Shown piece by piece: positions 1 through 64,000 of a stretch of DNA of 64,000 nucleotides. Location of the stretch: positions 1 to 64,000 of the forward strand of contig JAPUIA010000139.1 of assembly GCA_027297435.1 (NCBI GenBank), written 5' to 3'. Made by a program: the position numbers and the translations under genes. The stretch is from Gammaproteobacteria bacterium. GTDB taxonomy: Bacteria > Pseudomonadota > Gammaproteobacteria > Pseudomonadales > Azotimanducaceae. The notes beneath the pieces were generated by a model. It made no database searches. It was not told the origin of the DNA and was given only the letters and a program-made list of their open reading frames with translations. Each line of letters starts with the position of its first letter. Within the stretch, counting starts at the first letter, position 1.

Positions 1-568
1 AATCGACGACGCCTGCACCCGGAGTGGCGGTAGCAACATCCGACCACCGGGTCAGCTTGCTACGCTCTTCGAACGGAAAATCGAACAACGTCGCCAACAT
101 CTGGGTCGTCAGCTCGATGGAAACCAGATCCACCCAGTTGAACGTCTCGTCCCGCGGCAAAGCGTCGAGAATGCCGGCCGCCCTCTCCCGAATCGTGCCT
201 TCCATCGCGGCGAGATTGCGCGGTGCGACGACGGGCGTGACCGTGGCTCGCTGCACATCGTGTTTCGGTGGGTCCATCGCGATGAACATCGGAGTCGGCA
301 TCAACTGCTCTTCCGGTACGCTGATCGGCGGCCCAAGCGTAATGCCGCCTTCAGACGAAAAGACGTCGTGATTGGTATCCACCTCCATGATGTCGTTGAA
401 TTTCGTGACGGACCAAAACGGGCCGAAATCGCTACTTGCGCAGTAGTGCACCGGATCTTCGGCACGCAGCCGTTCGAAGTAACGCCAGTGCGCGTCCTGT
501 TGAAACAGGTGTGGGTTCGATAGGTCTATGTCTTCCAAGGGGATGGAATAAGGATCTGGAATATTCAT
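1..568 (-). CDS. Cytochrome P450, CYP153-like (alkane/fatty-acid omega-hydroxylase family), 3' end outside window
   Basis: Own reverse-strand translation from ATG at 568: MNIPDPYSIPLEDIDLSNPHLFQQDAHWRYFERLRAEDPVHYCASSDFGPFWSVTKFNDIMEVDTNHDVFSSEGG...MFIAMDPPKHDVQRATVTPVVAPRNLAAMEGTIRERA. Matches the CYP153 N-terminal pattern (FGPFWSVT, MDPPKHDVQR). Absent from the ORF track because no stop lies in the window. Confidence 0.88.
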   Translation of the reverse strand, partial: MNIPDPYSIPLEDIDLSNPHLFQQDAHWRYFERLRAEDPVHYCASSDFGPFWSVTKFNDIMEVDTNHDVFSSEGGITLGPPISVPEEQLMPTPMFIAMDPPKHDVQRATVTPVVAPRNLAAMEGTIRERAAGILDALPRDETFNWVDLVSIELTTQMLATLFDFPFEERSKLTRWSDVATATPGAGVVD

Positions 569-624
569 ACTTCGAGAATACGTGATTCTATTCGCCGGAT
601 CAGCAAGGAACTTGAGTTTTCGAA

Positions 625-1023
625 ATGGCATCTCGACTTTCCGATAGCGCTCCCATGCGCTGGGTTTATCTGACCGCCGGGTGGGTGAGCCTAGCCCTCG
701 GCATTGTGGGTGTCGTGCTGCCTTTGTTGCCGACAACCCCGTTTCTACTGGTCAGTGCGTTCGCATTCAGCAAAGGCTCCGACCGCCTCCACGATTGGTT
801 GATCAACCACCGCACCTTCGGACCGCCCATCGAACAATGGGCAACCTATCGCGCTATCTCTCGCAAGGCGAAGTGGATGGGCACGCTGAGCCTCGCGGTC
901 ATACTGTCGATAAGTCTGATTCTGGACGCCGCGCCCTGGATACTCTGGATTCAGGGTGCGGTGTGTATCGGCGTCTGCCTCTTTCTGTGGACGCGCCGCG
1001 AACCACCTGCAAGCAACCCATGA
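625..1023 (+). CDS. DUF454 (YbaN-type) inner-membrane protein
   Basis: 132 aa; GIVGVVLPLLPTTPFLLVSAFAFSKGS motif and TM segments typical of DUF454. Confidence 0.85.
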   Translation: MASRLSDSAPMRWVYLTAGWVSLALGIVGVVLPLLPTTPFLLVSAFAFSKGSDRLHDWLINHRTFGPPIEQWATYRAISRKAKWMGTLSLAVILSISLILDAAPWILWIQGAVCIGVCLFLWTRREPPASNP

Positions 1024-1913
1024 CAGAAATCCTCGTCACCGGCGCCACGGGGCGCATCGGCAGCCTCGTCGCCAAACGCTTGGTTGCATTGAACACCACC
1101 CCGCGGGTATTCGTTCGCAACGTCGAAAAAGCCCGTTCGCTGCTCGGCCCCGAGGTGGAAATCGTCAGCGGCGATCTCGCTGACGAAGGGGCCGTTGCGC
1201 GCTCTCTCGATGGCATCGATCGGGTGTTGCTGGTCTCTCCCGTGCATCCAGAGCAACGTCACTTGCAGGGGAACCTGGTTCGCGCAGCCGCTGCCGCGGA
1301 AAATCCACTCATCGTAAAGATCTCGGGGCTCGGCACCAAGCTCACCTCGACGGTCGACAGTGGGCGCTGGCACGCCGAGACCGAGTTGGACATTCAGCGT
1401 CTTGGCCTGCCGTACACCTTTCTAAGGCCAAACTTCTTCATGCAAAACCTCGGTTATGGCCTGGAACACATTCGCAAGACGGGTGAGGTTCGCGCCGCCG
1501 TAGGTGAAGCTCGCATCGCGATGGTCGATGTCCGCGATGTTGCCGATGTGTGCGTAAAACTCTTGACCGGCGAGGTCGATTCGACCGGTAAGGCGTATGC
1601 GTTGACGGGCAACGTCGCGCACAGTTACGACGATGTGGCCGCTATCTTGAGCAAGCTGTTGGTCCGGGACGTCGCCTACGTGCGCCAAAGCCTGGCAGAA
1701 GCACGCACATCGCTCGAAGCCAGCGGCCAACCGGATTGGCACGTGCAGATACTGCTGCAATTCAATCGGGCCTTCCTTGACGGTTGGGGTAGCGCGCCGA
1801 ATACGGCCGTCGAACGCCTATTGGGACGGCCACCCCGAACGCTCGCCGACTACTTGGCAGAGGCAGTACGCGAGAGCAACCCGGATTCCGGTTCCAATCC
1901 GTTTCCGTCGTGA
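1020..1913 (+). CDS. NmrA/SDR-type NAD(P)-binding protein
   Basis: ATG at 1020 overlaps the DUF454 stop; ILVTGATGRIGS Rossmann motif; the longer 681 start in the ORF track is a frame extension. Confidence 0.87.
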   Translation: MTEILVTGATGRIGSLVAKRLVALNTTPRVFVRNVEKARSLLGPEVEIVSGDLADEGAVARSLDGIDRVLLVSPVHPEQRHLQGNLVRAAAAAENPLIVKISGLGTKLTSTVDSGRWHAETELDIQRLGLPYTFLRPNFFMQNLGYGLEHIRKTGEVRAAVGEARIAMVDVRDVADVCVKLLTGEVDSTGKAYALTGNVAHSYDDVAAILSKLLVRDVAYVRQSLAEARTSLEASGQPDWHVQILLQFNRAFLDGWGSAPNTAVERLLGRPPRTLADYLAEAVRESNPDSGSNPFPS

Positions 1914-1928
1914 GGTAAACTCGATCCC

Positions 1929-3029
1929 ATGATTATCGACAACCTGACCATCGACAAAGACGCTTTCGAAGCCGGAACCGGTTGGCAGCTGAAGGCAGAG
2001 GGGGCCTGCAAGGGTGATGTGTGTATACCGTTGCCCGGCGAACCAGGCTCCACCGTAGACGCCCAGCAGCTTGCGGACCTGATGGGGCTTCCCGTCGTCC
2101 ACGACAAAGCCCATGGATTGTGGTCCATCGGTCCCGAATCTACGGGTGCTCGGGCACTCACGACCGCCCAAGCCCCCGATCTGCAACTGCCCGATCTCGA
2201 CGGCAACGTCTTCCACTTGGCTAGCCTGACGGGTCAGAAAGTCATCGTTTACGCCTGGGCCCCCTACTGAGGCTGTTCCGGGGATCTGCCCGTGTGGCGG
2301 AAACTACGCGATGAACTGCATCCGAAGGGTGTGGAACTGGTCACCGTCGGACTCGATGCGCTCGGCGCCGAAGGCTGCCGGCCTTTCATCGAAGCCGCCG
2401 AACCGACGCACCCGTCGCTCATCGATCAACATCACGTGTTGGCCCGCTTATTTGGCGTCATCAACATCCCCAGCAGCATCTGGATCGACGAGGCCGGCAT
2501 GATTGTGCGGCCAGCCGAAGTCGCGCCCGCCCCACCAAAACCCGATGCGCCATCTGCGCCGCCTGACATGCCTGCGGAAATGCCCGGGCGATTCAAAGCC
2601 ATGATGAGTGAAGTCGTGAACATGCCCAACGACACCGAGCCCTACCATGAAGCGCTCAACGACTGGGTCGAGAAAGGCGCGGACAGCGACTATGCGTTGT
2701 CTCCCGAGCAGGTAGTCGAGCGATCGCGCCCGCGTACGGCGGACATCGCGCGCGGGCATGCTCACTTCGAACTCGCCACGCATCTGGAAACTCGAGGTGA
2801 CCATGAGGCCGCCGTCGGGCACTACCGTGAAGCGCATCGCCTGGTACCGAATAGCTGGACGTTCCGTCGTCAGGCTTGGTCGTTGGAAGGCGGCATCGAC
2901 GGACCAATGACTCGATTCTGGCAAGGCCCCTCAGACACAGACCCGGATGCGTGGCCTTACGAAGGCGATTGGTTGACCGATATCCGTCGCGAAGGCGCGG
3001 AAAATTACAACGAGCGCTTCAAAGCCTGA
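1929..3029 (+). CDS. TlpA/ResA-like thioredoxin-fold selenoprotein candidate (366 aa, Sec at codon 114, UGA 2268-2270)
   Basis: ORFs 1929..2270 and 2292..3029 are in the same frame and separated only by one TGA. The joined protein ...APDLQLPDLDGNVFHLASLTGQKVIVYAWAPY-U-GCSGDLPVWRKLRDELHPKGVELVTVGLDA...LARLFGVINIPSSIWIDEAG is a continuous thioredoxin fold with U at the position of the first redox Cys. Confidence 0.82.
2285..2301 (+). promoter_or_regulatory. Candidate bacterial SECIS hairpin
   Basis: UCUGCC-CGUGU-GGCGGA: 6 bp stem (one G.U), 5 nt loop with G at position 2; loop starts 20 nt after the UGA. Confidence 0.55.
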
Positions 3030-3030
3030 T

Positions 3031-4593
3031 TCATTGCCGATCTAGTGCGTCATTGAGCGCCTTCAGTCGTTCGGGCTTTTCCGGCCCATCCGGAATGATG
3101 TGCTCCAACCGGTCCGGCGCGTCGCCCTTACGCAACCACTTGTTAGGGAACTCGGCAGCTTGGGTTCGGTCGGCGTGGCGAAACGTCGCGCCTTGATTGA
3201 ACCTGACCGAATACGGTATCGCATGCCCACCCTCGCGATCAGCGAGCGCCGCATACAGTTGCTCCCGAAGTTCGACTTTAACGGCCGCATACGCTTCATC
3301 CTCGATCAAATTGCGCGACTCGGTCGGATCTTCGACTAGATCGAATAGTTCTTCGGTGTCCCACACGCCGTGATATTGAACGTACTTGTAGCGCGCGGTA
3401 CGCAACGCAAACGTCGTGGGCGTCTGCGGGTAGTTGAACTCCCAGTAGTATTCGTAGGCGAGTGCATCGCGCCAGTTCGGGTCGTCTTGTCCGGTCGCTA
3501 GGTGAGCGAAGCTTGCGCCATCATAGTGTGAAGGCGCCGCAGCGCCGGCCCACGTCAGAATCGTCGGCGCGATATCGATGTTCGCGACCATGTCTTCGAC
3601 GACCAACCCTTGGGCAATTCCGGGTCCGGCCGCAATCAACGGTACGCGCATCGACTCTTCGTAAGCGTTGCGTTTGTCGATCAATCCATGTTCGCCGAAC
3701 AAGAAGCCGTTGTCGCCCATCAACATGACGATGGTGTTGTCGGCAAGCCCGTTTTCAGCGAGCCACCCCCTCAACCGTCCAAGACTATCGTCTACGGCCG
3801 TCAGCGTTTGGTGGTAGGCGCGTTTGAAATCCGCCAACGGTAGATCGCTGTGGTACGGAAACTCGTCGCCATGCCAACTGTTGCGCTGATTCTGTGCCCA
3901 CATGGGTACGTCGGCATCGGGATCGGGGTTGGCCGCGCCAAGCTGGATCTCGGCTTGCGCGTATTGTTCGCGGTGACGTTCCGCCGGTTGGAACATCGCG
4001 TGCACGGCTTTGTGAGACAGGTACAGAAAGAAAGGCCTATCGCGGTCACGCCCGGACAAAAATTCGAGCGCGTAGTCGGTCAACTCATCGGTGATGTAAC
4101 CGCTTTGCGGAACGGTCTGACCATTGACGTTCAACTGGCTCACACCACCGGCAAAACTTCGTGGATAGTAAGAACCCTGGCCGGGAAAGCTCACCCAATA
4201 GTCGAATTCATCACGCGGCTCGCTGATCGCGCCGCCCATATGCCACTTGCCGACGAACGCGGTCTGATAGCCTGCTGCCCGCAGCCGCGCGGGAAACAGT
4301 TCCAATCCTGGCGGTAGGGGCCGATTGTTGTCGATCACGCCGTGGTTGTGCATCATCTGACCGGTGAGAATGCTCGCGCGGCTCGGTGAACAAAGGGATG
4401 TCGTCACGAAGGCGTTGGCGAAGTGCGCGCCTTCCGCGGCGATGGCATCCATGTTGGGTGTCGCAAGTACGGGGTTCAAGAAACCCATCTCGTCGTAACG
4501 CTGATCATCGGTGAGCACGAAAATGATATTCGGACGCGAGTCGGCAGCGAAAGCCATCGCGGGCAACAGCAACAAGACCAACAGCGTCTTCAT
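3031..4593 (-). CDS. Sulfatase (type I, formylglycine-dependent), secreted
   Basis: Signal peptide MKTLLVLLLLPAMAFAA; RPNIIFVLTDDQRYDEMG; C-S-P-S-R formylglycine motif; GKWHMGG. Confidence 0.93.
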   Translation of the reverse strand: MKTLLVLLLLPAMAFAADSRPNIIFVLTDDQRYDEMGFLNPVLATPNMDAIAAEGAHFANAFVTTSLCSPSRASILTGQMMHNHGVIDNNRPLPPGLELFPARLRAAGYQTAFVGKWHMGGAISEPRDEFDYWVSFPGQGSYYPRSFAGGVSQLNVNGQTVPQSGYITDELTDYALEFLSGRDRDRPFFLYLSHKAVHAMFQPAERHREQYAQAEIQLGAANPDPDADVPMWAQNQRNSWHGDEFPYHSDLPLADFKRAYHQTLTAVDDSLGRLRGWLAENGLADNTIVMLMGDNGFLFGEHGLIDKRNAYEESMRVPLIAAGPGIAQGLVVEDMVANIDIAPTILTWAGAAAPSHYDGASFAHLATGQDDPNWRDALAYEYYWEFNYPQTPTTFALRTARYKYVQYHGVWDTEELFDLVEDPTESRNLIEDEAYAAVKVELREQLYAALADREGGHAIPYSVRFNQGATFRHADRTQAAEFPNKWLRKGDAPDRLEHIIPDGPEKPERLKALNDALDRQ

Positions 4594-4595
4594 CG

Positions 4596-6134
4596 TTAGC
4601 TTCCGGCTACGCGCCGGTCGTGACCTTCCCAAAACGGTTCGCGCAGGTCCTTGCGCTTGATCTTGCCAACCGGGCTTTTGGGCAGCGGCTCGGTCGTGAT
4701 GGTCACGCCGCCGGGCTTCTTATACGAGCCCAGCGCGTCGGCCACCATGTCGATAACCTGTTGTTCGGTAATGCTGTGTATGTCGGCGACGACGCACACA
4801 GCGTGTGGCGTCTCGCCCCACTTTTCGTGAGGCACACCGAACGCGGCCACCTCCAACACAGCAGGATGGCCAGCAATCACGTTCTCGAGTTCCGCCGGCC
4901 AAATGTTGTAGCCGCCGGAGATGATCATGTCGTCCGCGCGATCGACCACGTACAGATAGCCGTTGCGATCGAGCTTGCCGAGATCGCCGGTTTTCACCCA
5001 GCCATCGACGATGCGCTCGGCGGACGCTTTGGGGTTGTTCCAGAACTCGGACATCTGGCCGTCGCATTTGGCGACGATTTCACCGACCTCGCCGGTCGGA
5101 AGCGGTTGGTTGTCCTCATCCCATATCTGTACTTCGGCAAACGGTAACGCGAGCCCGCAAGCACGCAGCGGATTGGAGCCTTCGATTTCAGCAAACCACT
5201 GGCGAGGCCCCATCATGGCGATGGGCAGCACTTCGGTCTGACCGTAGCCTTGGTACAACACGTCGCCAAACACCTCGCGTGCCGCAAGCGCGGTTGCATC
5301 CTGTATCGGTGCGGCACCGATGAGTAAGCATTTCACCGACGTAAGATCTCGGCCGCGGGCGGTGTTGTCGTGCACGATGGCGTTGACCATCGTCGGCACC
5401 AAAAAACCGTACGCGATGCCTTCTCGCTCCATGAGATCGAGGGTCGCTTGCGTGTCGAAGTGGTCCAACATGACGTTGCAGCCACCGGACAACCACATCG
5501 GCAGGTATTGATAGCCGGACCCGTGCGAGATCGGGCCGAGGTGCATGCACTTGTCGCCGGGTTCCACCGGCGGAAACGCATAGAACCAATCCCGGCCTGC
5601 GGCCAGCCACGCCCTATGCGTGTATGCGACCGCTTTTGACTGGCCCGTCGTACCACCGGTATGACGGATGATGAAGTAGTCGTCTTCTTTGACCGTGACG
5701 TGCGGGTCGATGTCGGACTGACTGGCCAACCAGTCCTCGTACCCTGCGTCACGCACGAGTATGTGTTCGAGGTCTGGCAGATCATCTTGAATGCCTTCCA
5801 CCTCATCGGCGTACTGTTCGCTGACAACCAACATGCGGCAGTTGGTGTGCCCAAGCATGTGCAGGTGGGCCTCGCGGCCGTTGCGGGGATAAAGCGGCAC
5901 TCGAACCACGTTCGCGACGGCGGCGCCCCCAAAGAGATCGGCCGCCTCTATCGAGTTGTCTTCCAAAACGCCGACCCGATCTCCCGGCTGCAGCCCCTCC
6001 GCCACCAAGCCATTACCGAGTTGTATCGAGCGTCGCCACGATTCGCGAAACGTCAAACGGCGCTCGCCATGCACCACCGCTTCGAGATCAGCGTAGTGAT
6101 CGGCCGCGCGTCGCATCAGGGTTGTGACGTCCAT
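4596..6134 (-). CDS. AMP-dependent acyl-CoA synthetase/ligase
   Basis: RHTGGTTGQSKAVAYTH, YGQTE, GWVKTGDLGKLDRNGYLYVVDRADDMIISGGYNIWPAELE; start MDVTTLMRRAADHY. Confidence 0.92.
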   Translation of the reverse strand: MDVTTLMRRAADHYADLEAVVHGERRLTFRESWRRSIQLGNGLVAEGLQPGDRVGVLEDNSIEAADLFGGAAVANVVRVPLYPRNGREAHLHMLGHTNCRMLVVSEQYADEVEGIQDDLPDLEHILVRDAGYEDWLASQSDIDPHVTVKEDDYFIIRHTGGTTGQSKAVAYTHRAWLAAGRDWFYAFPPVEPGDKCMHLGPISHGSGYQYLPMWLSGGCNVMLDHFDTQATLDLMEREGIAYGFLVPTMVNAIVHDNTARGRDLTSVKCLLIGAAPIQDATALAAREVFGDVLYQGYGQTEVLPIAMMGPRQWFAEIEGSNPLRACGLALPFAEVQIWDEDNQPLPTGEVGEIVAKCDGQMSEFWNNPKASAERIVDGWVKTGDLGKLDRNGYLYVVDRADDMIISGGYNIWPAELENVIAGHPAVLEVAAFGVPHEKWGETPHAVCVVADIHSITEQQVIDMVADALGSYKKPGGVTITTEPLPKSPVGKIKRKDLREPFWEGHDRRVAGS

Positions 6135-6332
6135 CAGTATCCTCCCTTCGCAAGCCACCAACGTTAACGGGAACTCGACCCTTCGTCGACCGGGTGCGAT
6201 CACCTGGTAGCATACGGAGACTTGTGGAACGCACGGAACATGACTTGTGGGGACCAACTTTCTTTGTTGTTTATTTCTACATTTGCGCTCTGATAGAATC
6301 GCGCGCCCAAAGCTAACCGGCCGGTAACACCA

Positions 6333-7418
6333 ATGGGCTGCCGAAACGTTTTCGCTTTTCCAGCTCTCTGTTCGCTGCTCTATGCCGTACTGAGTTCTTC
6401 GTACGTATCCGCCGAGAGCTTTAGCTTTGTTGCGCTGGGCGATACCGCTTACAACCCGCCAGCAGACTATCCGGCGTACCGAGCCCTGATTGAACGCATA
6501 AACTCCGCGAAGCCTGCGTTTACCATTCATGTGGGTGATACATGGGGCATTCTCGACTGCAGTGACGCTGAGCACGAGCGCATTCGCGACTTTTTCCAGG
6601 AGTACGATCATCCGGTAATCTACACGCCTGGTGACAATGAGTGGATAGACTGCCTGATCCCCGATGCGGTTCCTCGCGCGCAGCGTATTGTTTCAGGCAC
6701 GCCGACTGATCAAGACATCGCCGTCCTCAACGACGCTCGTTCTCTAGACGGTGCATACGAACGTCGCGTCTGGGTCGACGGACAGCAAAGTCTCACGGCG
6801 ATTCGCAGGATCTTCTTCGGGACCCGCCAAAGTCTTGGGCAAAAGCCTATTGCCTTGACCCGGCAGGCAGATGTTTCCGGCTTCAACGAGATGGTCGAAA
6901 ACGCGCTTTGGGAATACGGCGACGTCCAGTTTGGAACCGTTCATGTACCTGGATCGGGTAACAACTTCTTCATCAACAGTCGAGAACACGCCATCGAAGC
7001 CATCGCTCGCAACCGCGCGAATGTCGAGTGGATCAAGCAGATCTTTGCCGAGGCCAGATCCAACGATTCGAAGGCGGTTGTTATCGCATTGCACGCTTCA
7101 TTGTTCGAGGATGGCCCGGGAGGCGACTTCACCGGCCAGGCCGTTCGAGGCGGAGAGACGGGCCCATTCTATTGGATAGCGTTGGCGATCCGAGATCTTG
7201 GCGCTGACTTTGATCGCCCGGTGCTGTTGGTGAATGGTGACTTCCACGAGTTCGTAGTTGACCGACCCTTCATGGTCTCCGCTGGTGAGAGCGCTCCTCC
7301 AAGATACGCAAACATTACCCGACTGCAGGTACACGGAGCCCCGGAGATCAAAGCCGTTCGGGTGACGGTGGACACAAAGACCCCGTGGGTGTTTGGCTTC
7401 TCGCCCCTGCACAACTGA
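6333..7418 (+). CDS. Secreted calcineurin-like metallophosphoesterase
   Basis: Signal peptide; FVALGDTAYN, HVGDTWG, PGDNEW, VNGDFHEF motifs. Confidence 0.75.
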   Translation: MGCRNVFAFPALCSLLYAVLSSSYVSAESFSFVALGDTAYNPPADYPAYRALIERINSAKPAFTIHVGDTWGILDCSDAEHERIRDFFQEYDHPVIYTPGDNEWIDCLIPDAVPRAQRIVSGTPTDQDIAVLNDARSLDGAYERRVWVDGQQSLTAIRRIFFGTRQSLGQKPIALTRQADVSGFNEMVENALWEYGDVQFGTVHVPGSGNNFFINSREHAIEAIARNRANVEWIKQIFAEARSNDSKAVVIALHASLFEDGPGGDFTGQAVRGGETGPFYWIALAIRDLGADFDRPVLLVNGDFHEFVVDRPFMVSAGESAPPRYANITRLQVHGAPEIKAVRVTVDTKTPWVFGFSPLHN

Positions 7419-7435
7419 CCCAGGGAGCATGTTGC

Positions 7436-9415
7436 CTACGGCAACGCCAACGTCGTGTGCAGGCTACCGGTCTGCAACACCACGTACTGCTTGTTTTCGT
7501 GAACATAGGTCATCATTCCGTAGCGAACACGCGCGCCGATTTCCACCTTGCCGACCTGCTCGCCGGTCGATTTATCGACGGCGAATAGATGCGGCGTGCC
7601 ATCGCTCGCCGTAGACGCATACATCAAGAGCGTGTCCGTCACCATCAAGGGCGGTGCCGCACCCGTGCCCGTGTTCGGAATGTCCATGTCTTTGAGATCC
7701 GGATGGTTCAACACGCGGTCGGGGGTTTCTCCTGCAGGGATGTACCACAGGTGCTCGCCCGTGTTCATGTCGATGGCCGTGATGCGACTGTAAGGTGGTT
7801 TGAACAGCGGTAGGTTGTCAGGTCTCCGCACCCCAGCAGATCGCAGCGCCGCGTATCGGGCAATGCGCGATCCAGTCGGCTCGGCGAGCAGATCGTCGCG
7901 TTCTCGACCTGGTGCAATGACACGCGTCGTGCAGTTGGTTCGCGAGGGTACGTACAACACACCCGAGTTGGGATCGGCGGCGACCGGCGCATCGATGTTG
8001 ACACCGCCAACATCGCCGGGACACCACAGCGAGCCTTGCAGTTTCTCTTCGTTATCGCGGTGCAACGGTGGTTGGAACAACGGCCCCGTATCCCATTCCT
8101 TCAATATGTCGATCGCGGCTTGGCGAAGCCCCGGCGTGTAATCGATGAGATCGTCATGGGTTAGCCCCTGAATGTCGTAGGGTGCCGGCTTGGTTGGAAA
8201 AGGCTGAGTCTTCGCGAGCTTTTCACCGGGAATTTTCGATACGGGCACCGGCCTCTCGACGATCGGCCACAGCGGTTCGCCCGTGACCCGGTTGAACGCA
8301 TAGATAAACGATTGCTTGGTGGCCTGTGCGACGATCGGCACGGTCTTGCCATCCATCACGACATCCAACAAGACCGGCGCGGTCGGCGTATCGTAGTTCC
8401 AGATGTCGTGGTGCACCATCTGGAAGTGCCAGAGGCGCTTGCCGGTGTTGACGTCCAGCGCAATCAAACTCGTGCTGAACAGATTGTCTCCGGGACGGTG
8501 GCCGCCATAGAAGTCGAGGGTCGCACCGTTGGTCGGGATGTAGACGATGCCACGCTCTTGGTCGGCGGACAGCGGCGCCCAAGACGAAATGTCCCCCGTC
8601 CATTGCCAGGCCTCGTCTTCCCAGGTGTCATGGCCGAACTCGCCGGGGCCCGGCAGCACGTTGAACTTCCACAGAAACTTACCCGTGCGAGCGTCATAAC
8701 CCAGTATGTCACCGGGTATGTTTTCGATGCGCGACTGGTTATACCCCTGCTCGGCCGAATTGCCGACGATGATGACGTCGCCAACGACGATGGGGGGCGA
8801 AGACGAGGTGATGTAGCCCCGTTCCAGGTCGATGCCATCGTAGGCGTCATATGGGTGGCCAAGATCGGCCAATAAATCGACGACGCCGGTCTCCGGGAAC
8901 CCATCGACGGGCACCCGTTTGCCAAAGCCTTCCAGCGGCTGGCCGGTTTTGGCGTCCAACGCGGTCAAGAAAAAGGCTGGTGAGATGATGTAGATAATGC
9001 CGCGACCGTCGATCTCGGCATAGGCGACGCCCTTGCCATAGTCCTTGCGCATGGAGTATTCCCAGCGGCGCGTATTGGGCTCCCGATAGGTCCACAGGGT
9101 TTCGCCCGACTTGGGATCGATGGCGACGACGTAGCGGCGCGGACCGACCACCGTGTACAGGACGCCATCTACGTAGCTCGGCGTCGATCGACCGCTTCGC
9201 GCGTCGAAGCTCGCCCCGTCCCACACCCAAGCCTCTTCCAGGTCGTTGAAGTTCGAGGCATCGATCTGATCCGCAGGCGAATAGCGGGTGTGCGCCGAGT
9301 CGCCGCCTAGGTAGTGCCACCGCCCATCCTGGGTGCCAGGCGCCGCCGCCAAGGCAGCGGTGGTCGCGGCAATCAGGCAAGCGGCCAACGCCAGGGATTC
9401 ACCAACTCTTCTCAT
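7436..9415 (-). CDS. PQQ-dependent (quinoprotein) dehydrogenase, glucose dehydrogenase-like
   Basis: Repeated W-motifs (GETLWTYR, GKFLWKFN, GKRLWHFQ, GEHLWYIP); WHYLGGDSAHTRYSPADQI; signal peptide from MRRVGESLAL. Confidence 0.9.
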   Translation of the reverse strand: MRRVGESLALAACLIAATTAALAAAPGTQDGRWHYLGGDSAHTRYSPADQIDASNFNDLEEAWVWDGASFDARSGRSTPSYVDGVLYTVVGPRRYVVAIDPKSGETLWTYREPNTRRWEYSMRKDYGKGVAYAEIDGRGIIYIISPAFFLTALDAKTGQPLEGFGKRVPVDGFPETGVVDLLADLGHPYDAYDGIDLERGYITSSSPPIVVGDVIIVGNSAEQGYNQSRIENIPGDILGYDARTGKFLWKFNVLPGPGEFGHDTWEDEAWQWTGDISSWAPLSADQERGIVYIPTNGATLDFYGGHRPGDNLFSTSLIALDVNTGKRLWHFQMVHHDIWNYDTPTAPVLLDVVMDGKTVPIVAQATKQSFIYAFNRVTGEPLWPIVERPVPVSKIPGEKLAKTQPFPTKPAPYDIQGLTHDDLIDYTPGLRQAAIDILKEWDTGPLFQPPLHRDNEEKLQGSLWCPGDVGGVNIDAPVAADPNSGVLYVPSRTNCTTRVIAPGRERDDLLAEPTGSRIARYAALRSAGVRRPDNLPLFKPPYSRITAIDMNTGEHLWYIPAGETPDRVLNHPDLKDMDIPNTGTGAAPPLMVTDTLLMYASTASDGTPHLFAVDKSTGEQVGKVEIGARVRYGMMTYVHENKQYVVLQTGSLHTTLALP

Positions 9416-9513
9416 CCAGCCTCCCGGATCGTCTGCGGCAAGCGCGCGATCATAGCATTGCCAAACGTCGTACATGCGGTATCGTCACCGTTGGATTCTT
9501 CGGAGGGGCGCAA

Positions 9514-10524
9514 ATGCGTGGCATCACAAGAACGATGACGGTTGTTGCGGCATTGTCGTTAGCCGCATCGGCCAGCGGCCAAATCAATCCGTACCGGGCG
9601 ATCGACGGGTGGGCCAAACTACCGGAAGGCCGCACTTGGGGCTCGACGAGCGCAATCTATCCTGCACCGGATGGCAAGCACATCTGGGTTGCTGAACGCT
9701 GCGGTGCCAACACCTGCGTCGGCAAGGACGATGTCGATTCGATTCTGTTGTTCGCTACCGACGGCAATCTCGTCAGAAGTTTCGGCGCCGGACTCATCGT
9801 GTGGCCACACGGCATTCACGTCGACTCACAAGGCAACGTCTGGATCACGGATGCCCGGGGCGAAGGCAATCGCGGTCATCAGGTGCACAAGTTCAGTGCC
9901 GACGGCGAGCTGCTCATGAGCCTCGGCAAGGCCGGTGTGGCCGGTGATGGCAATGACGTCTTCGACCAGCCGTCGGACGGTTTGGTCGCACCCAACGGCG
10001 ACATCTTCGTGGCTGACGGCCATAGCTCAAGTGGTAACAACCGCATCGTCAAGTTCGATAGCGCGGGCCGGTTCATCAAAACATGGGGCTCGACCGGTGC
10101 GGAGGCAGGAGAGTTCCGCGACCCACACGCGCTCGCCATGGATTCCACGGGTCGCTTGTTCGTTGGGGATCGGGGCAACTCTCGCTTGCAGATTTTCGAT
10201 CAGGAAGGCAATCACCTCGAAACCTGGACCTCGTTTGGTCGACCCAGCGGGCTCTTCATCGATGCCAACGATACGCTCTACTCTGCCGATTCGGAGTCGA
10301 ACGCAACCTGGGGTAGCAACCGGGGCTGGCCGCGCGGCATTCGCATCGGCAGCGCCTTCGACGGTTTCGTCGTGGCGTTCATCCCGGACCCAAACCAGGA
10401 CCCCGACAACGCCGGTACGACCGCCGCGGAGGGTGTCGCGGTGGATGCCAACGGCAGTATTTACGGTGCCGAGGTCGGTCCTCGACGCGTTCGAAAATAC
10501 GTGCGACGGGAATCGCGACAGTAA
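9514..10524 (+). CDS. 6-bladed beta-propeller / NHL-repeat (peptidyl-alpha-hydroxyglycine alpha-amidating lyase-like) secreted protein
   Basis: GLIVWPHGIHVDSQGNVWITDA, NRIVKFDSAGRFIKTWGSTGAEAGEFRDPHALAMDSTGRLFVGDRGNSRLQIFDQEG. Confidence 0.85.
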   Translation: MRGITRTMTVVAALSLAASASGQINPYRAIDGWAKLPEGRTWGSTSAIYPAPDGKHIWVAERCGANTCVGKDDVDSILLFATDGNLVRSFGAGLIVWPHGIHVDSQGNVWITDARGEGNRGHQVHKFSADGELLMSLGKAGVAGDGNDVFDQPSDGLVAPNGDIFVADGHSSSGNNRIVKFDSAGRFIKTWGSTGAEAGEFRDPHALAMDSTGRLFVGDRGNSRLQIFDQEGNHLETWTSFGRPSGLFIDANDTLYSADSESNATWGSNRGWPRGIRIGSAFDGFVVAFIPDPNQDPDNAGTTAAEGVAVDANGSIYGAEVGPRRVRKYVRRESRQ

Positions 10525-10528
10525 CCGG

Positions 10529-10599
10529 GTACGAGCGGCTTTAGCCGCGATTCGTTTGTCTCCCTACTAGTTCAATCGCGGCTAAAGCCGCTCCTACCC
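10529..10599. repeat. REP/BIME-type inverted repeat pair A
   Basis: GTACGAGCGGCTTTAGCCGCGATT ... AATCGCGGCTAAAGCCGCTCCTACCC. Confidence 0.85.
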
Positions 10600-10630
10600 G
10601 ACCCGCAAATTTGTTACCCGATCAGCAAAT

Positions 10631-12214
10631 TTATCGTACGAATGCGGCGGACATAAGCTCTTCCGTATAGGCAGTCTGAGGATTGTCGAACACCTGCTCG
10701 GCTGGCCCTTGCTCCACTACCTCACCGTCTTTCATCACGATGAGGTAGTGTGCGACCGCGCGCACGACTTTCAGGTCGTGACTGATGAAGAGATAGGTCA
10801 ACCCGTGGCGGTCCTGAAGCTCACGCAAGAGATCGACAATCTGGGCTTGCACGGACATGTCGAGCGCCGAGGTTGGCTCATCGAGCACGATGAACTTCGG
10901 GCGCAACGCTAGCGCTCGAGCAATGGAGATGCGCTGACGTTGACCGCCGGAAAACTCGTGGGGGTAGCGTTCCATCGTTGCCGGCTCCAAACCCACCTCG
11001 GTGAGCGCGGACGCCACGCGTTCCTTTCGAGCGGCTTCATCCATGTCGCGTTCGTGCACCTTTAGCCCTTCTTCGACGATCTGGCGAACCGAAAGTCGTG
11101 GCGAGAGGCTGCCGAAAGGATCTTGAAACACGACCTGCATGTTTTTCCGTTCTGCGGTCAACGCCTTGGAACCCAGGGCGTGGATTGCCTTGTCACCGAT
11201 CTCGACCGTACCCTTGGCGTTCAACAGACGTAGCAACCCAAGGCCCAACGTGGTCTTGCCCGATCCAGATTCGCCCACCACGCCGACCGTTTGCCCTACG
11301 CGCAAGTCGAGATTCATATCCTTCACCGCGTGGAAATCACCTTGACGCGCAAACCAGCCCTTGCCGATTTTGTAGGTCACGGAGAAGTTGCGAACCTTTA
11401 CCAGCGTCTTTGCGTTTGGGTCGTCCGGCACCGGATCGCCCTTCGGTTCGGCGGCCAGTAGATGCTGCGTGTAGGAATGCTCAGGCTGCGTGAATATTTT
11501 CTCGACGGCGCCGGCTTCCACTATCTCGCCGTCGGTCATCACGCAAACCCTATCGGCCATCGAGCGTACGATGCCGAGATCGTGGGAGATCAACAGTAGG
11601 CCCATGCCAAGCTCGCCTTGCAGCTTCTTCAGCAGCGCAAGGATTCTGGCTTGAATGGTGACGTCGAGGGCCGTGGTTGGCTCGTCGGCAATGAGTAGGC
11701 GCGGCTCGTTGGCAAGTGCCATGGCGATCATCACACGCTGCCGCTGGCCACCGGAAAGCTCGTGCGGATATGCGCCGAGCCTTCGTTCGGCATCATCGAG
11801 CTGTACCATTTCGAGCAACTCGAGGGTCCGGTCGCGGGCCGCATCGCGCGACAGCCCCTTGTGGGTCACTAGTGTTTCCCGAATCTGCTTTGCGACCGTG
11901 TGCAGGGGGTTCAACGAGGTCATCGGCTCTTGGAAGATCATACTGATCTGGGCACCGCGTACCGTCCGCAACCGCACGTCATCGGCGCCGATCATTTCCC
12001 GGCCACCGACCAGCACCGAACCTCGAGGGTGGCTCGCCATCGGATACGGAAGCAGTTGCAAGATAGAAAGTGCGGTTACCGACTTACCCGATCCTGACTC
12101 ACCGACGAGCGCTACCGTTTCGCCCTCAGCGACATCGAACGATACGCCGCGAACCGCATCGTTAGTGCCAAATCGAACGTGCAGGTCGCGTACTTGTACG
12201 AAAGGCTCAGACAC
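10631..12214 (-). CDS. yejF: Peptide/microcin C-type ABC transporter, dual ATP-binding protein (YejF-like)
   Basis: Two Walker A motifs (GESGSGKS), two LSGGQRQR/FSGGQRQR signatures; adjacent to YejE/B/A homologues. Confidence 0.92.
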   Translation of the reverse strand: MSEPFVQVRDLHVRFGTNDAVRGVSFDVAEGETVALVGESGSGKSVTALSILQLLPYPMASHPRGSVLVGGREMIGADDVRLRTVRGAQISMIFQEPMTSLNPLHTVAKQIRETLVTHKGLSRDAARDRTLELLEMVQLDDAERRLGAYPHELSGGQRQRVMIAMALANEPRLLIADEPTTALDVTIQARILALLKKLQGELGMGLLLISHDLGIVRSMADRVCVMTDGEIVEAGAVEKIFTQPEHSYTQHLLAAEPKGDPVPDDPNAKTLVKVRNFSVTYKIGKGWFARQGDFHAVKDMNLDLRVGQTVGVVGESGSGKTTLGLGLLRLLNAKGTVEIGDKAIHALGSKALTAERKNMQVVFQDPFGSLSPRLSVRQIVEEGLKVHERDMDEAARKERVASALTEVGLEPATMERYPHEFSGGQRQRISIARALALRPKFIVLDEPTSALDMSVQAQIVDLLRELQDRHGLTYLFISHDLKVVRAVAHYLIVMKDGEVVEQGPAEQVFDNPQTAYTEELMSAAFVR

Positions 12215-13280
12215 CGGGGCTGCTCGCCATCACGTCCGTTGCCAATTCTCCAGAAGGCGCGCTCTGCAACGATCGGCGAGGATCGAAAGCGTCGCGCACC
12301 GCCTCGCCGACGAAGATCAGCAGCGTCAGCATGGTCGCGAGCGTTGCGAACACCGAGATCCCGATCCACGGTGCGTGCAGATTGGCTTTGGCCTGAGACA
12401 ACAAGCGCCCAAGCGACGGCGTCTCCAACGGCAAGCCAAAATTGAGAAAATCCAGCGCTGTCAGCGTCGTAATCGAACCGTTCATAATAAACGGCAGGTA
12501 GGTGAGCATCGCGACCATTGCGTTTGGCAGTACGTGACGGCGCATGATGGTCAGATCGGACACGCCTAGCGCGCGGGCCGCGCGCACGAACTCGAAGTTA
12601 CGCGCGCGCAAAAACTCAGCCCGCACCACGCCTACCAATGCCATCCAGCTGAAGAGCGACAAAATCGCGAGCAACCAGAAGAAGTTCGGCTCGACCACGC
12701 TGGCCAAGATAATCAGCACGAACAGTATCGGTAGGCCCGCCCAGATCTCGACGATGCGCTGCCCGATCAGGTCGATTTTTCCGCCGAAATATCCTTGCAG
12801 CGCCCCCACGGTGACGCCAATCACCGAACTGATCAGCGTCAGCGACAAGCCGAACAACACGGACAACCTGAATCCGTACAGCAAAATCGCAAAGGTGTCG
12901 GTGCTGAGGCCGTCCGTGCCCAGCCAGTGTTCGGCGCTGGGTGGGGCCGGGTACGGCGGCGGCAAGTTCCAGTCGATGGTGTCGTAGGAGTACGGCACGA
13001 CGGGCCATACCGACCAGCCATTGGATTCGATCTGCTCTCGGATGAACGGGTCGCGATAGTCGGCTTCCGTTTCCAAGACGCCACCGAGGTCACGGTCCGT
13101 GTAAAGGATCATTACGGGAAAGTGCAACTCTCCCTGATAAGAAAACACGATGGGTTTGTCGTTGGCGATGAACTCGCCAAATAGCGACAACGTAAACAGC
13201 GTCAGGAATATCCAAAACGAGTAGTAGCCTCGCTTATTGGCTTTGAACATCGCCAAGCGTCGCTGATTCAAGGGGCTCAT
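12207..13280 (-). CDS. yejE: Peptide ABC transporter permease (YejE-like)
   Basis: RRLAMFKANKRGYYSFWIFLTLFTLSLFGEFIANDKPIVF; DPP-type permease. Confidence 0.92.
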   Translation of the reverse strand: MSPLNQRRLAMFKANKRGYYSFWIFLTLFTLSLFGEFIANDKPIVFSYQGELHFPVMILYTDRDLGGVLETEADYRDPFIREQIESNGWSVWPVVPYSYDTIDWNLPPPYPAPPSAEHWLGTDGLSTDTFAILLYGFRLSVLFGLSLTLISSVIGVTVGALQGYFGGKIDLIGQRIVEIWAGLPILFVLIILASVVEPNFFWLLAILSLFSWMALVGVVRAEFLRARNFEFVRAARALGVSDLTIMRRHVLPNAMVAMLTYLPFIMNGSITTLTALDFLNFGLPLETPSLGRLLSQAKANLHAPWIGISVFATLATMLTLLIFVGEAVRDAFDPRRSLQSAPSGELATDVMASSPGV

Positions 13281-13293
13281 CGGTTGAACCCGA

Positions 13294-14367
13294 TCATGTT
13301 TCGCGCGTTTCGAAATCGATACGCGGATCGACGAATACGTAGACCATGTCGCCGATCAACTGCATGACGAGGCCCACGAGCGTAAAGGTAAACAAGGTGC
13401 CAAACAGAATCGGATAGTCGCGCTTGACGACCGCTTCGTATCCCAGTAGCCCAATGCCGTCGAGCTGAAAGATGACTTCGATCAGCAGCGCGCCGGTAAA
13501 CAAGATACCGACGAACGCAGCGGGAAAGCCTGCGATCACGATCAACATCGCGTTCCGAAATACGTGGCCGTATAGAACCCGTTTTTCCGTAACGCCCTTG
13601 GCCCGCGCGGTCAAGACGAATTGCTTGTTGAGCTCTTCGAGAAAGCTGTTCTTGGTGAGCATCGTCAGCGTTGCAAAGCCACCAACCGTGAGTGCCGTGA
13701 GCGGCAGCGCCAAGTGCCAAAAGTAGTCGCGGACCTTGCCGAACCACGAAAGCTCGTCAAAGTTTTCCGACGTGAGTCCGCGCAAGGGAAACCAATCCAG
13801 GTACGATCCGCCAGCGAAAACCACGATCAGTAGAATGGCGAACAGAAATCCTGGTACCGCATAGGCCGTGAATACCAACCCGCTCGTCCAAATGTCGAAG
13901 CGACGGCCATCGCTTACGGCCTTGGCAATACCCAGCGGTATCGAAATAGAGTAGATCAGCAGCAGCGACCAAAGCCCAAGCGAAATCGATACGGGCAGGC
14001 GCTCGATGACCAAATCCACCACCGGACGATCCTGAAAATAGCTGGTGCCGAAATCTAGTTGCGCGTAGTTCCAGATCATCAAAAAGAACCGCTCGTGCGC
14101 GGGCTTGTCAAAGCCGAATTGTTTCTCGAGCCGTTCGACTAGCGCCGGATCCATGCCAGACGAACCCGTGTAGCCGGATTCGCTGCCAGGCCCCATAGCC
14201 GCCGACGAAATACTCGCCGTACTCGACCCGCCAAAGCCCGCCGCTTCGGCAAGGGCCTGTTCAACGGGTCCACCCGGCGCAAACTGAACGATGATAAAGT
14301 TGATCATCATGACGCCGAAGAGCGTCGGCAGGATCAGCAGCAAGCGGCGCAGAAGGTAGCGGCCCAC
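13294..14367 (-). CDS. yejB: Peptide ABC transporter permease (YejB-like)
   Basis: VGRYLLRRLLLILPTLFGVMMINFIIVQFAPGGPVEQ; GTG start overlaps the yejA-like stop (TAGTG). Confidence 0.92.
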   Translation of the reverse strand: MGRYLLRRLLLILPTLFGVMMINFIIVQFAPGGPVEQALAEAAGFGGSSTASISSAAMGPGSESGYTGSSGMDPALVERLEKQFGFDKPAHERFFLMIWNYAQLDFGTSYFQDRPVVDLVIERLPVSISLGLWSLLLIYSISIPLGIAKAVSDGRRFDIWTSGLVFTAYAVPGFLFAILLIVVFAGGSYLDWFPLRGLTSENFDELSWFGKVRDYFWHLALPLTALTVGGFATLTMLTKNSFLEELNKQFVLTARAKGVTEKRVLYGHVFRNAMLIVIAGFPAAFVGILFTGALLIEVIFQLDGIGLLGYEAVVKRDYPILFGTLFTFTLVGLVMQLIGDMVYVFVDPRIDFETRET

Positions 14368-16253
14368 TACTTCGTCTCCGTGAAGGCTGCGACGCGGGCC
14401 GCCTTCTCCTCGTCCCACCACCAATTGGCCACGTACGACTGGATCCAGATCAACCGGTCATACTCGGCACGGCCGAACTTGTCCCAGTGGACCATACTGA
14501 AGTTGGTTTTCGAAGAGCCCGGTAGCCAGTAAAAGTTCCAAAGCAGCACCCGATCGAGTGCTCGGAGTGCCGCGATGAAATCATCATAGGTTTGCGCGGC
14601 ATAGACATGGCCGATCAGCTCATCCACCGCGGGATCCTTGAGATTCGACCAGTTGAAACTGTACTCCTGCTCGGCGGCCGCGCTGGAGAAGGTATTGCTC
14701 AGCAGCAAGGTCGGGGTGCTGTCCGGTAAAAACTGAATAGCACCAGCATCGAAATCTCCCGAGCGCATCCGATATTGCCAGTTGGATATCTCGGGCGACT
14801 TGATCGTGGAAGTGATGCCCAACTTTTCCAGAATTTTCGTGTAGGGGATGAACGAGCGACCCAACGCAGGAGATACGGCAACGAAACGTAGGTGAAATGG
14901 CTCCCCGGTTGCTTCGTGTACGAGCAGGCCATCCTCGATTACCCACCCAGCTTCGCGCAGAAGTTCCGTTGCCCTGATGATATTGTCGCGATGCCACCCC
15001 ACACCACCGTGCGGTGCTCGGTGCCACGGTTCGGTGAACACGCGTTCGGGAATCTTGCCGCGAAGCGGTTCCAAGAGCTTTAGTTCCTTCTCGCTCGGCA
15101 AACCAAATGATGCGAAGTCGGAATCGTGAAAGAAGCTGGTCGCCTGTTCGTAAAATCCATACGAGCGGCGGCTGCCCCATTCCCAGCCAGGACGTGCCAG
15201 GTCTAGGGCTTCGCGCACCCTGATGTCCTGAAAGCGCGGCTGGCTCATGTTCCAAAAGATCGGCCACCAAAGTCCACCGGGGCGCAGCGCTCGGTTGTCC
15301 CGCTTCTTCAAGAAGCCCTGTGCGACGGCCGGGATATCGTACGACTGAGCCCATCGGCGCGCCACGTTCTCGAGATGCACATCGACCACGTTGGCTTTGA
15401 CCGCCTCGGTTTGCACTTGATCATCTCGAAAATAGTCGACTTTGATGGTGCCGAAGTTGTAGCGGCCTTTATTGACGGGAAGGTCCTTCGCCCAATAGTC
15501 GTCTACGCGTTCGAATTCGATCCAACGACCAACCGCGAACTCGCCAATCTTGTAAGGTCCCGAACCCAGCGGCGGTACGATCGTCGATTTGGTGATGTCA
15601 CGGGTTGCCCAATAGTGCTTCGGTACAATCGGCGGGACACCGAGGCGTCGCGGCACGACGGGGTTGCCTTGGGCTTCGGGCGCTATGTTGAACCTCACTT
15701 CATTGGGGCTCATGACTTCGACGGAAGCAATGACCTGCAACGGCGTGCTGATCGTCGGCCGCGCGTCGTTCATATAGGTTTCGAAACTGAACACCACGTC
15801 ATCCACGGTAATCGGTCGGCCGTCGTGCCAACGCGCCTCGGGACGCAGCCTGAACTGCACCCACGAGTAGTTCTCACCGATGGCGATCCCGTCGGCAATC
15901 AGTCCGTACTGAGTCGCCGGTTCGTCCATCGACTGTTCCATGAGTCCGTCGTAGACGTAGTTGCGTTGATGTGTCCAGAACTCCATGCCACGCACCATGC
16001 GACCGAGCAGTGCCACCGGGTTGAAGTTGTCCCAGGTGCCCATCTCAGCCACGCGGATCGTGCCGCCCTTGGGGGCATCGGGATCGACGTAGTCGTAGTG
16101 GGTGAAATCCGGGGGATATTTCGGGTCGGAGAGGAACGCGTAGCCGTGCTGGTATTCGACGGCAAACGCGACAACCGAGGCGCAGCTCAGCAGCAAACCG
16201 ACACACCAGTGTCTCCCCACGCAGATCCTTCCCCCTAATCGATCCGACGACAA
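14367..16253 (-). CDS. yejA: Extracellular solute-binding protein (YejA-like)
   Basis: SBP family 5: YDYVDPDAPKGGTIRVAEMGTWDNFNP; GSGPYKIGEF; signal peptide. Confidence 0.92.
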   Translation of the reverse strand: MSSDRLGGRICVGRHWCVGLLLSCASVVAFAVEYQHGYAFLSDPKYPPDFTHYDYVDPDAPKGGTIRVAEMGTWDNFNPVALLGRMVRGMEFWTHQRNYVYDGLMEQSMDEPATQYGLIADGIAIGENYSWVQFRLRPEARWHDGRPITVDDVVFSFETYMNDARPTISTPLQVIASVEVMSPNEVRFNIAPEAQGNPVVPRRLGVPPIVPKHYWATRDITKSTIVPPLGSGPYKIGEFAVGRWIEFERVDDYWAKDLPVNKGRYNFGTIKVDYFRDDQVQTEAVKANVVDVHLENVARRWAQSYDIPAVAQGFLKKRDNRALRPGGLWWPIFWNMSQPRFQDIRVREALDLARPGWEWGSRRSYGFYEQATSFFHDSDFASFGLPSEKELKLLEPLRGKIPERVFTEPWHRAPHGGVGWHRDNIIRATELLREAGWVIEDGLLVHEATGEPFHLRFVAVSPALGRSFIPYTKILEKLGITSTIKSPEISNWQYRMRSGDFDAGAIQFLPDSTPTLLLSNTFSSAAAEQEYSFNWSNLKDPAVDELIGHVYAAQTYDDFIAALRALDRVLLWNFYWLPGSSKTNFSMVHWDKFGRAEYDRLIWIQSYVANWWWDEEKAARVAAFTETK

Positions 16254-16297
16254 TCTAGCACAGGTGCGGTCTCTAGAGCGGACCCGTCAAACGCAAG

Positions 16298-16741
16298 CTA
16301 CGGGATGTTCTTTGTCCACCTAAAATCGCAATGACTGGCGCCCTGCATCAATGTCTGCGAGCGTCGAAACGTCCAATCCGGTCGCATGCGGCGTTCCACC
16401 TCGAAGTCGACGGAGCAGGTCAGCAGCGAACCAATCTCGGGTTCGCCGATTGAGCGGAAGTACTCGGCGAACGCGCAGCGTTGCATATCGACGCCATATT
16501 CCGAGTCGGATTCACGAGCGATGATGCTCTCGACCGGAAAATCGAAATCGCCCGCGTTGCTCGGATGGCTGCTAGCCGGTCTCGGTTTCGAGCCGACGTA
16601 GTCTGCCCACGATTCCGCTATCGCATCGCCCACAATTTCACGAGCGCGTTCTTTGCCGAGTTCGGCCTCCAAAGCTTTCACGATCGGTATCACCGCACGA
16701 GCCTGAATCTTCACGGCTTGCAGATGGGAAACGTTACTCAC
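16298..16741 (-). CDS. L-2-amino-thiazoline-4-carboxylic acid hydrolase-like family protein
   Basis: 147 aa from GTG at 16741; conserved C-terminal cysteine/CDFRW-type motif (QGASHCDFRWTK). Confidence 0.62.
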   Translation of the reverse strand: MSNVSHLQAVKIQARAVIPIVKALEAELGKERAREIVGDAIAESWADYVGSKPRPASSHPSNAGDFDFPVESIIARESDSEYGVDMQRCAFAEYFRSIGEPEIGSLLTCSVDFEVERRMRPDWTFRRSQTLMQGASHCDFRWTKNIP

Positions 16742-17933
16742 GAAATTCTCCTTGCTGCAGTCGATTGCCCGCCAGGTAGTCCAGATCGAAGCCGAACAGT
16801 CTGGCAGCGTTACCTGCCAATACCTTGCGCGCGTCCTCCGGCGAAAGCGCATCCGTGATAGCGTCGATCATCGGTCGGCTCTCCGGCCAAGTGCCTTCGT
16901 CGTGGGGGTAATCGTTGCCCCAGAGAAACCGGTCGGCACCGGTGAACCCGACGTTATTGAGTGCCACCGGATCATCGGTGATCGTGACGAAGCCTTGGCG
17001 CCTGAAGTAGTCGCTGGCTTTGAGCGGCAGATCCTTGCGATAAAGGTGACGCCGCCGTTGCATCTGGTCCATCGCCTGCAACGTCCAGGCCAGCCACCCA
17101 CACTCCGATTCGGTGACGACGAATTCGAGTTGCGGGTGCCGTTCCAGCACCCCCGACGCCGTCAACTCCAGAATCGGTGCCATGCCAGCCGCCATCCCCA
17201 CCACCGTCTCGAACTGCTCGGCATGTTTGCGGTTCTCGCGACCGTGTTCGACGGCCCGCCCCCGCCGTTCGTCGCTCATGTTGGCCACGTCGCCGAACTC
17301 GCCGCCGAAGGCAAGATTGCCGCTGAACACGTGAAACGTCAGCGGTATGCGCGCCTCTTCAACCATGCTCCACAGCGGCTCCCACACCTTCAGCCGGTAC
17401 GGCTGCCAGGGAATGACACAAGGTAGGAACAGCGTCGCAAAGCCCTCGTCGATGCAGCGCCCTGCCTCGACGAGCGTGTCCTCGATATCGTCTGTCGGCA
17501 TCATCGCTGCGGGCTTGAAGCGTTCGGATTGCGGGTCGAACACTTCCGATACGTACGCATTGTACGTTCGGGCAAATACCTTCGAGTACTCCGCGGACGC
17601 CTCGCCACCGCCACCATTGAGCGCAATGTTCGGAAATACGACTTGGGCATCGACCCCTTCGCGCGCCATGTCGCGGATGCGCACGTCCAGATCCGTGCCC
17701 CGCGATGGGTCGCTGCGAAATTCCAGCTCACGATCGCGGCTGGAAAGTCGTTTGCGCGAGCTGCGCTCGATGCGCTTGCCGCCCAATTCCAGATCGTGGT
17801 CTCCGCCGGGAGCGTCGACCAGCAGCGGCATCTGCCCACGGAATTGCTCCGGGAGGCGGTCTCGAAGATCGGTATTTTCGCCGACGTGGGCATCGGCGGT
17901 GATCAAGACAGACGGTTCGGGAGTACTCGTCAT
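16734..17933 (-). CDS. Amidohydrolase (amidohydrolase_2 family)
   Basis: LITADAHVGEN, PLTFHVFSG, FLWGNDYPHDEGTWPES motifs. Confidence 0.88.
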   Translation of the reverse strand: MTSTPEPSVLITADAHVGENTDLRDRLPEQFRGQMPLLVDAPGGDHDLELGGKRIERSSRKRLSSRDRELEFRSDPSRGTDLDVRIRDMAREGVDAQVVFPNIALNGGGGEASAEYSKVFARTYNAYVSEVFDPQSERFKPAAMMPTDDIEDTLVEAGRCIDEGFATLFLPCVIPWQPYRLKVWEPLWSMVEEARIPLTFHVFSGNLAFGGEFGDVANMSDERRGRAVEHGRENRKHAEQFETVVGMAAGMAPILELTASGVLERHPQLEFVVTESECGWLAWTLQAMDQMQRRRHLYRKDLPLKASDYFRRQGFVTITDDPVALNNVGFTGADRFLWGNDYPHDEGTWPESRPMIDAITDALSPEDARKVLAGNAARLFGFDLDYLAGNRLQQGEFRE

Positions 17934-19018
17934 GCCTTCTCCCCCATTCGGAACATGTAGGCCACGTTCGCCGGCGTTTCACCGTTGACGACCGAAAGAA
18001 ACGCTTCTGCCACGGCTTCGCCGCCTTCCCGGTATTCGATGTTCAGCCAGTCACGGCTGCTACGGTACAACCGCTCTGTCGCGGCCGCCGCGCGCCGTCG
18101 ATATTCCTCCGCGCCCCAGTCCTCGAAGCGCTTCTCCACCTGTCCGGGGCCGAAGAACATCGTTGGTTTGGGGCCGGGTAGGCCTTTCGGCGGTCGTCCT
18201 GCCTCCCAATGGGTGACGCCGACTATGCTGCTGAACGCGAGCTTGTCGCCGTACCGCTCATGGATTTCGCCGATGACCGTCCCCGACCCCGCCATGTCGA
18301 CGAGCACCGTGCGTTCGGACGTATCGAGTTCGGCCAAAGCATCGTAGGTGACCACGTGATCGTACGTTCCCAGAGACGAAACAAACGACCGGTTGCGTTG
18401 TGACGTGATGCCGGTCACTTGAACCGGGCTCGCCTCGCCGCTCAAGAGTTCTGCCAGCCCAAGGCCCGTCTTGCTCGATGCGCTTGCGATCAGCACCGTC
18501 GAGGCATCGAAGTATGCGTTGTCGGCCAGAAAGTCCGCGAGCAAAAACGAGGTGCCGAACACGGGCGACAAAATGGCCCGCTCGTCCTCCGAAATCGCCC
18601 CGTCTCGATCGGTAACGCGCTGATACTGGTTGTAGACCATCGGCAGATCTTGCCGATGGGGCGTCGCGTCGGTAAACGTGTGACCGGAAACTGCCTCGGG
18701 GCGCACCACCAGGTACTCCGACATGGGCAGATAGCCGTAAATACGCTCCGCAACGGCAATCTCGGTCGATTTCGATTCGACCACGTCGGCAAAGCCCCAC
18801 ACCGGCGTACGAAACCAATCCGGGCGGTCGGCGACCGGGAAGAATTGCCAGTAGCCGATGCGGTCGCCCAAAACGGCATACGTCACGTTGTTCGCGGTGA
18901 ACGAAAACTTGTCCACGCGCAGGAGCAATTCACCGGCTTGGAGGTTCCCCACGGGCAAATCCACCACCTCGATGTTGCGCACGTTGGCTTTCTCGACGAT
19001 TAGACTGATATTCTTCAC
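17930..19018 (-). CDS. DUF2855 family protein (MDR-like)
   Basis: LLRVDKFSFTANNVTYAVLGDRIGYWQFFP is characteristic of DUF2855; ATGA overlap with the amidohydrolase. Confidence 0.85.
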   Translation of the reverse strand: MKNISLIVEKANVRNIEVVDLPVGNLQAGELLLRVDKFSFTANNVTYAVLGDRIGYWQFFPVADRPDWFRTPVWGFADVVESKSTEIAVAERIYGYLPMSEYLVVRPEAVSGHTFTDATPHRQDLPMVYNQYQRVTDRDGAISEDERAILSPVFGTSFLLADFLADNAYFDASTVLIASASSKTGLGLAELLSGEASPVQVTGITSQRNRSFVSSLGTYDHVVTYDALAELDTSERTVLVDMAGSGTVIGEIHERYGDKLAFSSIVGVTHWEAGRPPKGLPGPKPTMFFGPGQVEKRFEDWGAEEYRRRAAAATERLYRSSRDWLNIEYREGGEAVAEAFLSVVNGETPANVAYMFRMGEKA

Positions 19019-19124
19019 GGTGTTACCTCCCCACCAGTTTTGCTACATATTTACACACTCGCGCTGCGATTTGCGTTAATCTGCCAGGTACGTGTATCAA
19101 ACCTGTACGGGGAGTACGTCGAAG

Positions 19125-20861
19125 ATGCGGTTGCCGTTGTTTCTCTTAGCGCTTTTGGTTTCGGTCTCGAGCTGGGCCTTGAACCCTCAGGACCGAGTCG
19201 ATAATTTCCGGCTCTTGGACCAAACGGGTACGTCCCACGAGCTTTACTATTTCAGTGACCTAAAAGCCGTCGTGCTGATGACACAGACCAACGACTGCGA
19301 TCTAGTCGCAAACTCGGTACCCACCGTGAAGGCGCTTCGCGACGAGTACGCCGAGCAGGGCGTGCAGTTTTTCATGATCAACTCCAATCTCGGGGACGAT
19401 CGGGCCAGCATCATCGCCAGAGCCGAAGAACTTGGTCTCGATATTCCGGTATTGATGGATCCGACTCAAATTATTGGCGAGTCGTTGGGCGTCGAGCGAT
19501 CCGGTGAAATCTTCGTGGTCGACACGAGTGACTGGACGGTCGCCTACCATGGTGCGCTCGGCAAAAAGGGTAAGCATCTGAAAGCCGCCCTTACCGACGT
19601 GGTCGCCGGTCAGCCCGTCAAGGTTGCAAGCACCAGAACCAAAGGGTGCGCCATCGACTTCCCGGAGCAGGCAAACCGCGCGCAACACGCGAATATCTCC
19701 TACTCCGACACGATCGCCCCGATGCTGTTGGACAACTGCGTGGCTTGCCACCGACCTGGCGGAATCGGTCCCTGGGAAATGACCGAATACAACATGGTCC
19801 GGGGCTTCTCGCTGATGATGAGAGAAGTACTGCGCACCGGGCGCATGCCGCCATGGCACGCCGATCCGGCCTACGGTCACTTCAGCAACGATCGTTCGCT
19901 GACGACAGACCAAAAACGCACGCTGGTGCACTGGATTGAAGCCGGCGCGCCGCGCGGTGACGGTCCAGATCCGCTCGCGGAGTTCGAGCACAACTGGCCT
20001 ACTTGGAGCCTCGGCGAACCGGATTTGGTGATCGACATTCCACCCACCGAAGTACCTGCCACAGGGGTCGTCGACTATCAGTACCTGCAAGTCAAAAACC
20101 CGCTCGAAGAGGACGTCTGGGTGCGAGCATCAGAAATCTTGCCTGGCGAACGTTCGGTATTGCATCACACGATCACGCGATTCGGTGAGCTTGAAACGGA
20201 AGGCAAGCGTCGCGGCAAACTGAAGCGTCGCGGCGGCGGCGGGCTGGGCGGTTACGTGCCGGGCATGGTGGTTCGGGAGTATCCGGACGACACCGGAACG
20301 CTGTTGACTGCAGGATCCACGATCGAATTCCAAATGCACTACACACCCACCGGCAAGGCTGCCGTGGACGAGTCGCAAATGGGTGTCTGGTTCCACGATG
20401 AGCCGCCGAAGAACAAGATCGACGGGATGGTCCTGATCAACTTCAAGATCAAAATTCCGCCGGGCGCGAAGGCCCACAAGGAATTTGCAGAGCAGGTCCT
20501 GAAGAAAGACGCCATCGTGTACAGCCTTTTGCCGCATTCCCACTTCAGGGGCAAGGCCTCACAGTTCGCAGTAGTCTATCCCGACGGAACCGAAGAGATG
20601 CTGTTGTCCGTGCCGAACTACGACTTCAACTGGCAGACGACTTACGTGCTAGCTGAGCCGAAGTTCCTGCCTGCCGGCACCAAGATCATTCACACCACCT
20701 GGTGGGACAACTCGGCGCAGAATCCAGCCAACCCGGATCCGACGCGAGAGGTTCCGTGGGGCCAACAGTCTTGGGATGAAATGCTGTTCGGCGCGATCTC
20801 GTTGCGCTTTCTCGACGAAGACGAGGCTGCCACCTACGATCAGGTCGCAGGTTCAGACTAG
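19125..20861 (+). CDS. Redoxin domain + c-type haem site + copper type II monooxygenase-like fusion protein
   Basis: Signal peptide; AhpC/TSA-like N-terminus; CVACH haem motif; RTGRMPPWHADPAYG; C-terminal LLPHSHFRGKA. Confidence 0.8.
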   Translation: MRLPLFLLALLVSVSSWALNPQDRVDNFRLLDQTGTSHELYYFSDLKAVVLMTQTNDCDLVANSVPTVKALRDEYAEQGVQFFMINSNLGDDRASIIARAEELGLDIPVLMDPTQIIGESLGVERSGEIFVVDTSDWTVAYHGALGKKGKHLKAALTDVVAGQPVKVASTRTKGCAIDFPEQANRAQHANISYSDTIAPMLLDNCVACHRPGGIGPWEMTEYNMVRGFSLMMREVLRTGRMPPWHADPAYGHFSNDRSLTTDQKRTLVHWIEAGAPRGDGPDPLAEFEHNWPTWSLGEPDLVIDIPPTEVPATGVVDYQYLQVKNPLEEDVWVRASEILPGERSVLHHTITRFGELETEGKRRGKLKRRGGGGLGGYVPGMVVREYPDDTGTLLTAGSTIEFQMHYTPTGKAAVDESQMGVWFHDEPPKNKIDGMVLINFKIKIPPGAKAHKEFAEQVLKKDAIVYSLLPHSHFRGKASQFAVVYPDGTEEMLLSVPNYDFNWQTTYVLAEPKFLPAGTKIIHTTWWDNSAQNPANPDPTREVPWGQQSWDEMLFGAISLRFLDEDEAATYDQVAGSD

Positions 20862-20873
20862 CCAAAAACCACA

Positions 20874-20907
20874 GGCCGCGTCGGTCAACCCGACGCGGCC
20901 TTTTTAT
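20874..20907 (+). terminator. Rho-independent terminator
   Basis: GGCCGCGTCGG-TCAAC-CCGACGCGGCC followed by TTTTTATT. Confidence 0.93.
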
Positions 20908-20922
20908 TGGCCAAAATGCCAA

Positions 20923-20997
20923 GGGTAGGAGCGGCTTTAGCCGCGATTTCCTTTGTCAATCTTATGGAACGAATCGCGGCTAAAGCCGCTCCTACCC
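20923..20997. repeat. REP/BIME-type inverted repeat pair B
   Basis: GGGTAGGAGCGGCTTTAGCCGCGATT (20923-20948) and its exact reverse complement (20972-20997). Confidence 0.93.
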
Positions 20998-21060
20998 GAA
21001 TTGCCCAACCGTGTGCGATTTGATGCACAATCAGCGCCCGGGAAGCACAATCCGAGCATC

Positions 21061-24000
21061 GTGAATAAACTACTGATTGCCAATAGGGGCGAAATCGCCA
21101 TCCGTATCGCCCGAGCAGCGGCGGAGCTGGGAATCACTACCGTTGCCGTCTACGCCGAAGAGGATGCGCAATCGTTGCATCGTTCCAGGACGGATGAGGC
21201 GGTGCGGCTCGAGGGCCGAGGCGCCAAGGCCTACCTCGACGTCGATCAGTTGGTGGCAACGGCACAGCAAAACCACTGCGACGCGGTGCACCCGGGCTAC
21301 GGTTTTCTGAGTGAGAACGCCGAATTTGCGGCGCGCGTCGAAGCAGCCGGAATCACGTTCGTTGGGCCCACGCCGGAAACGCTGGCGCTGCTCGGCGACA
21401 AGGTCAACGCGCGAAAACTAGCTGAGGAATGCGGCATCGCGCTGTTGGCCGGTAGTACCGATGCGGTGGCACTCGAAGAGGCTCGCTCGTTCTTTGCGTC
21501 TCTACCTGACGGCACAGAAATGTTCATCAAAGCCGTCGCCGGCGGCGGCGGTCGCGGTATGCGCGTCGTCCGCGACGCCAATGAGTTGGAAGAGGCGTTT
21601 GCGAGATGTACCTCCGAGGCGCAACACGCGTTTGGCAACCCGGCGGTCTACGTGGAGGAATACCTCGCCAACGCCCGCCACGTCGAGGTGCAAATCCTCG
21701 GCGATGGTACGGGCGCGGTCAGTCATCTATGGGAGCGCGAGTGCAGCATACAGCGCCGCCACCAGAAAATTGTCGAGGTCGCCCCCAGCCCGAGTCTCCA
21801 CGACAGTGTCCGGTTAGCACTAACAAGTGACGCGGTTCGGCTAGGCGAAGCGGTCGCGTATCGGAGCCTCGGGACCGTGGAATTTCTGATCGACGGTTCC
21901 GGCGATCGCTACACGTTCATCGAAGTGAATGCGCGCCTGCAGGTCGAACATACCGTGACCGAAGAGGTGACCGGCATCGACCTGGTGCGCGCACAACTCG
22001 AGATAGCGTCCGGGCGAACTTTGGCAGAGTTAGAGCTCGATCAAGCCAATATACCCGCCCCCCGAGGGTGTGCGATCCAAGCACGCATCAACATGGAAAC
22101 CCTACTGGCCGACGGCACCACCAAACCCGGTGGCGGCACGCTCAGCGTGTTCGAGGTACCGACCGGACCGGGGCTGCGTACCGACACCTACGGCTATGCC
22201 GGCTACACGACGAGCCCGGCATTCGACTCACTGCTGGCGAAGCTGATCGTACACTCCCCTTCGAACAGTTATGCCGACGCCGTGCGTAAAGCGTACCGGG
22301 CCCTGTGCGAAACGCGCATCGAAGGGGTTCCAACCAATCTCGGCATGTTGAGAAATCTTTTCGCCCAGCCGCAATTCCTAGCGAATGAGGTGCACACCGG
22401 ATTCATCGAGGATCACGTCGAGCAACTTGTTGCAAACGGTAGCCACCGAGTGTTGCACGCCGGCGCACCGCAGGAACCGGCGGCGGCTCCCGAACTAGCC
22501 GGGGCAAAAGTAGACGAGGTTGACCCGTTGGCCGTGCTGGATCACGGCAAGTCCGGCGCAGCGAGCGTGATGAGCGCGCCCCAAGCCTTGGCGCTTGTCG
22601 ATGAAGACCTGCCCGAAGGAACGACGGCCATCAAAGCGCCGATGCAAGGCACGATCGTCAGCTTCGATGTGGCGCCCGGCGACGAGGTGTACGACGGTAA
22701 GCAGGTGCTCGTGATGGAAGCCATGAAGATGGAGCACGTGGTCAACGCCGAAGTCAGCGGCATCGTCCAGCGATTGGGCGTGAACGAAGGCGATACCGTG
22801 TTCGAGGGACACCCGTTGATTTACCTCCAGGCGGCCGACATCGCCATCCCCGAAGCCGACGACGACCACGAGCAGGATCTCGATTACGTGCGCCCAGACC
22901 TGCAAGAGGTCTACGACCGCAAGGCCGCCGGCTATGACGAAAACCGTCCTGAAGCTGTCGCCAAAAGACGCAAGACCGGTCATCGCACGGCGCGTGAAAA
23001 TGTTGCCGACCTCTGTGACGACGGCACGTTCGTCGAGTACGGGTCCATCGTGGTCGCGGGCCAGCGACGACGACGCAGCATGGAAGACCTGATCAAGAAC
23101 ACGACCGGCGACGGTATGGTGTGTGGTCTCGGCCAGGTCAATGGCCACCTGTTCGGCGAGAACCAGGCACGCACCATGATCATGTCGTACGACTACATGG
23201 TTCTGGCAGGCACCCAGGGCATGAAGAACCACGCCAAGAAGGATCGGTTGTTCGAGATGGCCGAACAGTACCGGCTGCCCACCGTGCTATTTGCCGAAGG
23301 CGGTGGCGGACGCCCGGGAGACACCGACGGCTCTGGCGTGGCGGGTCTGGATTGCTGGGCGTTCACCTATTTTGCGCGACTGTCCGGCCTCGTACCGATT
23401 GTCGGCATCACGACGGGTCGGTGCTTTGCCGGCAACGCGGTACTGTTGGCATGTTGCGATGTAATCATTGCGACCGAGGATTCCAATATCGGCATCGGTG
23501 GTCCGGCTATGATCGAAGGCGGCGGTTTGGGCATCTTCAAACCCGAAGAAGTCGGACCCATGGCGGTGCAGGTTCCAAACGGCGTCGTCGACATTCTTGT
23601 CAAGGACGAGGCGGAAGCCGTTGCCGTGACCAAGCAATACTTGTCGTACTTTCAAGGTGCCATAGATGCGTGGGAAGCCCCAGACGATCGTAAACTGCGG
23701 TTCATCGTTCCGGAAAACCGGCTGCGCTACTACGACATGCGAGAAGTGGTAGAAACCATCGCCGACATCGGGTCGGTACTGGAAATCCGCGAACAATGGG
23801 GTCCCGGCATCATCACTTCGTTCATTCGCGTAGAAGGCCGGCCCATCGGCGTCATCGCCAACAACCCGGGCCACTTATCCGGAGCCATCGATTCGGAAGG
23901 CGCCGACAAGGGCGCACGTTTCATGCAACTGTGCGATGCCTTCGACATTCCGATCCTGAGTCTTTGCGATTGCCCCGGCATCATGGTCGGGCCCGAAAGC

Positions 24001-24444
24001 GAGAAGACCGCGTTGGTTCGTCACGCCGGGCGGATGTTCGTGGTCGGTGCCAACATCGACGTGCCATTGATGACGATCGTCACGCGCAAGGCTTACGGTT
24101 TGGGTGCTCAGGCGATGGCCGGCGGCAGCTTCAAGCTGCCACTCTTCACGGTTACCTGGCCGACGGGCGAATTCGGCGGCATGGGTCTCGAAGGTGCCGT
24201 GAAGCTCGGTTACCGCAAGGAGCTTCAGGCGATCGAAGACCCGGAAGAGCGCAAGACCACCTACGAAAAGATGGTGAGGGACATGTACCAACGCGGCAAA
24301 GCGGTGAACATGGCTTCGCATTTCGAGCTTGACGACGTCATCGATCCCGCAGATTCGCGCAAGTGGATTTCCAGGGCCTTGAGCTCGGTACCACCGGCGC
24401 CGCCCAGAACACACAAGAAGCGGCCGAACGTCGATACCTGGTGA
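21061..24444 (+). CDS. Single-chain acyl-CoA carboxylase (biotin carboxylase - BCCP - carboxyltransferase)
   Basis: NKLLIANRGEIAIRIARAA (BC), GGGGRGMRVV, HPGYGFLSENAEFA, EAMKMEH biotinylation site, then AccD-type CT with GFAGNAVLLACCD-like region, 1127 aa. GTG start at 21061; the 20953 start in the track lies in REP B. Confidence 0.92.
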   Translation: MNKLLIANRGEIAIRIARAAAELGITTVAVYAEEDAQSLHRSRTDEAVRLEGRGAKAYLDVDQLVATAQQNHCDAVHPGYGFLSENAEFAARVEAAGITFVGPTPETLALLGDKVNARKLAEECGIALLAGSTDAVALEEARSFFASLPDGTEMFIKAVAGGGGRGMRVVRDANELEEAFARCTSEAQHAFGNPAVYVEEYLANARHVEVQILGDGTGAVSHLWERECSIQRRHQKIVEVAPSPSLHDSVRLALTSDAVRLGEAVAYRSLGTVEFLIDGSGDRYTFIEVNARLQVEHTVTEEVTGIDLVRAQLEIASGRTLAELELDQANIPAPRGCAIQARINMETLLADGTTKPGGGTLSVFEVPTGPGLRTDTYGYAGYTTSPAFDSLLAKLIVHSPSNSYADAVRKAYRALCETRIEGVPTNLGMLRNLFAQPQFLANEVHTGFIEDHVEQLVANGSHRVLHAGAPQEPAAAPELAGAKVDEVDPLAVLDHGKSGAASVMSAPQALALVDEDLPEGTTAIKAPMQGTIVSFDVAPGDEVYDGKQVLVMEAMKMEHVVNAEVSGIVQRLGVNEGDTVFEGHPLIYLQAADIAIPEADDDHEQDLDYVRPDLQEVYDRKAAGYDENRPEAVAKRRKTGHRTARENVADLCDDGTFVEYGSIVVAGQRRRRSMEDLIKNTTGDGMVCGLGQVNGHLFGENQARTMIMSYDYMVLAGTQGMKNHAKKDRLFEMAEQYRLPTVLFAEGGGGRPGDTDGSGVAGLDCWAFTYFARLSGLVPIVGITTGRCFAGNAVLLACCDVIIATEDSNIGIGGPAMIEGGGLGIFKPEEVGPMAVQVPNGVVDILVKDEAEAVAVTKQYLSYFQGAIDAWEAPDDRKLRFIVPENRLRYYDMREVVETIADIGSVLEIREQWGPGIITSFIRVEGRPIGVIANNPGHLSGAIDSEGADKGARFMQLCDAFDIPILSLCDCPGIMVGPESEKTALVRHAGRMFVVGANIDVPLMTIVTRKAYGLGAQAMAGGSFKLPLFTVTWPTGEFGGMGLEGAVKLGYRKELQAIEDPEERKTTYEKMVRDMYQRGKAVNMASHFELDDVIDPADSRKWISRALSSVPPAPPRTHKKRPNVDTW

Positions 24445-24456
24445 CGCACCACCCAA

Positions 24457-25350
24457 ATGAACCTCGGCAGCGTATTTGCAACCATCGGTCAGTTCCTTGC
24501 CACGGAGGACGGACTCGACACGGTGCAAGGCCTGCGCAGCGCGCTGGACACATTTGCTCAGTTGCTCAACAACAATTTACCCGACGTCGGCGCCCTTCAC
24601 GAAGCGGTGCCGTATCGTGAGGTCGACGGCCGCACCCTGACGCTCGATGTCGTCGTGCCGGAAGGTACGGGCCCCTTTCCGGTGTTGGTCTACCTGCACG
24701 GCGGCGCTTGGATTTGGGGATCGCCCGCCACCCACAGGAAATTGACCTTCCGGCTGGCAGAGCAAGGCTTTCTAGTAATGAACGTCGACTACCGGCTGGC
24801 GCCAGAGCATCCGTTTCCCGCCGGATTCAACGATTGCATTCATGCAATTCACTTCGCCGCCCGAGAGGCATCCACCTGGGGTGGTGATCCCGCACGACTA
24901 GTCATCGCCGGCGATTCTGCAGGGGGCAATCTAGCGGCGGCGACGGCGATAGAACTGGCCGATGCGAGCGGCGCTCCCACCGTTAGAGCCGTGGGTCTGA
25001 TGTACGGCGTCTTCGATTTTGCCGGCTTCGAGCACGACGCGATCACCCAATTACTCGTCGACGCCTACCTCGGCGGTGAGCCGCAGTTGGTCAAAGATCC
25101 GCGCGTGAGCCCAATCGTACAAGCGACCAAGCTACCCCCGGCGCATATCGTGGTCGGCAGCGCCGATCCTCTGTGGGAAGATGCCGAGCGGCTGCGTGAC
25201 GCTTTGTCGCAAGCCGGCAAGGTGCACGACTACCACGTGGTCGAAGATATGCCACACGCGTTCATGCAGATCGAGATGTTTGATGAAGCTAGAAGCAGCA
25301 TCCAGCGCATGACCGGATTCTTCCACGACGTGTTGGGGAATCGCGGCTAA
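24457..25350 (+). CDS. Alpha/beta hydrolase (HSL-type esterase)
   Basis: YLHGGAWIWG oxyanion hole, VDYRLAPEHPFPA, GDSAGGNLAAA nucleophile. Confidence 0.93.
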   Translation: MNLGSVFATIGQFLATEDGLDTVQGLRSALDTFAQLLNNNLPDVGALHEAVPYREVDGRTLTLDVVVPEGTGPFPVLVYLHGGAWIWGSPATHRKLTFRLAEQGFLVMNVDYRLAPEHPFPAGFNDCIHAIHFAAREASTWGGDPARLVIAGDSAGGNLAAATAIELADASGAPTVRAVGLMYGVFDFAGFEHDAITQLLVDAYLGGEPQLVKDPRVSPIVQATKLPPAHIVVGSADPLWEDAERLRDALSQAGKVHDYHVVEDMPHAFMQIEMFDEARSSIQRMTGFFHDVLGNRG

Positions 25351-25397
25351 AGCCGCTCCTACCCCACTAGCTGGTAGGAGCGGCTTCAGCCGCGATA
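25339..25397. repeat. REP/BIME-type inverted repeat pair C
   Basis: AATCGCGGCTAAAGCCGCTCCTACCC ... GGTAGGAGCGGCTTCAGCCGCGATA. Confidence 0.9.
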
Positions 25398-25404
25398 CCT
25401 TTGT

Positions 25405-26523
25405 TCACACGACTTCTAGGTAATCACGATCCGGCAAGGGCGGGAACGGTGCTGCCGGCAACGTCTGGTACCAAAACGCGACCGAGGCAATGTCGTCCTG
25501 CAGCGGCAGGTATTGCCGATCTTTGTCGGTACGCCAACCCAAGGCTTGGATCGTGACCCGCAGATCCTCCCGAAAGCGTATCGGGTCCATGATGTGCCAG
25601 CGGTACATGCCGAAACGTTGCTGTGAGGCATACAGGCCATCCGGGCGAATCACCTGGGGCAGGCCGGCATACGGCGTGGTGAACTCCGCATACCCGGGAG
25701 CCGGAGCACCGGGGCGATTGCGTTCCATCAAACCCGGATCGAAGTTGTATGCGCCGCAAAAGTAATCTTCCGTGCCGGTACCGCATAGCGTCGGGAATTC
25801 TCCGTCGCCATCCAGAAAGAACTTTATCTCCCCTTCTCCCCACCAGCCGTTGTTGTTGACGCCCCAAGCCATGTAGGTTCCGACGTAGTGACCTTGACCC
25901 TGCACACCATCCAGAATGGTATACACGTCCTTGTAGGGCAACGGGTTCGTGCGGCGAAACTGTGCGTGGAAGTAACCCACGTCTTCCGGCACGTCCGTCA
26001 ACGTGTAGTTGATTTGGTAGTAGACGGTAATTCTTGCGTCGCTAAGATTCTGCACAGTAAGAAGTCCGCGCTTTCGAAACGGCATCTCCCAATAACAATT
26101 GAACGCACGTCCCGGGTTAACGCAAACGGCAAGCGACGAGACCTGCGCATATTTTTCCCAACCGCAAGCAAAGAAGTCGCCGGCCGGGCATTCGATCGAC
26201 GGCTGTTCTTCGTCGTCCCAGTACGCACGCAGGATCGTGTGCCGCCACTTGCCGCCGGCCAACGTCATCCAGATTTGTTGAATCGCGCCAGGGCCTTCTA
26301 TATCGGCCAGCGTGAACGTCTCACCCGGCTCGACGACAACATACGGTGACACCTTCCAGCCCTGGCCCAACCCCCGGGCCGCGTTGGCCGCCGGGCCGTC
26401 GGTGGACATGCCGCCTTGGCCCTTCGCGCCGGCAAAATTCTCCGGACTAATAGAGCGCGTCTGCGCGTCCGATAGGCGCGGCAAGTTGCCTAGATGCAAC
26501 CCAAGGCCTGAAAACTTCGTCAT
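25405..26523 (-). CDS. DUF2961 family protein
   Basis: GPGAIQQIWMTLAGGKWRHTILRAYWDDEEQPSIECPAGDFFACGW; GTGTEDYFCGAYNF. Confidence 0.9.
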   Translation of the reverse strand: MTKFSGLGLHLGNLPRLSDAQTRSISPENFAGAKGQGGMSTDGPAANAARGLGQGWKVSPYVVVEPGETFTLADIEGPGAIQQIWMTLAGGKWRHTILRAYWDDEEQPSIECPAGDFFACGWEKYAQVSSLAVCVNPGRAFNCYWEMPFRKRGLLTVQNLSDARITVYYQINYTLTDVPEDVGYFHAQFRRTNPLPYKDVYTILDGVQGQGHYVGTYMAWGVNNNGWWGEGEIKFFLDGDGEFPTLCGTGTEDYFCGAYNFDPGLMERNRPGAPAPGYAEFTTPYAGLPQVIRPDGLYASQQRFGMYRWHIMDPIRFREDLRVTIQALGWRTDKDRQYLPLQDDIASVAFWYQTLPAAPFPPLPDRDYLEVV

Positions 26524-26567
26524 CCTGCCCCCTAGAAAAGGCACATCTCCATAATACACATTGAGAT

Positions 26568-28436
26568 TTAGAAGCTCTTGTCCCAGACCTCGTACAGCAT
26601 GACCAGATACTCTCGCGATTTTTTCAACTCGAGCGGCCGACCTCCCCGTTTCCGGTAAATTTCGTTTGCGGGCAAGAGTAGGTCTTCGGCGTCCTGGTAG
26701 CGCCCTTGCGCTGTACGAACCGCACCGAGTACCACCCGACTGAAGACAATCTTGTCATGGTCCTCCGGGAGCGCGTTTTCGTATATCGACATTGCTTCCT
26801 CGCCGGCTCGGGCGGCTTCTGCAACCTGGTCCCTAGCAAGGAGGATCTCAGCTAATCCCGAGAGAGAATCGGCAACCATATAGTAGCCACCTCCCACCAT
26901 GTTGCGATGTATATCAATCGCTCGACGCGCCATGCCCTCGGCTTCGTCGAGCTCGCCCCGATCAAAGAGAAAACCGCTGACGTTCCCCAAAGTCTGGGCA
27001 ACTTCTGGATGCTCAGGGCCGTACACAACCTCCAGTACGCGTAATGCTTCTCGGAAATGTTCTTCCGCCTCGTCCAACTGGCCAAGGTCCTGCAACACGA
27101 GCGCAAGGTTGTCGTGGGCGAACCCGGTTATGAGGTGAACCTCGCCGTACTTTGCCCGCTCGCTTTTCAGTACCTCCCGGTAAAGTGGCAAGGCTTCTAC
27201 TGACCTACCTTCGTCGGCCAGAATGTTGGCGATGTTCGTCATGATAGCTATGCGCGAGTCTTCATCTTCGTCGGGAAGATCGGTCAGTATCGCCAGCGCG
27301 CTGCGGTACATCTCATCCGCTTCTTCATACTTGCCTTGATCATACAGAACGACGCCAATATGGTTCACAGTCCAGGCGACGGCGGAGTCCAGATCCTGAC
27401 CGTGGCGCCGCCGTATTGACAACGATTCACGAAATGTCGATTCCGCAGATTCGTAATCCCCTATTTCTCGGTGCAGCCAGCCAAGATCATCCAGCGCGTC
27501 AGCAATCAACCGCGGATCATCGGATTCACGTTGGAGCTCGAGCGCGGCGACAAGGCTCTTTTCCGCAGGCTCGTATAGCCCGAGACTTTCGTACACGGTG
27601 CCGATCGTGCTTAACAAGCGGGCTCGAATATCCGGTTGATCTCGAAAAGCGTCATCGATCTTGGCCGCACCTCGATCGAGAACTTCACGTGCGGTCACGT
27701 CGTTGCCCTTGGATTCCGAGGGATCGGAGATACGAAAAAGATCCACCAGGAACTCGGTCACTTGATTGGCAATCTCGGACTCTCTGACAGCGACAACTTT
27801 CTGCCGATCCGCTTCTAACTGTGCAGTCACGGCTTCCTCACGCGATACAAGGGCGAAAACGGTCAGAAATACCATCAGAAGCATCCCTGCCGCGGAGGCG
27901 CCCAAGAAGTAAACCAGTCGCCGAACCCGTGCCTGGTTTTCGCGTTGCGTAAGCTCGCTGAATCGAACATCAAGCAAAGCAGCCGCGATCTTCAACAACG
28001 CACCGGTGCGCCCGTCGGCCACTGGTCGAACATCCGCACCGAGCGGTTCATGGCCATCCGTCGCACGCAGGCTTTCCGGTAAGCACTCGTTTTCGGAATC
28101 GTTCGGTTTTCCGTCAACGAACAGGGAAAAGATCTGGTTGCCGCGCCCGAGTCGAGTGAATTCCTCAACTTCCTCGTTGACCCAGTGCGAACGCGCAGCA
28201 GCAGGCGAACAGATGACCACGAGGTTCTCGGATGATCCCAACGCTTCAAGGATCGACGCGCTCAGATCACGAGATGCGGCGAGCTCGTCTCGATCTCGGA
28301 ATATGGGCGTCAAAGTCTTGGATATGTTCAAAGATTTGGGCGGGCGATAACTCTCAAGTCGACGATGCAGCCACTTCGCCCACTTCTCGTCGGTGTGCGA
28401 GTAACTGATAAACGCCCTATATTTGAAATCCGACAA
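26568..28436 (-). CDS. TIR domain - transmembrane helix - tetratricopeptide repeat protein
   Basis: KYRAFISYSHTDEKWAKWLHRRLESYRPPK...IFRDRDELAASRDLSASILEALGSSENLVVICSPAAARSHWVNEE (TIR-like); TM helix LVYFLGASAAGMLLMVFLTVFALV; multiple TPR units. Confidence 0.9.
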   Translation of the reverse strand: MSDFKYRAFISYSHTDEKWAKWLHRRLESYRPPKSLNISKTLTPIFRDRDELAASRDLSASILEALGSSENLVVICSPAAARSHWVNEEVEEFTRLGRGNQIFSLFVDGKPNDSENECLPESLRATDGHEPLGADVRPVADGRTGALLKIAAALLDVRFSELTQRENQARVRRLVYFLGASAAGMLLMVFLTVFALVSREEAVTAQLEADRQKVVAVRESEIANQVTEFLVDLFRISDPSESKGNDVTAREVLDRGAAKIDDAFRDQPDIRARLLSTIGTVYESLGLYEPAEKSLVAALELQRESDDPRLIADALDDLGWLHREIGDYESAESTFRESLSIRRRHGQDLDSAVAWTVNHIGVVLYDQGKYEEADEMYRSALAILTDLPDEDEDSRIAIMTNIANILADEGRSVEALPLYREVLKSERAKYGEVHLITGFAHDNLALVLQDLGQLDEAEEHFREALRVLEVVYGPEHPEVAQTLGNVSGFLFDRGELDEAEGMARRAIDIHRNMVGGGYYMVADSLSGLAEILLARDQVAEAARAGEEAMSIYENALPEDHDKIVFSRVVLGAVRTAQGRYQDAEDLLLPANEIYRKRGGRPLELKKSREYLVMLYEVWDKSF

Positions 28437-28583
28437 GCTAGTCCCAAGCCAACCTGTTAAGGGAATCTACTCCAGGGGAATAGCTAATGCGACCTGCGGG
28501 CCCGCGATCAACTCCCGGGAGAAGCCCAAGACTGAACAGCTACCGGGTACAGACCTGACGTTCTATACAGGAGCATTCGACCT

Positions 28584-28895
28584 TCATTTGCAATTGAAGG
28601 TTATCATCGCAGCCCCGCTCGCCCGCCAAGCGTTGCTGACTTCGATCTTAACGACTTCGGTTTCCCTACCGAGTGAATGACAGTGTTTGTCGGCAGACCT
28701 TAATCCGATGTTTACTGACATCCGTTTGTGTGCCGGCCCGTAGGATCGAATGCCTATTTCCGGCCCTCTCCTGCCGGGAGAAGCGTTTCCGGAAACCTGA
28801 TAGGTACCGTCTGGCAATTTCAGGATCGAACTATTCGAGGCACAGGCGGTGAGTGATAGGACGGCAAGGACCAAAAGTGTCTGCGCTGCTCGCAT
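28584..28895 (-). CDS. Small putative lipoprotein
   Basis: MRAAQTLLVLAVLSLTACASN lipobox; 103 aa. Confidence 0.6.
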   Translation of the reverse strand: MRAAQTLLVLAVLSLTACASNSSILKLPDGTYQVSGNASPGRRGPEIGIRSYGPAHKRMSVNIGLRSADKHCHSLGRETEVVKIEVSNAWRASGAAMITFNCK

Positions 28896-29207
28896 ATCAG
28901 TTTCGTCCTCATTGAGACAGTGAGTTCTTGGCGGAACCGCGTAGGCGACTTCTTCGGTCCGCTGCTTGGCCAGGCACCAGCCCCCGCCGGTAGTAGTATC
29001 CCTGCTCCCGGTAGAACTGCGCAGACATAGACTCTAAAGGCTATCAGCCGTTGCATGGAGGTACGAGGTGGAGGTGTGAATTACCGAGTTTCGCTGCTAG
29101 TCACCTTGTTGTGCGGATCGCAGAGAAGCGCAGCCACTGAAACGCCTCGCGCGTTCGGATCTGGTAATCTTGCATGGTGATCAATTCGACAGGAAAGGAG
29201 CCACGAA

Positions 29208-30272
29208 ATGATCCGAGTCCACAATCTCCTGCCGATGGCCGGCCTCGTAGCCGCGCTATCACTATCTGCTTCATGCGCCCCGGAAGTAGGTCAAGGTTAC
29301 GAACCCGAACGAACGTCCTGGGGCACCCCCAACATCGAAGGCCTCTGGGACTTTCGCACGCTGACCCCAATGGAGCGACCGCCTGAACTGGCAGACAAGG
29401 CGGTACTCACGCCCGAGGAAGCCGAAGCGTTTCGTGAGAAGACCCTCCAAGCACTCGATGTAGACAATCGTACCGGCGATGCCTCAATCGGTGACGTCGA
29501 GGGGGCATACAACACGTTCTGGTGGGACTGGGGAACGGAGCTCAACGATGACTTGCGCACCTCGCTCATCGTTGATCCACCCGATGGGCGGTTGCCCGGG
29601 ATCACCCCCGAAGCACTCGCACGACTGGAAGTGCAGAATCGTCTACGCACTCCGCCGGTGCGCGACTCTTTTTCCTACAGTGCCAACCCTGCCGAGTATC
29701 GCCCCTCGGGTCCTGAGGCACTGGGACTTTCAGAGCGCTGTCTCGTCGGATTCAACGCTGGTCCCCCGTTTACGCCGGCTGCGTACAACAACAACCTCCG
29801 GATCGTCCAGACACCCGGTTACGTCGTCCTCGTCACCGAGATGATCCATGACGCACGCATCATTCCCATGGATGGCCGACCGCACCAGCCACCCGAGATG
29901 CGGCGTTGGTCAGGCGATTCGCGCGGCCACTGGGACGGTAACACTCTGGTTGTCGACACCACCAACTTCACCGACAAGACCCCGGCCTTCCAGCTACCCG
30001 TCACGCTCGAGGTCTTGGATAGTGGCGCGGTTGGCTCCGGGATGAACCTGCATTTAACCGAGCGCTTCACCCCGGTCGGTGAGGGACGTCTCCTCTACGA
30101 GTATACGATCGACGACCCAGCTACCTTTGTCCGACCGTTCACCGTGATCATTCCGCTGCGCGCCACGAAAGGCCCAATGTTCGAGTACGCTTGTCACGAG
30201 GGGAACTACGCCATACCCGGCATACTCAAGGGAGCGCGGCTCCTCGAATCGGAGGTCGCAGCCGCTAGTTAG
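29208..30272 (+). CDS. Hypothetical secreted/lipoprotein of a conserved family (TPNIEGLWDFRTLTPMERP)
   Basis: Signal/lipobox ALSLSASCAP; sequence pattern of a conserved uncharacterised family with SRGHWDGNTLVVDTTNF. Confidence 0.8.
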   Translation: MIRVHNLLPMAGLVAALSLSASCAPEVGQGYEPERTSWGTPNIEGLWDFRTLTPMERPPELADKAVLTPEEAEAFREKTLQALDVDNRTGDASIGDVEGAYNTFWWDWGTELNDDLRTSLIVDPPDGRLPGITPEALARLEVQNRLRTPPVRDSFSYSANPAEYRPSGPEALGLSERCLVGFNAGPPFTPAAYNNNLRIVQTPGYVVLVTEMIHDARIIPMDGRPHQPPEMRRWSGDSRGHWDGNTLVVDTTNFTDKTPAFQLPVTLEVLDSGAVGSGMNLHLTERFTPVGEGRLLYEYTIDDPATFVRPFTVIIPLRATKGPMFEYACHEGNYAIPGILKGARLLESEVAAAS

Positions 30273-30281
30273 TGCTTGTCC

Positions 30282-30439
30282 AGAATGCGTAGCATTCTGA
30301 GACCGCACTAGTGGAGGGCAGGGATGCCCGACCATTTTGCGTAAGAAAAATGCGAGGTTTTCGTAGAAAACCGACAGAGGAAATTCGCAGGACCCGAATT
30401 TCCGGACAGGAACTAGTTAGTTTCGTGTCCAGAATGGAC
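30282..30439. repeat. Array of short hairpins (six inverted repeats in about 160 bp)
   Basis: AGAATGC-gta-GCATTCT; GGGCA-ggga-TGCCC; ATTTT-gcgtaaga-AAAAT; GGTTTTC-gta-GAAAACC; GGAAATTCG-caggacc-CGAATTTCC; GTCC-agaat-GGAC. Confidence 0.8.
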
Positions 30440-30466
30440 GGAAACTGGCGTGATGGGCACGAGAGG

Positions 30467-31615
30467 ATGCACGTCGAAACGCCGATTGCTCGTCCCGGTT
30501 TATTCCCGTCCCTGCTGCAGTTAGCACTGATGCTAGTCGTTTGCAGCTGCAGTCACGTCAAGCCTTACCTACAGACAGACACGCCATCAAGCATCCCCGA
30601 CGCGGCGTTGCGTGCTCGAGTAATTCTCGTCGGCGATGCCGGGCGTCCTCACGCGGGTGTACTCGAAGGCGTAGGCGAGTGGAGTACGAAGTTCGCCGAC
30701 AAGACGGCCGTCGTTTTCTTGGGCGACAACGTTTACGAGCACGGTCTTCCGGCTGGCCCTGCCAAGACCGAGAAGGCCGCGCTCGATCGGCAGATCGCTT
30801 CGGTTTCGTCGCTTCATGGCTTGTTCATTCCTGGCAACCATGACTGGCGTGCTGGTCGAAAAGGCATTTCGCGACAGATGACCTATGTCGAGCGGTCTTC
30901 GAAAATACGATTCCTTCCCCGTGACGGATGCCCAGGCCCTTCATCGTATACGCCACTCGATGGAATACTTATCATCGCGGTGGATACGCAGTGGTTTTTG
31001 CAAGAGTCCGCGGATGCTGCTGGATGTGATCTTGGCGAAGATCCTATCTTAGAGTTCTCGGCACGCGTCCAGCGTCTATTGCGTAGCGCCGAAGATCGGC
31101 TCGTCGTCGTCGTCGCACACCACCCGCCGTGGACTTACGGACCCCACGGTGGGTTTTACGATTGGCGCGACCATCTCTTCCCGCTGACCCGTCTGGTTTC
31201 GTGGGCATGGATCCCCTTGCCAGCAATCGGTTCGCTCTACCCGATAGCTCGCACTCTACGGAAACATTCACAGGACGCTTTTTCCCCACCTTACCGCAAG
31301 GTACAACGGCAGCTCGCTGACGCATTTGCCGTCTTTGATGGTCGGGGACCGCTGATTTTCGCTGGTGGTCACGACCACAGTCTGCAAGTTATCGAAAATC
31401 GCAAGCCCTGGGGATACGTACTGGTAAGCGGGTCTGGTTCCACCGGGAAACTGACGACTGTGACGCATGGCCACGATACCGTATTCGCGTTCCTCGCACA
31501 CGGCTTCATGTCCATCGATCTCATGGACAACGGGTCAGCCTATTTACACGTCATAGTAGCGGGGCAACCCGATACGGTCTTCATACACACGCTTCGTGCA
31601 GATCCAGCCCGCTAG
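30467..31615 (+). CDS. Calcineurin-like metallophosphoesterase (lipoprotein-like)
   Basis: VILVGDAGRPHAG, VVFLGDNVYEHGLP, PGNHDWRAG, VVVAHHPPWTYG, FAGGHDHSLQ; start uncertain (30434 also in frame). Confidence 0.82.
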   Translation: MHVETPIARPGLFPSLLQLALMLVVCSCSHVKPYLQTDTPSSIPDAALRARVILVGDAGRPHAGVLEGVGEWSTKFADKTAVVFLGDNVYEHGLPAGPAKTEKAALDRQIASVSSLHGLFIPGNHDWRAGRKGISRQMTYVERSSKIRFLPRDGCPGPSSYTPLDGILIIAVDTQWFLQESADAAGCDLGEDPILEFSARVQRLLRSAEDRLVVVVAHHPPWTYGPHGGFYDWRDHLFPLTRLVSWAWIPLPAIGSLYPIARTLRKHSQDAFSPPYRKVQRQLADAFAVFDGRGPLIFAGGHDHSLQVIENRKPWGYVLVSGSGSTGKLTTVTHGHDTVFAFLAHGFMSIDLMDNGSAYLHVIVAGQPDTVFIHTLRADPAR

Positions 31616-31822
31616 CACGTTGCTGGGATGCAGATCTAGACTATGCCTAGATCAGCACGCACTCGTCGAAAACAGAAGTTTAGCGCCTGCATTGCGTCGA
31701 TCGATTGAGTTTGACGAGGATCAACACCTTCGGTGCCAAAAGGGGGAGTCTGCCTTCGACGACCTGATGACAGAGCCGCAAGCGGATTTCGTGAACTACC
31801 GATCCGAGGTCGCCGATGTTGA

Positions 31823-32536
31823 TTAGATCGCGGAGTAAATCGAATAGGCAATCCAAACCCCGACAATGAGCAGCGCGCCCCAAAGCAAAACATCGAGAAC
31901 TTTTAGACCAACGATAGCCCGCTTCATCACTGTGCTTTCATTAGAGTGTGGGTAGGGTTGACTTGGTATTGGTTTATCCAGGAATTCGCAGAGTGGTTGC
32001 CAACCTTCTTTTGAGGAATGCACCAACAGTCGACCGTCAGGTACATTTGCGATAACTTCCGCAACGTTTTTGTTATACGCATCAATGGCGTATTGCTTTT
32101 CTTCAAAACGCCCGTCGAATACTCCTTCCCAGATCAGTCGCTGTACCATCGCCATTACGTTGCGCGCACGCGGTATCAACCAAAAGATGATTGGCGGAAC
32201 ACTGTTGGAGAGGGCGTAGATTGTTTCCTTGGTACTCTCGTACCATGCTTCGGGATCGCGCGCGGTTAGAATGACTTTCGCTTCCGGGTACTTTTCCATG
32301 AGTTCTTCGTACCTTGCCGCTGCCGGCCAATCCACGGCAGCCTCGAACCCCTCGAAGACGTCGTCCCAATCAACTTCCACGTTCCGCGATACGCGATCAA
32401 ACATTTCGACTTGCTTGCCGCTCGACATAACCTCCCGCATATGATGGCACTTATCGTAGCCAAGAAGCTCCAGAGCCTCTTTCATCGACGTTGTGCCCGT
32501 GCGACCAAATCCCGCGCCGATAACCTTTAGGCTCAT
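31823..32536 (-). CDS. Sulfotransferase family protein with C-terminal TM helix
   Basis: VIGAGFGRTGTTSMKEALELLGY P-loop-like PAPS motif; EAKVILTARDPEAWYEST. Confidence 0.88.
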   Translation of the reverse strand: MSLKVIGAGFGRTGTTSMKEALELLGYDKCHHMREVMSSGKQVEMFDRVSRNVEVDWDDVFEGFEAAVDWPAAARYEELMEKYPEAKVILTARDPEAWYESTKETIYALSNSVPPIIFWLIPRARNVMAMVQRLIWEGVFDGRFEEKQYAIDAYNKNVAEVIANVPDGRLLVHSSKEGWQPLCEFLDKPIPSQPYPHSNESTVMKRAIVGLKVLDVLLWGALLIVGVWIAYSIYSAI

Positions 32537-32649
32537 AAAGCTCCCTCGTTTTTCGCAGGTTGTCGAGCTAGAAGGTCCCGACAACGGTAACGTAGTTTGA
32601 TATAGAAACGCCTACTCGTCGCTGAACGGTCAGAAGCCTAGCCATTCGA

Positions 32650-33213
32650 TTAGTCGCCGATTCTGTCACGCAATTTACTTCTGACAAGATCCTGCCATTT
32701 AGCTAACTCGTATGGGTCAACTCGATTTATCGCTTTATTGGCAGCATCAAAGAATTCCGGATCCTGCCTCCAACCACCCGCTTCCGCGACTGCATCCCAC
32801 CATGCCTGGGCCACGGGATTTCCGAAATAGTAGGTCATTTCACTGAAGCCCGTCGGTCCAACATCATAATCGAAGTGGTCCCGCCATCTACTTTCGGGCA
32901 CCAGACCATCATCGGCAAACTGCTTAACCGTAGCCCAGTATTCCAGATAGTGATTCAGGTAATTTTCTAGGATCAACAGTTCACTAGTAGTAAAGGAGTT
33001 CGGCTGATCTATGGCTTTCGCCACGACCTCCGCCGGAGACTCACCCATCATCACAAACTGTCGTTCCCAGTTGTTAATCCGCCATTCATTTTCTATCTGA
33101 AGTCTTGTAAGCTCGGTCGTTTGATTGATCTGAACGCCGACGAGAACCAAGCCGACCAGTATCCCCACCATACCGCTGAATTGCAGCCAGTTGAGCAGCT
33201 TCGAAGATTCCAT
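32650..33213 (-). CDS. Hypothetical membrane-anchored protein
   Basis: 187 aa, N-terminal TM (GMVGILVGLVLVGVQINQ); intact ORF. Confidence 0.65.
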   Translation of the reverse strand: MESSKLLNWLQFSGMVGILVGLVLVGVQINQTTELTRLQIENEWRINNWERQFVMMGESPAEVVAKAIDQPNSFTTSELLILENYLNHYLEYWATVKQFADDGLVPESRWRDHFDYDVGPTGFSEMTYYFGNPVAQAWWDAVAEAGGWRQDPEFFDAANKAINRVDPYELAKWQDLVRSKLRDRIGD

Positions 33214-33313
33214 TGACCTATCCCTATTGGAGACGAACTTCAGACTAGATTAGCGACGCAGTGAATCTGTGCATACTCATGTCGGCAATGAACCGTCATC
33301 GAACGGGTGACGA

Positions 33314-34138
33314 TCAAACGGGTTTCGTAGCCACGATCAGCTGAATCTTGTTCCGAAAGTCAAGCGCGTTACCGTCCCCGTGGTTCCACATCAATTCACG
33401 GACCGCGGATCGTGCTTCTTTGCGAGCCGCATCATACAAATTGGCAGTTGTCACGGCAGCCAACGAATCCCAGGCCGCGTCGAAACTCGGGAAAGTGAAC
33501 TCCGTATCAGCGGTTTCGACATCAACGACCAGTCCGGTGGCTGAAAGTTGGCGCAGAAAAGGCGATACGTCAGCCAATGCTCCTGGACCGACGCCATCGA
33601 CGGGAGGTTTTGGGGCATAGCGTCCGGCGGTTTGCTGGAACTTCACGATATCCGCATCCTCAGGACCGGCCCAGACGACCATTACCGCGCGACCTCGCGG
33701 ACGCAAGACGCGAGCGATCTCCTTTGCCGCAGTTTCCCGATCAATTACATACATCATCACTAGCGATGCGAGCACGACATCCTGACTTTCATCTTCAGCA
33801 GGGATTGCTTCGACGCCGCCCTCTCTAAATGCAACGGTAGCTACGTTGTTAGCCCGTGACTTAGCTATTGCTAGCATCTCTGGGCTGATGTCGATGGCGG
33901 TTACCGATCCCTTCGGACCCACCTGTCGAACGGCGGAAAGCGCGACTGCTCCGGTGCCGGTACCGAGGTCCAAAACATCTTCGCCCTCTACCAATCTGGC
34001 AGAAGATAGCAACCGGTCTATCACAGGTTCAAAACGTAAGTCGATCTCCCGCCGGTAAGTGTCGGCCATACGATCCCAAACGCCGACTTGCCATGCCAAC
34101 CCTTTTTCGTGTGTCGGATCAGTCATCTGAATCACCAT
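33314..34138 (-). CDS. Class I SAM-dependent methyltransferase
   Basis: VLDLGTGTGAVALSAVRQVGPKGSVTAIDISPEMLAIAKSRA. Confidence 0.9.
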   Translation of the reverse strand: MVIQMTDPTHEKGLAWQVGVWDRMADTYRREIDLRFEPVIDRLLSSARLVEGEDVLDLGTGTGAVALSAVRQVGPKGSVTAIDISPEMLAIAKSRANNVATVAFREGGVEAIPAEDESQDVVLASLVMMYVIDRETAAKEIARVLRPRGRAVMVVWAGPEDADIVKFQQTAGRYAPKPPVDGVGPGALADVSPFLRQLSATGLVVDVETADTEFTFPSFDAAWDSLAAVTTANLYDAARKEARSAVRELMWNHGDGNALDFRNKIQLIVATKPV

Positions 34139-34165
34139 ATGGTCTTTGGGAATTGTATGCCAAAG

Positions 34166-34654
34166 TCATACGAAAGCCTGGGCTACGTTAAAGAGGTTGT
34201 GAAACAGTACGGGAACCAAGAGGCTGCCGGTGCGCTCCCGCATCCAGGTCAGGATGAATCCAACGAATCCCGTAGACACAATCGCACCGACGTTTATCTG
34301 TACCTCTGGGCTGTCAGCCGAAACTCCATGAAGGAGACCAAAAACAACCACGACGAGCCACAAACCCCAACCAGTTTCAGCTCCCCAGATGCGCAGACCC
34401 TTGCCGAAAGCCTGGTGGAGCAAGAGCAGCAGAAGCCCGCACATAAACAACTCTTCGTCTAGACCCGGCAACGTTGCCTGGAACAATAGGTTTTCCAATG
34501 TGGCGTTGGGGCTATACATGAATAGTGCAGACGTGACAGACGCCGCAAGGATCGTGATAACCCCGGTGATGACCACGGGACGCAGTGATCCCTCATTTTG
34601 AGCCCACTTCATGCCGGCCGACTGAAAGTTGACCCGGGGTAGCAAGTAAAGCAT
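34166..34654 (-). CDS. CPBP-family intramembrane metalloprotease, apparently N-terminally short
   Basis: LDEELFMCGLLLLLLHQAFG, VFGLLHG, PVLFHNLFN correspond to CPBP/Abi motifs. Confidence 0.75.
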   Translation of the reverse strand: MLYLLPRVNFQSAGMKWAQNEGSLRPVVITGVITILAASVTSALFMYSPNATLENLLFQATLPGLDEELFMCGLLLLLLHQAFGKGLRIWGAETGWGLWLVVVVFGLLHGVSADSPEVQINVGAIVSTGFVGFILTWMRERTGSLLVPVLFHNLFNVAQAFV

Positions 34655-34700
34655 CGAGTGCGGGGAATCGCTCGCTAGTACCCGCGCTGGACCGCATGGG

Positions 34701-34766
34701 GTCGGAGTAAAAACTCATGAGTTTTTACTCCGATTCCAAATTCCAAATTTACAAATTTACTCCGAC
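34701..34766. repeat. Palindromic repeat element with GTCGGAGTAAA/TTTACTCCGAC ends
   Basis: 28 bp perfect palindrome GGAGTAAAAACTCATGAGTTTTTACTCC at 34704-34731, plus a further TTTACTCCGAC at 34756-34766. Confidence 0.85.
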
Positions 34767-36241
34767 TCCAAATTCGCTCGTCTGAACAACGGCAGCGTAC
34801 CGAGCCGGTCCTTGAACGCCACTTCTTCACCATCACCGTTGAGCAACGGCATGGGTGGATCAAATTTCTGCGTGAGCGGCGTGACGAGCAGCATCGTCAC
34901 AAGTCCGGCCATCAGGCCCAATAAATCGCCCGCCAATTCTGGTGCGGTGACAATCGTGACCAGCCAGGTGATGAATCCCATCGCCATGGAGGCCAACGCG
35001 CCGGTGCGGTTGGCACGCTGCCACCAGACGCCGACGATGAACGGTATCGTTACGCTCACCAGAATGACCGAGTTAGCGTCCAATATCAGATCGTAGACCA
35101 CCTGCACTTCTAGCGCGATGTACACGGCGATGACGCCGAACACCGGAATCGCCACGCGCGTACTAACAAGCCGGAGCCGATCGGATGCGTTGGACTTGAA
35201 CAACGGTAAAATGTTGGTGCTCAACACACTCGCGGCCGCGAGCAAGGCACTGTCTGCGCTGCTCATGATCGCGGCAAGCAGCGCACCAACGAAAACTGCG
35301 ATGAATACCGGATGCAGATGCGCGATGGCCATTTCCGGTACGACGGTCTCAGGATCGACGAGGCCCGGCATGGTCACGCTGGCGATGATGCCGAGGGTGA
35401 CGGGGATCATGCCGAACGACAGGTAGCTAAAGCTTGCGATGTAGAACGAGTTTTGCGCGACCTGCTCGTTCTTGGCTGAGAAAGCTCTCTGCATGAGGGT
35501 CTGTGCAGAAACATCCGCCAGCCCGAAGATGAGCCAGGCACGCACGTAGTCTGTCCAGATTGCCGCAGTATGCTCCAACGGGACCATGCGGAACGTATCT
35601 TCCGGCAAATGCGGGGCGATGTTGCCCCACCCACCGACGTCGATGAGCACCACGACCAACAACAAGATGAGGCCAACGGCGATGACCACCATCTGCACGA
35701 AGTCCGTCAGCGCGACGGCCCACATGCCGCCGGCAACGGTGTAGATGAACACCACCACCGCCCCACCCATTATGCCAATTTCAAGCGGTACACCGGTTAG
35801 TGATTCAAAAACGAAGCCAAAAGCAACCAGCAGCGCGCCGGTCCACCCGATGTTTGACGAAATGGAGCCAATCGCCGCGATAGTCGCCGCGGTCTTACCG
35901 TAACGGTTCTGAAAAAAATCGACGAACGTCAACAATCGCAGGCGCCGGAAGATACGCACGAAGAAAAAGCCGACTAGGAAAAGTCCCAGCGCGCCGCCAA
36001 AGGGATCGGCTATGACGCCAAGCAACCCCCCTTCATATGCGGCGCCCGAAGCCCCCATCATGGTGCCACCGCCAAACCACGTGGCGACGATCGTAGCGCT
36101 ACAAATCCAGATCGGCATGCGACGCCCGGCGACGATGAAATTGTCGGCGGATCCAACTCTGCGCGAAGCGTAGACGCCAATACCAAGCATGGCCACCAGG
36201 TAGATGGCGACGCCGGTGAAAATGATGGTCTCGGTATTCAA
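34757..36241 (-). CDS. Sodium:solute symporter (SSS family)
   Basis: RRVGSADNFIVAGRRMPIWICSATIVATWFGGGTMMGASGAAYEGG; multiple TM segments. Confidence 0.92.
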   Translation of the reverse strand: MNTETIIFTGVAIYLVAMLGIGVYASRRVGSADNFIVAGRRMPIWICSATIVATWFGGGTMMGASGAAYEGGLLGVIADPFGGALGLFLVGFFFVRIFRRLRLLTFVDFFQNRYGKTAATIAAIGSISSNIGWTGALLVAFGFVFESLTGVPLEIGIMGGAVVVFIYTVAGGMWAVALTDFVQMVVIAVGLILLLVVVLIDVGGWGNIAPHLPEDTFRMVPLEHTAAIWTDYVRAWLIFGLADVSAQTLMQRAFSAKNEQVAQNSFYIASFSYLSFGMIPVTLGIIASVTMPGLVDPETVVPEMAIAHLHPVFIAVFVGALLAAIMSSADSALLAAASVLSTNILPLFKSNASDRLRLVSTRVAIPVFGVIAVYIALEVQVVYDLILDANSVILVSVTIPFIVGVWWQRANRTGALASMAMGFITWLVTIVTAPELAGDLLGLMAGLVTMLLVTPLTQKFDPPMPLLNGDGEEVAFKDRLGTLPLFRRANLESE

Positions 36242-36285
36242 CGCAACGGACTCAAACTGCCCTCAAGTAGGTCGGACAACATGCG

Positions 36286-37473
36286 TCAGAAGTCCCATGC
36301 CGGCGTCGCGTGGCGGCGTTTCGGATCAAAGAACGCACCTTCGACGACATGGCAACGTTCGATCACCCGCGTCCACTTGAGTTCCCGGATGTAGTAGATC
36401 TCGGCATACAGCTCGTCACCCGGCCGCCCCCAAGGGCTATCGAGCGAGGCGAACGCCAAGTTCGATTTTGTCGTGGGCGACCAGGTTGCCGAGGTCACCG
36501 TACCGAGAAGATTGTCTTTCCTGTCAAATATGAAGGAGTTGTTTGCCGGTTTGTTGCCTTCGACCAGCAGTCTGGCCAAGTTGTGCCGCGAACCGTTGGC
36601 TTTTTCCTCGATCAAGGCCTTGCGCCCGTTGAAATTGGATTTCTTCAAATGCACGAGCCAACCAAGACCAAGCTCGTACGGCGACCGGCTGCGACCCGTT
36701 CGCACCGCATCCTGGGCGGGCACGAAGTCGACCCCCGCCTGGATGAATCCCGCTTCGATGCGGGCGATGCCAAGTGCGGTACCGCCAAACGGTCGAATTC
36801 CGTAGTCTCGGCCGGCTGCCATCAGCTGGTCCCAAAGGCTTTCCGCAACCTCAGGCGTCACCCAAAGTTCGTAACCAAGATCGCCGGTGAAACCGGTACG
36901 TGAAATCAAGATCTCGCCTTGCGAGAAAGCAAAGCTGTCAAAGCGGTAGGGTTTGAGGTTCTCGACGCCTGCAAATCCCATGCGTTTCAGCACCGCGCAC
37001 GACGTCGGACCTTGAAACGCAAGCGCGGCAACCGCCTCGGTCTCGTCCTCGATTTGGACATTGAAACCCATCGCCGACCAGAGCAGCCAATCGAGATGTC
37101 GTTCCTGGGAGCAAATTCGGTAGACATTGTCGTCAAGCCGAAACAACGTACCATCGTCCAGCACTTGTCCCGCATCGTTGCACCAGCAGGCATACATCAC
37201 CTGGCCGATGGCGAGCTTTGCGATGTTGCGGGTTAGGAGTCTATCCAAGTAGGACCCGGCATCGGGACCGGTGATCCGGTACTTCGTCATGGGTGTCAGA
37301 TCGAACACACCGCAACTGTTACGAATGGCAAAATACTCTAGTTCTACGTCCGTGTAGGCGACCGGGGTCGTATAGCCCTTCCAGTCTTCCCATTCGTTGA
37401 TTTCGCATGCCGCCTCGACGCGAGAGTGAAACGGCGTGTGCAGTACGCGACGGTCATCGTGCGCCCGAATCAT
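36286..37473 (-). CDS. Aminomethyltransferase (GcvT/DmdA-like) family protein
   Basis: AIRNSCGVFDLTPMTKYRITGPDAGSYLDRLLTRNI; ISRTGFTGDLGYELWV; GRKAL. Confidence 0.9.
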   Translation of the reverse strand: MIRAHDDRRVLHTPFHSRVEAACEINEWEDWKGYTTPVAYTDVELEYFAIRNSCGVFDLTPMTKYRITGPDAGSYLDRLLTRNIAKLAIGQVMYACWCNDAGQVLDDGTLFRLDDNVYRICSQERHLDWLLWSAMGFNVQIEDETEAVAALAFQGPTSCAVLKRMGFAGVENLKPYRFDSFAFSQGEILISRTGFTGDLGYELWVTPEVAESLWDQLMAAGRDYGIRPFGGTALGIARIEAGFIQAGVDFVPAQDAVRTGRSRSPYELGLGWLVHLKKSNFNGRKALIEEKANGSRHNLARLLVEGNKPANNSFIFDRKDNLLGTVTSATWSPTTKSNLAFASLDSPWGRPGDELYAEIYYIRELKWTRVIERCHVVEGAFFDPKRRHATPAWDF

Positions 37474-39041
37474 GACCCCTCCCCTCGACGACCGCGCGTA
37501 GCTCGCACGATCTCACGAGCCGCGTTCTTGCCTGCCAACCCCATCACGCCACCGCCCGGATGGGTTCCGGCGCCACACAGATACAATCCTGCAACCGGCG
37601 CCGCGTACTGGGCGGCGCCCGGGACCGGGCGCATCATCATGAACTGATCCAGACACAACTCGCCGTGGTGCCAATGTCCACCGCGAACGCGAAATTGTTG
37701 TTCTATGTCGATCGGTGTCAACAGCTCCGATCCGATCACAAGCTCGCCGATGCCGGGTGCGTACTCGGCAAGCTTATCGATCAACAAACGTTCAAACTCG
37801 ACGCGCGCCGACGGCCAGCCCACCTTGAGGTGATAGGGGGCAAACTGCACGATCGCCGAGAGTACATGTTTGCCGGGTGGCGCGAGGCTCGGGTCGTGCA
37901 CCGTGGGAATGTTGATCTCCATCACCGGTGCGTTCGAATACTCACCGTACTTGGCATGATCGAAGGCACGCTCGACGTAGCCGAGATCCGGCGCGATCAC
38001 CAAACGGCCGCCGACGTCTTCGGCGTCCACACCGGTAAACGTAGGGAGACCATCCAGTGCGAGGTGCAACTTGGCCGCCGTTCCGCGCATGCGAAGGTTG
38101 TGGATGCGCCGGCAAAATCCGGTTTCCAACCGTTGAAATCCGACGAGGTTTTCAAACGTGGTCTTTGGGTCGGCGTTGGAAACGACCACTTCCGCCTCTA
38201 GCCGTTCGCCGTCGGCAAGCTCTACCCCGGTGGTCCGGCCATGTTCGATCAATACCTGTGCGACCGCGGTACCGGTGCGAATGTCTGCGCCCGCGCCGCG
38301 CGCCGCTGCCGCAAACGCCTCGCTAACCGCCCCCATTCCGCCTACCGGAACTGCCGGGCCGCCAAACCCACACGCCTCACCGAGGCGTCGGTACAAAAAC
38401 CCCAACACCGTATTGGGCGAGCGCGGACCCATGTGCGCACCCAGAACACCGTCGACGCTTAGGGCACCTTTCAAGCGTGCATCATGCAACTTCTCGTTGA
38501 GGACATCGAACAGGTTGATCGCACCCACACGCAACAGTTCGCGCATGTCGTCTCGGCCCAACAGACGAATATCCAGTGCCAACTTCGCGAGAGTCAACTT
38601 GTCTCGGCGATCGCTTTCCACCAACTTAGGCGGGCGCATGCTGGCGGCTTTGCCGAAGAGCTTTGCATAGCGCAGCATCTGTTGGTAAAACGCGGCGTAC
38701 GCATCAACATCGGCTTGCGATACGCCGTCGCCTGTCACGCTACCCCGCACAATCTTGCGAATGTCGCCGCTTCGATCGAGCGCGATGGTTGCGAGATCTT
38801 TGGCTGCAAACGCGAGGCCATGTTGCTCGAGCGCGAGATCTTTTGCGATGCCCGCATGCAACTGGTTCAACAAGTGCGCGCACGCTGAGACTTTGAAACC
38901 CTCGGCGAACGTCCGGGTGGCGGATGCACCACCGACCTGGTCGGCTGCCTCGACGACCACCACGCGATGACCGGCTCGCGCGAGGTAGGCGGCGCATACC
39001 AGCCCGTTGTGTCCTGCGCCAATGACCACGACATCAGTCAT
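37470..39041 (-). CDS. FAD-dependent oxidoreductase, PYROXD2/phytoene desaturase-like
   Basis: VVVIGAGHNGLVCAAYLARAGHRVVVVEAADQVGGASATRTFAEGF; GAGTHPGGGVMGLAGKNAARE. Confidence 0.92.
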   Translation of the reverse strand: MTDVVVIGAGHNGLVCAAYLARAGHRVVVVEAADQVGGASATRTFAEGFKVSACAHLLNQLHAGIAKDLALEQHGLAFAAKDLATIALDRSGDIRKIVRGSVTGDGVSQADVDAYAAFYQQMLRYAKLFGKAASMRPPKLVESDRRDKLTLAKLALDIRLLGRDDMRELLRVGAINLFDVLNEKLHDARLKGALSVDGVLGAHMGPRSPNTVLGFLYRRLGEACGFGGPAVPVGGMGAVSEAFAAAARGAGADIRTGTAVAQVLIEHGRTTGVELADGERLEAEVVVSNADPKTTFENLVGFQRLETGFCRRIHNLRMRGTAAKLHLALDGLPTFTGVDAEDVGGRLVIAPDLGYVERAFDHAKYGEYSNAPVMEINIPTVHDPSLAPPGKHVLSAIVQFAPYHLKVGWPSARVEFERLLIDKLAEYAPGIGELVIGSELLTPIDIEQQFRVRGGHWHHGELCLDQFMMMRPVPGAAQYAAPVAGLYLCGAGTHPGGGVMGLAGKNAAREIVRATRGRRGEGS

Positions 39042-40653
39042 CGGCGTAGGCCTCCGGCACGAGATTTGGGCGCCTTAGATCCCGGAAGATCTCCCGTGCG
39101 GCGTTGGCACCGGGCGCCGCCATCACGCCGCCGCCTGGATGGGTTCCAGAGCCGCACAGATACATGCCTCGTACCGGTCCGCGGTACTGTGCGTAGCCCG
39201 GAAACGGCCGGTTGAACAACAGTTGATCGAACGTCAACTCACCCTGAAAAATGTTACCTTCTGTGAGGCCAACCTCGTCCTCGAGCTCGCGGGGCGTACG
39301 GATCTCGGCATCCAATATGAGGTCCTTGAAATCGGGACTGTACTTGCTGATCTGGTCGATGACGGTCTTGCCAAAAGCATCCCGGTCGGCATCGGTCCAA
39401 TCACCGGTGGCAAGCGTCGGCGGCACGTACTGTACGAATATGCTCATCATGTGCTTACCGGGCGGCGCCATGGTCGGGTCGACCTGCGTCGGTATCAGCA
39501 TGTCGACGTACGGATCCTGAGACCACGTGCCGTTTTTCCAGTCGTCGTAAGCACGCTCCATCCGTTCCATGGAATCAATGATGTGCATATCGCTGATCAT
39601 GAGTTCGCTTGCTCGGTCCAGCCCATGGAACGTCGGCAACCCATCGAGCGCGATATTGACCTTGCCCGAAGATCCACGGATCTTGAAATTCTTGGCCTTG
39701 GTCACCACGTCTGCGGGTAGATCACTTGCGGCCATGATGCGGGTGAACGTGCGTTTCGGATCGAGGTTCGAAACCACGATATCTGCATGCAGCTCGTCGC
39801 CCCCCACGAGCGCTACGCCTTTGACCTTGCCATGCGCGACGATGATCTGGTCGACCTCGGCGTCGACCCGAATCTCGCCACCATAGGCCTGCAACGCCTT
39901 GGCAAGCGCTTCGGCTACCGCACCCATGCCGCCGCGAGCAAAGCCCCAGGCACCGATGTTGCCGTCCACGTCGCCCATGTAGTGGTGCAGAAGCACGTAG
40001 GCAGTCCCCGGCGAGTACACGCCGAGCGCCGTGCCGATGATTCCGCTGCCGGCTAAATGCGCCTTGAGAACGTCGGTTTCAAAGTACTCGTCCAAGAAAT
40101 CGCCAATGCTCATCGTCCAAAAACGCAAGGTATCGGCCAGGGTCTCCTCACCAAGATCGGTAAACGCCTTGGCCAGGTAGAGCAGTTCTTTGATGTCCCG
40201 CGGCTTGAACGACGTCGGATCCGGTGGCGTACGCATGAGAAACGGCCGGATCAAGCGCGTTTGTTTGGTGACGTCGGCCTGGAAGCGATCATAGGCATTG
40301 GCATCGCGCTGAGAATGCCGGGCGATCTCTCGATGCTGCCGTTCGTGATCGGCGTAATTGCCGAAGTAGTCGCCGTTCTGCATGAACGTCACGCCACCGC
40401 CGTAGGGCACGACTTGCAGCCCGTGTCGCGGCAACTCCAAGTCTCGCGCGATCTCCGGTCGCAGCAGGCTGCACACATAGGAACAGTTGGAATACAGCCA
40501 ACCCTTGTAGAGTTCCCGACTGACCGTGGCTCCACCGATGTAAGGGTTGCGTTCCACGACCAGCACGTCGAGCCCGGCCTTGGCTAGATAGGCAGCGTTG
40601 GTTAGGCCGTTGTGACCGGCACCGATGACAATTGCGTCGTAGCGTTTCAACAA
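39034..40653 (-). CDS. FAD-dependent oxidoreductase, PYROXD2/phytoene desaturase-like
   Basis: AIVIGAGHNGLTNAAYLAKAGLDVLVVERNPYIGGATVSRELYKGW; GSGTHPGGGVMAAPGANAAREI. Confidence 0.92.
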   Translation of the reverse strand: MLKRYDAIVIGAGHNGLTNAAYLAKAGLDVLVVERNPYIGGATVSRELYKGWLYSNCSYVCSLLRPEIARDLELPRHGLQVVPYGGGVTFMQNGDYFGNYADHERQHREIARHSQRDANAYDRFQADVTKQTRLIRPFLMRTPPDPTSFKPRDIKELLYLAKAFTDLGEETLADTLRFWTMSIGDFLDEYFETDVLKAHLAGSGIIGTALGVYSPGTAYVLLHHYMGDVDGNIGAWGFARGGMGAVAEALAKALQAYGGEIRVDAEVDQIIVAHGKVKGVALVGGDELHADIVVSNLDPKRTFTRIMAASDLPADVVTKAKNFKIRGSSGKVNIALDGLPTFHGLDRASELMISDMHIIDSMERMERAYDDWKNGTWSQDPYVDMLIPTQVDPTMAPPGKHMMSIFVQYVPPTLATGDWTDADRDAFGKTVIDQISKYSPDFKDLILDAEIRTPRELEDEVGLTEGNIFQGELTFDQLLFNRPFPGYAQYRGPVRGMYLCGSGTHPGGGVMAAPGANAAREIFRDLRRPNLVPEAYADD

Positions 40654-40656
40654 ACC

Positions 40657-42030
40657 TCAGCCCGACAACTTGTCGAACCAATAACCCCAAAACCGCGACG
40701 GTTTTTGCTTGCGCGCCTCGACGGCGTCCGCCCGGTAGCCCATCCAGCGCACGCTGTGCGCACCGATCCAGCGCAACGGTTCCACCTCCCATCGCCGCGG
40801 CTCGTCATCCACCCACGGTAGCTGGGTCAGATCCGTGTCGCGGTCCAACACCAGGTCGGAGAGGATACGGCCGGCCAGATTCGTTGCGGCGACGCCTTCG
40901 CCGACGTAGCCGCCGGCCCAGCCCATGCCGCTTGCCACATCGTATGACACACACGGGCGCCAGTGGCGTGGCACACCCATCAGTCCACCCCACCCGTGCG
41001 TAATCTCAAAGTCTTTGAGTACGGGGAAGAGATCTCGAACGACCTTCTCGACGTATCGAACATTGTGATCGCTACGAGGAATCGTCGGTCGGCGCCTGGA
41101 GCCAAAGTAGTAACCGGCTCTGCCGCCCACGACCAAGCGGTTGTCGAGCGTACGCTGCCCGTAGACAACCAGTCGCCGCGGATCGTCGAACACCTCCCGC
41201 TCGCCCAAACCGATGCCCGACCACACCTCCTCCGGCAACGGCTCGGTCGCCGTAACCATGGAGTAAAGCGGCATCAGCGTGCGTTTGTGACCGGCGAGAG
41301 AAGCGGTATAACCTTCGGTCGCGCGGAGGATGACGCGTGCCTTGATCTCGCCTCTGGCCGTGGTCACTGCGCCAGGCGCCAGCTCGGTCACAGGGCTTCG
41401 TTCGTATATGCGCACGCCCCGCCGACGCACGACTTCGCCCAAACCTCTGGCAAGTCTGGCCGGATGCACGGCCGCGCAGTGTTTTGCGTAGGCCGCCCCG
41501 TGGTCCTTGGCAATGCTGATGCGGGACCGCGCTTCCTCCGGGGGCAACCACCGATACTCTTCCTCGGAGAAACCCAGCGCATGCTTCGCGGCAACCCGCT
41601 TCTGCAACTGGCGTGCATGAAACGGTAGGTGGGCGACGCTCAGCCATCCACCCTTTGCGTAGTGGCAGTCGATATCTTCGGCCTGACAGATGCGGCCAAC
41701 CTCATCGACGGTATTGAACATTTCGCGATGCAGGCGCATGCCCGCTTCGCGTCTCGCCGGATCTGCCTGATACGCGTTCAGCCCGTAGGCTTCCCCCATA
41801 CACCACCCACCGTTGCGGCCGCTCGCGCCATAGCCAACGGTTTCCGCTTCGAACACCGAGATATCGAGCGCAGGGTTTTTCTGTTTGAGATAGTAGGCGG
41901 TCCACAATCCGGTAAAGCCCGCGCCGATGATGGCGACCTCGGTTTCCGTCGGCAATTCGGGTACTTCCGGTTCGGCAACCTCGCCCAAGGAATCGAACCA
42001 GAAGCTGACATCGCTATAAGGATTTGTCAT
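40657..42030 (-). CDS. FAD-dependent amine/amino-acid oxidase (DAO family, PuuB-like)
   Basis: EVAIIGAGFTGLWTAYYLKQKNPALDISVFEAETVGYGASGRNGGW. Confidence 0.88.
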   Translation of the reverse strand: MTNPYSDVSFWFDSLGEVAEPEVPELPTETEVAIIGAGFTGLWTAYYLKQKNPALDISVFEAETVGYGASGRNGGWCMGEAYGLNAYQADPARREAGMRLHREMFNTVDEVGRICQAEDIDCHYAKGGWLSVAHLPFHARQLQKRVAAKHALGFSEEEYRWLPPEEARSRISIAKDHGAAYAKHCAAVHPARLARGLGEVVRRRGVRIYERSPVTELAPGAVTTARGEIKARVILRATEGYTASLAGHKRTLMPLYSMVTATEPLPEEVWSGIGLGEREVFDDPRRLVVYGQRTLDNRLVVGGRAGYYFGSRRRPTIPRSDHNVRYVEKVVRDLFPVLKDFEITHGWGGLMGVPRHWRPCVSYDVASGMGWAGGYVGEGVAATNLAGRILSDLVLDRDTDLTQLPWVDDEPRRWEVEPLRWIGAHSVRWMGYRADAVEARKQKPSRFWGYWFDKLSG

Positions 42031-42121
42031 ACGGACCGCTGTGCCCCCACGCCGGCACCACCCTCCGACATATTCGCGTAATTAGCAAGACAGAGTAGGA
42101 TGATCGCGTTCGGGAGACACA

Positions 42122-42991
42122 ATGACGCACCCTGTTACTTTTGCCGCGACACAAATGGCGTGCAGCTGGGATACCGAAGCCAATATCGAGCGGGCCGACA
42201 CGTTGGTGCGACGCGCCGCTGCAGCGGGCGCCAACGTGGTGCTGCTCCAGGAGTTGTTCGCCACCCCCTATTTCCCCAAAGACGAAGACGCTCGTCACTT
42301 CGAACTAGCGACACCCACCGAGGGTAATTGGCTCGTGCAACACTACGCCAAACTTGCCGCCGAACATTCGGTCGTGTTGCCGGTCAGCTATTTCGAACGA
42401 GCCAACAACGTCTACTACAACAGCATCGCCATCGTCGATGCCGATGGGACGGTGCTTGGCAGCTATCGCAAGTCTCACATTCCCGACGCTCCCGGCTACG
42501 CGGAGAAGTTCTACTTCTCGCCCGGCGACTCCGGTTTCAAGGTCTGGGACACCGCCTTTGGGCGACTCGGCGTCGCGATCTGCTGGGACCAGTGGTTTCC
42601 GGAGGCCGCGCGCGCCATGGCGCTGAAGGGGGCTGAGGCCCTGTTGTATCCGACCGCGATCGGATCCGAACCGGGCTACGCCGATCTCGATTCGAAGGAC
42701 CATTGGCAACGTGCCATGCAAGGCCATGCGGCGGCCAACCTGGTACCCGTGATCGCATCGAACCGGATTGGCAGCGAGCAAGGCGACTCGTGTTCCGTGA
42801 CCTTTTACGGCTCGTCGTTCATCACCGATCATACCGGTGCGTTGGTCGCCGAAGCGGGTAGAGACGACGAGGCGGTTATCACCGCCGCCCTCGACCTCGC
42901 TGAAATCGCCGCTGCTCGCACGGCATGGGGCGTGTTCAGGGACCGGCGACCGGATCTCTATACGCCCTTGCAGCGCTTGGACGGCGGCTGA
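42122..42991 (+). CDS. aguB: N-carbamoylputrescine amidase
   Basis: Nitrilase fold: LLQELFATPYFPKDED, SYRKSHIPDAPGYAEKFYFSPGDSGF, GVAICWDQWFPEAARAMALKGAE; next to AguA. Confidence 0.93.
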   Translation: MTHPVTFAATQMACSWDTEANIERADTLVRRAAAAGANVVLLQELFATPYFPKDEDARHFELATPTEGNWLVQHYAKLAAEHSVVLPVSYFERANNVYYNSIAIVDADGTVLGSYRKSHIPDAPGYAEKFYFSPGDSGFKVWDTAFGRLGVAICWDQWFPEAARAMALKGAEALLYPTAIGSEPGYADLDSKDHWQRAMQGHAAANLVPVIASNRIGSEQGDSCSVTFYGSSFITDHTGALVAEAGRDDEAVITAALDLAEIAAARTAWGVFRDRRPDLYTPLQRLDGG

Positions 42992-44001
42992 TGCAAACCG
43001 CGCTCGAAGCCGGTTATCGCATGCCGGCCGAATGGGAGCCCCATTCGAGATGTTGGATGGCATGGCCCTGTTTCCAAGACCTGTGGGACGAAGGCTTGAA
43101 TGCTGCCCAAGCTGGATACGCCGCGGTAGCGCAGGCCATTTCCGATTTCGAGCCGGTGACCATGCTTGCACCACCCGACGTCGTCAATCAGGCGCGGGCC
43201 CAATGCGGGACGACCGTTGATATGTTGGCCGTGGACCTCGACGATTCGTGGGCGCGCGATGCGGGACCCAATTTCGTCAAACACGACAATGGCGAAGTTG
43301 CCGCCTCGATCTTCCACTTCAACGCTTGGGGACAGAAGTACCCGCGTTATCGCAAGGACGCAGCCCTCGGCCACCGTTTGGCCGAACATCTCGGCTTGCG
43401 CACGTTCAGCTCGCCACTTTTCATGGAAGGCGGTGGCATCAACCTGGACGGCGAAGGCACGTTGCTGACGACGGAGCAGTGCGTGTTGAATTCCAATCGC
43501 AACCCCGGCATCACAAAGGCGGAAGCAGAACACGAGTTTCGGCACGCTCTCGGGATCGAGAAAGTCATCTGGCTAAAGGGCGACCCCGACGACAATGAAA
43601 CCGACGGACACGTGGACGGCGTCGCGTGTTTCGTGCGTCCGGGGGTCGTGATGGTGGAGGTTTGTCCGGACCGAAGTTCGCATCGCTACGAAGCCATGAA
43701 CGAAAATCTCGAGGCGGTACGTTGCGCCACCGATGCCAAGGGTAGATCTCTCGAGATCATCTTGATCGAAGAAGCTTATGAGGCCGAGTCCGCAAGCCGA
43801 CTTTTCTGTCGCTCCTACATCAATTTCTATATCGCCAACGACGCGGTGATCATACCGACCTACGGTATCGAGCGAGACGCTCAGGCTGCAATGATAATCG
43901 GTCAGGCTTTTCCAGATCGCGCCGTCGTGCAGGTCGACGTCACGGGGATCGCCTGCGGGGGTGGTGGCATTCACTGTATCACCCAGCAGCAACCTATCTG
44001 A
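42991..44001 (+). CDS. aguA: Agmatine deiminase
   Basis: MPAEWEPHSRCWMAWP; DSWARDAGPNFV; FMEGGGINLDGEGTLLTTEQCVLNSNRNP; GGGGIHCITQQQP; ATG overlaps aguB stop by 1 nt. Confidence 0.95.
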   Translation: MQTALEAGYRMPAEWEPHSRCWMAWPCFQDLWDEGLNAAQAGYAAVAQAISDFEPVTMLAPPDVVNQARAQCGTTVDMLAVDLDDSWARDAGPNFVKHDNGEVAASIFHFNAWGQKYPRYRKDAALGHRLAEHLGLRTFSSPLFMEGGGINLDGEGTLLTTEQCVLNSNRNPGITKAEAEHEFRHALGIEKVIWLKGDPDDNETDGHVDGVACFVRPGVVMVEVCPDRSSHRYEAMNENLEAVRCATDAKGRSLEIILIEEAYEAESASRLFCRSYINFYIANDAVIIPTYGIERDAQAAMIIGQAFPDRAVVQVDVTGIACGGGGIHCITQQQPI

Positions 44002-44006
44002 AACCG

Positions 44007-45071
44007 ATGGCGGGTTCTTTTCAGTTTTTCGATCGCCAAGGCAGGCGCTACCAAGGGGCAGCGATCGCCTATGCGATACTCGGCTACGCGACCGGCATCA
44101 CGGGCCTTTTTGCCGGGTCTTGGATCGTGAACATCCTCGCAACGCTGTTGCTGAGCCACGCAATGATCATTGCGGCCTATCTGATCCACGAATGCGGCCA
44201 CAACATGGTATTCCAGGCGAACCGTGACAATGCGCGGCTCGGGCGTGTGCTGAGCTGGGTTTGCGGATCTGCCTACGGTACGTTCGAGGACATGCGGTTC
44301 AAACACTTCCGCCACCACGTGGACAACGGCGATCTCGTCTGGTTCGACCACGAGCGGTGGTTTGCCGACCACCCGTTCGTGTTGAAGGTGACGCAATGGC
44401 TGGAATGGTGTTACGTACCCGCGCACGAAGTCATCATGCACGCAGTGATGGTGCTGACCTCCTTCGTCATCCCAGAGCGCCGTGATCAGCGCCGGCGCAA
44501 CGTCACGGTAATCATCGTCAGGACCGGGCTCTACACTCTGCTCTTATTCTACGCACCGACGGCCGCGCTGCTGTATCTGGTCGCAACGCTCGCGATGTTG
44601 ATCGTGCTGCGTTTCATGGATTCGATTCAGCACGACTACGGAGGAGTGACAACTCTTTTTGACGAGGCGCCTGGCCCGCGAAAAGGCGACCTGGTCTGGG
44701 AGCAAGCGCACACGTTCAGCAATCCGTTGTCCTTGAAGTACAAGCCCCTCAATTGGCTGGTTCTCAACTTCGGCTACCACAACGCCCATCATGCGAAACC
44801 AACGGTGCCCTGGTTTCGGCTACCCGCCCTGCATCGAGAGACGCTGGGCGATGACCCGAAAATGGTCATCCCCTTCGGCGCGCAGCTGAAGATCTACCAT
44901 CGCGGCCGCGTTGCGCGCATCTATACAGGGAAGGAGAAGTGGGAGGAGCAGCGGAAGGAGCGGTCGCCCCGAGACGATGTTGCCTACCCAGTCGGCCCCG
45001 CTTTCCTCGAGGCCGCACAACACGCTCGCGTTCCAGGAGGCAACGCGGCGTCTTTCTTGACCTCGTTTTAG
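44007..45071 (+). CDS. Membrane fatty acid desaturase
   Basis: HECGHN, HFRHH, HNAHH histidine boxes. Confidence 0.88.
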   Translation: MAGSFQFFDRQGRRYQGAAIAYAILGYATGITGLFAGSWIVNILATLLLSHAMIIAAYLIHECGHNMVFQANRDNARLGRVLSWVCGSAYGTFEDMRFKHFRHHVDNGDLVWFDHERWFADHPFVLKVTQWLEWCYVPAHEVIMHAVMVLTSFVIPERRDQRRRNVTVIIVRTGLYTLLLFYAPTAALLYLVATLAMLIVLRFMDSIQHDYGGVTTLFDEAPGPRKGDLVWEQAHTFSNPLSLKYKPLNWLVLNFGYHNAHHAKPTVPWFRLPALHRETLGDDPKMVIPFGAQLKIYHRGRVARIYTGKEKWEEQRKERSPRDDVAYPVGPAFLEAAQHARVPGGNAASFLTSF

Positions 45072-45292
45072 TACGTGCCGGGATATGACCCGAGCATGGG
45101 CCCACGTGACTGGTAGCCCATCAACTGGCGAATGCGTTCCGGAACACTATCGGCAATTTCTCTCGGAATCGCGAGGTAGTGGTTTTCTTCCTGGCGCAGC
45201 CATCCGAGCGAGTACGTGTTGATAAGCCCCATCCGGGGTTTATCCGACTGGTTAGCGCCGCCCCTGTGCAGCACCAAGCCGAGATACGCCAT
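45068..45292 (-). pseudogene. C-terminal remnant of a phytanoyl-CoA dioxygenase (PhyH)
   Basis: GGANQSDKPRMGLINTYSLGWLRQEENHYLAIPREIADSVPERIRQLMGYQSRGPMLGSYPG matches the PhyH C-terminus; no catalytic N-terminal part, stop about 100 nt upstream. Confidence 0.75.
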
Positions 45293-45469
45293 TACGATCC
45301 CTTCGACATCGGCGCCTGAACGGTATGCTCGATCTTCATCGAGACCAACAATCTCCGGGCGTAGGGCAACGCTAACAACCTATCGACTTTGGCGCCAGGC
45401 GTGCACATAGCCAAGGCGATATGAAGATAGGCACAATAGGGGGCATACCGCGTTTTGTGGAAGTACGAG

Positions 45470-46777
45470 ATGGACAAGCCATTCGACGGCTGGTTGAGCG
45501 AGCACCGCATCGAGCGCGTCGAAGCGATGTCGCCGGACCCGGCCGGGCTGCCGCGCGGCAAGATCCTGCCAACGGCGGCGTTTCTGGAAGCTATAGGTTC
45601 CAACGCACTGCGTTTTCCCTCGTCCCTATTCTTGATCACCGTAGACGGCGGTTTTGTCGAGTATCAGGATCTTGCCGAGATCGAAGAAGACCTGCTGCTG
45701 GTTCCCGACCGCAATTCATTGACGTTGGCGCCTGAACTCGAGACCCGCACCGCAAGCGTTATCTGCGACGCCATCTATCAGAACGGCGCACCGGCCCACT
45801 ACACACCGCGACAGGTTCTGCGTGACTTGTTGGACAAGTATCACGAGCGGGGTTGGCATCCGGTACTCGCCCCTGAACTCGAGTTTTTTCTGGTGCGCAC
45901 CGGCGCTGATTCGATCGGCAAACCGGATCACGGCCCGTATGGCATCGAGTCCGTACAAGACCATGGCGCGTTTTTCGATGACCTGTTACGGCATTGCGAA
46001 ACACAATCGATTCGGGTGCGAACGCTCATTCGCGAGGCCGGCAAGAACCAGTTCGAGTTTAGCGTCGAGCACACCGACCCCCTCACCAGCGCCGATCAAG
46101 CGTTTCACTTCAAGAGCGCGGCGCGCCGTATCGCGCGCCGGCACGGCTTGACGGCCACCTTCATGGCACGTCCCTACCCGACGGATTTCGGCAGCGCGAT
46201 GCACATTCACCAAAGCTTAGAGGACGGTAGCGGCAATAACTTGTTCGCAGATGCGCAAGGCAAAGACACACCTTTGTTCCTGGCCTACATTGGCGGGCTG
46301 CAACGATACTCGCCCGCAGCGATACCGTTGTTGGCTCCTTACGCAAACTCTTATCTGCGCTTCGGCAGCGACATGAGTACACCCGCCAACACGCATTGGG
46401 GATTGGAGAATCGTAGCGTGGGCTTTCGCGTTCCGGAGAGCGGTCGCGCGGCGCGGCGCGTGGAAAACCGTATTCCGGGTGCAGATGTCAATCCGTACCT
46501 CGCATTCGCGGCGACGCTTGGATGCGGGTATTTGGGCATGATCGAGAACCGAACACCGACCAAGCCTTTACGCACATCCGCGTACGGGCGTAAATCGAGA
46601 TTGTTGCCCGGGCATCTGCTCAGCGCGCTTGACGCGCTGCACAGGTGCAGACGCCTGCGCGAGCTTTGGGGTAACGTGTTTGTCGACATTTTCATCGCGA
46701 TCAAACGCGCCGAGTACGCTGCACAAGCTCGCTCGTTGTCCCCATGGGAGCTCGAGCATCTGATCAACAATGTGTAA
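45470..46777 (+). CDS. Glutamine synthetase family protein (gamma-glutamylputrescine synthetase-like)
   Basis: GS C-terminal motifs: PVLAPELEFFLV, GKNQFEFSVEHTDPL, ATFMARPYPTDFGSAMHIHQSL, NRIPGADVNPYLAFAATL. Confidence 0.9.
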   Translation: MDKPFDGWLSEHRIERVEAMSPDPAGLPRGKILPTAAFLEAIGSNALRFPSSLFLITVDGGFVEYQDLAEIEEDLLLVPDRNSLTLAPELETRTASVICDAIYQNGAPAHYTPRQVLRDLLDKYHERGWHPVLAPELEFFLVRTGADSIGKPDHGPYGIESVQDHGAFFDDLLRHCETQSIRVRTLIREAGKNQFEFSVEHTDPLTSADQAFHFKSAARRIARRHGLTATFMARPYPTDFGSAMHIHQSLEDGSGNNLFADAQGKDTPLFLAYIGGLQRYSPAAIPLLAPYANSYLRFGSDMSTPANTHWGLENRSVGFRVPESGRAARRVENRIPGADVNPYLAFAATLGCGYLGMIENRTPTKPLRTSAYGRKSRLLPGHLLSALDALHRCRRLRELWGNVFVDIFIAIKRAEYAAQARSLSPWELEHLINNV

Positions 46778-46800
46778 CGCCTCCTGGGATTCGAGATCAC

Positions 46801-47085
46801 GTGCCCGATTATGATGCCATCGTTATCGGCGCCGGGCTCACGTGCGCAGGCGACCTCGCTCGCGCAGGTCTAAAAATGCAAGTCCTAGAGCGGCGTTCCG
46901 TCGTTGGAGGTGCTGCGGTCACCGAGGAGTTTCACCCGGGATTCAGAAACTCCGTCTACTCGTACGCCGTCAGTCTTCTACATCCGGACGTCATTCGGGC
47001 CGGATTCATCGTGCTGAAGACGCTAGCCGATGTCGGCATGCAAGCGGTGGAAGATCGACTGTTTCTCAAACAACCAAAGCCGTAA
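46801..47085 (+). pseudogene. Internally deleted remnant of an FAD-dependent oxidoreductase (PYROXD2-like)
   Basis: VPDYDAIVIGAGLTCAGDLARAGLKMQVLERRSVVGGAAVTEEFHPGFRNSVYSYAVSLLHPDVI is the FAD-binding N-terminus, then about 30 aa of unrelated or C-terminal sequence and a stop. Confidence 0.75.
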
Positions 47086-47148
47086 ACCCGTGCGTTTGCG
47101 CGGCTTATCCCCTAAAGTGAGTCGGGGTTAGTCAATTGGGATTGGGGA

Positions 47149-48453
47149 TTGAGCGAACTCAACAGTACGCCGGAAGCGGCCGAGATAGAAACAACAAGTC
47201 GCGGGTATCGTTACTATACGCTGGCCATTCTGACGTCGGTCTACATCTTCAACTTCATCGATCGACAAATACTCGTCATCCTCCAAGAGGATATCAAAGC
47301 CGAGCTACTCCTCTCTGACACTCAGCTCGGCCTGCTCTCGGGTTTAAGCTTCGCGGTCTTTTACGTCACCTTCGGCATCCCAATCGCTCGTTGGGCGGAC
47401 AAAGGCGTGCGCCGAAACATTGTGGCTCTCGCCATCGGCACCTGGAGCTTGATGACTGCACTTTGCGGACTGGTGACTAATTATTCGCAGCTGTTGGCGG
47501 CACGCATCGGGGTGGGCGTTGGCGAGGCCGGTGGCAGTCCACCTTCGCACTCGATGATTTCGGACCTGTTTCCACCCCACGAGCGCGCAACGGCGCTGTC
47601 GATCTACTCGATGGGCATCAATTTCGGAATTCTGTTCGGTTTCGTCATCGGCGGCTGGGTGAACGACTTCTTCGGCTGGCGCAACGTGTTCTTCGTCATT
47701 GGCGCGCCCGGTATCCTGATGGCGTTCGTCGTGCGTTTCTCGATACGTGAACCGCGTCGAGGCGAAGCGGAGAAGATTACCGAGGTCGCGGATGCACCGC
47801 CGGTCTGGGACGTTCTCAAGCTTTTATGGTCGCGACGTTCATTTCGCCACATGGCTCTTGCATCCGGCCTGCATGCTTTCGTCGGGTACGGGGTCGGACA
47901 GTGGATCGCGTCGTTCTTCATCCGCACCTACGACCTGACCAGCACTGGTGAGATTGCAACGTGGCTTGGCATCATCTCGGGTACGGCCGGCGCGGCGGGT
48001 ACGTTTTGCGGCGGTTACTTTGCGGATAAGTTGGGCAAACGGGACGCCCGTTGGTATATCTGGGTGCCAGGTTTGGCCACGATTCTCGCGGTGCCATTCT
48101 CATTGACGGTGTATCTGATCAACAACTACTACGTCGCACTCTCCATCTATCTCATTCCGGTGTTCTTGGGCGCCATGTTCTTAGGTCCAACCCTCGCGAT
48201 GACCCATGGCATCGTCAGTCTGCGCATGCGGGCGCTGGCATCGGCTATCCTGTTTTTCGTGCTGAACCTGATCGGTCTGGGTCTCGGACCGCTGATCACC
48301 GGCATGATCAGCGATCTACTCGAACCGTCGTATGGGGACCAGGCACTTCGGTACGCCTTGGTCATCGTCGTACTGCTGTACGTCTGGTGCGCGTTTCACT
48401 ATCTGATGGCAGGCAAAACCATTCGCGAGGATCTGGCGCGTGCGCCAAAGTAG
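47149..48453 (+). CDS. MFS transporter (spinster-like)
   Basis: FNFIDRQILVILQEDIKAELLLSDTQLGLLSGLSFAVFYVTFGIPIARWADKGVRRNI; likely TTG start. Confidence 0.9.
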   Translation: MSELNSTPEAAEIETTSRGYRYYTLAILTSVYIFNFIDRQILVILQEDIKAELLLSDTQLGLLSGLSFAVFYVTFGIPIARWADKGVRRNIVALAIGTWSLMTALCGLVTNYSQLLAARIGVGVGEAGGSPPSHSMISDLFPPHERATALSIYSMGINFGILFGFVIGGWVNDFFGWRNVFFVIGAPGILMAFVVRFSIREPRRGEAEKITEVADAPPVWDVLKLLWSRRSFRHMALASGLHAFVGYGVGQWIASFFIRTYDLTSTGEIATWLGIISGTAGAAGTFCGGYFADKLGKRDARWYIWVPGLATILAVPFSLTVYLINNYYVALSIYLIPVFLGAMFLGPTLAMTHGIVSLRMRALASAILFFVLNLIGLGLGPLITGMISDLLEPSYGDQALRYALVIVVLLYVWCAFHYLMAGKTIREDLARAPK

Positions 48454-48474
48454 GTACGTTTCCCGAGTACGCGT

Positions 48475-49788
48475 TTGACCGTGGAACAAACTGTCACACC
48501 GGTTCGTTGGCCTGAACTGACGGCCTACGCCGTGCCGGCGGTGGGCGTCGCAACACCGTTCTACTTCATCCAGGTGTACTTCCTCAACTTCGCTACCGAT
48601 GTGTTGTTGATGGCACCGGTGACGATCGGTGTCTTGCTCATGCTGTGCCGTCTTTGGGACGCGGTATCCGATCCGCTGACCGGCTACCTGAGCGATCGTA
48701 CGCGCGCCAAAATCGGTCGGCGACGGCCTTGGCTGTTTGTCGCCGCCCCGCTCGTCGCGGTATCGAGCTTTACCGTCTGGAGTCCGCCAGAGGCATTGGC
48801 TGGGGCCTATTTGACGGTGTGGGTTGCGATCTCCATGTTGTTTTTCATCACCGCCTCCACGTTTTACGACATCCCGCACTATGCCCTCGCTTCGGAGCTC
48901 AATCCAAATTCCTATCAACGTACCCGGTTGTATGGTCTTCGTAACTTCGTGACCCTTGTCGGTGCCGGGCTCGCTTTCGGTGGTTTGCAGTTCGTCGTCA
49001 ATGCAGAGACGCCCAGAGCGGCGGCGGCTACCGTCGCGTTGCTGGCAGGAGTCGCATTCATTCCCTTGTTATTAGTAACACCATTGTTCATCAAAGAGCG
49101 TAGTCATAGCACCACGGTGGCCATCACCAGCCCCTTGCTCGCAATGAAGGACGTTTTCGCCTATCCCGCTGCTCGCGTTCTGCTTGGCGCCAGGTTCCTG
49201 GTGATGGTCGGTATCGGTACGCAAGCGACGATTGCGCCATACATCGCCATCTACGTTCTCGAACGCCCAGATCTCATCGGCCTGTTGCCTGCCTGCTACA
49301 TCGGACCGTTGGTGCTGTCTATTCCACTTTGGGTACGAGCGTCCAAAAAAATCGAGCGACTCAAGCTCTGGCGTTTCAGCCTGTTAGGCGCCACGTTAGC
49401 GTATCCGCCGATGTTCTTTATCGACGACGACACCGTGTGGCTGATGGTGGTCATGCTGGCGATTGCGGGTGTGTGGGGCGGCGCGACGGGCCCGCTCGGA
49501 CCTTCACTACTATCGAATGTCATCGACGACGATGCCGAGCGCACACAGCGACCCAAGGCCGGTGTCTACTTCGCAACGTGGAACTTTCTCGAGAAAGCAG
49601 CCAGTGCACTGATCGTGCTGGTTATCGCCTTGGCTCTCCAGTTTTCCGGGTTCGTCGCCAACGAATCCGCCAGCGCGAACACCAACCTCGCCATGCGCGT
49701 TTGCTTGGCGGGCTTGCCGGCCATCGCGTTCTTTGCCGCCGCTATGGTGTTGGGACGACTCGGTAGGAGCGGCTTCAGCCGCGATTGA
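48475..49788 (+). CDS. MFS transporter (GPH/MelB-type)
   Basis: LCRLWDAVSDPLTGYLSDRTRAKIGRRRPWLFVAAPL; C-terminus runs into REP D; start TTG 48475 or GTG 48481. Confidence 0.9.
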   Translation: MTVEQTVTPVRWPELTAYAVPAVGVATPFYFIQVYFLNFATDVLLMAPVTIGVLLMLCRLWDAVSDPLTGYLSDRTRAKIGRRRPWLFVAAPLVAVSSFTVWSPPEALAGAYLTVWVAISMLFFITASTFYDIPHYALASELNPNSYQRTRLYGLRNFVTLVGAGLAFGGLQFVVNAETPRAAAATVALLAGVAFIPLLLVTPLFIKERSHSTTVAITSPLLAMKDVFAYPAARVLLGARFLVMVGIGTQATIAPYIAIYVLERPDLIGLLPACYIGPLVLSIPLWVRASKKIERLKLWRFSLLGATLAYPPMFFIDDDTVWLMVVMLAIAGVWGGATGPLGPSLLSNVIDDDAERTQRPKAGVYFATWNFLEKAASALIVLVIALALQFSGFVANESASANTNLAMRVCLAGLPAIAFFAAAMVLGRLGRSGFSRD

Positions 49789-49832
49789 TCACCGATACGA
49801 GCACAAAAAAATCGCGGCTAAAGCCGACTCTT
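49762..49832. repeat. REP/BIME-type inverted repeat pair D
   Basis: GGTAGGAGCGGCTTCAGCCGCGATT ... AATCGCGGCTAAAGCCGAC. Confidence 0.88.
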
Positions 49833-49883
49833 ACCCCTTACGCATGAAGTTCACGATGATCTCGGCAAGCTTCTCGCCAGCCG

Positions 49884-50159
49884 CTACCCTTCGTCCGCAT
49901 CATCCGTTGCATTTGTTTTACCCGCCACCTCCGCCTCGAACGGTTTCAAACGCACTCCGGATCCCGTCCATTCTAAAAAGGAAGCGAGCATGTTCAGAAA
50001 AGAGCCAATCCAAATGAGCCCGGCGAGAACGTAGGTCGGAAAAGCGTACCAGCCCCTCGAGTCCACCACGTTCCAGAGAAATGCCGTTAAATACATCACG
50101 AAGACCCAGATCACCACCGCGCCCCAGCGGTTTTTCAGAAACGCGCCAACGTTGTCCAC
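49884..50159 (-). CDS. Small two-TM membrane protein
   Basis: 91 aa with two hydrophobic segments (VIWVFVMYLTAFLW; YVLAGLIWIGSFLNMLASFL). Confidence 0.6.
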   Translation of the reverse strand: MDNVGAFLKNRWGAVVIWVFVMYLTAFLWNVVDSRGWYAFPTYVLAGLIWIGSFLNMLASFLEWTGSGVRLKPFEAEVAGKTNATDDADEG

Positions 50160-50200
50160 GGCCGGCTCCCGTTACGAGTACGTTCAGATTGTACGCTCAA

Positions 50201-51820
50201 CTAACCAGGGTCGAACATTTCCTGCAATCGAAATTTCTGCACCTTGGTCGATGACATCGGCCACTCATCGATAAACCGTACATAGCGCGGCACCTTGAAG
50301 CTGGCGATCTTGCCCCGACAGAACTCGATGATCTCCGCTTCGGTGACCTGGCGATCTGGTTCGGTCTCGATGAACGCCGCGGCAACCTCCAGCAACCGCT
50401 CGTCGGGCACACCGACAACCTGCGCCAATTTCACGGCCGGATGCGTCGCAAGGAACGATTCGATCTCAACCGCCGCGACGTTCTCTCCCCCCACTTTCAA
50501 CATATCTTTGATGCGCCCGTGGTAGGTGATGCGGTTGTCCTCGTCGAGCGAACACAGATCGCCCGTCCTCAACCACCCATCGACCATACTCTCGGCGTTC
50601 TTTTCCGGGGATTTGTAGTATCCCTCGAATAGACAGTAGCCTCGAACCCAAATTTCACCGCGCGTGTTCGGTGACAGCACGTCCAACGTATCCGGATCGA
50701 CTATCAAGACCTCGATCCCGGAAAATGGCTGACCGCAAGTGTGCAGACGCGTCTCCAAGTCTTCGTCTGGATGGTTGAACGACACCACGCCAGAGGCTTC
50801 GGTCAGTCCATAGGCCCCTGTCTGCACCGCTTGCGGAAACGCCTCCTGAAAGCGGCGCAACACCTCGACCGGCGCAACGTTGTTGATGCGCCGCAGTTTG
50901 CTGAGGTCGGTGTTCGCGAAGTCGGGGTGACTGATCAACTCGTTGGTGACGGTCGGAAACGCCGGGAACGCCACCGTGGCACCTTCGCGTTCCATCATCT
51001 GAAGCGCAGCACCGGCCTCGATGTGGTTCATCGAGAGCATGGCGGCACCCGCATCCAGACAGCATACAAACGGCAGGATCGACGCGATGTGAAACATCGG
51101 CAACGGTGCCCAGAAACGATCCTCAGACGACAAAAAGTAACGTTCGCGGTTCATGTTGATACCGTTTCGCACGAGCGCTGCGTGCGACAAAGGGCAACCT
51201 TTCGGGTTCGCCGTCGTGCCTGAGGTGTACATCATGATGCACGGATCGCTCAACCCCACGTCGCCACGCAAGGCATCGAGCCGGGTGCGCGAAACCTCTG
51301 TGCCAGCCTCTTTTAGGGATAGAAAACCCGCGGGTGTCGATTCGCCGATAGTTGCGACGAATGCGAGCAGCGGTGCGCGCGCCAGGTTGAGCGCCATGGG
51401 ATCTTGTGCGGCATCTAGATCGACGAATGCCTCCTGGAGCAACCCGGCAAAATCGACGTATTCCGACGCGAGGTCTGAAGTCACGATGCCGACGAGGTCG
51501 GCGTTTTCCACGACGTAGGCCAGCTCCTCTGCCTTGTATCGGGCATTGATGGGTACGGAAATAGCCCCGATCAGTACCGTACCCATCAGAATCTCGATGT
51601 ACTCGGGACAATTCGGCATGAGTATGCCGACGTGGTCGCCGGGTTTGACGCCAAGCCCTACCAGACGGCCGGCCATCGCGTAGGTGGCTTCGACCAAACT
51701 GCGATACGTGTGGGTGTGATCCGGAAAGATCAAGGCCGCATCGTTGGGCGCTCGTTGGGCTGCGCTTACCAACAAGTCCCCGAGCGATGTGAGTTCGTTT
51801 GCCTCCTGAATTTTGCTCAA
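50201..51820 (-). CDS. Acyl-CoA synthetase / AMP-dependent ligase
   Basis: MYTSGTTANPKGCPLSH; YGLTEASG; GWLRTGDLCSLDEDNRITYHGRIKDMLKVGGENVAAVEIE. Confidence 0.92.
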   Translation of the reverse strand: MSKIQEANELTSLGDLLVSAAQRAPNDAALIFPDHTHTYRSLVEATYAMAGRLVGLGVKPGDHVGILMPNCPEYIEILMGTVLIGAISVPINARYKAEELAYVVENADLVGIVTSDLASEYVDFAGLLQEAFVDLDAAQDPMALNLARAPLLAFVATIGESTPAGFLSLKEAGTEVSRTRLDALRGDVGLSDPCIMMYTSGTTANPKGCPLSHAALVRNGINMNRERYFLSSEDRFWAPLPMFHIASILPFVCCLDAGAAMLSMNHIEAGAALQMMEREGATVAFPAFPTVTNELISHPDFANTDLSKLRRINNVAPVEVLRRFQEAFPQAVQTGAYGLTEASGVVSFNHPDEDLETRLHTCGQPFSGIEVLIVDPDTLDVLSPNTRGEIWVRGYCLFEGYYKSPEKNAESMVDGWLRTGDLCSLDEDNRITYHGRIKDMLKVGGENVAAVEIESFLATHPAVKLAQVVGVPDERLLEVAAAFIETEPDRQVTEAEIIEFCRGKIASFKVPRYVRFIDEWPMSSTKVQKFRLQEMFDPG

Positions 51821-51837
51821 GCTCTAGCGCCTGCGGT

Positions 51838-53481
51838 ATGGTGAAACGGGCATGGCTGGGAGCGCATTTTACGATGACCCGAGGAATGATTTCAGCACCG
51901 CAACCTGAAGCGGTGGAGGCTGGCGTGCTGGCCTTGAGGGCAGGCGGCAACGCGGTCGACGCGGCCATCGCGTGCGCTTTGGTCCAAACGGTGGTGGACC
52001 CCCTGATGTGCGGAATCGCCGGATTTGGCTCCATGCACCTCTATTTACCCTCCAGCGGGGAGCACAAATTCATCGATTTTCATGGACGCGCACCCCTTGC
52101 GGCCACCGAGGACATGTGGGCCGACAAGGTTATCGCCGAAACCGAAGACGGGTTTGGCTTCATCCTAGAAGGCAGTCTCAACGAGATCGGCTATCAAGCC
52201 ATCACGTCTCCGGGTTCCTTGCGGGCATTCTCCGAGGCCCTCGAAACACACGGCACGATGTCGCTAGCCGAGCTGTTGCAAACCCCAATTCGTTATTGCA
52301 ACGACGGATTTTTAGTGCGCCCACATGTTAGCTACTACTGGAACCTGACCGAACTCGCTGGTCGCGTCCCGCACATCGAACAGATACGTCGCGACCCAAC
52401 GACCCGGGCGATATACATGCAAGACGACGGCACACCGCGCCAAGCCGGCGACATACACCAGAACCCTGCTATGGGTTCGACGCTGGCACGCATCGCCGCG
52501 AACGGGGTGGATGATTTCTACTCCGGAACGATTGCGGCGGAAATCGCAGCGGACATGCAAGCCAACGGCGGGCTGCTGGCCAAGGCGGATCTCGCCGACT
52601 ATCAAACGGAAACACGTGAGCCGCTCTGGGGCGAGTACCGAGGTTTGCAGATCGCGACGAACCAATTGCCCGGAGGCGGCGCGATGGTCGTCGAAATGCT
52701 GAACATCCTGGAACACTTCGACATCAAAGCGATGGGCCACAACAGCGCCGAGTATATTGCGACGGTCGCCGAAGCGATGAAGATCGCCACGGTGGACAAA
52801 GATCGGCACATGGGCGACCCACGCTATGTGGAGGTACCTTTGCGGCGGCTGTTATCGAGCCAATACGCTGCCGAAAAAGCCCAACAAATTCGCGCAGGCG
52901 ATCACGCCCACGTACCGCGTTTCAATCGCGGCGCGGATAATCAGGACACGACACACGTGTGTGCGGTAGACGAATTCGGCAACTGCGTCTCGATGACGCA
53001 TTCGCTCGGCAACCCTTCCGGGGTCGTCACGGACGGTTTGGGATTCATGTACAACGGTTGTATGAACGTCTTCGACCCGCGCCCCGGCGGCGCGGATTCC
53101 ATCCAACCCGGCAAGTCTCGTTTCACCGCGATGTCGCCTTCCATCGTGCTGCGGGACAACGAGCCGTTCCTCATCATCGGCGCGCCAGGCGGTACGTTCA
53201 TCACGATGGCGGTGCTACAGGGAATTATGAATGTCGTCGATTTCGGCATGAACGCCCAGGAGGCGGTCTCCGCCCCACGATTTTGCGCTACGTCGGACAT
53301 CGTCGACATCACCAACCGCATCCCACGCTTCATAGAAGCAGAGCTGATCGAACGCGGCTATCAAACCCGCCGCACGCATCTTTCCTATCATTTCGCGGGC
53401 GTCCACGCGATTCGCCTCACCGAAAGCGGCTGGGACGGTGGCGCCGATCCGGCCCGCGATGGGATGGCGATGGCTACGTAG
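51838..53481 (+). CDS. Gamma-glutamyltransferase family protein
   Basis: MISAPQPEAVEAGVLALRAGGNAVDAAIACAL; DTTHVCAVDEFGNCVSMTHSLGNPSGVV (autoprocessing Thr). Confidence 0.93.
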   Translation: MVKRAWLGAHFTMTRGMISAPQPEAVEAGVLALRAGGNAVDAAIACALVQTVVDPLMCGIAGFGSMHLYLPSSGEHKFIDFHGRAPLAATEDMWADKVIAETEDGFGFILEGSLNEIGYQAITSPGSLRAFSEALETHGTMSLAELLQTPIRYCNDGFLVRPHVSYYWNLTELAGRVPHIEQIRRDPTTRAIYMQDDGTPRQAGDIHQNPAMGSTLARIAANGVDDFYSGTIAAEIAADMQANGGLLAKADLADYQTETREPLWGEYRGLQIATNQLPGGGAMVVEMLNILEHFDIKAMGHNSAEYIATVAEAMKIATVDKDRHMGDPRYVEVPLRRLLSSQYAAEKAQQIRAGDHAHVPRFNRGADNQDTTHVCAVDEFGNCVSMTHSLGNPSGVVTDGLGFMYNGCMNVFDPRPGGADSIQPGKSRFTAMSPSIVLRDNEPFLIIGAPGGTFITMAVLQGIMNVVDFGMNAQEAVSAPRFCATSDIVDITNRIPRFIEAELIERGYQTRRTHLSYHFAGVHAIRLTESGWDGGADPARDGMAMAT

Positions 53482-54670
53482 CGGCCGTGCCGACGTGTGG
53501 ATAACGCTCCAAGTGTTGGCGAAGCAGATCCTTGCCGTAGTCGTTGCCGTTTGGTGTGCGCACCACCGCGTGCACGTGATCTCGTTGCGGCAGTGTACTG
53601 TCGGTTAGATGGCGCAATCCAATCGGCTTCTGGTGATCGAACTCGATGAGTAGCACAGGGCTGTGTACCCGATAGTAATACACCGAGTCGTCCTCCAGTC
53701 CGCCAACCCAAGCGAAATAGGTTTCATCGAGATGGGCGGCTAACATCTGCATGCGGTTCTGGGCATGGCCAACGTCCATGTTGCCGATATACAACGAGAC
53801 GAGGTCCATCAGCTTGCGCTGCTGCTCCCTTGAGAAATTCGCGACAGACGTGCCCGCATAGTCGATGATCACGTTGTCCTTGAAGAACTCCGCAAGGTTG
53901 TTGTTCCCGGTTTTTTGAGATTCGAGAACCGCCTCGGCGACCTGCGCATCGGTCAGCGATCGCATGACCTCGAGCCCCAACCGTTGTTCGTCTTGCAGTA
54001 TCGCCACACCTTGGTATTTGCCTGACGTCGCAATGACCGGCTCCGACCCCACAAACAAAGGTGTCATGACCACCTGATCGCCAAGCACGAAATAGTTGAT
54101 GATCAAGTGATGACCGTCCAGCTGCCAACCCCACGGCTGATCATACGATGGCTCCCCCATGATCGTGATCCAATAGCGCCATTCGCCGTACTCTTCGAAA
54201 TCGTTGTCGTTCAACTCCGCCAACGTCGTGTTGAGTTTCATGATGTCTCGAGCGAGCGTGAACCCTTTGACACTCAGGCCCGCTCCCATCATCTCGAACG
54301 CCGCGGCTCGCTGGGAATCGTCCATATCGAGAAACGCCACGCCTTGACGTATGTAGAAGTGCGGATTCATCCACTTGCGCCACTCCGGATCGTCCACGGG
54401 AAACTGCACACTCGTCCGTTGTGTGTCCGTCAATGACGCCAGAAACGCTCTGGCAGCATCGACCATTGGGGCCGCGGACACCCCCGTCTGCCGAATCTCG
54501 AACAGATCCGGCTCAATCGCCCCGTTGTTGGTGATTCCGACAAACGGTTCCGACATCGCCGAGCTTTCGAGCTGCTCGGATAAAATCTCCCAGCGGCTCG
54601 GCCACGCGACCGCTACAACGATACCGATGACCACGGCGATCCCACCGGCGATCCATAGCGCTTTTTTCAC
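53474..54670 (-). CDS. DUF3500 family protein
   Basis: [22 protein letters not shown]...[44 protein letters not shown] start 54670. Confidence 0.85.
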
Positions 54671-55812
54671 GGTTTCGGAAACTCCTTGATGTAGATGTCC
54701 TGCTGGGTGAAGGGAATGACTATGCCATGCTCTTCGAACGTCTTGTAGATCTCGACGTATAGCTGGTGCGAGATCCGTCCTCGATCTTCCGGCCGCTCGA
54801 TCCAACACATCAGGTCGAAATCGAGGCTCGACGCACCAAAACCACGCATACGTACCCGCGGTTCCGGATCTTCGCAGATCTCTTCGTGTCCTACGCCAAT
54901 CTTCATGAGAATCTCGCAAACCTTATCGACATCGGTACCGTAGGCCACGCCGACGCTTATCCTGATACGCAGTTTCAGATGGCGACCACCGCTCTCGTTG
55001 ACGATCTTGGCGTTGGCAATCACGCCATTCGGGATAGTGATCTCGACATCGTCGCGTGTCAGCAGGCGCGTGCTACGCAGACCGATGGCGGAGACTTGAC
55101 CCCGTTCGCCGGTATCGAGGTTGATGTAGTCGCCGATCTTGTAGGGCGCATCGGCAACGATGAAGAATCCGGCGAACAAGTTCGCCAACGTGTCCTTGGC
55201 GGCAAAACCCACCGCCACGCCGACGATGCCGGCCGAGGCGAGCCACCCCACCGGATTGATACCCCAGATCAGCAGCAAGACGTAACTGCCGACCAGGATC
55301 GTCACGAGTTTAGCGGTGAGGTCGAAGATCGGTACCGTGCGTGCCTCGACGAGCGCGAAACGCCCCTGGTGACCCACGGTATCCAACAGCGACGTCGAGA
55401 TGCGCAACGACGCACGCATCCAGCTCCCAACGATCACCGACAACAGAACCTGCACGATCAATTGCCCGCCCACTGGTAGCTGGGCAGCGTTGACCGCAAG
55501 CGTCAAACCAAAATAGGCGACGGTCGTGAAAACCGGTTTGCGCAAGTGCTCGATGATGTGGTCGTCGACCAACGAGGTTGTCAGGTCGGCCAACCGGTGC
55601 AGGCTGCGGAACAGCACCACCCGAACCACAATCGCCAGCACATAGAACAAACCCGCTATGACCACTCCGGCGACAATGGGATAGTGGGCGATCACCTCCC
55701 AAGCCGGCAGCAACGCATCCGGTAGCCAATCGACGAATTGCGGAAGCGCTTCTCCCACCGGCGCGACGTCGATGTCGGGAGCATCGCTGGTCGTCGTCTC
55801 TGCGTTAGCCAT
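54667..55812 (-). CDS. Mechanosensitive ion channel (MscS family)
   Basis: GFAAKDTLANLFAGFFIVADAPYKIGDYINLDTGERGQVSAIGLRSTRLLTRDDVEITIPNGVIANAKIVN. Confidence 0.94.
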   Translation of the reverse strand: MANAETTTSDAPDIDVAPVGEALPQFVDWLPDALLPAWEVIAHYPIVAGVVIAGLFYVLAIVVRVVLFRSLHRLADLTTSLVDDHIIEHLRKPVFTTVAYFGLTLAVNAAQLPVGGQLIVQVLLSVIVGSWMRASLRISTSLLDTVGHQGRFALVEARTVPIFDLTAKLVTILVGSYVLLLIWGINPVGWLASAGIVGVAVGFAAKDTLANLFAGFFIVADAPYKIGDYINLDTGERGQVSAIGLRSTRLLTRDDVEITIPNGVIANAKIVNESGGRHLKLRIRISVGVAYGTDVDKVCEILMKIGVGHEEICEDPEPRVRMRGFGASSLDFDLMCWIERPEDRGRISHQLYVEIYKTFEEHGIVIPFTQQDIYIKEFPKP

Positions 55813-55840
55813 GAGGTTTCTCCATCGGCAGGCCCTCGGG

Positions 55841-56926
55841 TCAGGCGCGTGCGGTATTTGTCTCGAATCGTTGTCCGTTCTGCGTCGCGAAAAACGCATC
55901 GAGGGGTATGAGTTCTTGGCGCAAGAATCCTGTGTCGGGCAACTGCCCGGTAGAAACCATCTCGATGACTGCACAAACGGACGAAGCAGTCGTCCACGCA
56001 ATGGCGCGCCAAGCTCGTCCGTCGATCTCGATCGGGTAATACGAGCGTACGAATTCTTTACGGCTAAGCCGGCCATCCTGCAGACCTTCTGCCGACACGT
56101 GAATGTGCACGACGTCTTCATCGACCGAAGGTTTACTGTTCTTCAGAATTCGACCGGCAAGTTCCCGGTCCTCACGCAGCAACAACTCGTGAAAGAAGAA
56201 GTTCATCAAACGCGCGTGGCCCGGGTAGCGCATGGTCTTATAGTCGAGATTCTCAACCCGCTCCCGATAGGTCTCGCACATCGTTCCCAAACCACCGGAG
56301 GTGGTGAACGCTTCCAACCGCACACCGTTGACATGCACGGTCTCCACCCACTCCATCGGCGATGTCCACTTGTGCTCACCGTCTTCGATGACCTCACAAT
56401 CATTCAAGTACTCGTTGACCACGCCTTCGGGCGACCAATTGAACGAGTACGCGAGCAATCCCGTCGGGTGCTGCGGTAGCGCACCAACGCGCAACTTGAT
56501 GGAGCGAATCGAATCGAAATCCTCAGCAAGGTGTGCCCCGACGATACCGACAAACCCCGGTGCCAGACCGCAATGTGGTGCCATCACTTTGGAACTCGTT
56601 GCCGACAGCTCGAGGATGCGCTGTCGGGTCGGCACGTCCTCGGTGAGGTCGAAGTAATACAACTCGAGTTCGTGCGCGAGCTCGGCAACGCCTCGATTCA
56701 GGCTATAGGGTAGGCACGACAGTACCGCATCTTGGCGTTCCAACACCGCTGCAAGTTCGTCGCGATTGTCGACCGATGCGGTGACCACGTTGAAAGGCAC
56801 CGATTTTCTCGGGGTCTGTAGGTCGACACCGGTGACTTCGAACTTGGTCCGATCTAGCATCGTAGCGGCCAGCTCGCCAACCGCACCCAGACCCAGCACT
56901 GCGACTTTTCTCAGCTTGTCGGTCAC
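55841..56926 (-). CDS. Saccharopine dehydrogenase family protein
   Basis: VAVLGLGAVGELAATMLDRTKFEVTGVDLQ; CGLAPGFVGIVGAHLAE. Confidence 0.9.
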   Translation of the reverse strand: MTDKLRKVAVLGLGAVGELAATMLDRTKFEVTGVDLQTPRKSVPFNVVTASVDNRDELAAVLERQDAVLSCLPYSLNRGVAELAHELELYYFDLTEDVPTRQRILELSATSSKVMAPHCGLAPGFVGIVGAHLAEDFDSIRSIKLRVGALPQHPTGLLAYSFNWSPEGVVNEYLNDCEVIEDGEHKWTSPMEWVETVHVNGVRLEAFTTSGGLGTMCETYRERVENLDYKTMRYPGHARLMNFFFHELLLREDRELAGRILKNSKPSVDEDVVHIHVSAEGLQDGRLSRKEFVRSYYPIEIDGRAWRAIAWTTASSVCAVIEMVSTGQLPDTGFLRQELIPLDAFFATQNGQRFETNTARA

Positions 56927-56929
56927 ACC

Positions 56930-58429
56930 TCACACCTCGAAGTTGATCCCCTGCGCCAGCGGTAGCGCATCGGAATAGTTTACCGTGACGGTTTGCCGGC
57001 GCATGTATGCCTTCCACGCATCCGATCCCGACTCTCGTCCCCCGCCGGTTTCTTTTTCACCGCCAAACGCCCCGCCGATCTCAGCACCCGAGGGGCCTAT
57101 GTTGATGTTGGCTATACCGCAGTCAGAGCCTTGGGTCGAAAGGAAGTACTCGGTTTCACGAACGTCGTTGGAGAAGATGCAGGACGATAGACCTTGCGGC
57201 ACGTCGTTTTGCATCGACACGGCGTCGGTAAAGCGCCGGTACGTCATCGCATACAAAATGGGCGCAAACGTCTCTTGGCGGACGATTGCGGCCTGATCGG
57301 GCATCTCGACGATCGCCGGTCGTACATAGAATGCATCCGGATACTCGTCCACCAACACCCTTGCGCCGCCAAATACATCGCCACCCTGGTCACCGGCAGT
57401 CGCCAACGCCGCCTGCATCGCTTCAAACGCCGATTGGCTGACAAGAGGCCCCACGAGATTCTCTGCATCCATAGGGTTGCCGATCGCGAGATCGCCATAG
57501 ACCTTCTTCAGCTGTGGCAATAAATCATCGTAGACGTCCTCGTGCACGATGATTCGACGGAGCGTCGTGCAGCGCTGTCCGGCGGTCCCGACGGCAGAAA
57601 ATACGATCGCACGCAGCGCCATGTCGACGTCGGCGGACGGCGCGACGATCATCGCGTTGTTACCGCCCAACTCCAGAATACATCGACCGAATCGTTCTGC
57701 GACGATGGGTCCGACGGCCCTGCCCATACCGGTAGACCCCGTTGCCGAGATGATCGAAACGTCGCCGCTGCCCACCATTACCTGACCAAGCGCAGCATCC
57801 CCGATCAATACCTGGCTCAAGTCCTCAGGCGCTTCGTCAAATCTCGATGCGATTTTGGCAAATAACTTCTGCACCGCAAGCGCGCAAAGCGGGGTTTTCT
57901 CCGATGGCTTCCAAATGACCGAATTGCCGCAAACCAAAGCTAATGCGGCGTTCCACGCCCAAACCGCAACCGGAAAATTGAACGCGGTGATCACGCCGCA
58001 AACGCCCATCGGTTGCCATACCTCGCGCATGCTGTGGCCGGGTCGTTCCGACGGCATGGTCAAGCCGTAGAGTTGCCGGGACAGTCCAACGGCAAAGTCA
58101 CAGATATCGATCATCTCCTGCACCTCACCGAGTCCTTCCTGCAAGATCTTTCCGGACTCGATCGAAACGAGGCGCGCCAAAGCATTTTTCTGGGTACGCA
58201 GCTCATGTCCGAGCAATCGGACGAGTTCTCCCCGGCGCGGAGCAGGGACGGTTCGCCATGCCACGGACGCAGCCGTCGCGCGATCGATCTTCTGGCGAGC
58301 TTCTTGCGCGCCTTCAATCGGCAACCGGCCGATCAAACCTCCGTCGATGGGCGAGTACACGGCCAGCTTGCCTACGCTCAACTCTGCATCGGTGATGCCG
58401 TTCGCTCGCGCTATCTCGAGATGTGTCAT
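56930..58429 (-). CDS. Aldehyde dehydrogenase, ALDH7-like (L-piperidine-6-carboxylate / alpha-aminoadipic semialdehyde dehydrogenase)
   Basis: GVITAFNFPVAVWAWNAALALVCGNSVIWKPSEKTPL; ELGGNNAMIV; GTAGQRCTTLRR; NINIGPSGAEIGGAFGGEKETGGGRESGSDAWKAYMRRQT. Confidence 0.92.
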   Translation of the reverse strand: MTHLEIARANGITDAELSVGKLAVYSPIDGGLIGRLPIEGAQEARQKIDRATAASVAWRTVPAPRRGELVRLLGHELRTQKNALARLVSIESGKILQEGLGEVQEMIDICDFAVGLSRQLYGLTMPSERPGHSMREVWQPMGVCGVITAFNFPVAVWAWNAALALVCGNSVIWKPSEKTPLCALAVQKLFAKIASRFDEAPEDLSQVLIGDAALGQVMVGSGDVSIISATGSTGMGRAVGPIVAERFGRCILELGGNNAMIVAPSADVDMALRAIVFSAVGTAGQRCTTLRRIIVHEDVYDDLLPQLKKVYGDLAIGNPMDAENLVGPLVSQSAFEAMQAALATAGDQGGDVFGGARVLVDEYPDAFYVRPAIVEMPDQAAIVRQETFAPILYAMTYRRFTDAVSMQNDVPQGLSSCIFSNDVRETEYFLSTQGSDCGIANINIGPSGAEIGGAFGGEKETGGGRESGSDAWKAYMRRQTVTVNYSDALPLAQGINFEV

Positions 58430-58471
58430 GTCATTGTTCCGTCGCTGTCGTAAGCCGTCCGCACACGAAGG

Positions 58472-59407
58472 TCATGACGTACAGTAGGTGAGCCAATGGT
58501 CAAACTCCGGATCCTCTCCGCGGGCAATACGCTGGTGTTTTTTGCGCAGCCGCTGCGTCACCGGACCCACCTCGCCGCCACAGAATTCTTGGTCGTCGAT
58601 CTTCACGACTGGCCACACGCCAACCGATGTCGCCGTCAGGAATATCTCGTCGGCACGCAGCAGTTCCTTCACGGTAATGTCGCGCTCCTCGACCGGGATG
58701 TCGAGCGCCGGTGCTAGTTCCAGAACCGAGGCGCGAGTCACGCCGTGCAGTACGCGGCTTTCGGGTGGGGTGACCAGAACCCCGTCGATTAGCGCAAAGA
58801 TGTTCGAAGTGGTCGACTCCGCAACGAAGTTCTGATCATCGAGCAACAGTATGTCGTCGAAGCCCTCCCTGCGGGCACGCCACTTGGCAAACATGCCGGA
58901 CGTGTAGTTAGCCGCTACCTTGACTTGCGGCGGGATGATGTCGACTCGGCGGTTACTGATGGTGTGTTCGATCTTGAGTGACAACCGTCGCGCAAAATGA
59001 TATTCACCCGCATGGTGATCGATGATATCGGTCGTGCTGTCATAGGCGGCTATGAATACCGAGACCGTCGGATCTTGCGGCACCAGCTCGACCTCGATCG
59101 ATGGGATAAGCGCGCTGATCTTCAGGCTATGGGCGCCAGGATTCTGCACAACGGTCGCGATACAAGCTTCTACAAGATCCTCTTCAGCGTATCGAATCGG
59201 AATCCCGATGAGGCGACACGTCGTAAACAACCGCGCAATATGCTCGGTAAGCTTCATTACGGCCGGGCCTTTGGCCGTGTCGTGGACGCTCATGTAATCG
59301 AAGGCGAGCGAGCCGCGCTGCAAGCTCTGCGCGAGCACGTGCACCGTGGCGTCGGCCCAATCGACAAACTCACCGTCTCGCCAGATCTGTCGATCAACCT
59401 TGGGCAC
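58472..59407 (-). CDS. Class IV aminotransferase (branched-chain / D-amino acid aminotransferase-like)
   Basis: DDILLLDDQNFVAESTTSNIFALIDGVLVTPPESRVLHGVTRASVLELA. Confidence 0.92.
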   Translation of the reverse strand: MPKVDRQIWRDGEFVDWADATVHVLAQSLQRGSLAFDYMSVHDTAKGPAVMKLTEHIARLFTTCRLIGIPIRYAEEDLVEACIATVVQNPGAHSLKISALIPSIEVELVPQDPTVSVFIAAYDSTTDIIDHHAGEYHFARRLSLKIEHTISNRRVDIIPPQVKVAANYTSGMFAKWRARREGFDDILLLDDQNFVAESTTSNIFALIDGVLVTPPESRVLHGVTRASVLELAPALDIPVEERDITVKELLRADEIFLTATSVGVWPVVKIDDQEFCGGEVGPVTQRLRKKHQRIARGEDPEFDHWLTYCTS

Positions 59408-59421
59408 GATTGCCTCCCAAT

Positions 59422-60402
59422 CTATTCCCGAGGACCTTGCGGCTGTCCCCAGAGTCTTAGTCGCGGCCAGGTGATGGTGCTGTTGTGGTACTCAAGTCCT
59501 GGTACGCGATCTTCACGCAGCAAGAGCGGACCGTCCAAGTCGACAAATCGCGCCATTGGTGCCAACAACATGGCCGGCGCCATGCTGAGCGACGTGGCCA
59601 CCATACATCCCACCATGATGTCGAATTGCAATGACTTTGCCAGGGCAATGGTTTCGATAGCATGGGTAAGCCCACCGGTTTTGTCGAGTTTGATGTTGAC
59701 GATCTGATACTTGTTTCTCAGCGCCTCGAGTTGAGCACCGGTGTGCACGCTCTCATCCGCACCGATCGGGACCGGCGAATCAAATCCTGCCAATGCCTCA
59801 TCGGCTTCTGCCGGCAACGGCTGCTCGATCATCGCAACACGGACCTCTTCGGCCACCGGCATCACCTCATTCAAGACCTCGATGCTCCACCCCTCATTCA
59901 CGTCGACGATGATCTCAGCGGTTGGCGCCGCATCTCTGACGGCACGCAAACGCTCTCCGTCGAGATGACGGTCGAGCCCACCCAGCTTTATCTTGAGCAC
60001 CGGGCGGTCAGCATTGTCGGCCGCTGCAGCTTGCATGGCCGCGATCGAGTCAATGCCGATGGTGAACGCGGTCTCGACTGGCACAGGTTCCGGCAACCCC
60101 GCGATCGCCCATACCGGACGTCCCTCTTGTTGCGCACGCAAATCCCACAGCGCGCAATCCCACGCATTGCGGGCGGCACCAGCACCAAGTTGGTCAATCG
60201 TCGTCGCCGTCGACAGCTCGGTCAGCGTCGAGGCCACGGATTCGCCGTAGCGGGGATAGGGAACACACTCGCCCAAGCCGTGGTATTGACCATCCGACAC
60301 ACGCACAACGACCACGTCGGCGATTCGTTTTGCGCCGCGCGCTATGCGGAACTCCTGGGCCAGCGGCCACGCCTCCGAATGTGTATGGATCGATAGCTTC
60401 AT
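59422..60402 (-). CDS. dgcA: Dipeptide epimerase family (enolase superfamily), DgcA-type N-acetyl-D-glutamate racemase
   Basis: LKIKLGG, IIVDVNEGWS, IGADESVH motifs; 4 nt overlap with the DUF1611 gene, as in DgcN-DgcA pairs. Confidence 0.8.
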   Translation of the reverse strand: MKLSIHTHSEAWPLAQEFRIARGAKRIADVVVVRVSDGQYHGLGECVPYPRYGESVASTLTELSTATTIDQLGAGAARNAWDCALWDLRAQQEGRPVWAIAGLPEPVPVETAFTIGIDSIAAMQAAAADNADRPVLKIKLGGLDRHLDGERLRAVRDAAPTAEIIVDVNEGWSIEVLNEVMPVAEEVRVAMIEQPLPAEADEALAGFDSPVPIGADESVHTGAQLEALRNKYQIVNIKLDKTGGLTHAIETIALAKSLQFDIMVGCMVATSLSMAPAMLLAPMARFVDLDGPLLLREDRVPGLEYHNSTITWPRLRLWGQPQGPRE

Positions 60403-61448
60403 GCGACGGCGAGCAGATAGTCGATGATCGGACTCGCACCAAAACGCATCGGATCCGTCACTGGCAAAGACAACTGGTCCTGCAAGACGTCGATCACGTC
60501 TCGGGCTTGTCGTTCTGGCAGGTTTTCCGTGTTGACCGCAACGCCGACACACCGGATCTGCGGATTGGTCATGCGCCCGGTCTGCACCGTCAAGTCGATG
60601 ACCTGTTCGACGGTCGGCATCGACGTATCAATGTTACGCATGCGCGTACGGGTGGTTTCGTGACAAACCACGAACGCGTCCGGTTGGGTTCCGTGCAGCA
60701 AGCCCAACGTCACGCCGGCAAAGGCGGGATGAAACAGCGAACCCTGGCCTTCGACGATGTCCCAATGGTCGTCCTCGGCTGCGGGCGTCAACCACTCGGC
60801 GGCCCCGGATATGAAGTCGGCGACCACCGCATCGATTGACACGCCGCGGCCGGCTATGAATATGCCGGTTTGGCCCGTGGCGCGAAATTCGGCGTCGACC
60901 CCGCGGGCACGAAGCTCGCGCTCGATACACAGCGCAGTGTATTTCTTGCCGATGGAGCAATCGGTACCAACGGTCAGCAAGCGTTTGCCGGACCGCTTTT
61001 CACCGTTACCGGTCGCGAAATTCTGATCCGGGTGGCGAACGTTGAAGAGCCGGCGCCCGCACTCATCGGCAGCCGCGGCAATTTCGGCAACGGATTCGAG
61101 CCGCGTGTGCAATCCGCTCGCAACGTCCATGCCCTGTTCGATGGCCGTGACGATGACGTCGGTCCATTCTACCGGAAGGACACCACCGGAACTCACGGTG
61201 CCGATGACGAAGGTCTTGGCACCCGCCGCGACCGCTGCTTCCACGGTCATATCCGGAATACCTAGGTCGGCGTTACAGCCGGGCAAGCGCAGCTGACCAA
61301 TGGCCCAATCGGACCGCCAATCGACTATGCCCTGGCCCGTCTTTGCCGCTAGCCGATCCTTCGCGTCACCGAGATAGATGAGATATGGCGGTCGAATTTC
61401 CAACCAAAGTACCCTGTTGCGACGTGCAGTCGACTGCGTTTGGCACAT
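60399..61448 (-). CDS. dgcN: DUF1611 protein, DgcN-type N-acetyltransferase
   Basis: DUF1611: VGTDCSIGKKYTALCIERELRARGVDAEFRATGQTGIFIAGRGVSIDAVVADFISGAAEWL. Confidence 0.82.
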   Translation of the reverse strand: MCQTQSTARRNRVLWLEIRPPYLIYLGDAKDRLAAKTGQGIVDWRSDWAIGQLRLPGCNADLGIPDMTVEAAVAAGAKTFVIGTVSSGGVLPVEWTDVIVTAIEQGMDVASGLHTRLESVAEIAAAADECGRRLFNVRHPDQNFATGNGEKRSGKRLLTVGTDCSIGKKYTALCIERELRARGVDAEFRATGQTGIFIAGRGVSIDAVVADFISGAAEWLTPAAEDDHWDIVEGQGSLFHPAFAGVTLGLLHGTQPDAFVVCHETTRTRMRNIDTSMPTVEQVIDLTVQTGRMTNPQIRCVGVAVNTENLPERQARDVIDVLQDQLSLPVTDPMRFGASPIIDYLLAVA

Positions 61449-61583
61449 TAATCAAACCTGCCAGTGCTATTGGCGGTCAAGGAGTTTTTAGCGTCGCCGG
61501 CGTGTGACGGTTCCGGTATCGACCGAGCGTCTACGGCGCTGGGTAGCCGGTCATGGCGATGCCGTGCCCGTATCGCATCTCGG

Positions 61584-61613
61584 TTGACATGCAACCATAT
61601 GGTTGCATAATGT
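61584..61613 (+). promoter_or_regulatory. Promoter with embedded 20 bp perfect palindrome (putative ArsR operator)
   Basis: TTGACA (61584-61589) - TAATGT (61608-61613); ATGCAACCATATGGTTGCAT at 61589-61608 is a perfect palindrome. Confidence 0.75.
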
Positions 61614-61618
61614 TTGCC

Positions 61619-61936
61619 ATGGATTTGGTGTTCAAGGCCCTCGCGGACCACAACCGGCGCGTGATTCTCGATCGACTGTTCGAGCACGACGGTCAATCCT
61701 TACAGGAACTTTGCCGACACGTCGAGTTCAGCCGCCAGGGCCTGTCGAAACACCTCGCGTTGCTGGAGGAGGCCGGCTTGGTCGTCTCGCAGTTTCAGGG
61801 ACGAGAGAAAAAACACTTTTTGAATCCCATTCCCATCCAGAACGTAGCCGAACGGTGGCTCGCCAAATATTCAGATGCTCAACTGACGGCCATAACGGCC
61901 CTCAAAGGGGCACTAGAGGAACAAGACCATGAGTAG
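61619..61936 (+). CDS. ArsR-family winged-helix transcriptional regulator
   Basis: DLVFKALADHNRRVILDRLFEHDGQSLQELCRHVEFSRQGLSKHLALLEEAGLV (start 61619 or 61610). Confidence 0.93.
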   Translation: MDLVFKALADHNRRVILDRLFEHDGQSLQELCRHVEFSRQGLSKHLALLEEAGLVVSQFQGREKKHFLNPIPIQNVAERWLAKYSDAQLTAITALKGALEEQDHE

Positions 61937-62381
61937 CAACTCGACGTACATATACGAAACCTATATTCGCGCACCCGCTGAACGGGTATGGCAGGCGCTG
62001 ACGTCGGCCGAGTTTACGTGCCAATATTTTCATGCCACCCACGTGGAGTCGACCTGGGAGCAGGGTGCACCGATACGCTACAAGTACGCGCCCGATGGAG
62101 ATGTTGCGGTCGAAGGCGAGGTCTTGGAGGCTCAGCCGCCTAACAAGCTCGCGATCACCTGGCACGTGCTCTACAACGAAGACGCAGCTCGAGAAACACC
62201 ATCACGGGTAACCTTCGAGATCGAAACACTCGACCAGCAAACGCGTCTACGCATCGTGCACGATCGGTTTGCCGAAGGCAGCGTGGTGCTGCCCGAGATA
62301 TCGCAAGGCTGGCCATGGATTCTATCGAGCTTGAAGTCCCTGTTGGAAACGGGTGAGGCGTTGCCACCGGCAACCGCATAA
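61929..62381 (+). CDS. SRPBCC / AHSA1-domain protein
   Basis: YIYETYIRAPAERVWQALTSAEFTCQYFHATHVESTWEQGAPIRYKY; overlaps the ArsR stop. Confidence 0.92.
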   Translation: MSSNSTYIYETYIRAPAERVWQALTSAEFTCQYFHATHVESTWEQGAPIRYKYAPDGDVAVEGEVLEAQPPNKLAITWHVLYNEDAARETPSRVTFEIETLDQQTRLRIVHDRFAEGSVVLPEISQGWPWILSSLKSLLETGEALPPATA

Positions 62382-62449
62382 CCCGACTCACTTGCTCGTT
62401 GAACGTACATCCCGTAGCGTGGTGCGCTTGCACGCTGGGGGAAACGAAT

Positions 62450-63673
62450 ATGCGACTACGGTTTAGGAGACTTGCGGGAATCGCCTTGACCGGCACGCTA
62501 CTCGGTTGGATGTCGGTCGTGCTGGGCCACGGTACCGCGGGCGCTCCGGCCAAGTCCGCCCGCGCGATCGAGTTTCCTGATACCGATCAATATCAAACGT
62601 TAGTCGTCGACCTGCATACCCATAGCGTTTTTTCGGACGGTCACGTCTGGCCGAAGATTCGGGTCGGCGAGGCGTTGCGCGACGGACTGGACGCGTACGC
62701 CGTCACCGAGCACCTCGAATGGCAGCCACATTTGGCCGATATCCCGCACCCCGACCGCAACCGCTCGTACCAAGAGTCGGTTGCCGCAGCCGCGGGATCC
62801 GATCTCATCGTGATCAGCGGATCGGAAATCACCCGACGCGAGCCTGCCGGACACATGAACGCAGTGTTCATAGAAGACGCCAACGCCTTACTCAAGGTGG
62901 GAACGCCGCCCGAGGATTCGAGCGATACGATCGGTCATTTCTTGGCTGCCGATCAGTGGCCTCCCGAGCAAGCCGTCATGGCTGCAAGCGCGCAAGGCGC
63001 GTTCGTTTTCTGGAACCATCCCTACTACACGCGCATCTATCCCAACGCTGTTGCGAGAATGACCGATTTTCATCGCACACTCATCGATCAGGGCCACCTA
63101 CACGGGATCGAAGTGGTCAACGGCAACACATATTCAGAAGAGGCTTTTCAGATTGCCTTGGACTACGATCTCGCCCTCATCGGCGTATCGGACATCCACG
63201 ATCTCATCGACTGGGACTATCGGCCGGAAGCCGGTGGACACCGTCCGGTCAATCTAGTGTTTGCCGAGGAACGCACCGCTGAGGCCATCCAAGCAGCACT
63301 TTTTGCCCGACGCACGGTCATTTGGTTCAAAAACCTGCTGATCGGTCGCGCAGCGGATCTTGCGCCCCTGCTCGATGCATCGCTCGACATCGTCGACGCG
63401 CGCTACCGACCGGACCTCGAAATCGTCGACCTCACCATCGAGAACCACTCCGATGCGAACCTGGTGCTCAAGAACCTCACCGACTATACGTTCGTTGGGC
63501 ACGCCGACTACATCCAAGTGCCGCCACACGGCATGACCCGCGTCACGGTGCGGCCCGGCAAGGTAGTCGACACGCTCGAACTCGAATTCGAGGTGGTCAA
63601 CGCGTTGACGGCGCCAAAACAACACCCGCGCATGCGCTATTCGATACCGGTGGCAGACGTTCCCGAGCCTTAA
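62450..63673 (+). CDS. Secreted PHP-domain phosphoesterase
   Basis: VVDLHTHSVFSDG, AVTEHLEW, ISGSEIT, FWNHPYY, IGVSDIHD metal-binding motifs. Confidence 0.88.
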   Translation: MRLRFRRLAGIALTGTLLGWMSVVLGHGTAGAPAKSARAIEFPDTDQYQTLVVDLHTHSVFSDGHVWPKIRVGEALRDGLDAYAVTEHLEWQPHLADIPHPDRNRSYQESVAAAAGSDLIVISGSEITRREPAGHMNAVFIEDANALLKVGTPPEDSSDTIGHFLAADQWPPEQAVMAASAQGAFVFWNHPYYTRIYPNAVARMTDFHRTLIDQGHLHGIEVVNGNTYSEEAFQIALDYDLALIGVSDIHDLIDWDYRPEAGGHRPVNLVFAEERTAEAIQAALFARRTVIWFKNLLIGRAADLAPLLDASLDIVDARYRPDLEIVDLTIENHSDANLVLKNLTDYTFVGHADYIQVPPHGMTRVTVRPGKVVDTLELEFEVVNALTAPKQHPRMRYSIPVADVPEP

Positions 63674-63827
63674 CGCGGGGACGGGAAAACCGGTACGTCC
63701 AATGGACGTGCGGCTTCTAGCCCGCTCGCCGTAGGCGCTTAAGACACCTTAAGAAACAATCACCTCCCCATCAGGCCTAATCGAGGTCGTCTGGCTAGTG
63801 TGTTCTCCAGCACAACGGAGAACCGCT

Positions 63828-64000
63828 ATGAACTCGAATCTCAATACCATCGCCATCGTTGCCGTCACACTGGTACTCACCGGTTGCGTGATCCAACCGC
63901 GCGGGCCCGATCCCCTGCAGCCAGGCGCTACCATTTCAATCCGTTCGGCCGATGTGAAACATGTCGACCTCGACGTCGACGGTCACGGTGCTGCGGTTGG
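63828..64000 (+). CDS. Putative lipoprotein, truncated by window edge
   Basis: MNSNLNTIAIVAVTLVLTGCVIQ lipobox; open to the right edge. Confidence 0.65.
   Translation, partial: MNSNLNTIAIVAVTLVLTGCVIQPRGPDPLQPGATISIRSADVKHVDLDVDGHGAAV

Follow-up and report, generated by a model that had tools for sequence, protein, structure and literature searches.

Selenoproteins that combine a pfam00578 domain with a UGC motif were described in 2008, when 46 of them were reported from the Global Ocean Sampling selenoproteome as 'Prx-like (UGC-containing)' proteins (PMC2398784). The UGC-containing Prx-like/TlpA family was listed again in PMC9312934 and PMC13188914 under the wording 'UGC-containing TlpA disulfide reductase family protein', and the tables of all three papers assign it no function. 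NCBIfam holds a curated model, NF041054 (WAxxUGC_long), with the name 'ResA-like WAxxUGC motif-containing protein'. The gene analysed here lies on the forward strand at positions 1929-3029 of a 64-kb window (the whole stretch of gammaproteobacterial DNA under study), and the original prediction had read it as encoding a TlpA/ResA-like selenoprotein. Its product belongs to this selenoprotein family: it shares the pfam00578 domain and the UGC motif with the published proteins, a likeness drawn from their description, and it agrees with NF041054 in motif, UGA position and full-length match, with no difference that matters. Since the family is curated as NF041054 and described in PMC2398784, PMC9312934 and PMC13188914, the window protein is of a known kind and does not found a new family. 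We put the probability of the combined assignment, i.e. predicted selenoprotein and member of NF041054, at about 0.95.

The gene, annotated from its read-through frame, homology and model, starts with the ATG at 1929 and ends with the TGA at 3027-3029, and the frame is broken only by the TGA at 2268-2270. Read through, it has 366 codons with the UGA as codon 114 in the motif WAPYUGC; the coordinates, the frame and the placing of the second cysteine two residues after U had been given correctly before. Frame geometry as such is weak evidence, because about 20 TGAs in the 64-kb window are flanked on either side by 110 or more open codons. The codon-114 UGA stands above this chance level because homology extends over the full length of the protein across the UGA and because the UGA is conserved in homologues. 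Against NF041054 the read-through protein scored 501.4 bits (cut-off 300, E 1.5e-150), the match covering residues 1-365 and model positions 1-353/354, with the family motif present as WAPY-TGA-GC; identity to the compared long-form members was 55-69%. An N-terminal cap is followed by a ResA-like thioredoxin domain (about residues 80-200) and a helical, TPR-like C-terminal domain. For the latter, which had also been noticed earlier, the Pfam match is weak (PF13428, E 0.0026, below its cut-off), while profile matches to TPR structures speak for it. Mechanical ORF calls would instead give two separate proteins, a truncated one of 113 aa and an ORF from the GTG at 2292. That GTG is merely the first one past the UGA, the break would cut the thioredoxin domain through its active site, and the hairpin and the selenocysteine machinery described below fit readthrough. 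With the joined frame being conserved, we rejected the two-gene reading as very improbable.

Evidence against a broken gene comes from the homologues. In a search with one genome per species, TGA, and no other codon, was found at the aligned position in all 31 complete, independent homologues, which was the comparison proposed in the original prediction, and the frame stays open for roughly 240-250 codons past it in each of them. These proteins are mostly 57-69% identical to the window protein (one 42%) and come from genomes labelled Pseudomonadota, Acidobacteriota and Actinomycetota. Likewise, among 58 related genomes 11 of the 12 matches above the NF041054 cut-off contain one TGA. The twelfth (L083, in genome G012) has TGC instead, giving WASWCGC, and clusters with L064, a UGA form, in a tree with long branches. 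This cysteine form, near position 3384 of L083 (G012 contig C130), is without the SECIS-like hairpin, and the same genome also carries a UGA form. Its occurrence in a related genome is what can be said for a nonsense mutation or sequencing error that split an ordinary cysteine gene; but such a pseudogene hardly agrees with a UGA conserved across phyla, with the open frame beyond it and with selenocysteine machinery in the host, and we rejected it as highly unlikely. In a class-wide sample of 274 genomes no further family member was found at E 1e-60, so the family appears patchy within the class.

The host genome (4.22 Mb in 311 contigs) encodes the components for selenocysteine insertion: selA, selB, selC and selD, on whose presence the original prediction had made its reading depend, were all found. 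The tRNA-Sec (70.9 bits, anticodon TCA) has selB directly upstream, selA lies upstream of selB, and selD is located elsewhere. All of them are on other contigs, and scans of the window with Rfam and for tRNAs returned nothing. The selA of the host falls in two parts, one at an end of contig C64 and the other at an end of C187; we take this for an assembly break, because the overlapping protein parts agree save for small differences near the contig end. The selD gene (L050, G000 contig C130:7698-8597) sits in an open frame of 729 aa, which could be an NDH-SelD fusion as described in PMC2398784. Of the 58 related genomes, 20 have a UGA member, and selB was present in 19 of these versus 18 of the 38 others (Fisher p 4e-4, not corrected for relatedness). 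Neither selB nor tRNA-Sec was detected in G026, a genome with UGA members that is 91% complete in 550 contigs, which probably stems from its incompleteness. The tRNA-Sec also argues against a genome-wide reassignment of UGA to an amino acid, the other way in which an in-frame UGA could be read through. Moreover, 12 of the 19 genes checked in the window stop at TGA, which makes it the commonest stop codon there, and TGA also terminates the selenoprotein gene itself. On this stop usage we rejected an altered genetic code, the least probable of all explanations considered.

A hairpin that starts 15 nt past the UGA provides a candidate recoding signal. Its stem pairs 2285-2290 with 2296-2301 around the loop CGUGU (2291-2295), and the whole element (2285-2301, forward strand) agrees with what established SelB work has shown for bacterial SECIS. 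The case for it is made by pairing, compensatory changes, shuffles and synonymous constraint. The covariation set comprised 28 distinct sequences of the UGA subfamilies and excluded those of WSSWUGC type and near relatives; in it, 99.4% of the cells were paired and two stem pairs had changed on both sides, from C-G to U-A. The covariation score was 0.272, a value reached in 0 of 500 shuffles (mean 0.196), and slid versions of the stem gave at most 0.112. When all 49 distinct sites were considered, the inner four pairs were kept in 49/49 and the outer two in 39/49 and 41/49. The loop occurs as CGUGU, CGGGU, AGGUU or AGUUU, with G/U in the loop as in bacterial SECIS. Furthermore, the Leu codon at +6 ends in G in all 38 members of the long subfamily, compared with 59% of Leu codons in the rest of these genes, and 36 of the 38 have CCC at codon +7. 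In the cysteine homologue L083 both the hairpin pattern and the loop are lost. When the 51 nt that follow the UGA were folded as single sequences, the window sequence included, the optimal structures were mixed, and the hairpin hence rests on the comparative evidence. Together with the selenocysteine genes of the host and the TGA in homologues, this covarying SECIS-like hairpin bears out the selenoprotein reading.

In its structure the window protein comes closest to ResA/TlpA (PDB 1st9, 2f9s, 1jfu), with which it has in common the thioredoxin fold, the conserved Pro loop and, with U in its place, the position of the first cysteine. The AlphaFold model (pLDDT 92.7, pTM 0.91) found ResA as its best PDB match (Foldseek E 1.3e-10, TM to target 0.76). 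In the profile alignment with ResA and 3kcm, U114 occupies the position of the first CxxC cysteine, where the UGA had been placed from the start, and C116 that of the second; the stretch between them is one residue shorter. Hence, the window protein differs from ResA/TlpA by having UxC, one residue shorter than CxxC or UxxC. It further differs by an extra N-terminal domain with C27 and C32, by the TPR-like C-terminal domain and by the lack of a signal peptide. Cys27 (2007-2009), Cys32 (2022-2024), U114 and Cys116 (2274-2276), all encoded on the forward strand, are invariant in an alignment of 36 sequences. Since its N-terminus is not hydrophobic, and thus the export or membrane-anchor feature of ResA/TlpA is absent, the protein is probably cytoplasmic.

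What such a protein does can be predicted with less certainty than its selenoprotein nature. A thiol-disulfide oxidoreductase acting through a U-x-C selenenylsulfide is rated most likely, with a peroxidase next, and we hold the reductase function to be somewhat better than an even bet; it is not assured because proteins of the ResA fold do not usually have a UxC spacing. A selenoprotein of the peroxiredoxin or glutathione peroxidase kind seems possible but clearly less probable. The top Pfam models, AhpC-TSA and Redoxin, both spanning the UGA, point in that direction, as do the literature name Prx-like (PMC2398784) and the resemblance of U-G-C to the UG of glutathione peroxidase, in which Sec is likewise followed by Gly. 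However, the GSHPx similarity is below its cut-off (E 0.019, 15 bits versus 27) and far weaker than the match to ResA, ResA/TlpA-type reductases come out on top in both the structural and the profile comparison, and U occupies the first-Cys place of CxxC. In the preferred reading, UGA codon 114 is almost certainly read as selenocysteine by SelB with Sec-tRNA, directed, as sequence and covariation suggest, by the hairpin at 2285-2301. According to alignment and model, the selenocysteine stands in for the attacking cysteine of the ResA/TlpA-type fold, and it would most likely attack a disulfide, oxidised thiol or peroxide substrate. Cys116, matching the second Cys of the ResA-type CxxC, would be the resolving partner in a U-x-C selenenylsulfide, and a relay through the Cys27/Cys32 pair may follow.

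The gene context points to no substrate, because the neighbourhood is not conserved: comparison of homologous loci revealed no conserved partner gene. An NmrA-like NAD(P)-binding protein is encoded 15 bases upstream on the same strand (1029-1913), and neither this linkage nor the sulfatase neighbour of the window is shared with homologous loci. A PQQ dehydrogenase was found nearby in 10 loci, but genes of this type are common and their distances vary. The window has its own PQQ-dependent dehydrogenase at 7436-9475 (PF01011, 554 bits); in several Acidobacteriota loci a homologue of it lies near the selenoprotein gene, at differing distances. The 361-aa ORF at 6333-7418, with a likely signal peptide, reads like a metallophosphoesterase-type protein, but neither Pfam nor NCBIfam gave a match for it at E 0.001.

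The host contains a second UGA paralogue (L084:3422-4540, G000 contig C205) with the motif WASWUGC and a hydrophobic, signal-peptide-like N-terminus. Its NF041054 score of 262 bits falls short of the cut-off (300), and together with its WSSWUGC relatives it spans a sub-threshold range of 235-262 bits; no better family was found for these paralogues among the other NCBIfam models. A C-terminal fragment nearly identical to this paralogue at a contig start (L098:1-320, G000 contig C311) represents a near-copy or else reflects strain variation within the assembly. One may speculate that the family is wider than the curated model, with WASWUGC signal-peptide and WSSWUGC paralogues of another N-terminus in genomes that also encode the cytoplasmic form, and that these together would form a two-compartment selenocysteine redox relay via C27/C32 and UxC, an idea that we regard as rather doubtful at present. 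With paralogues falling below the threshold, annotation pipelines may still be overlooking part of the family. The window protein itself represents a well-supported added member, with recoding signal and machinery, of a catalogued selenoprotein family, and the case shows how a broken-looking UGA gene can be separated from a pseudogene.
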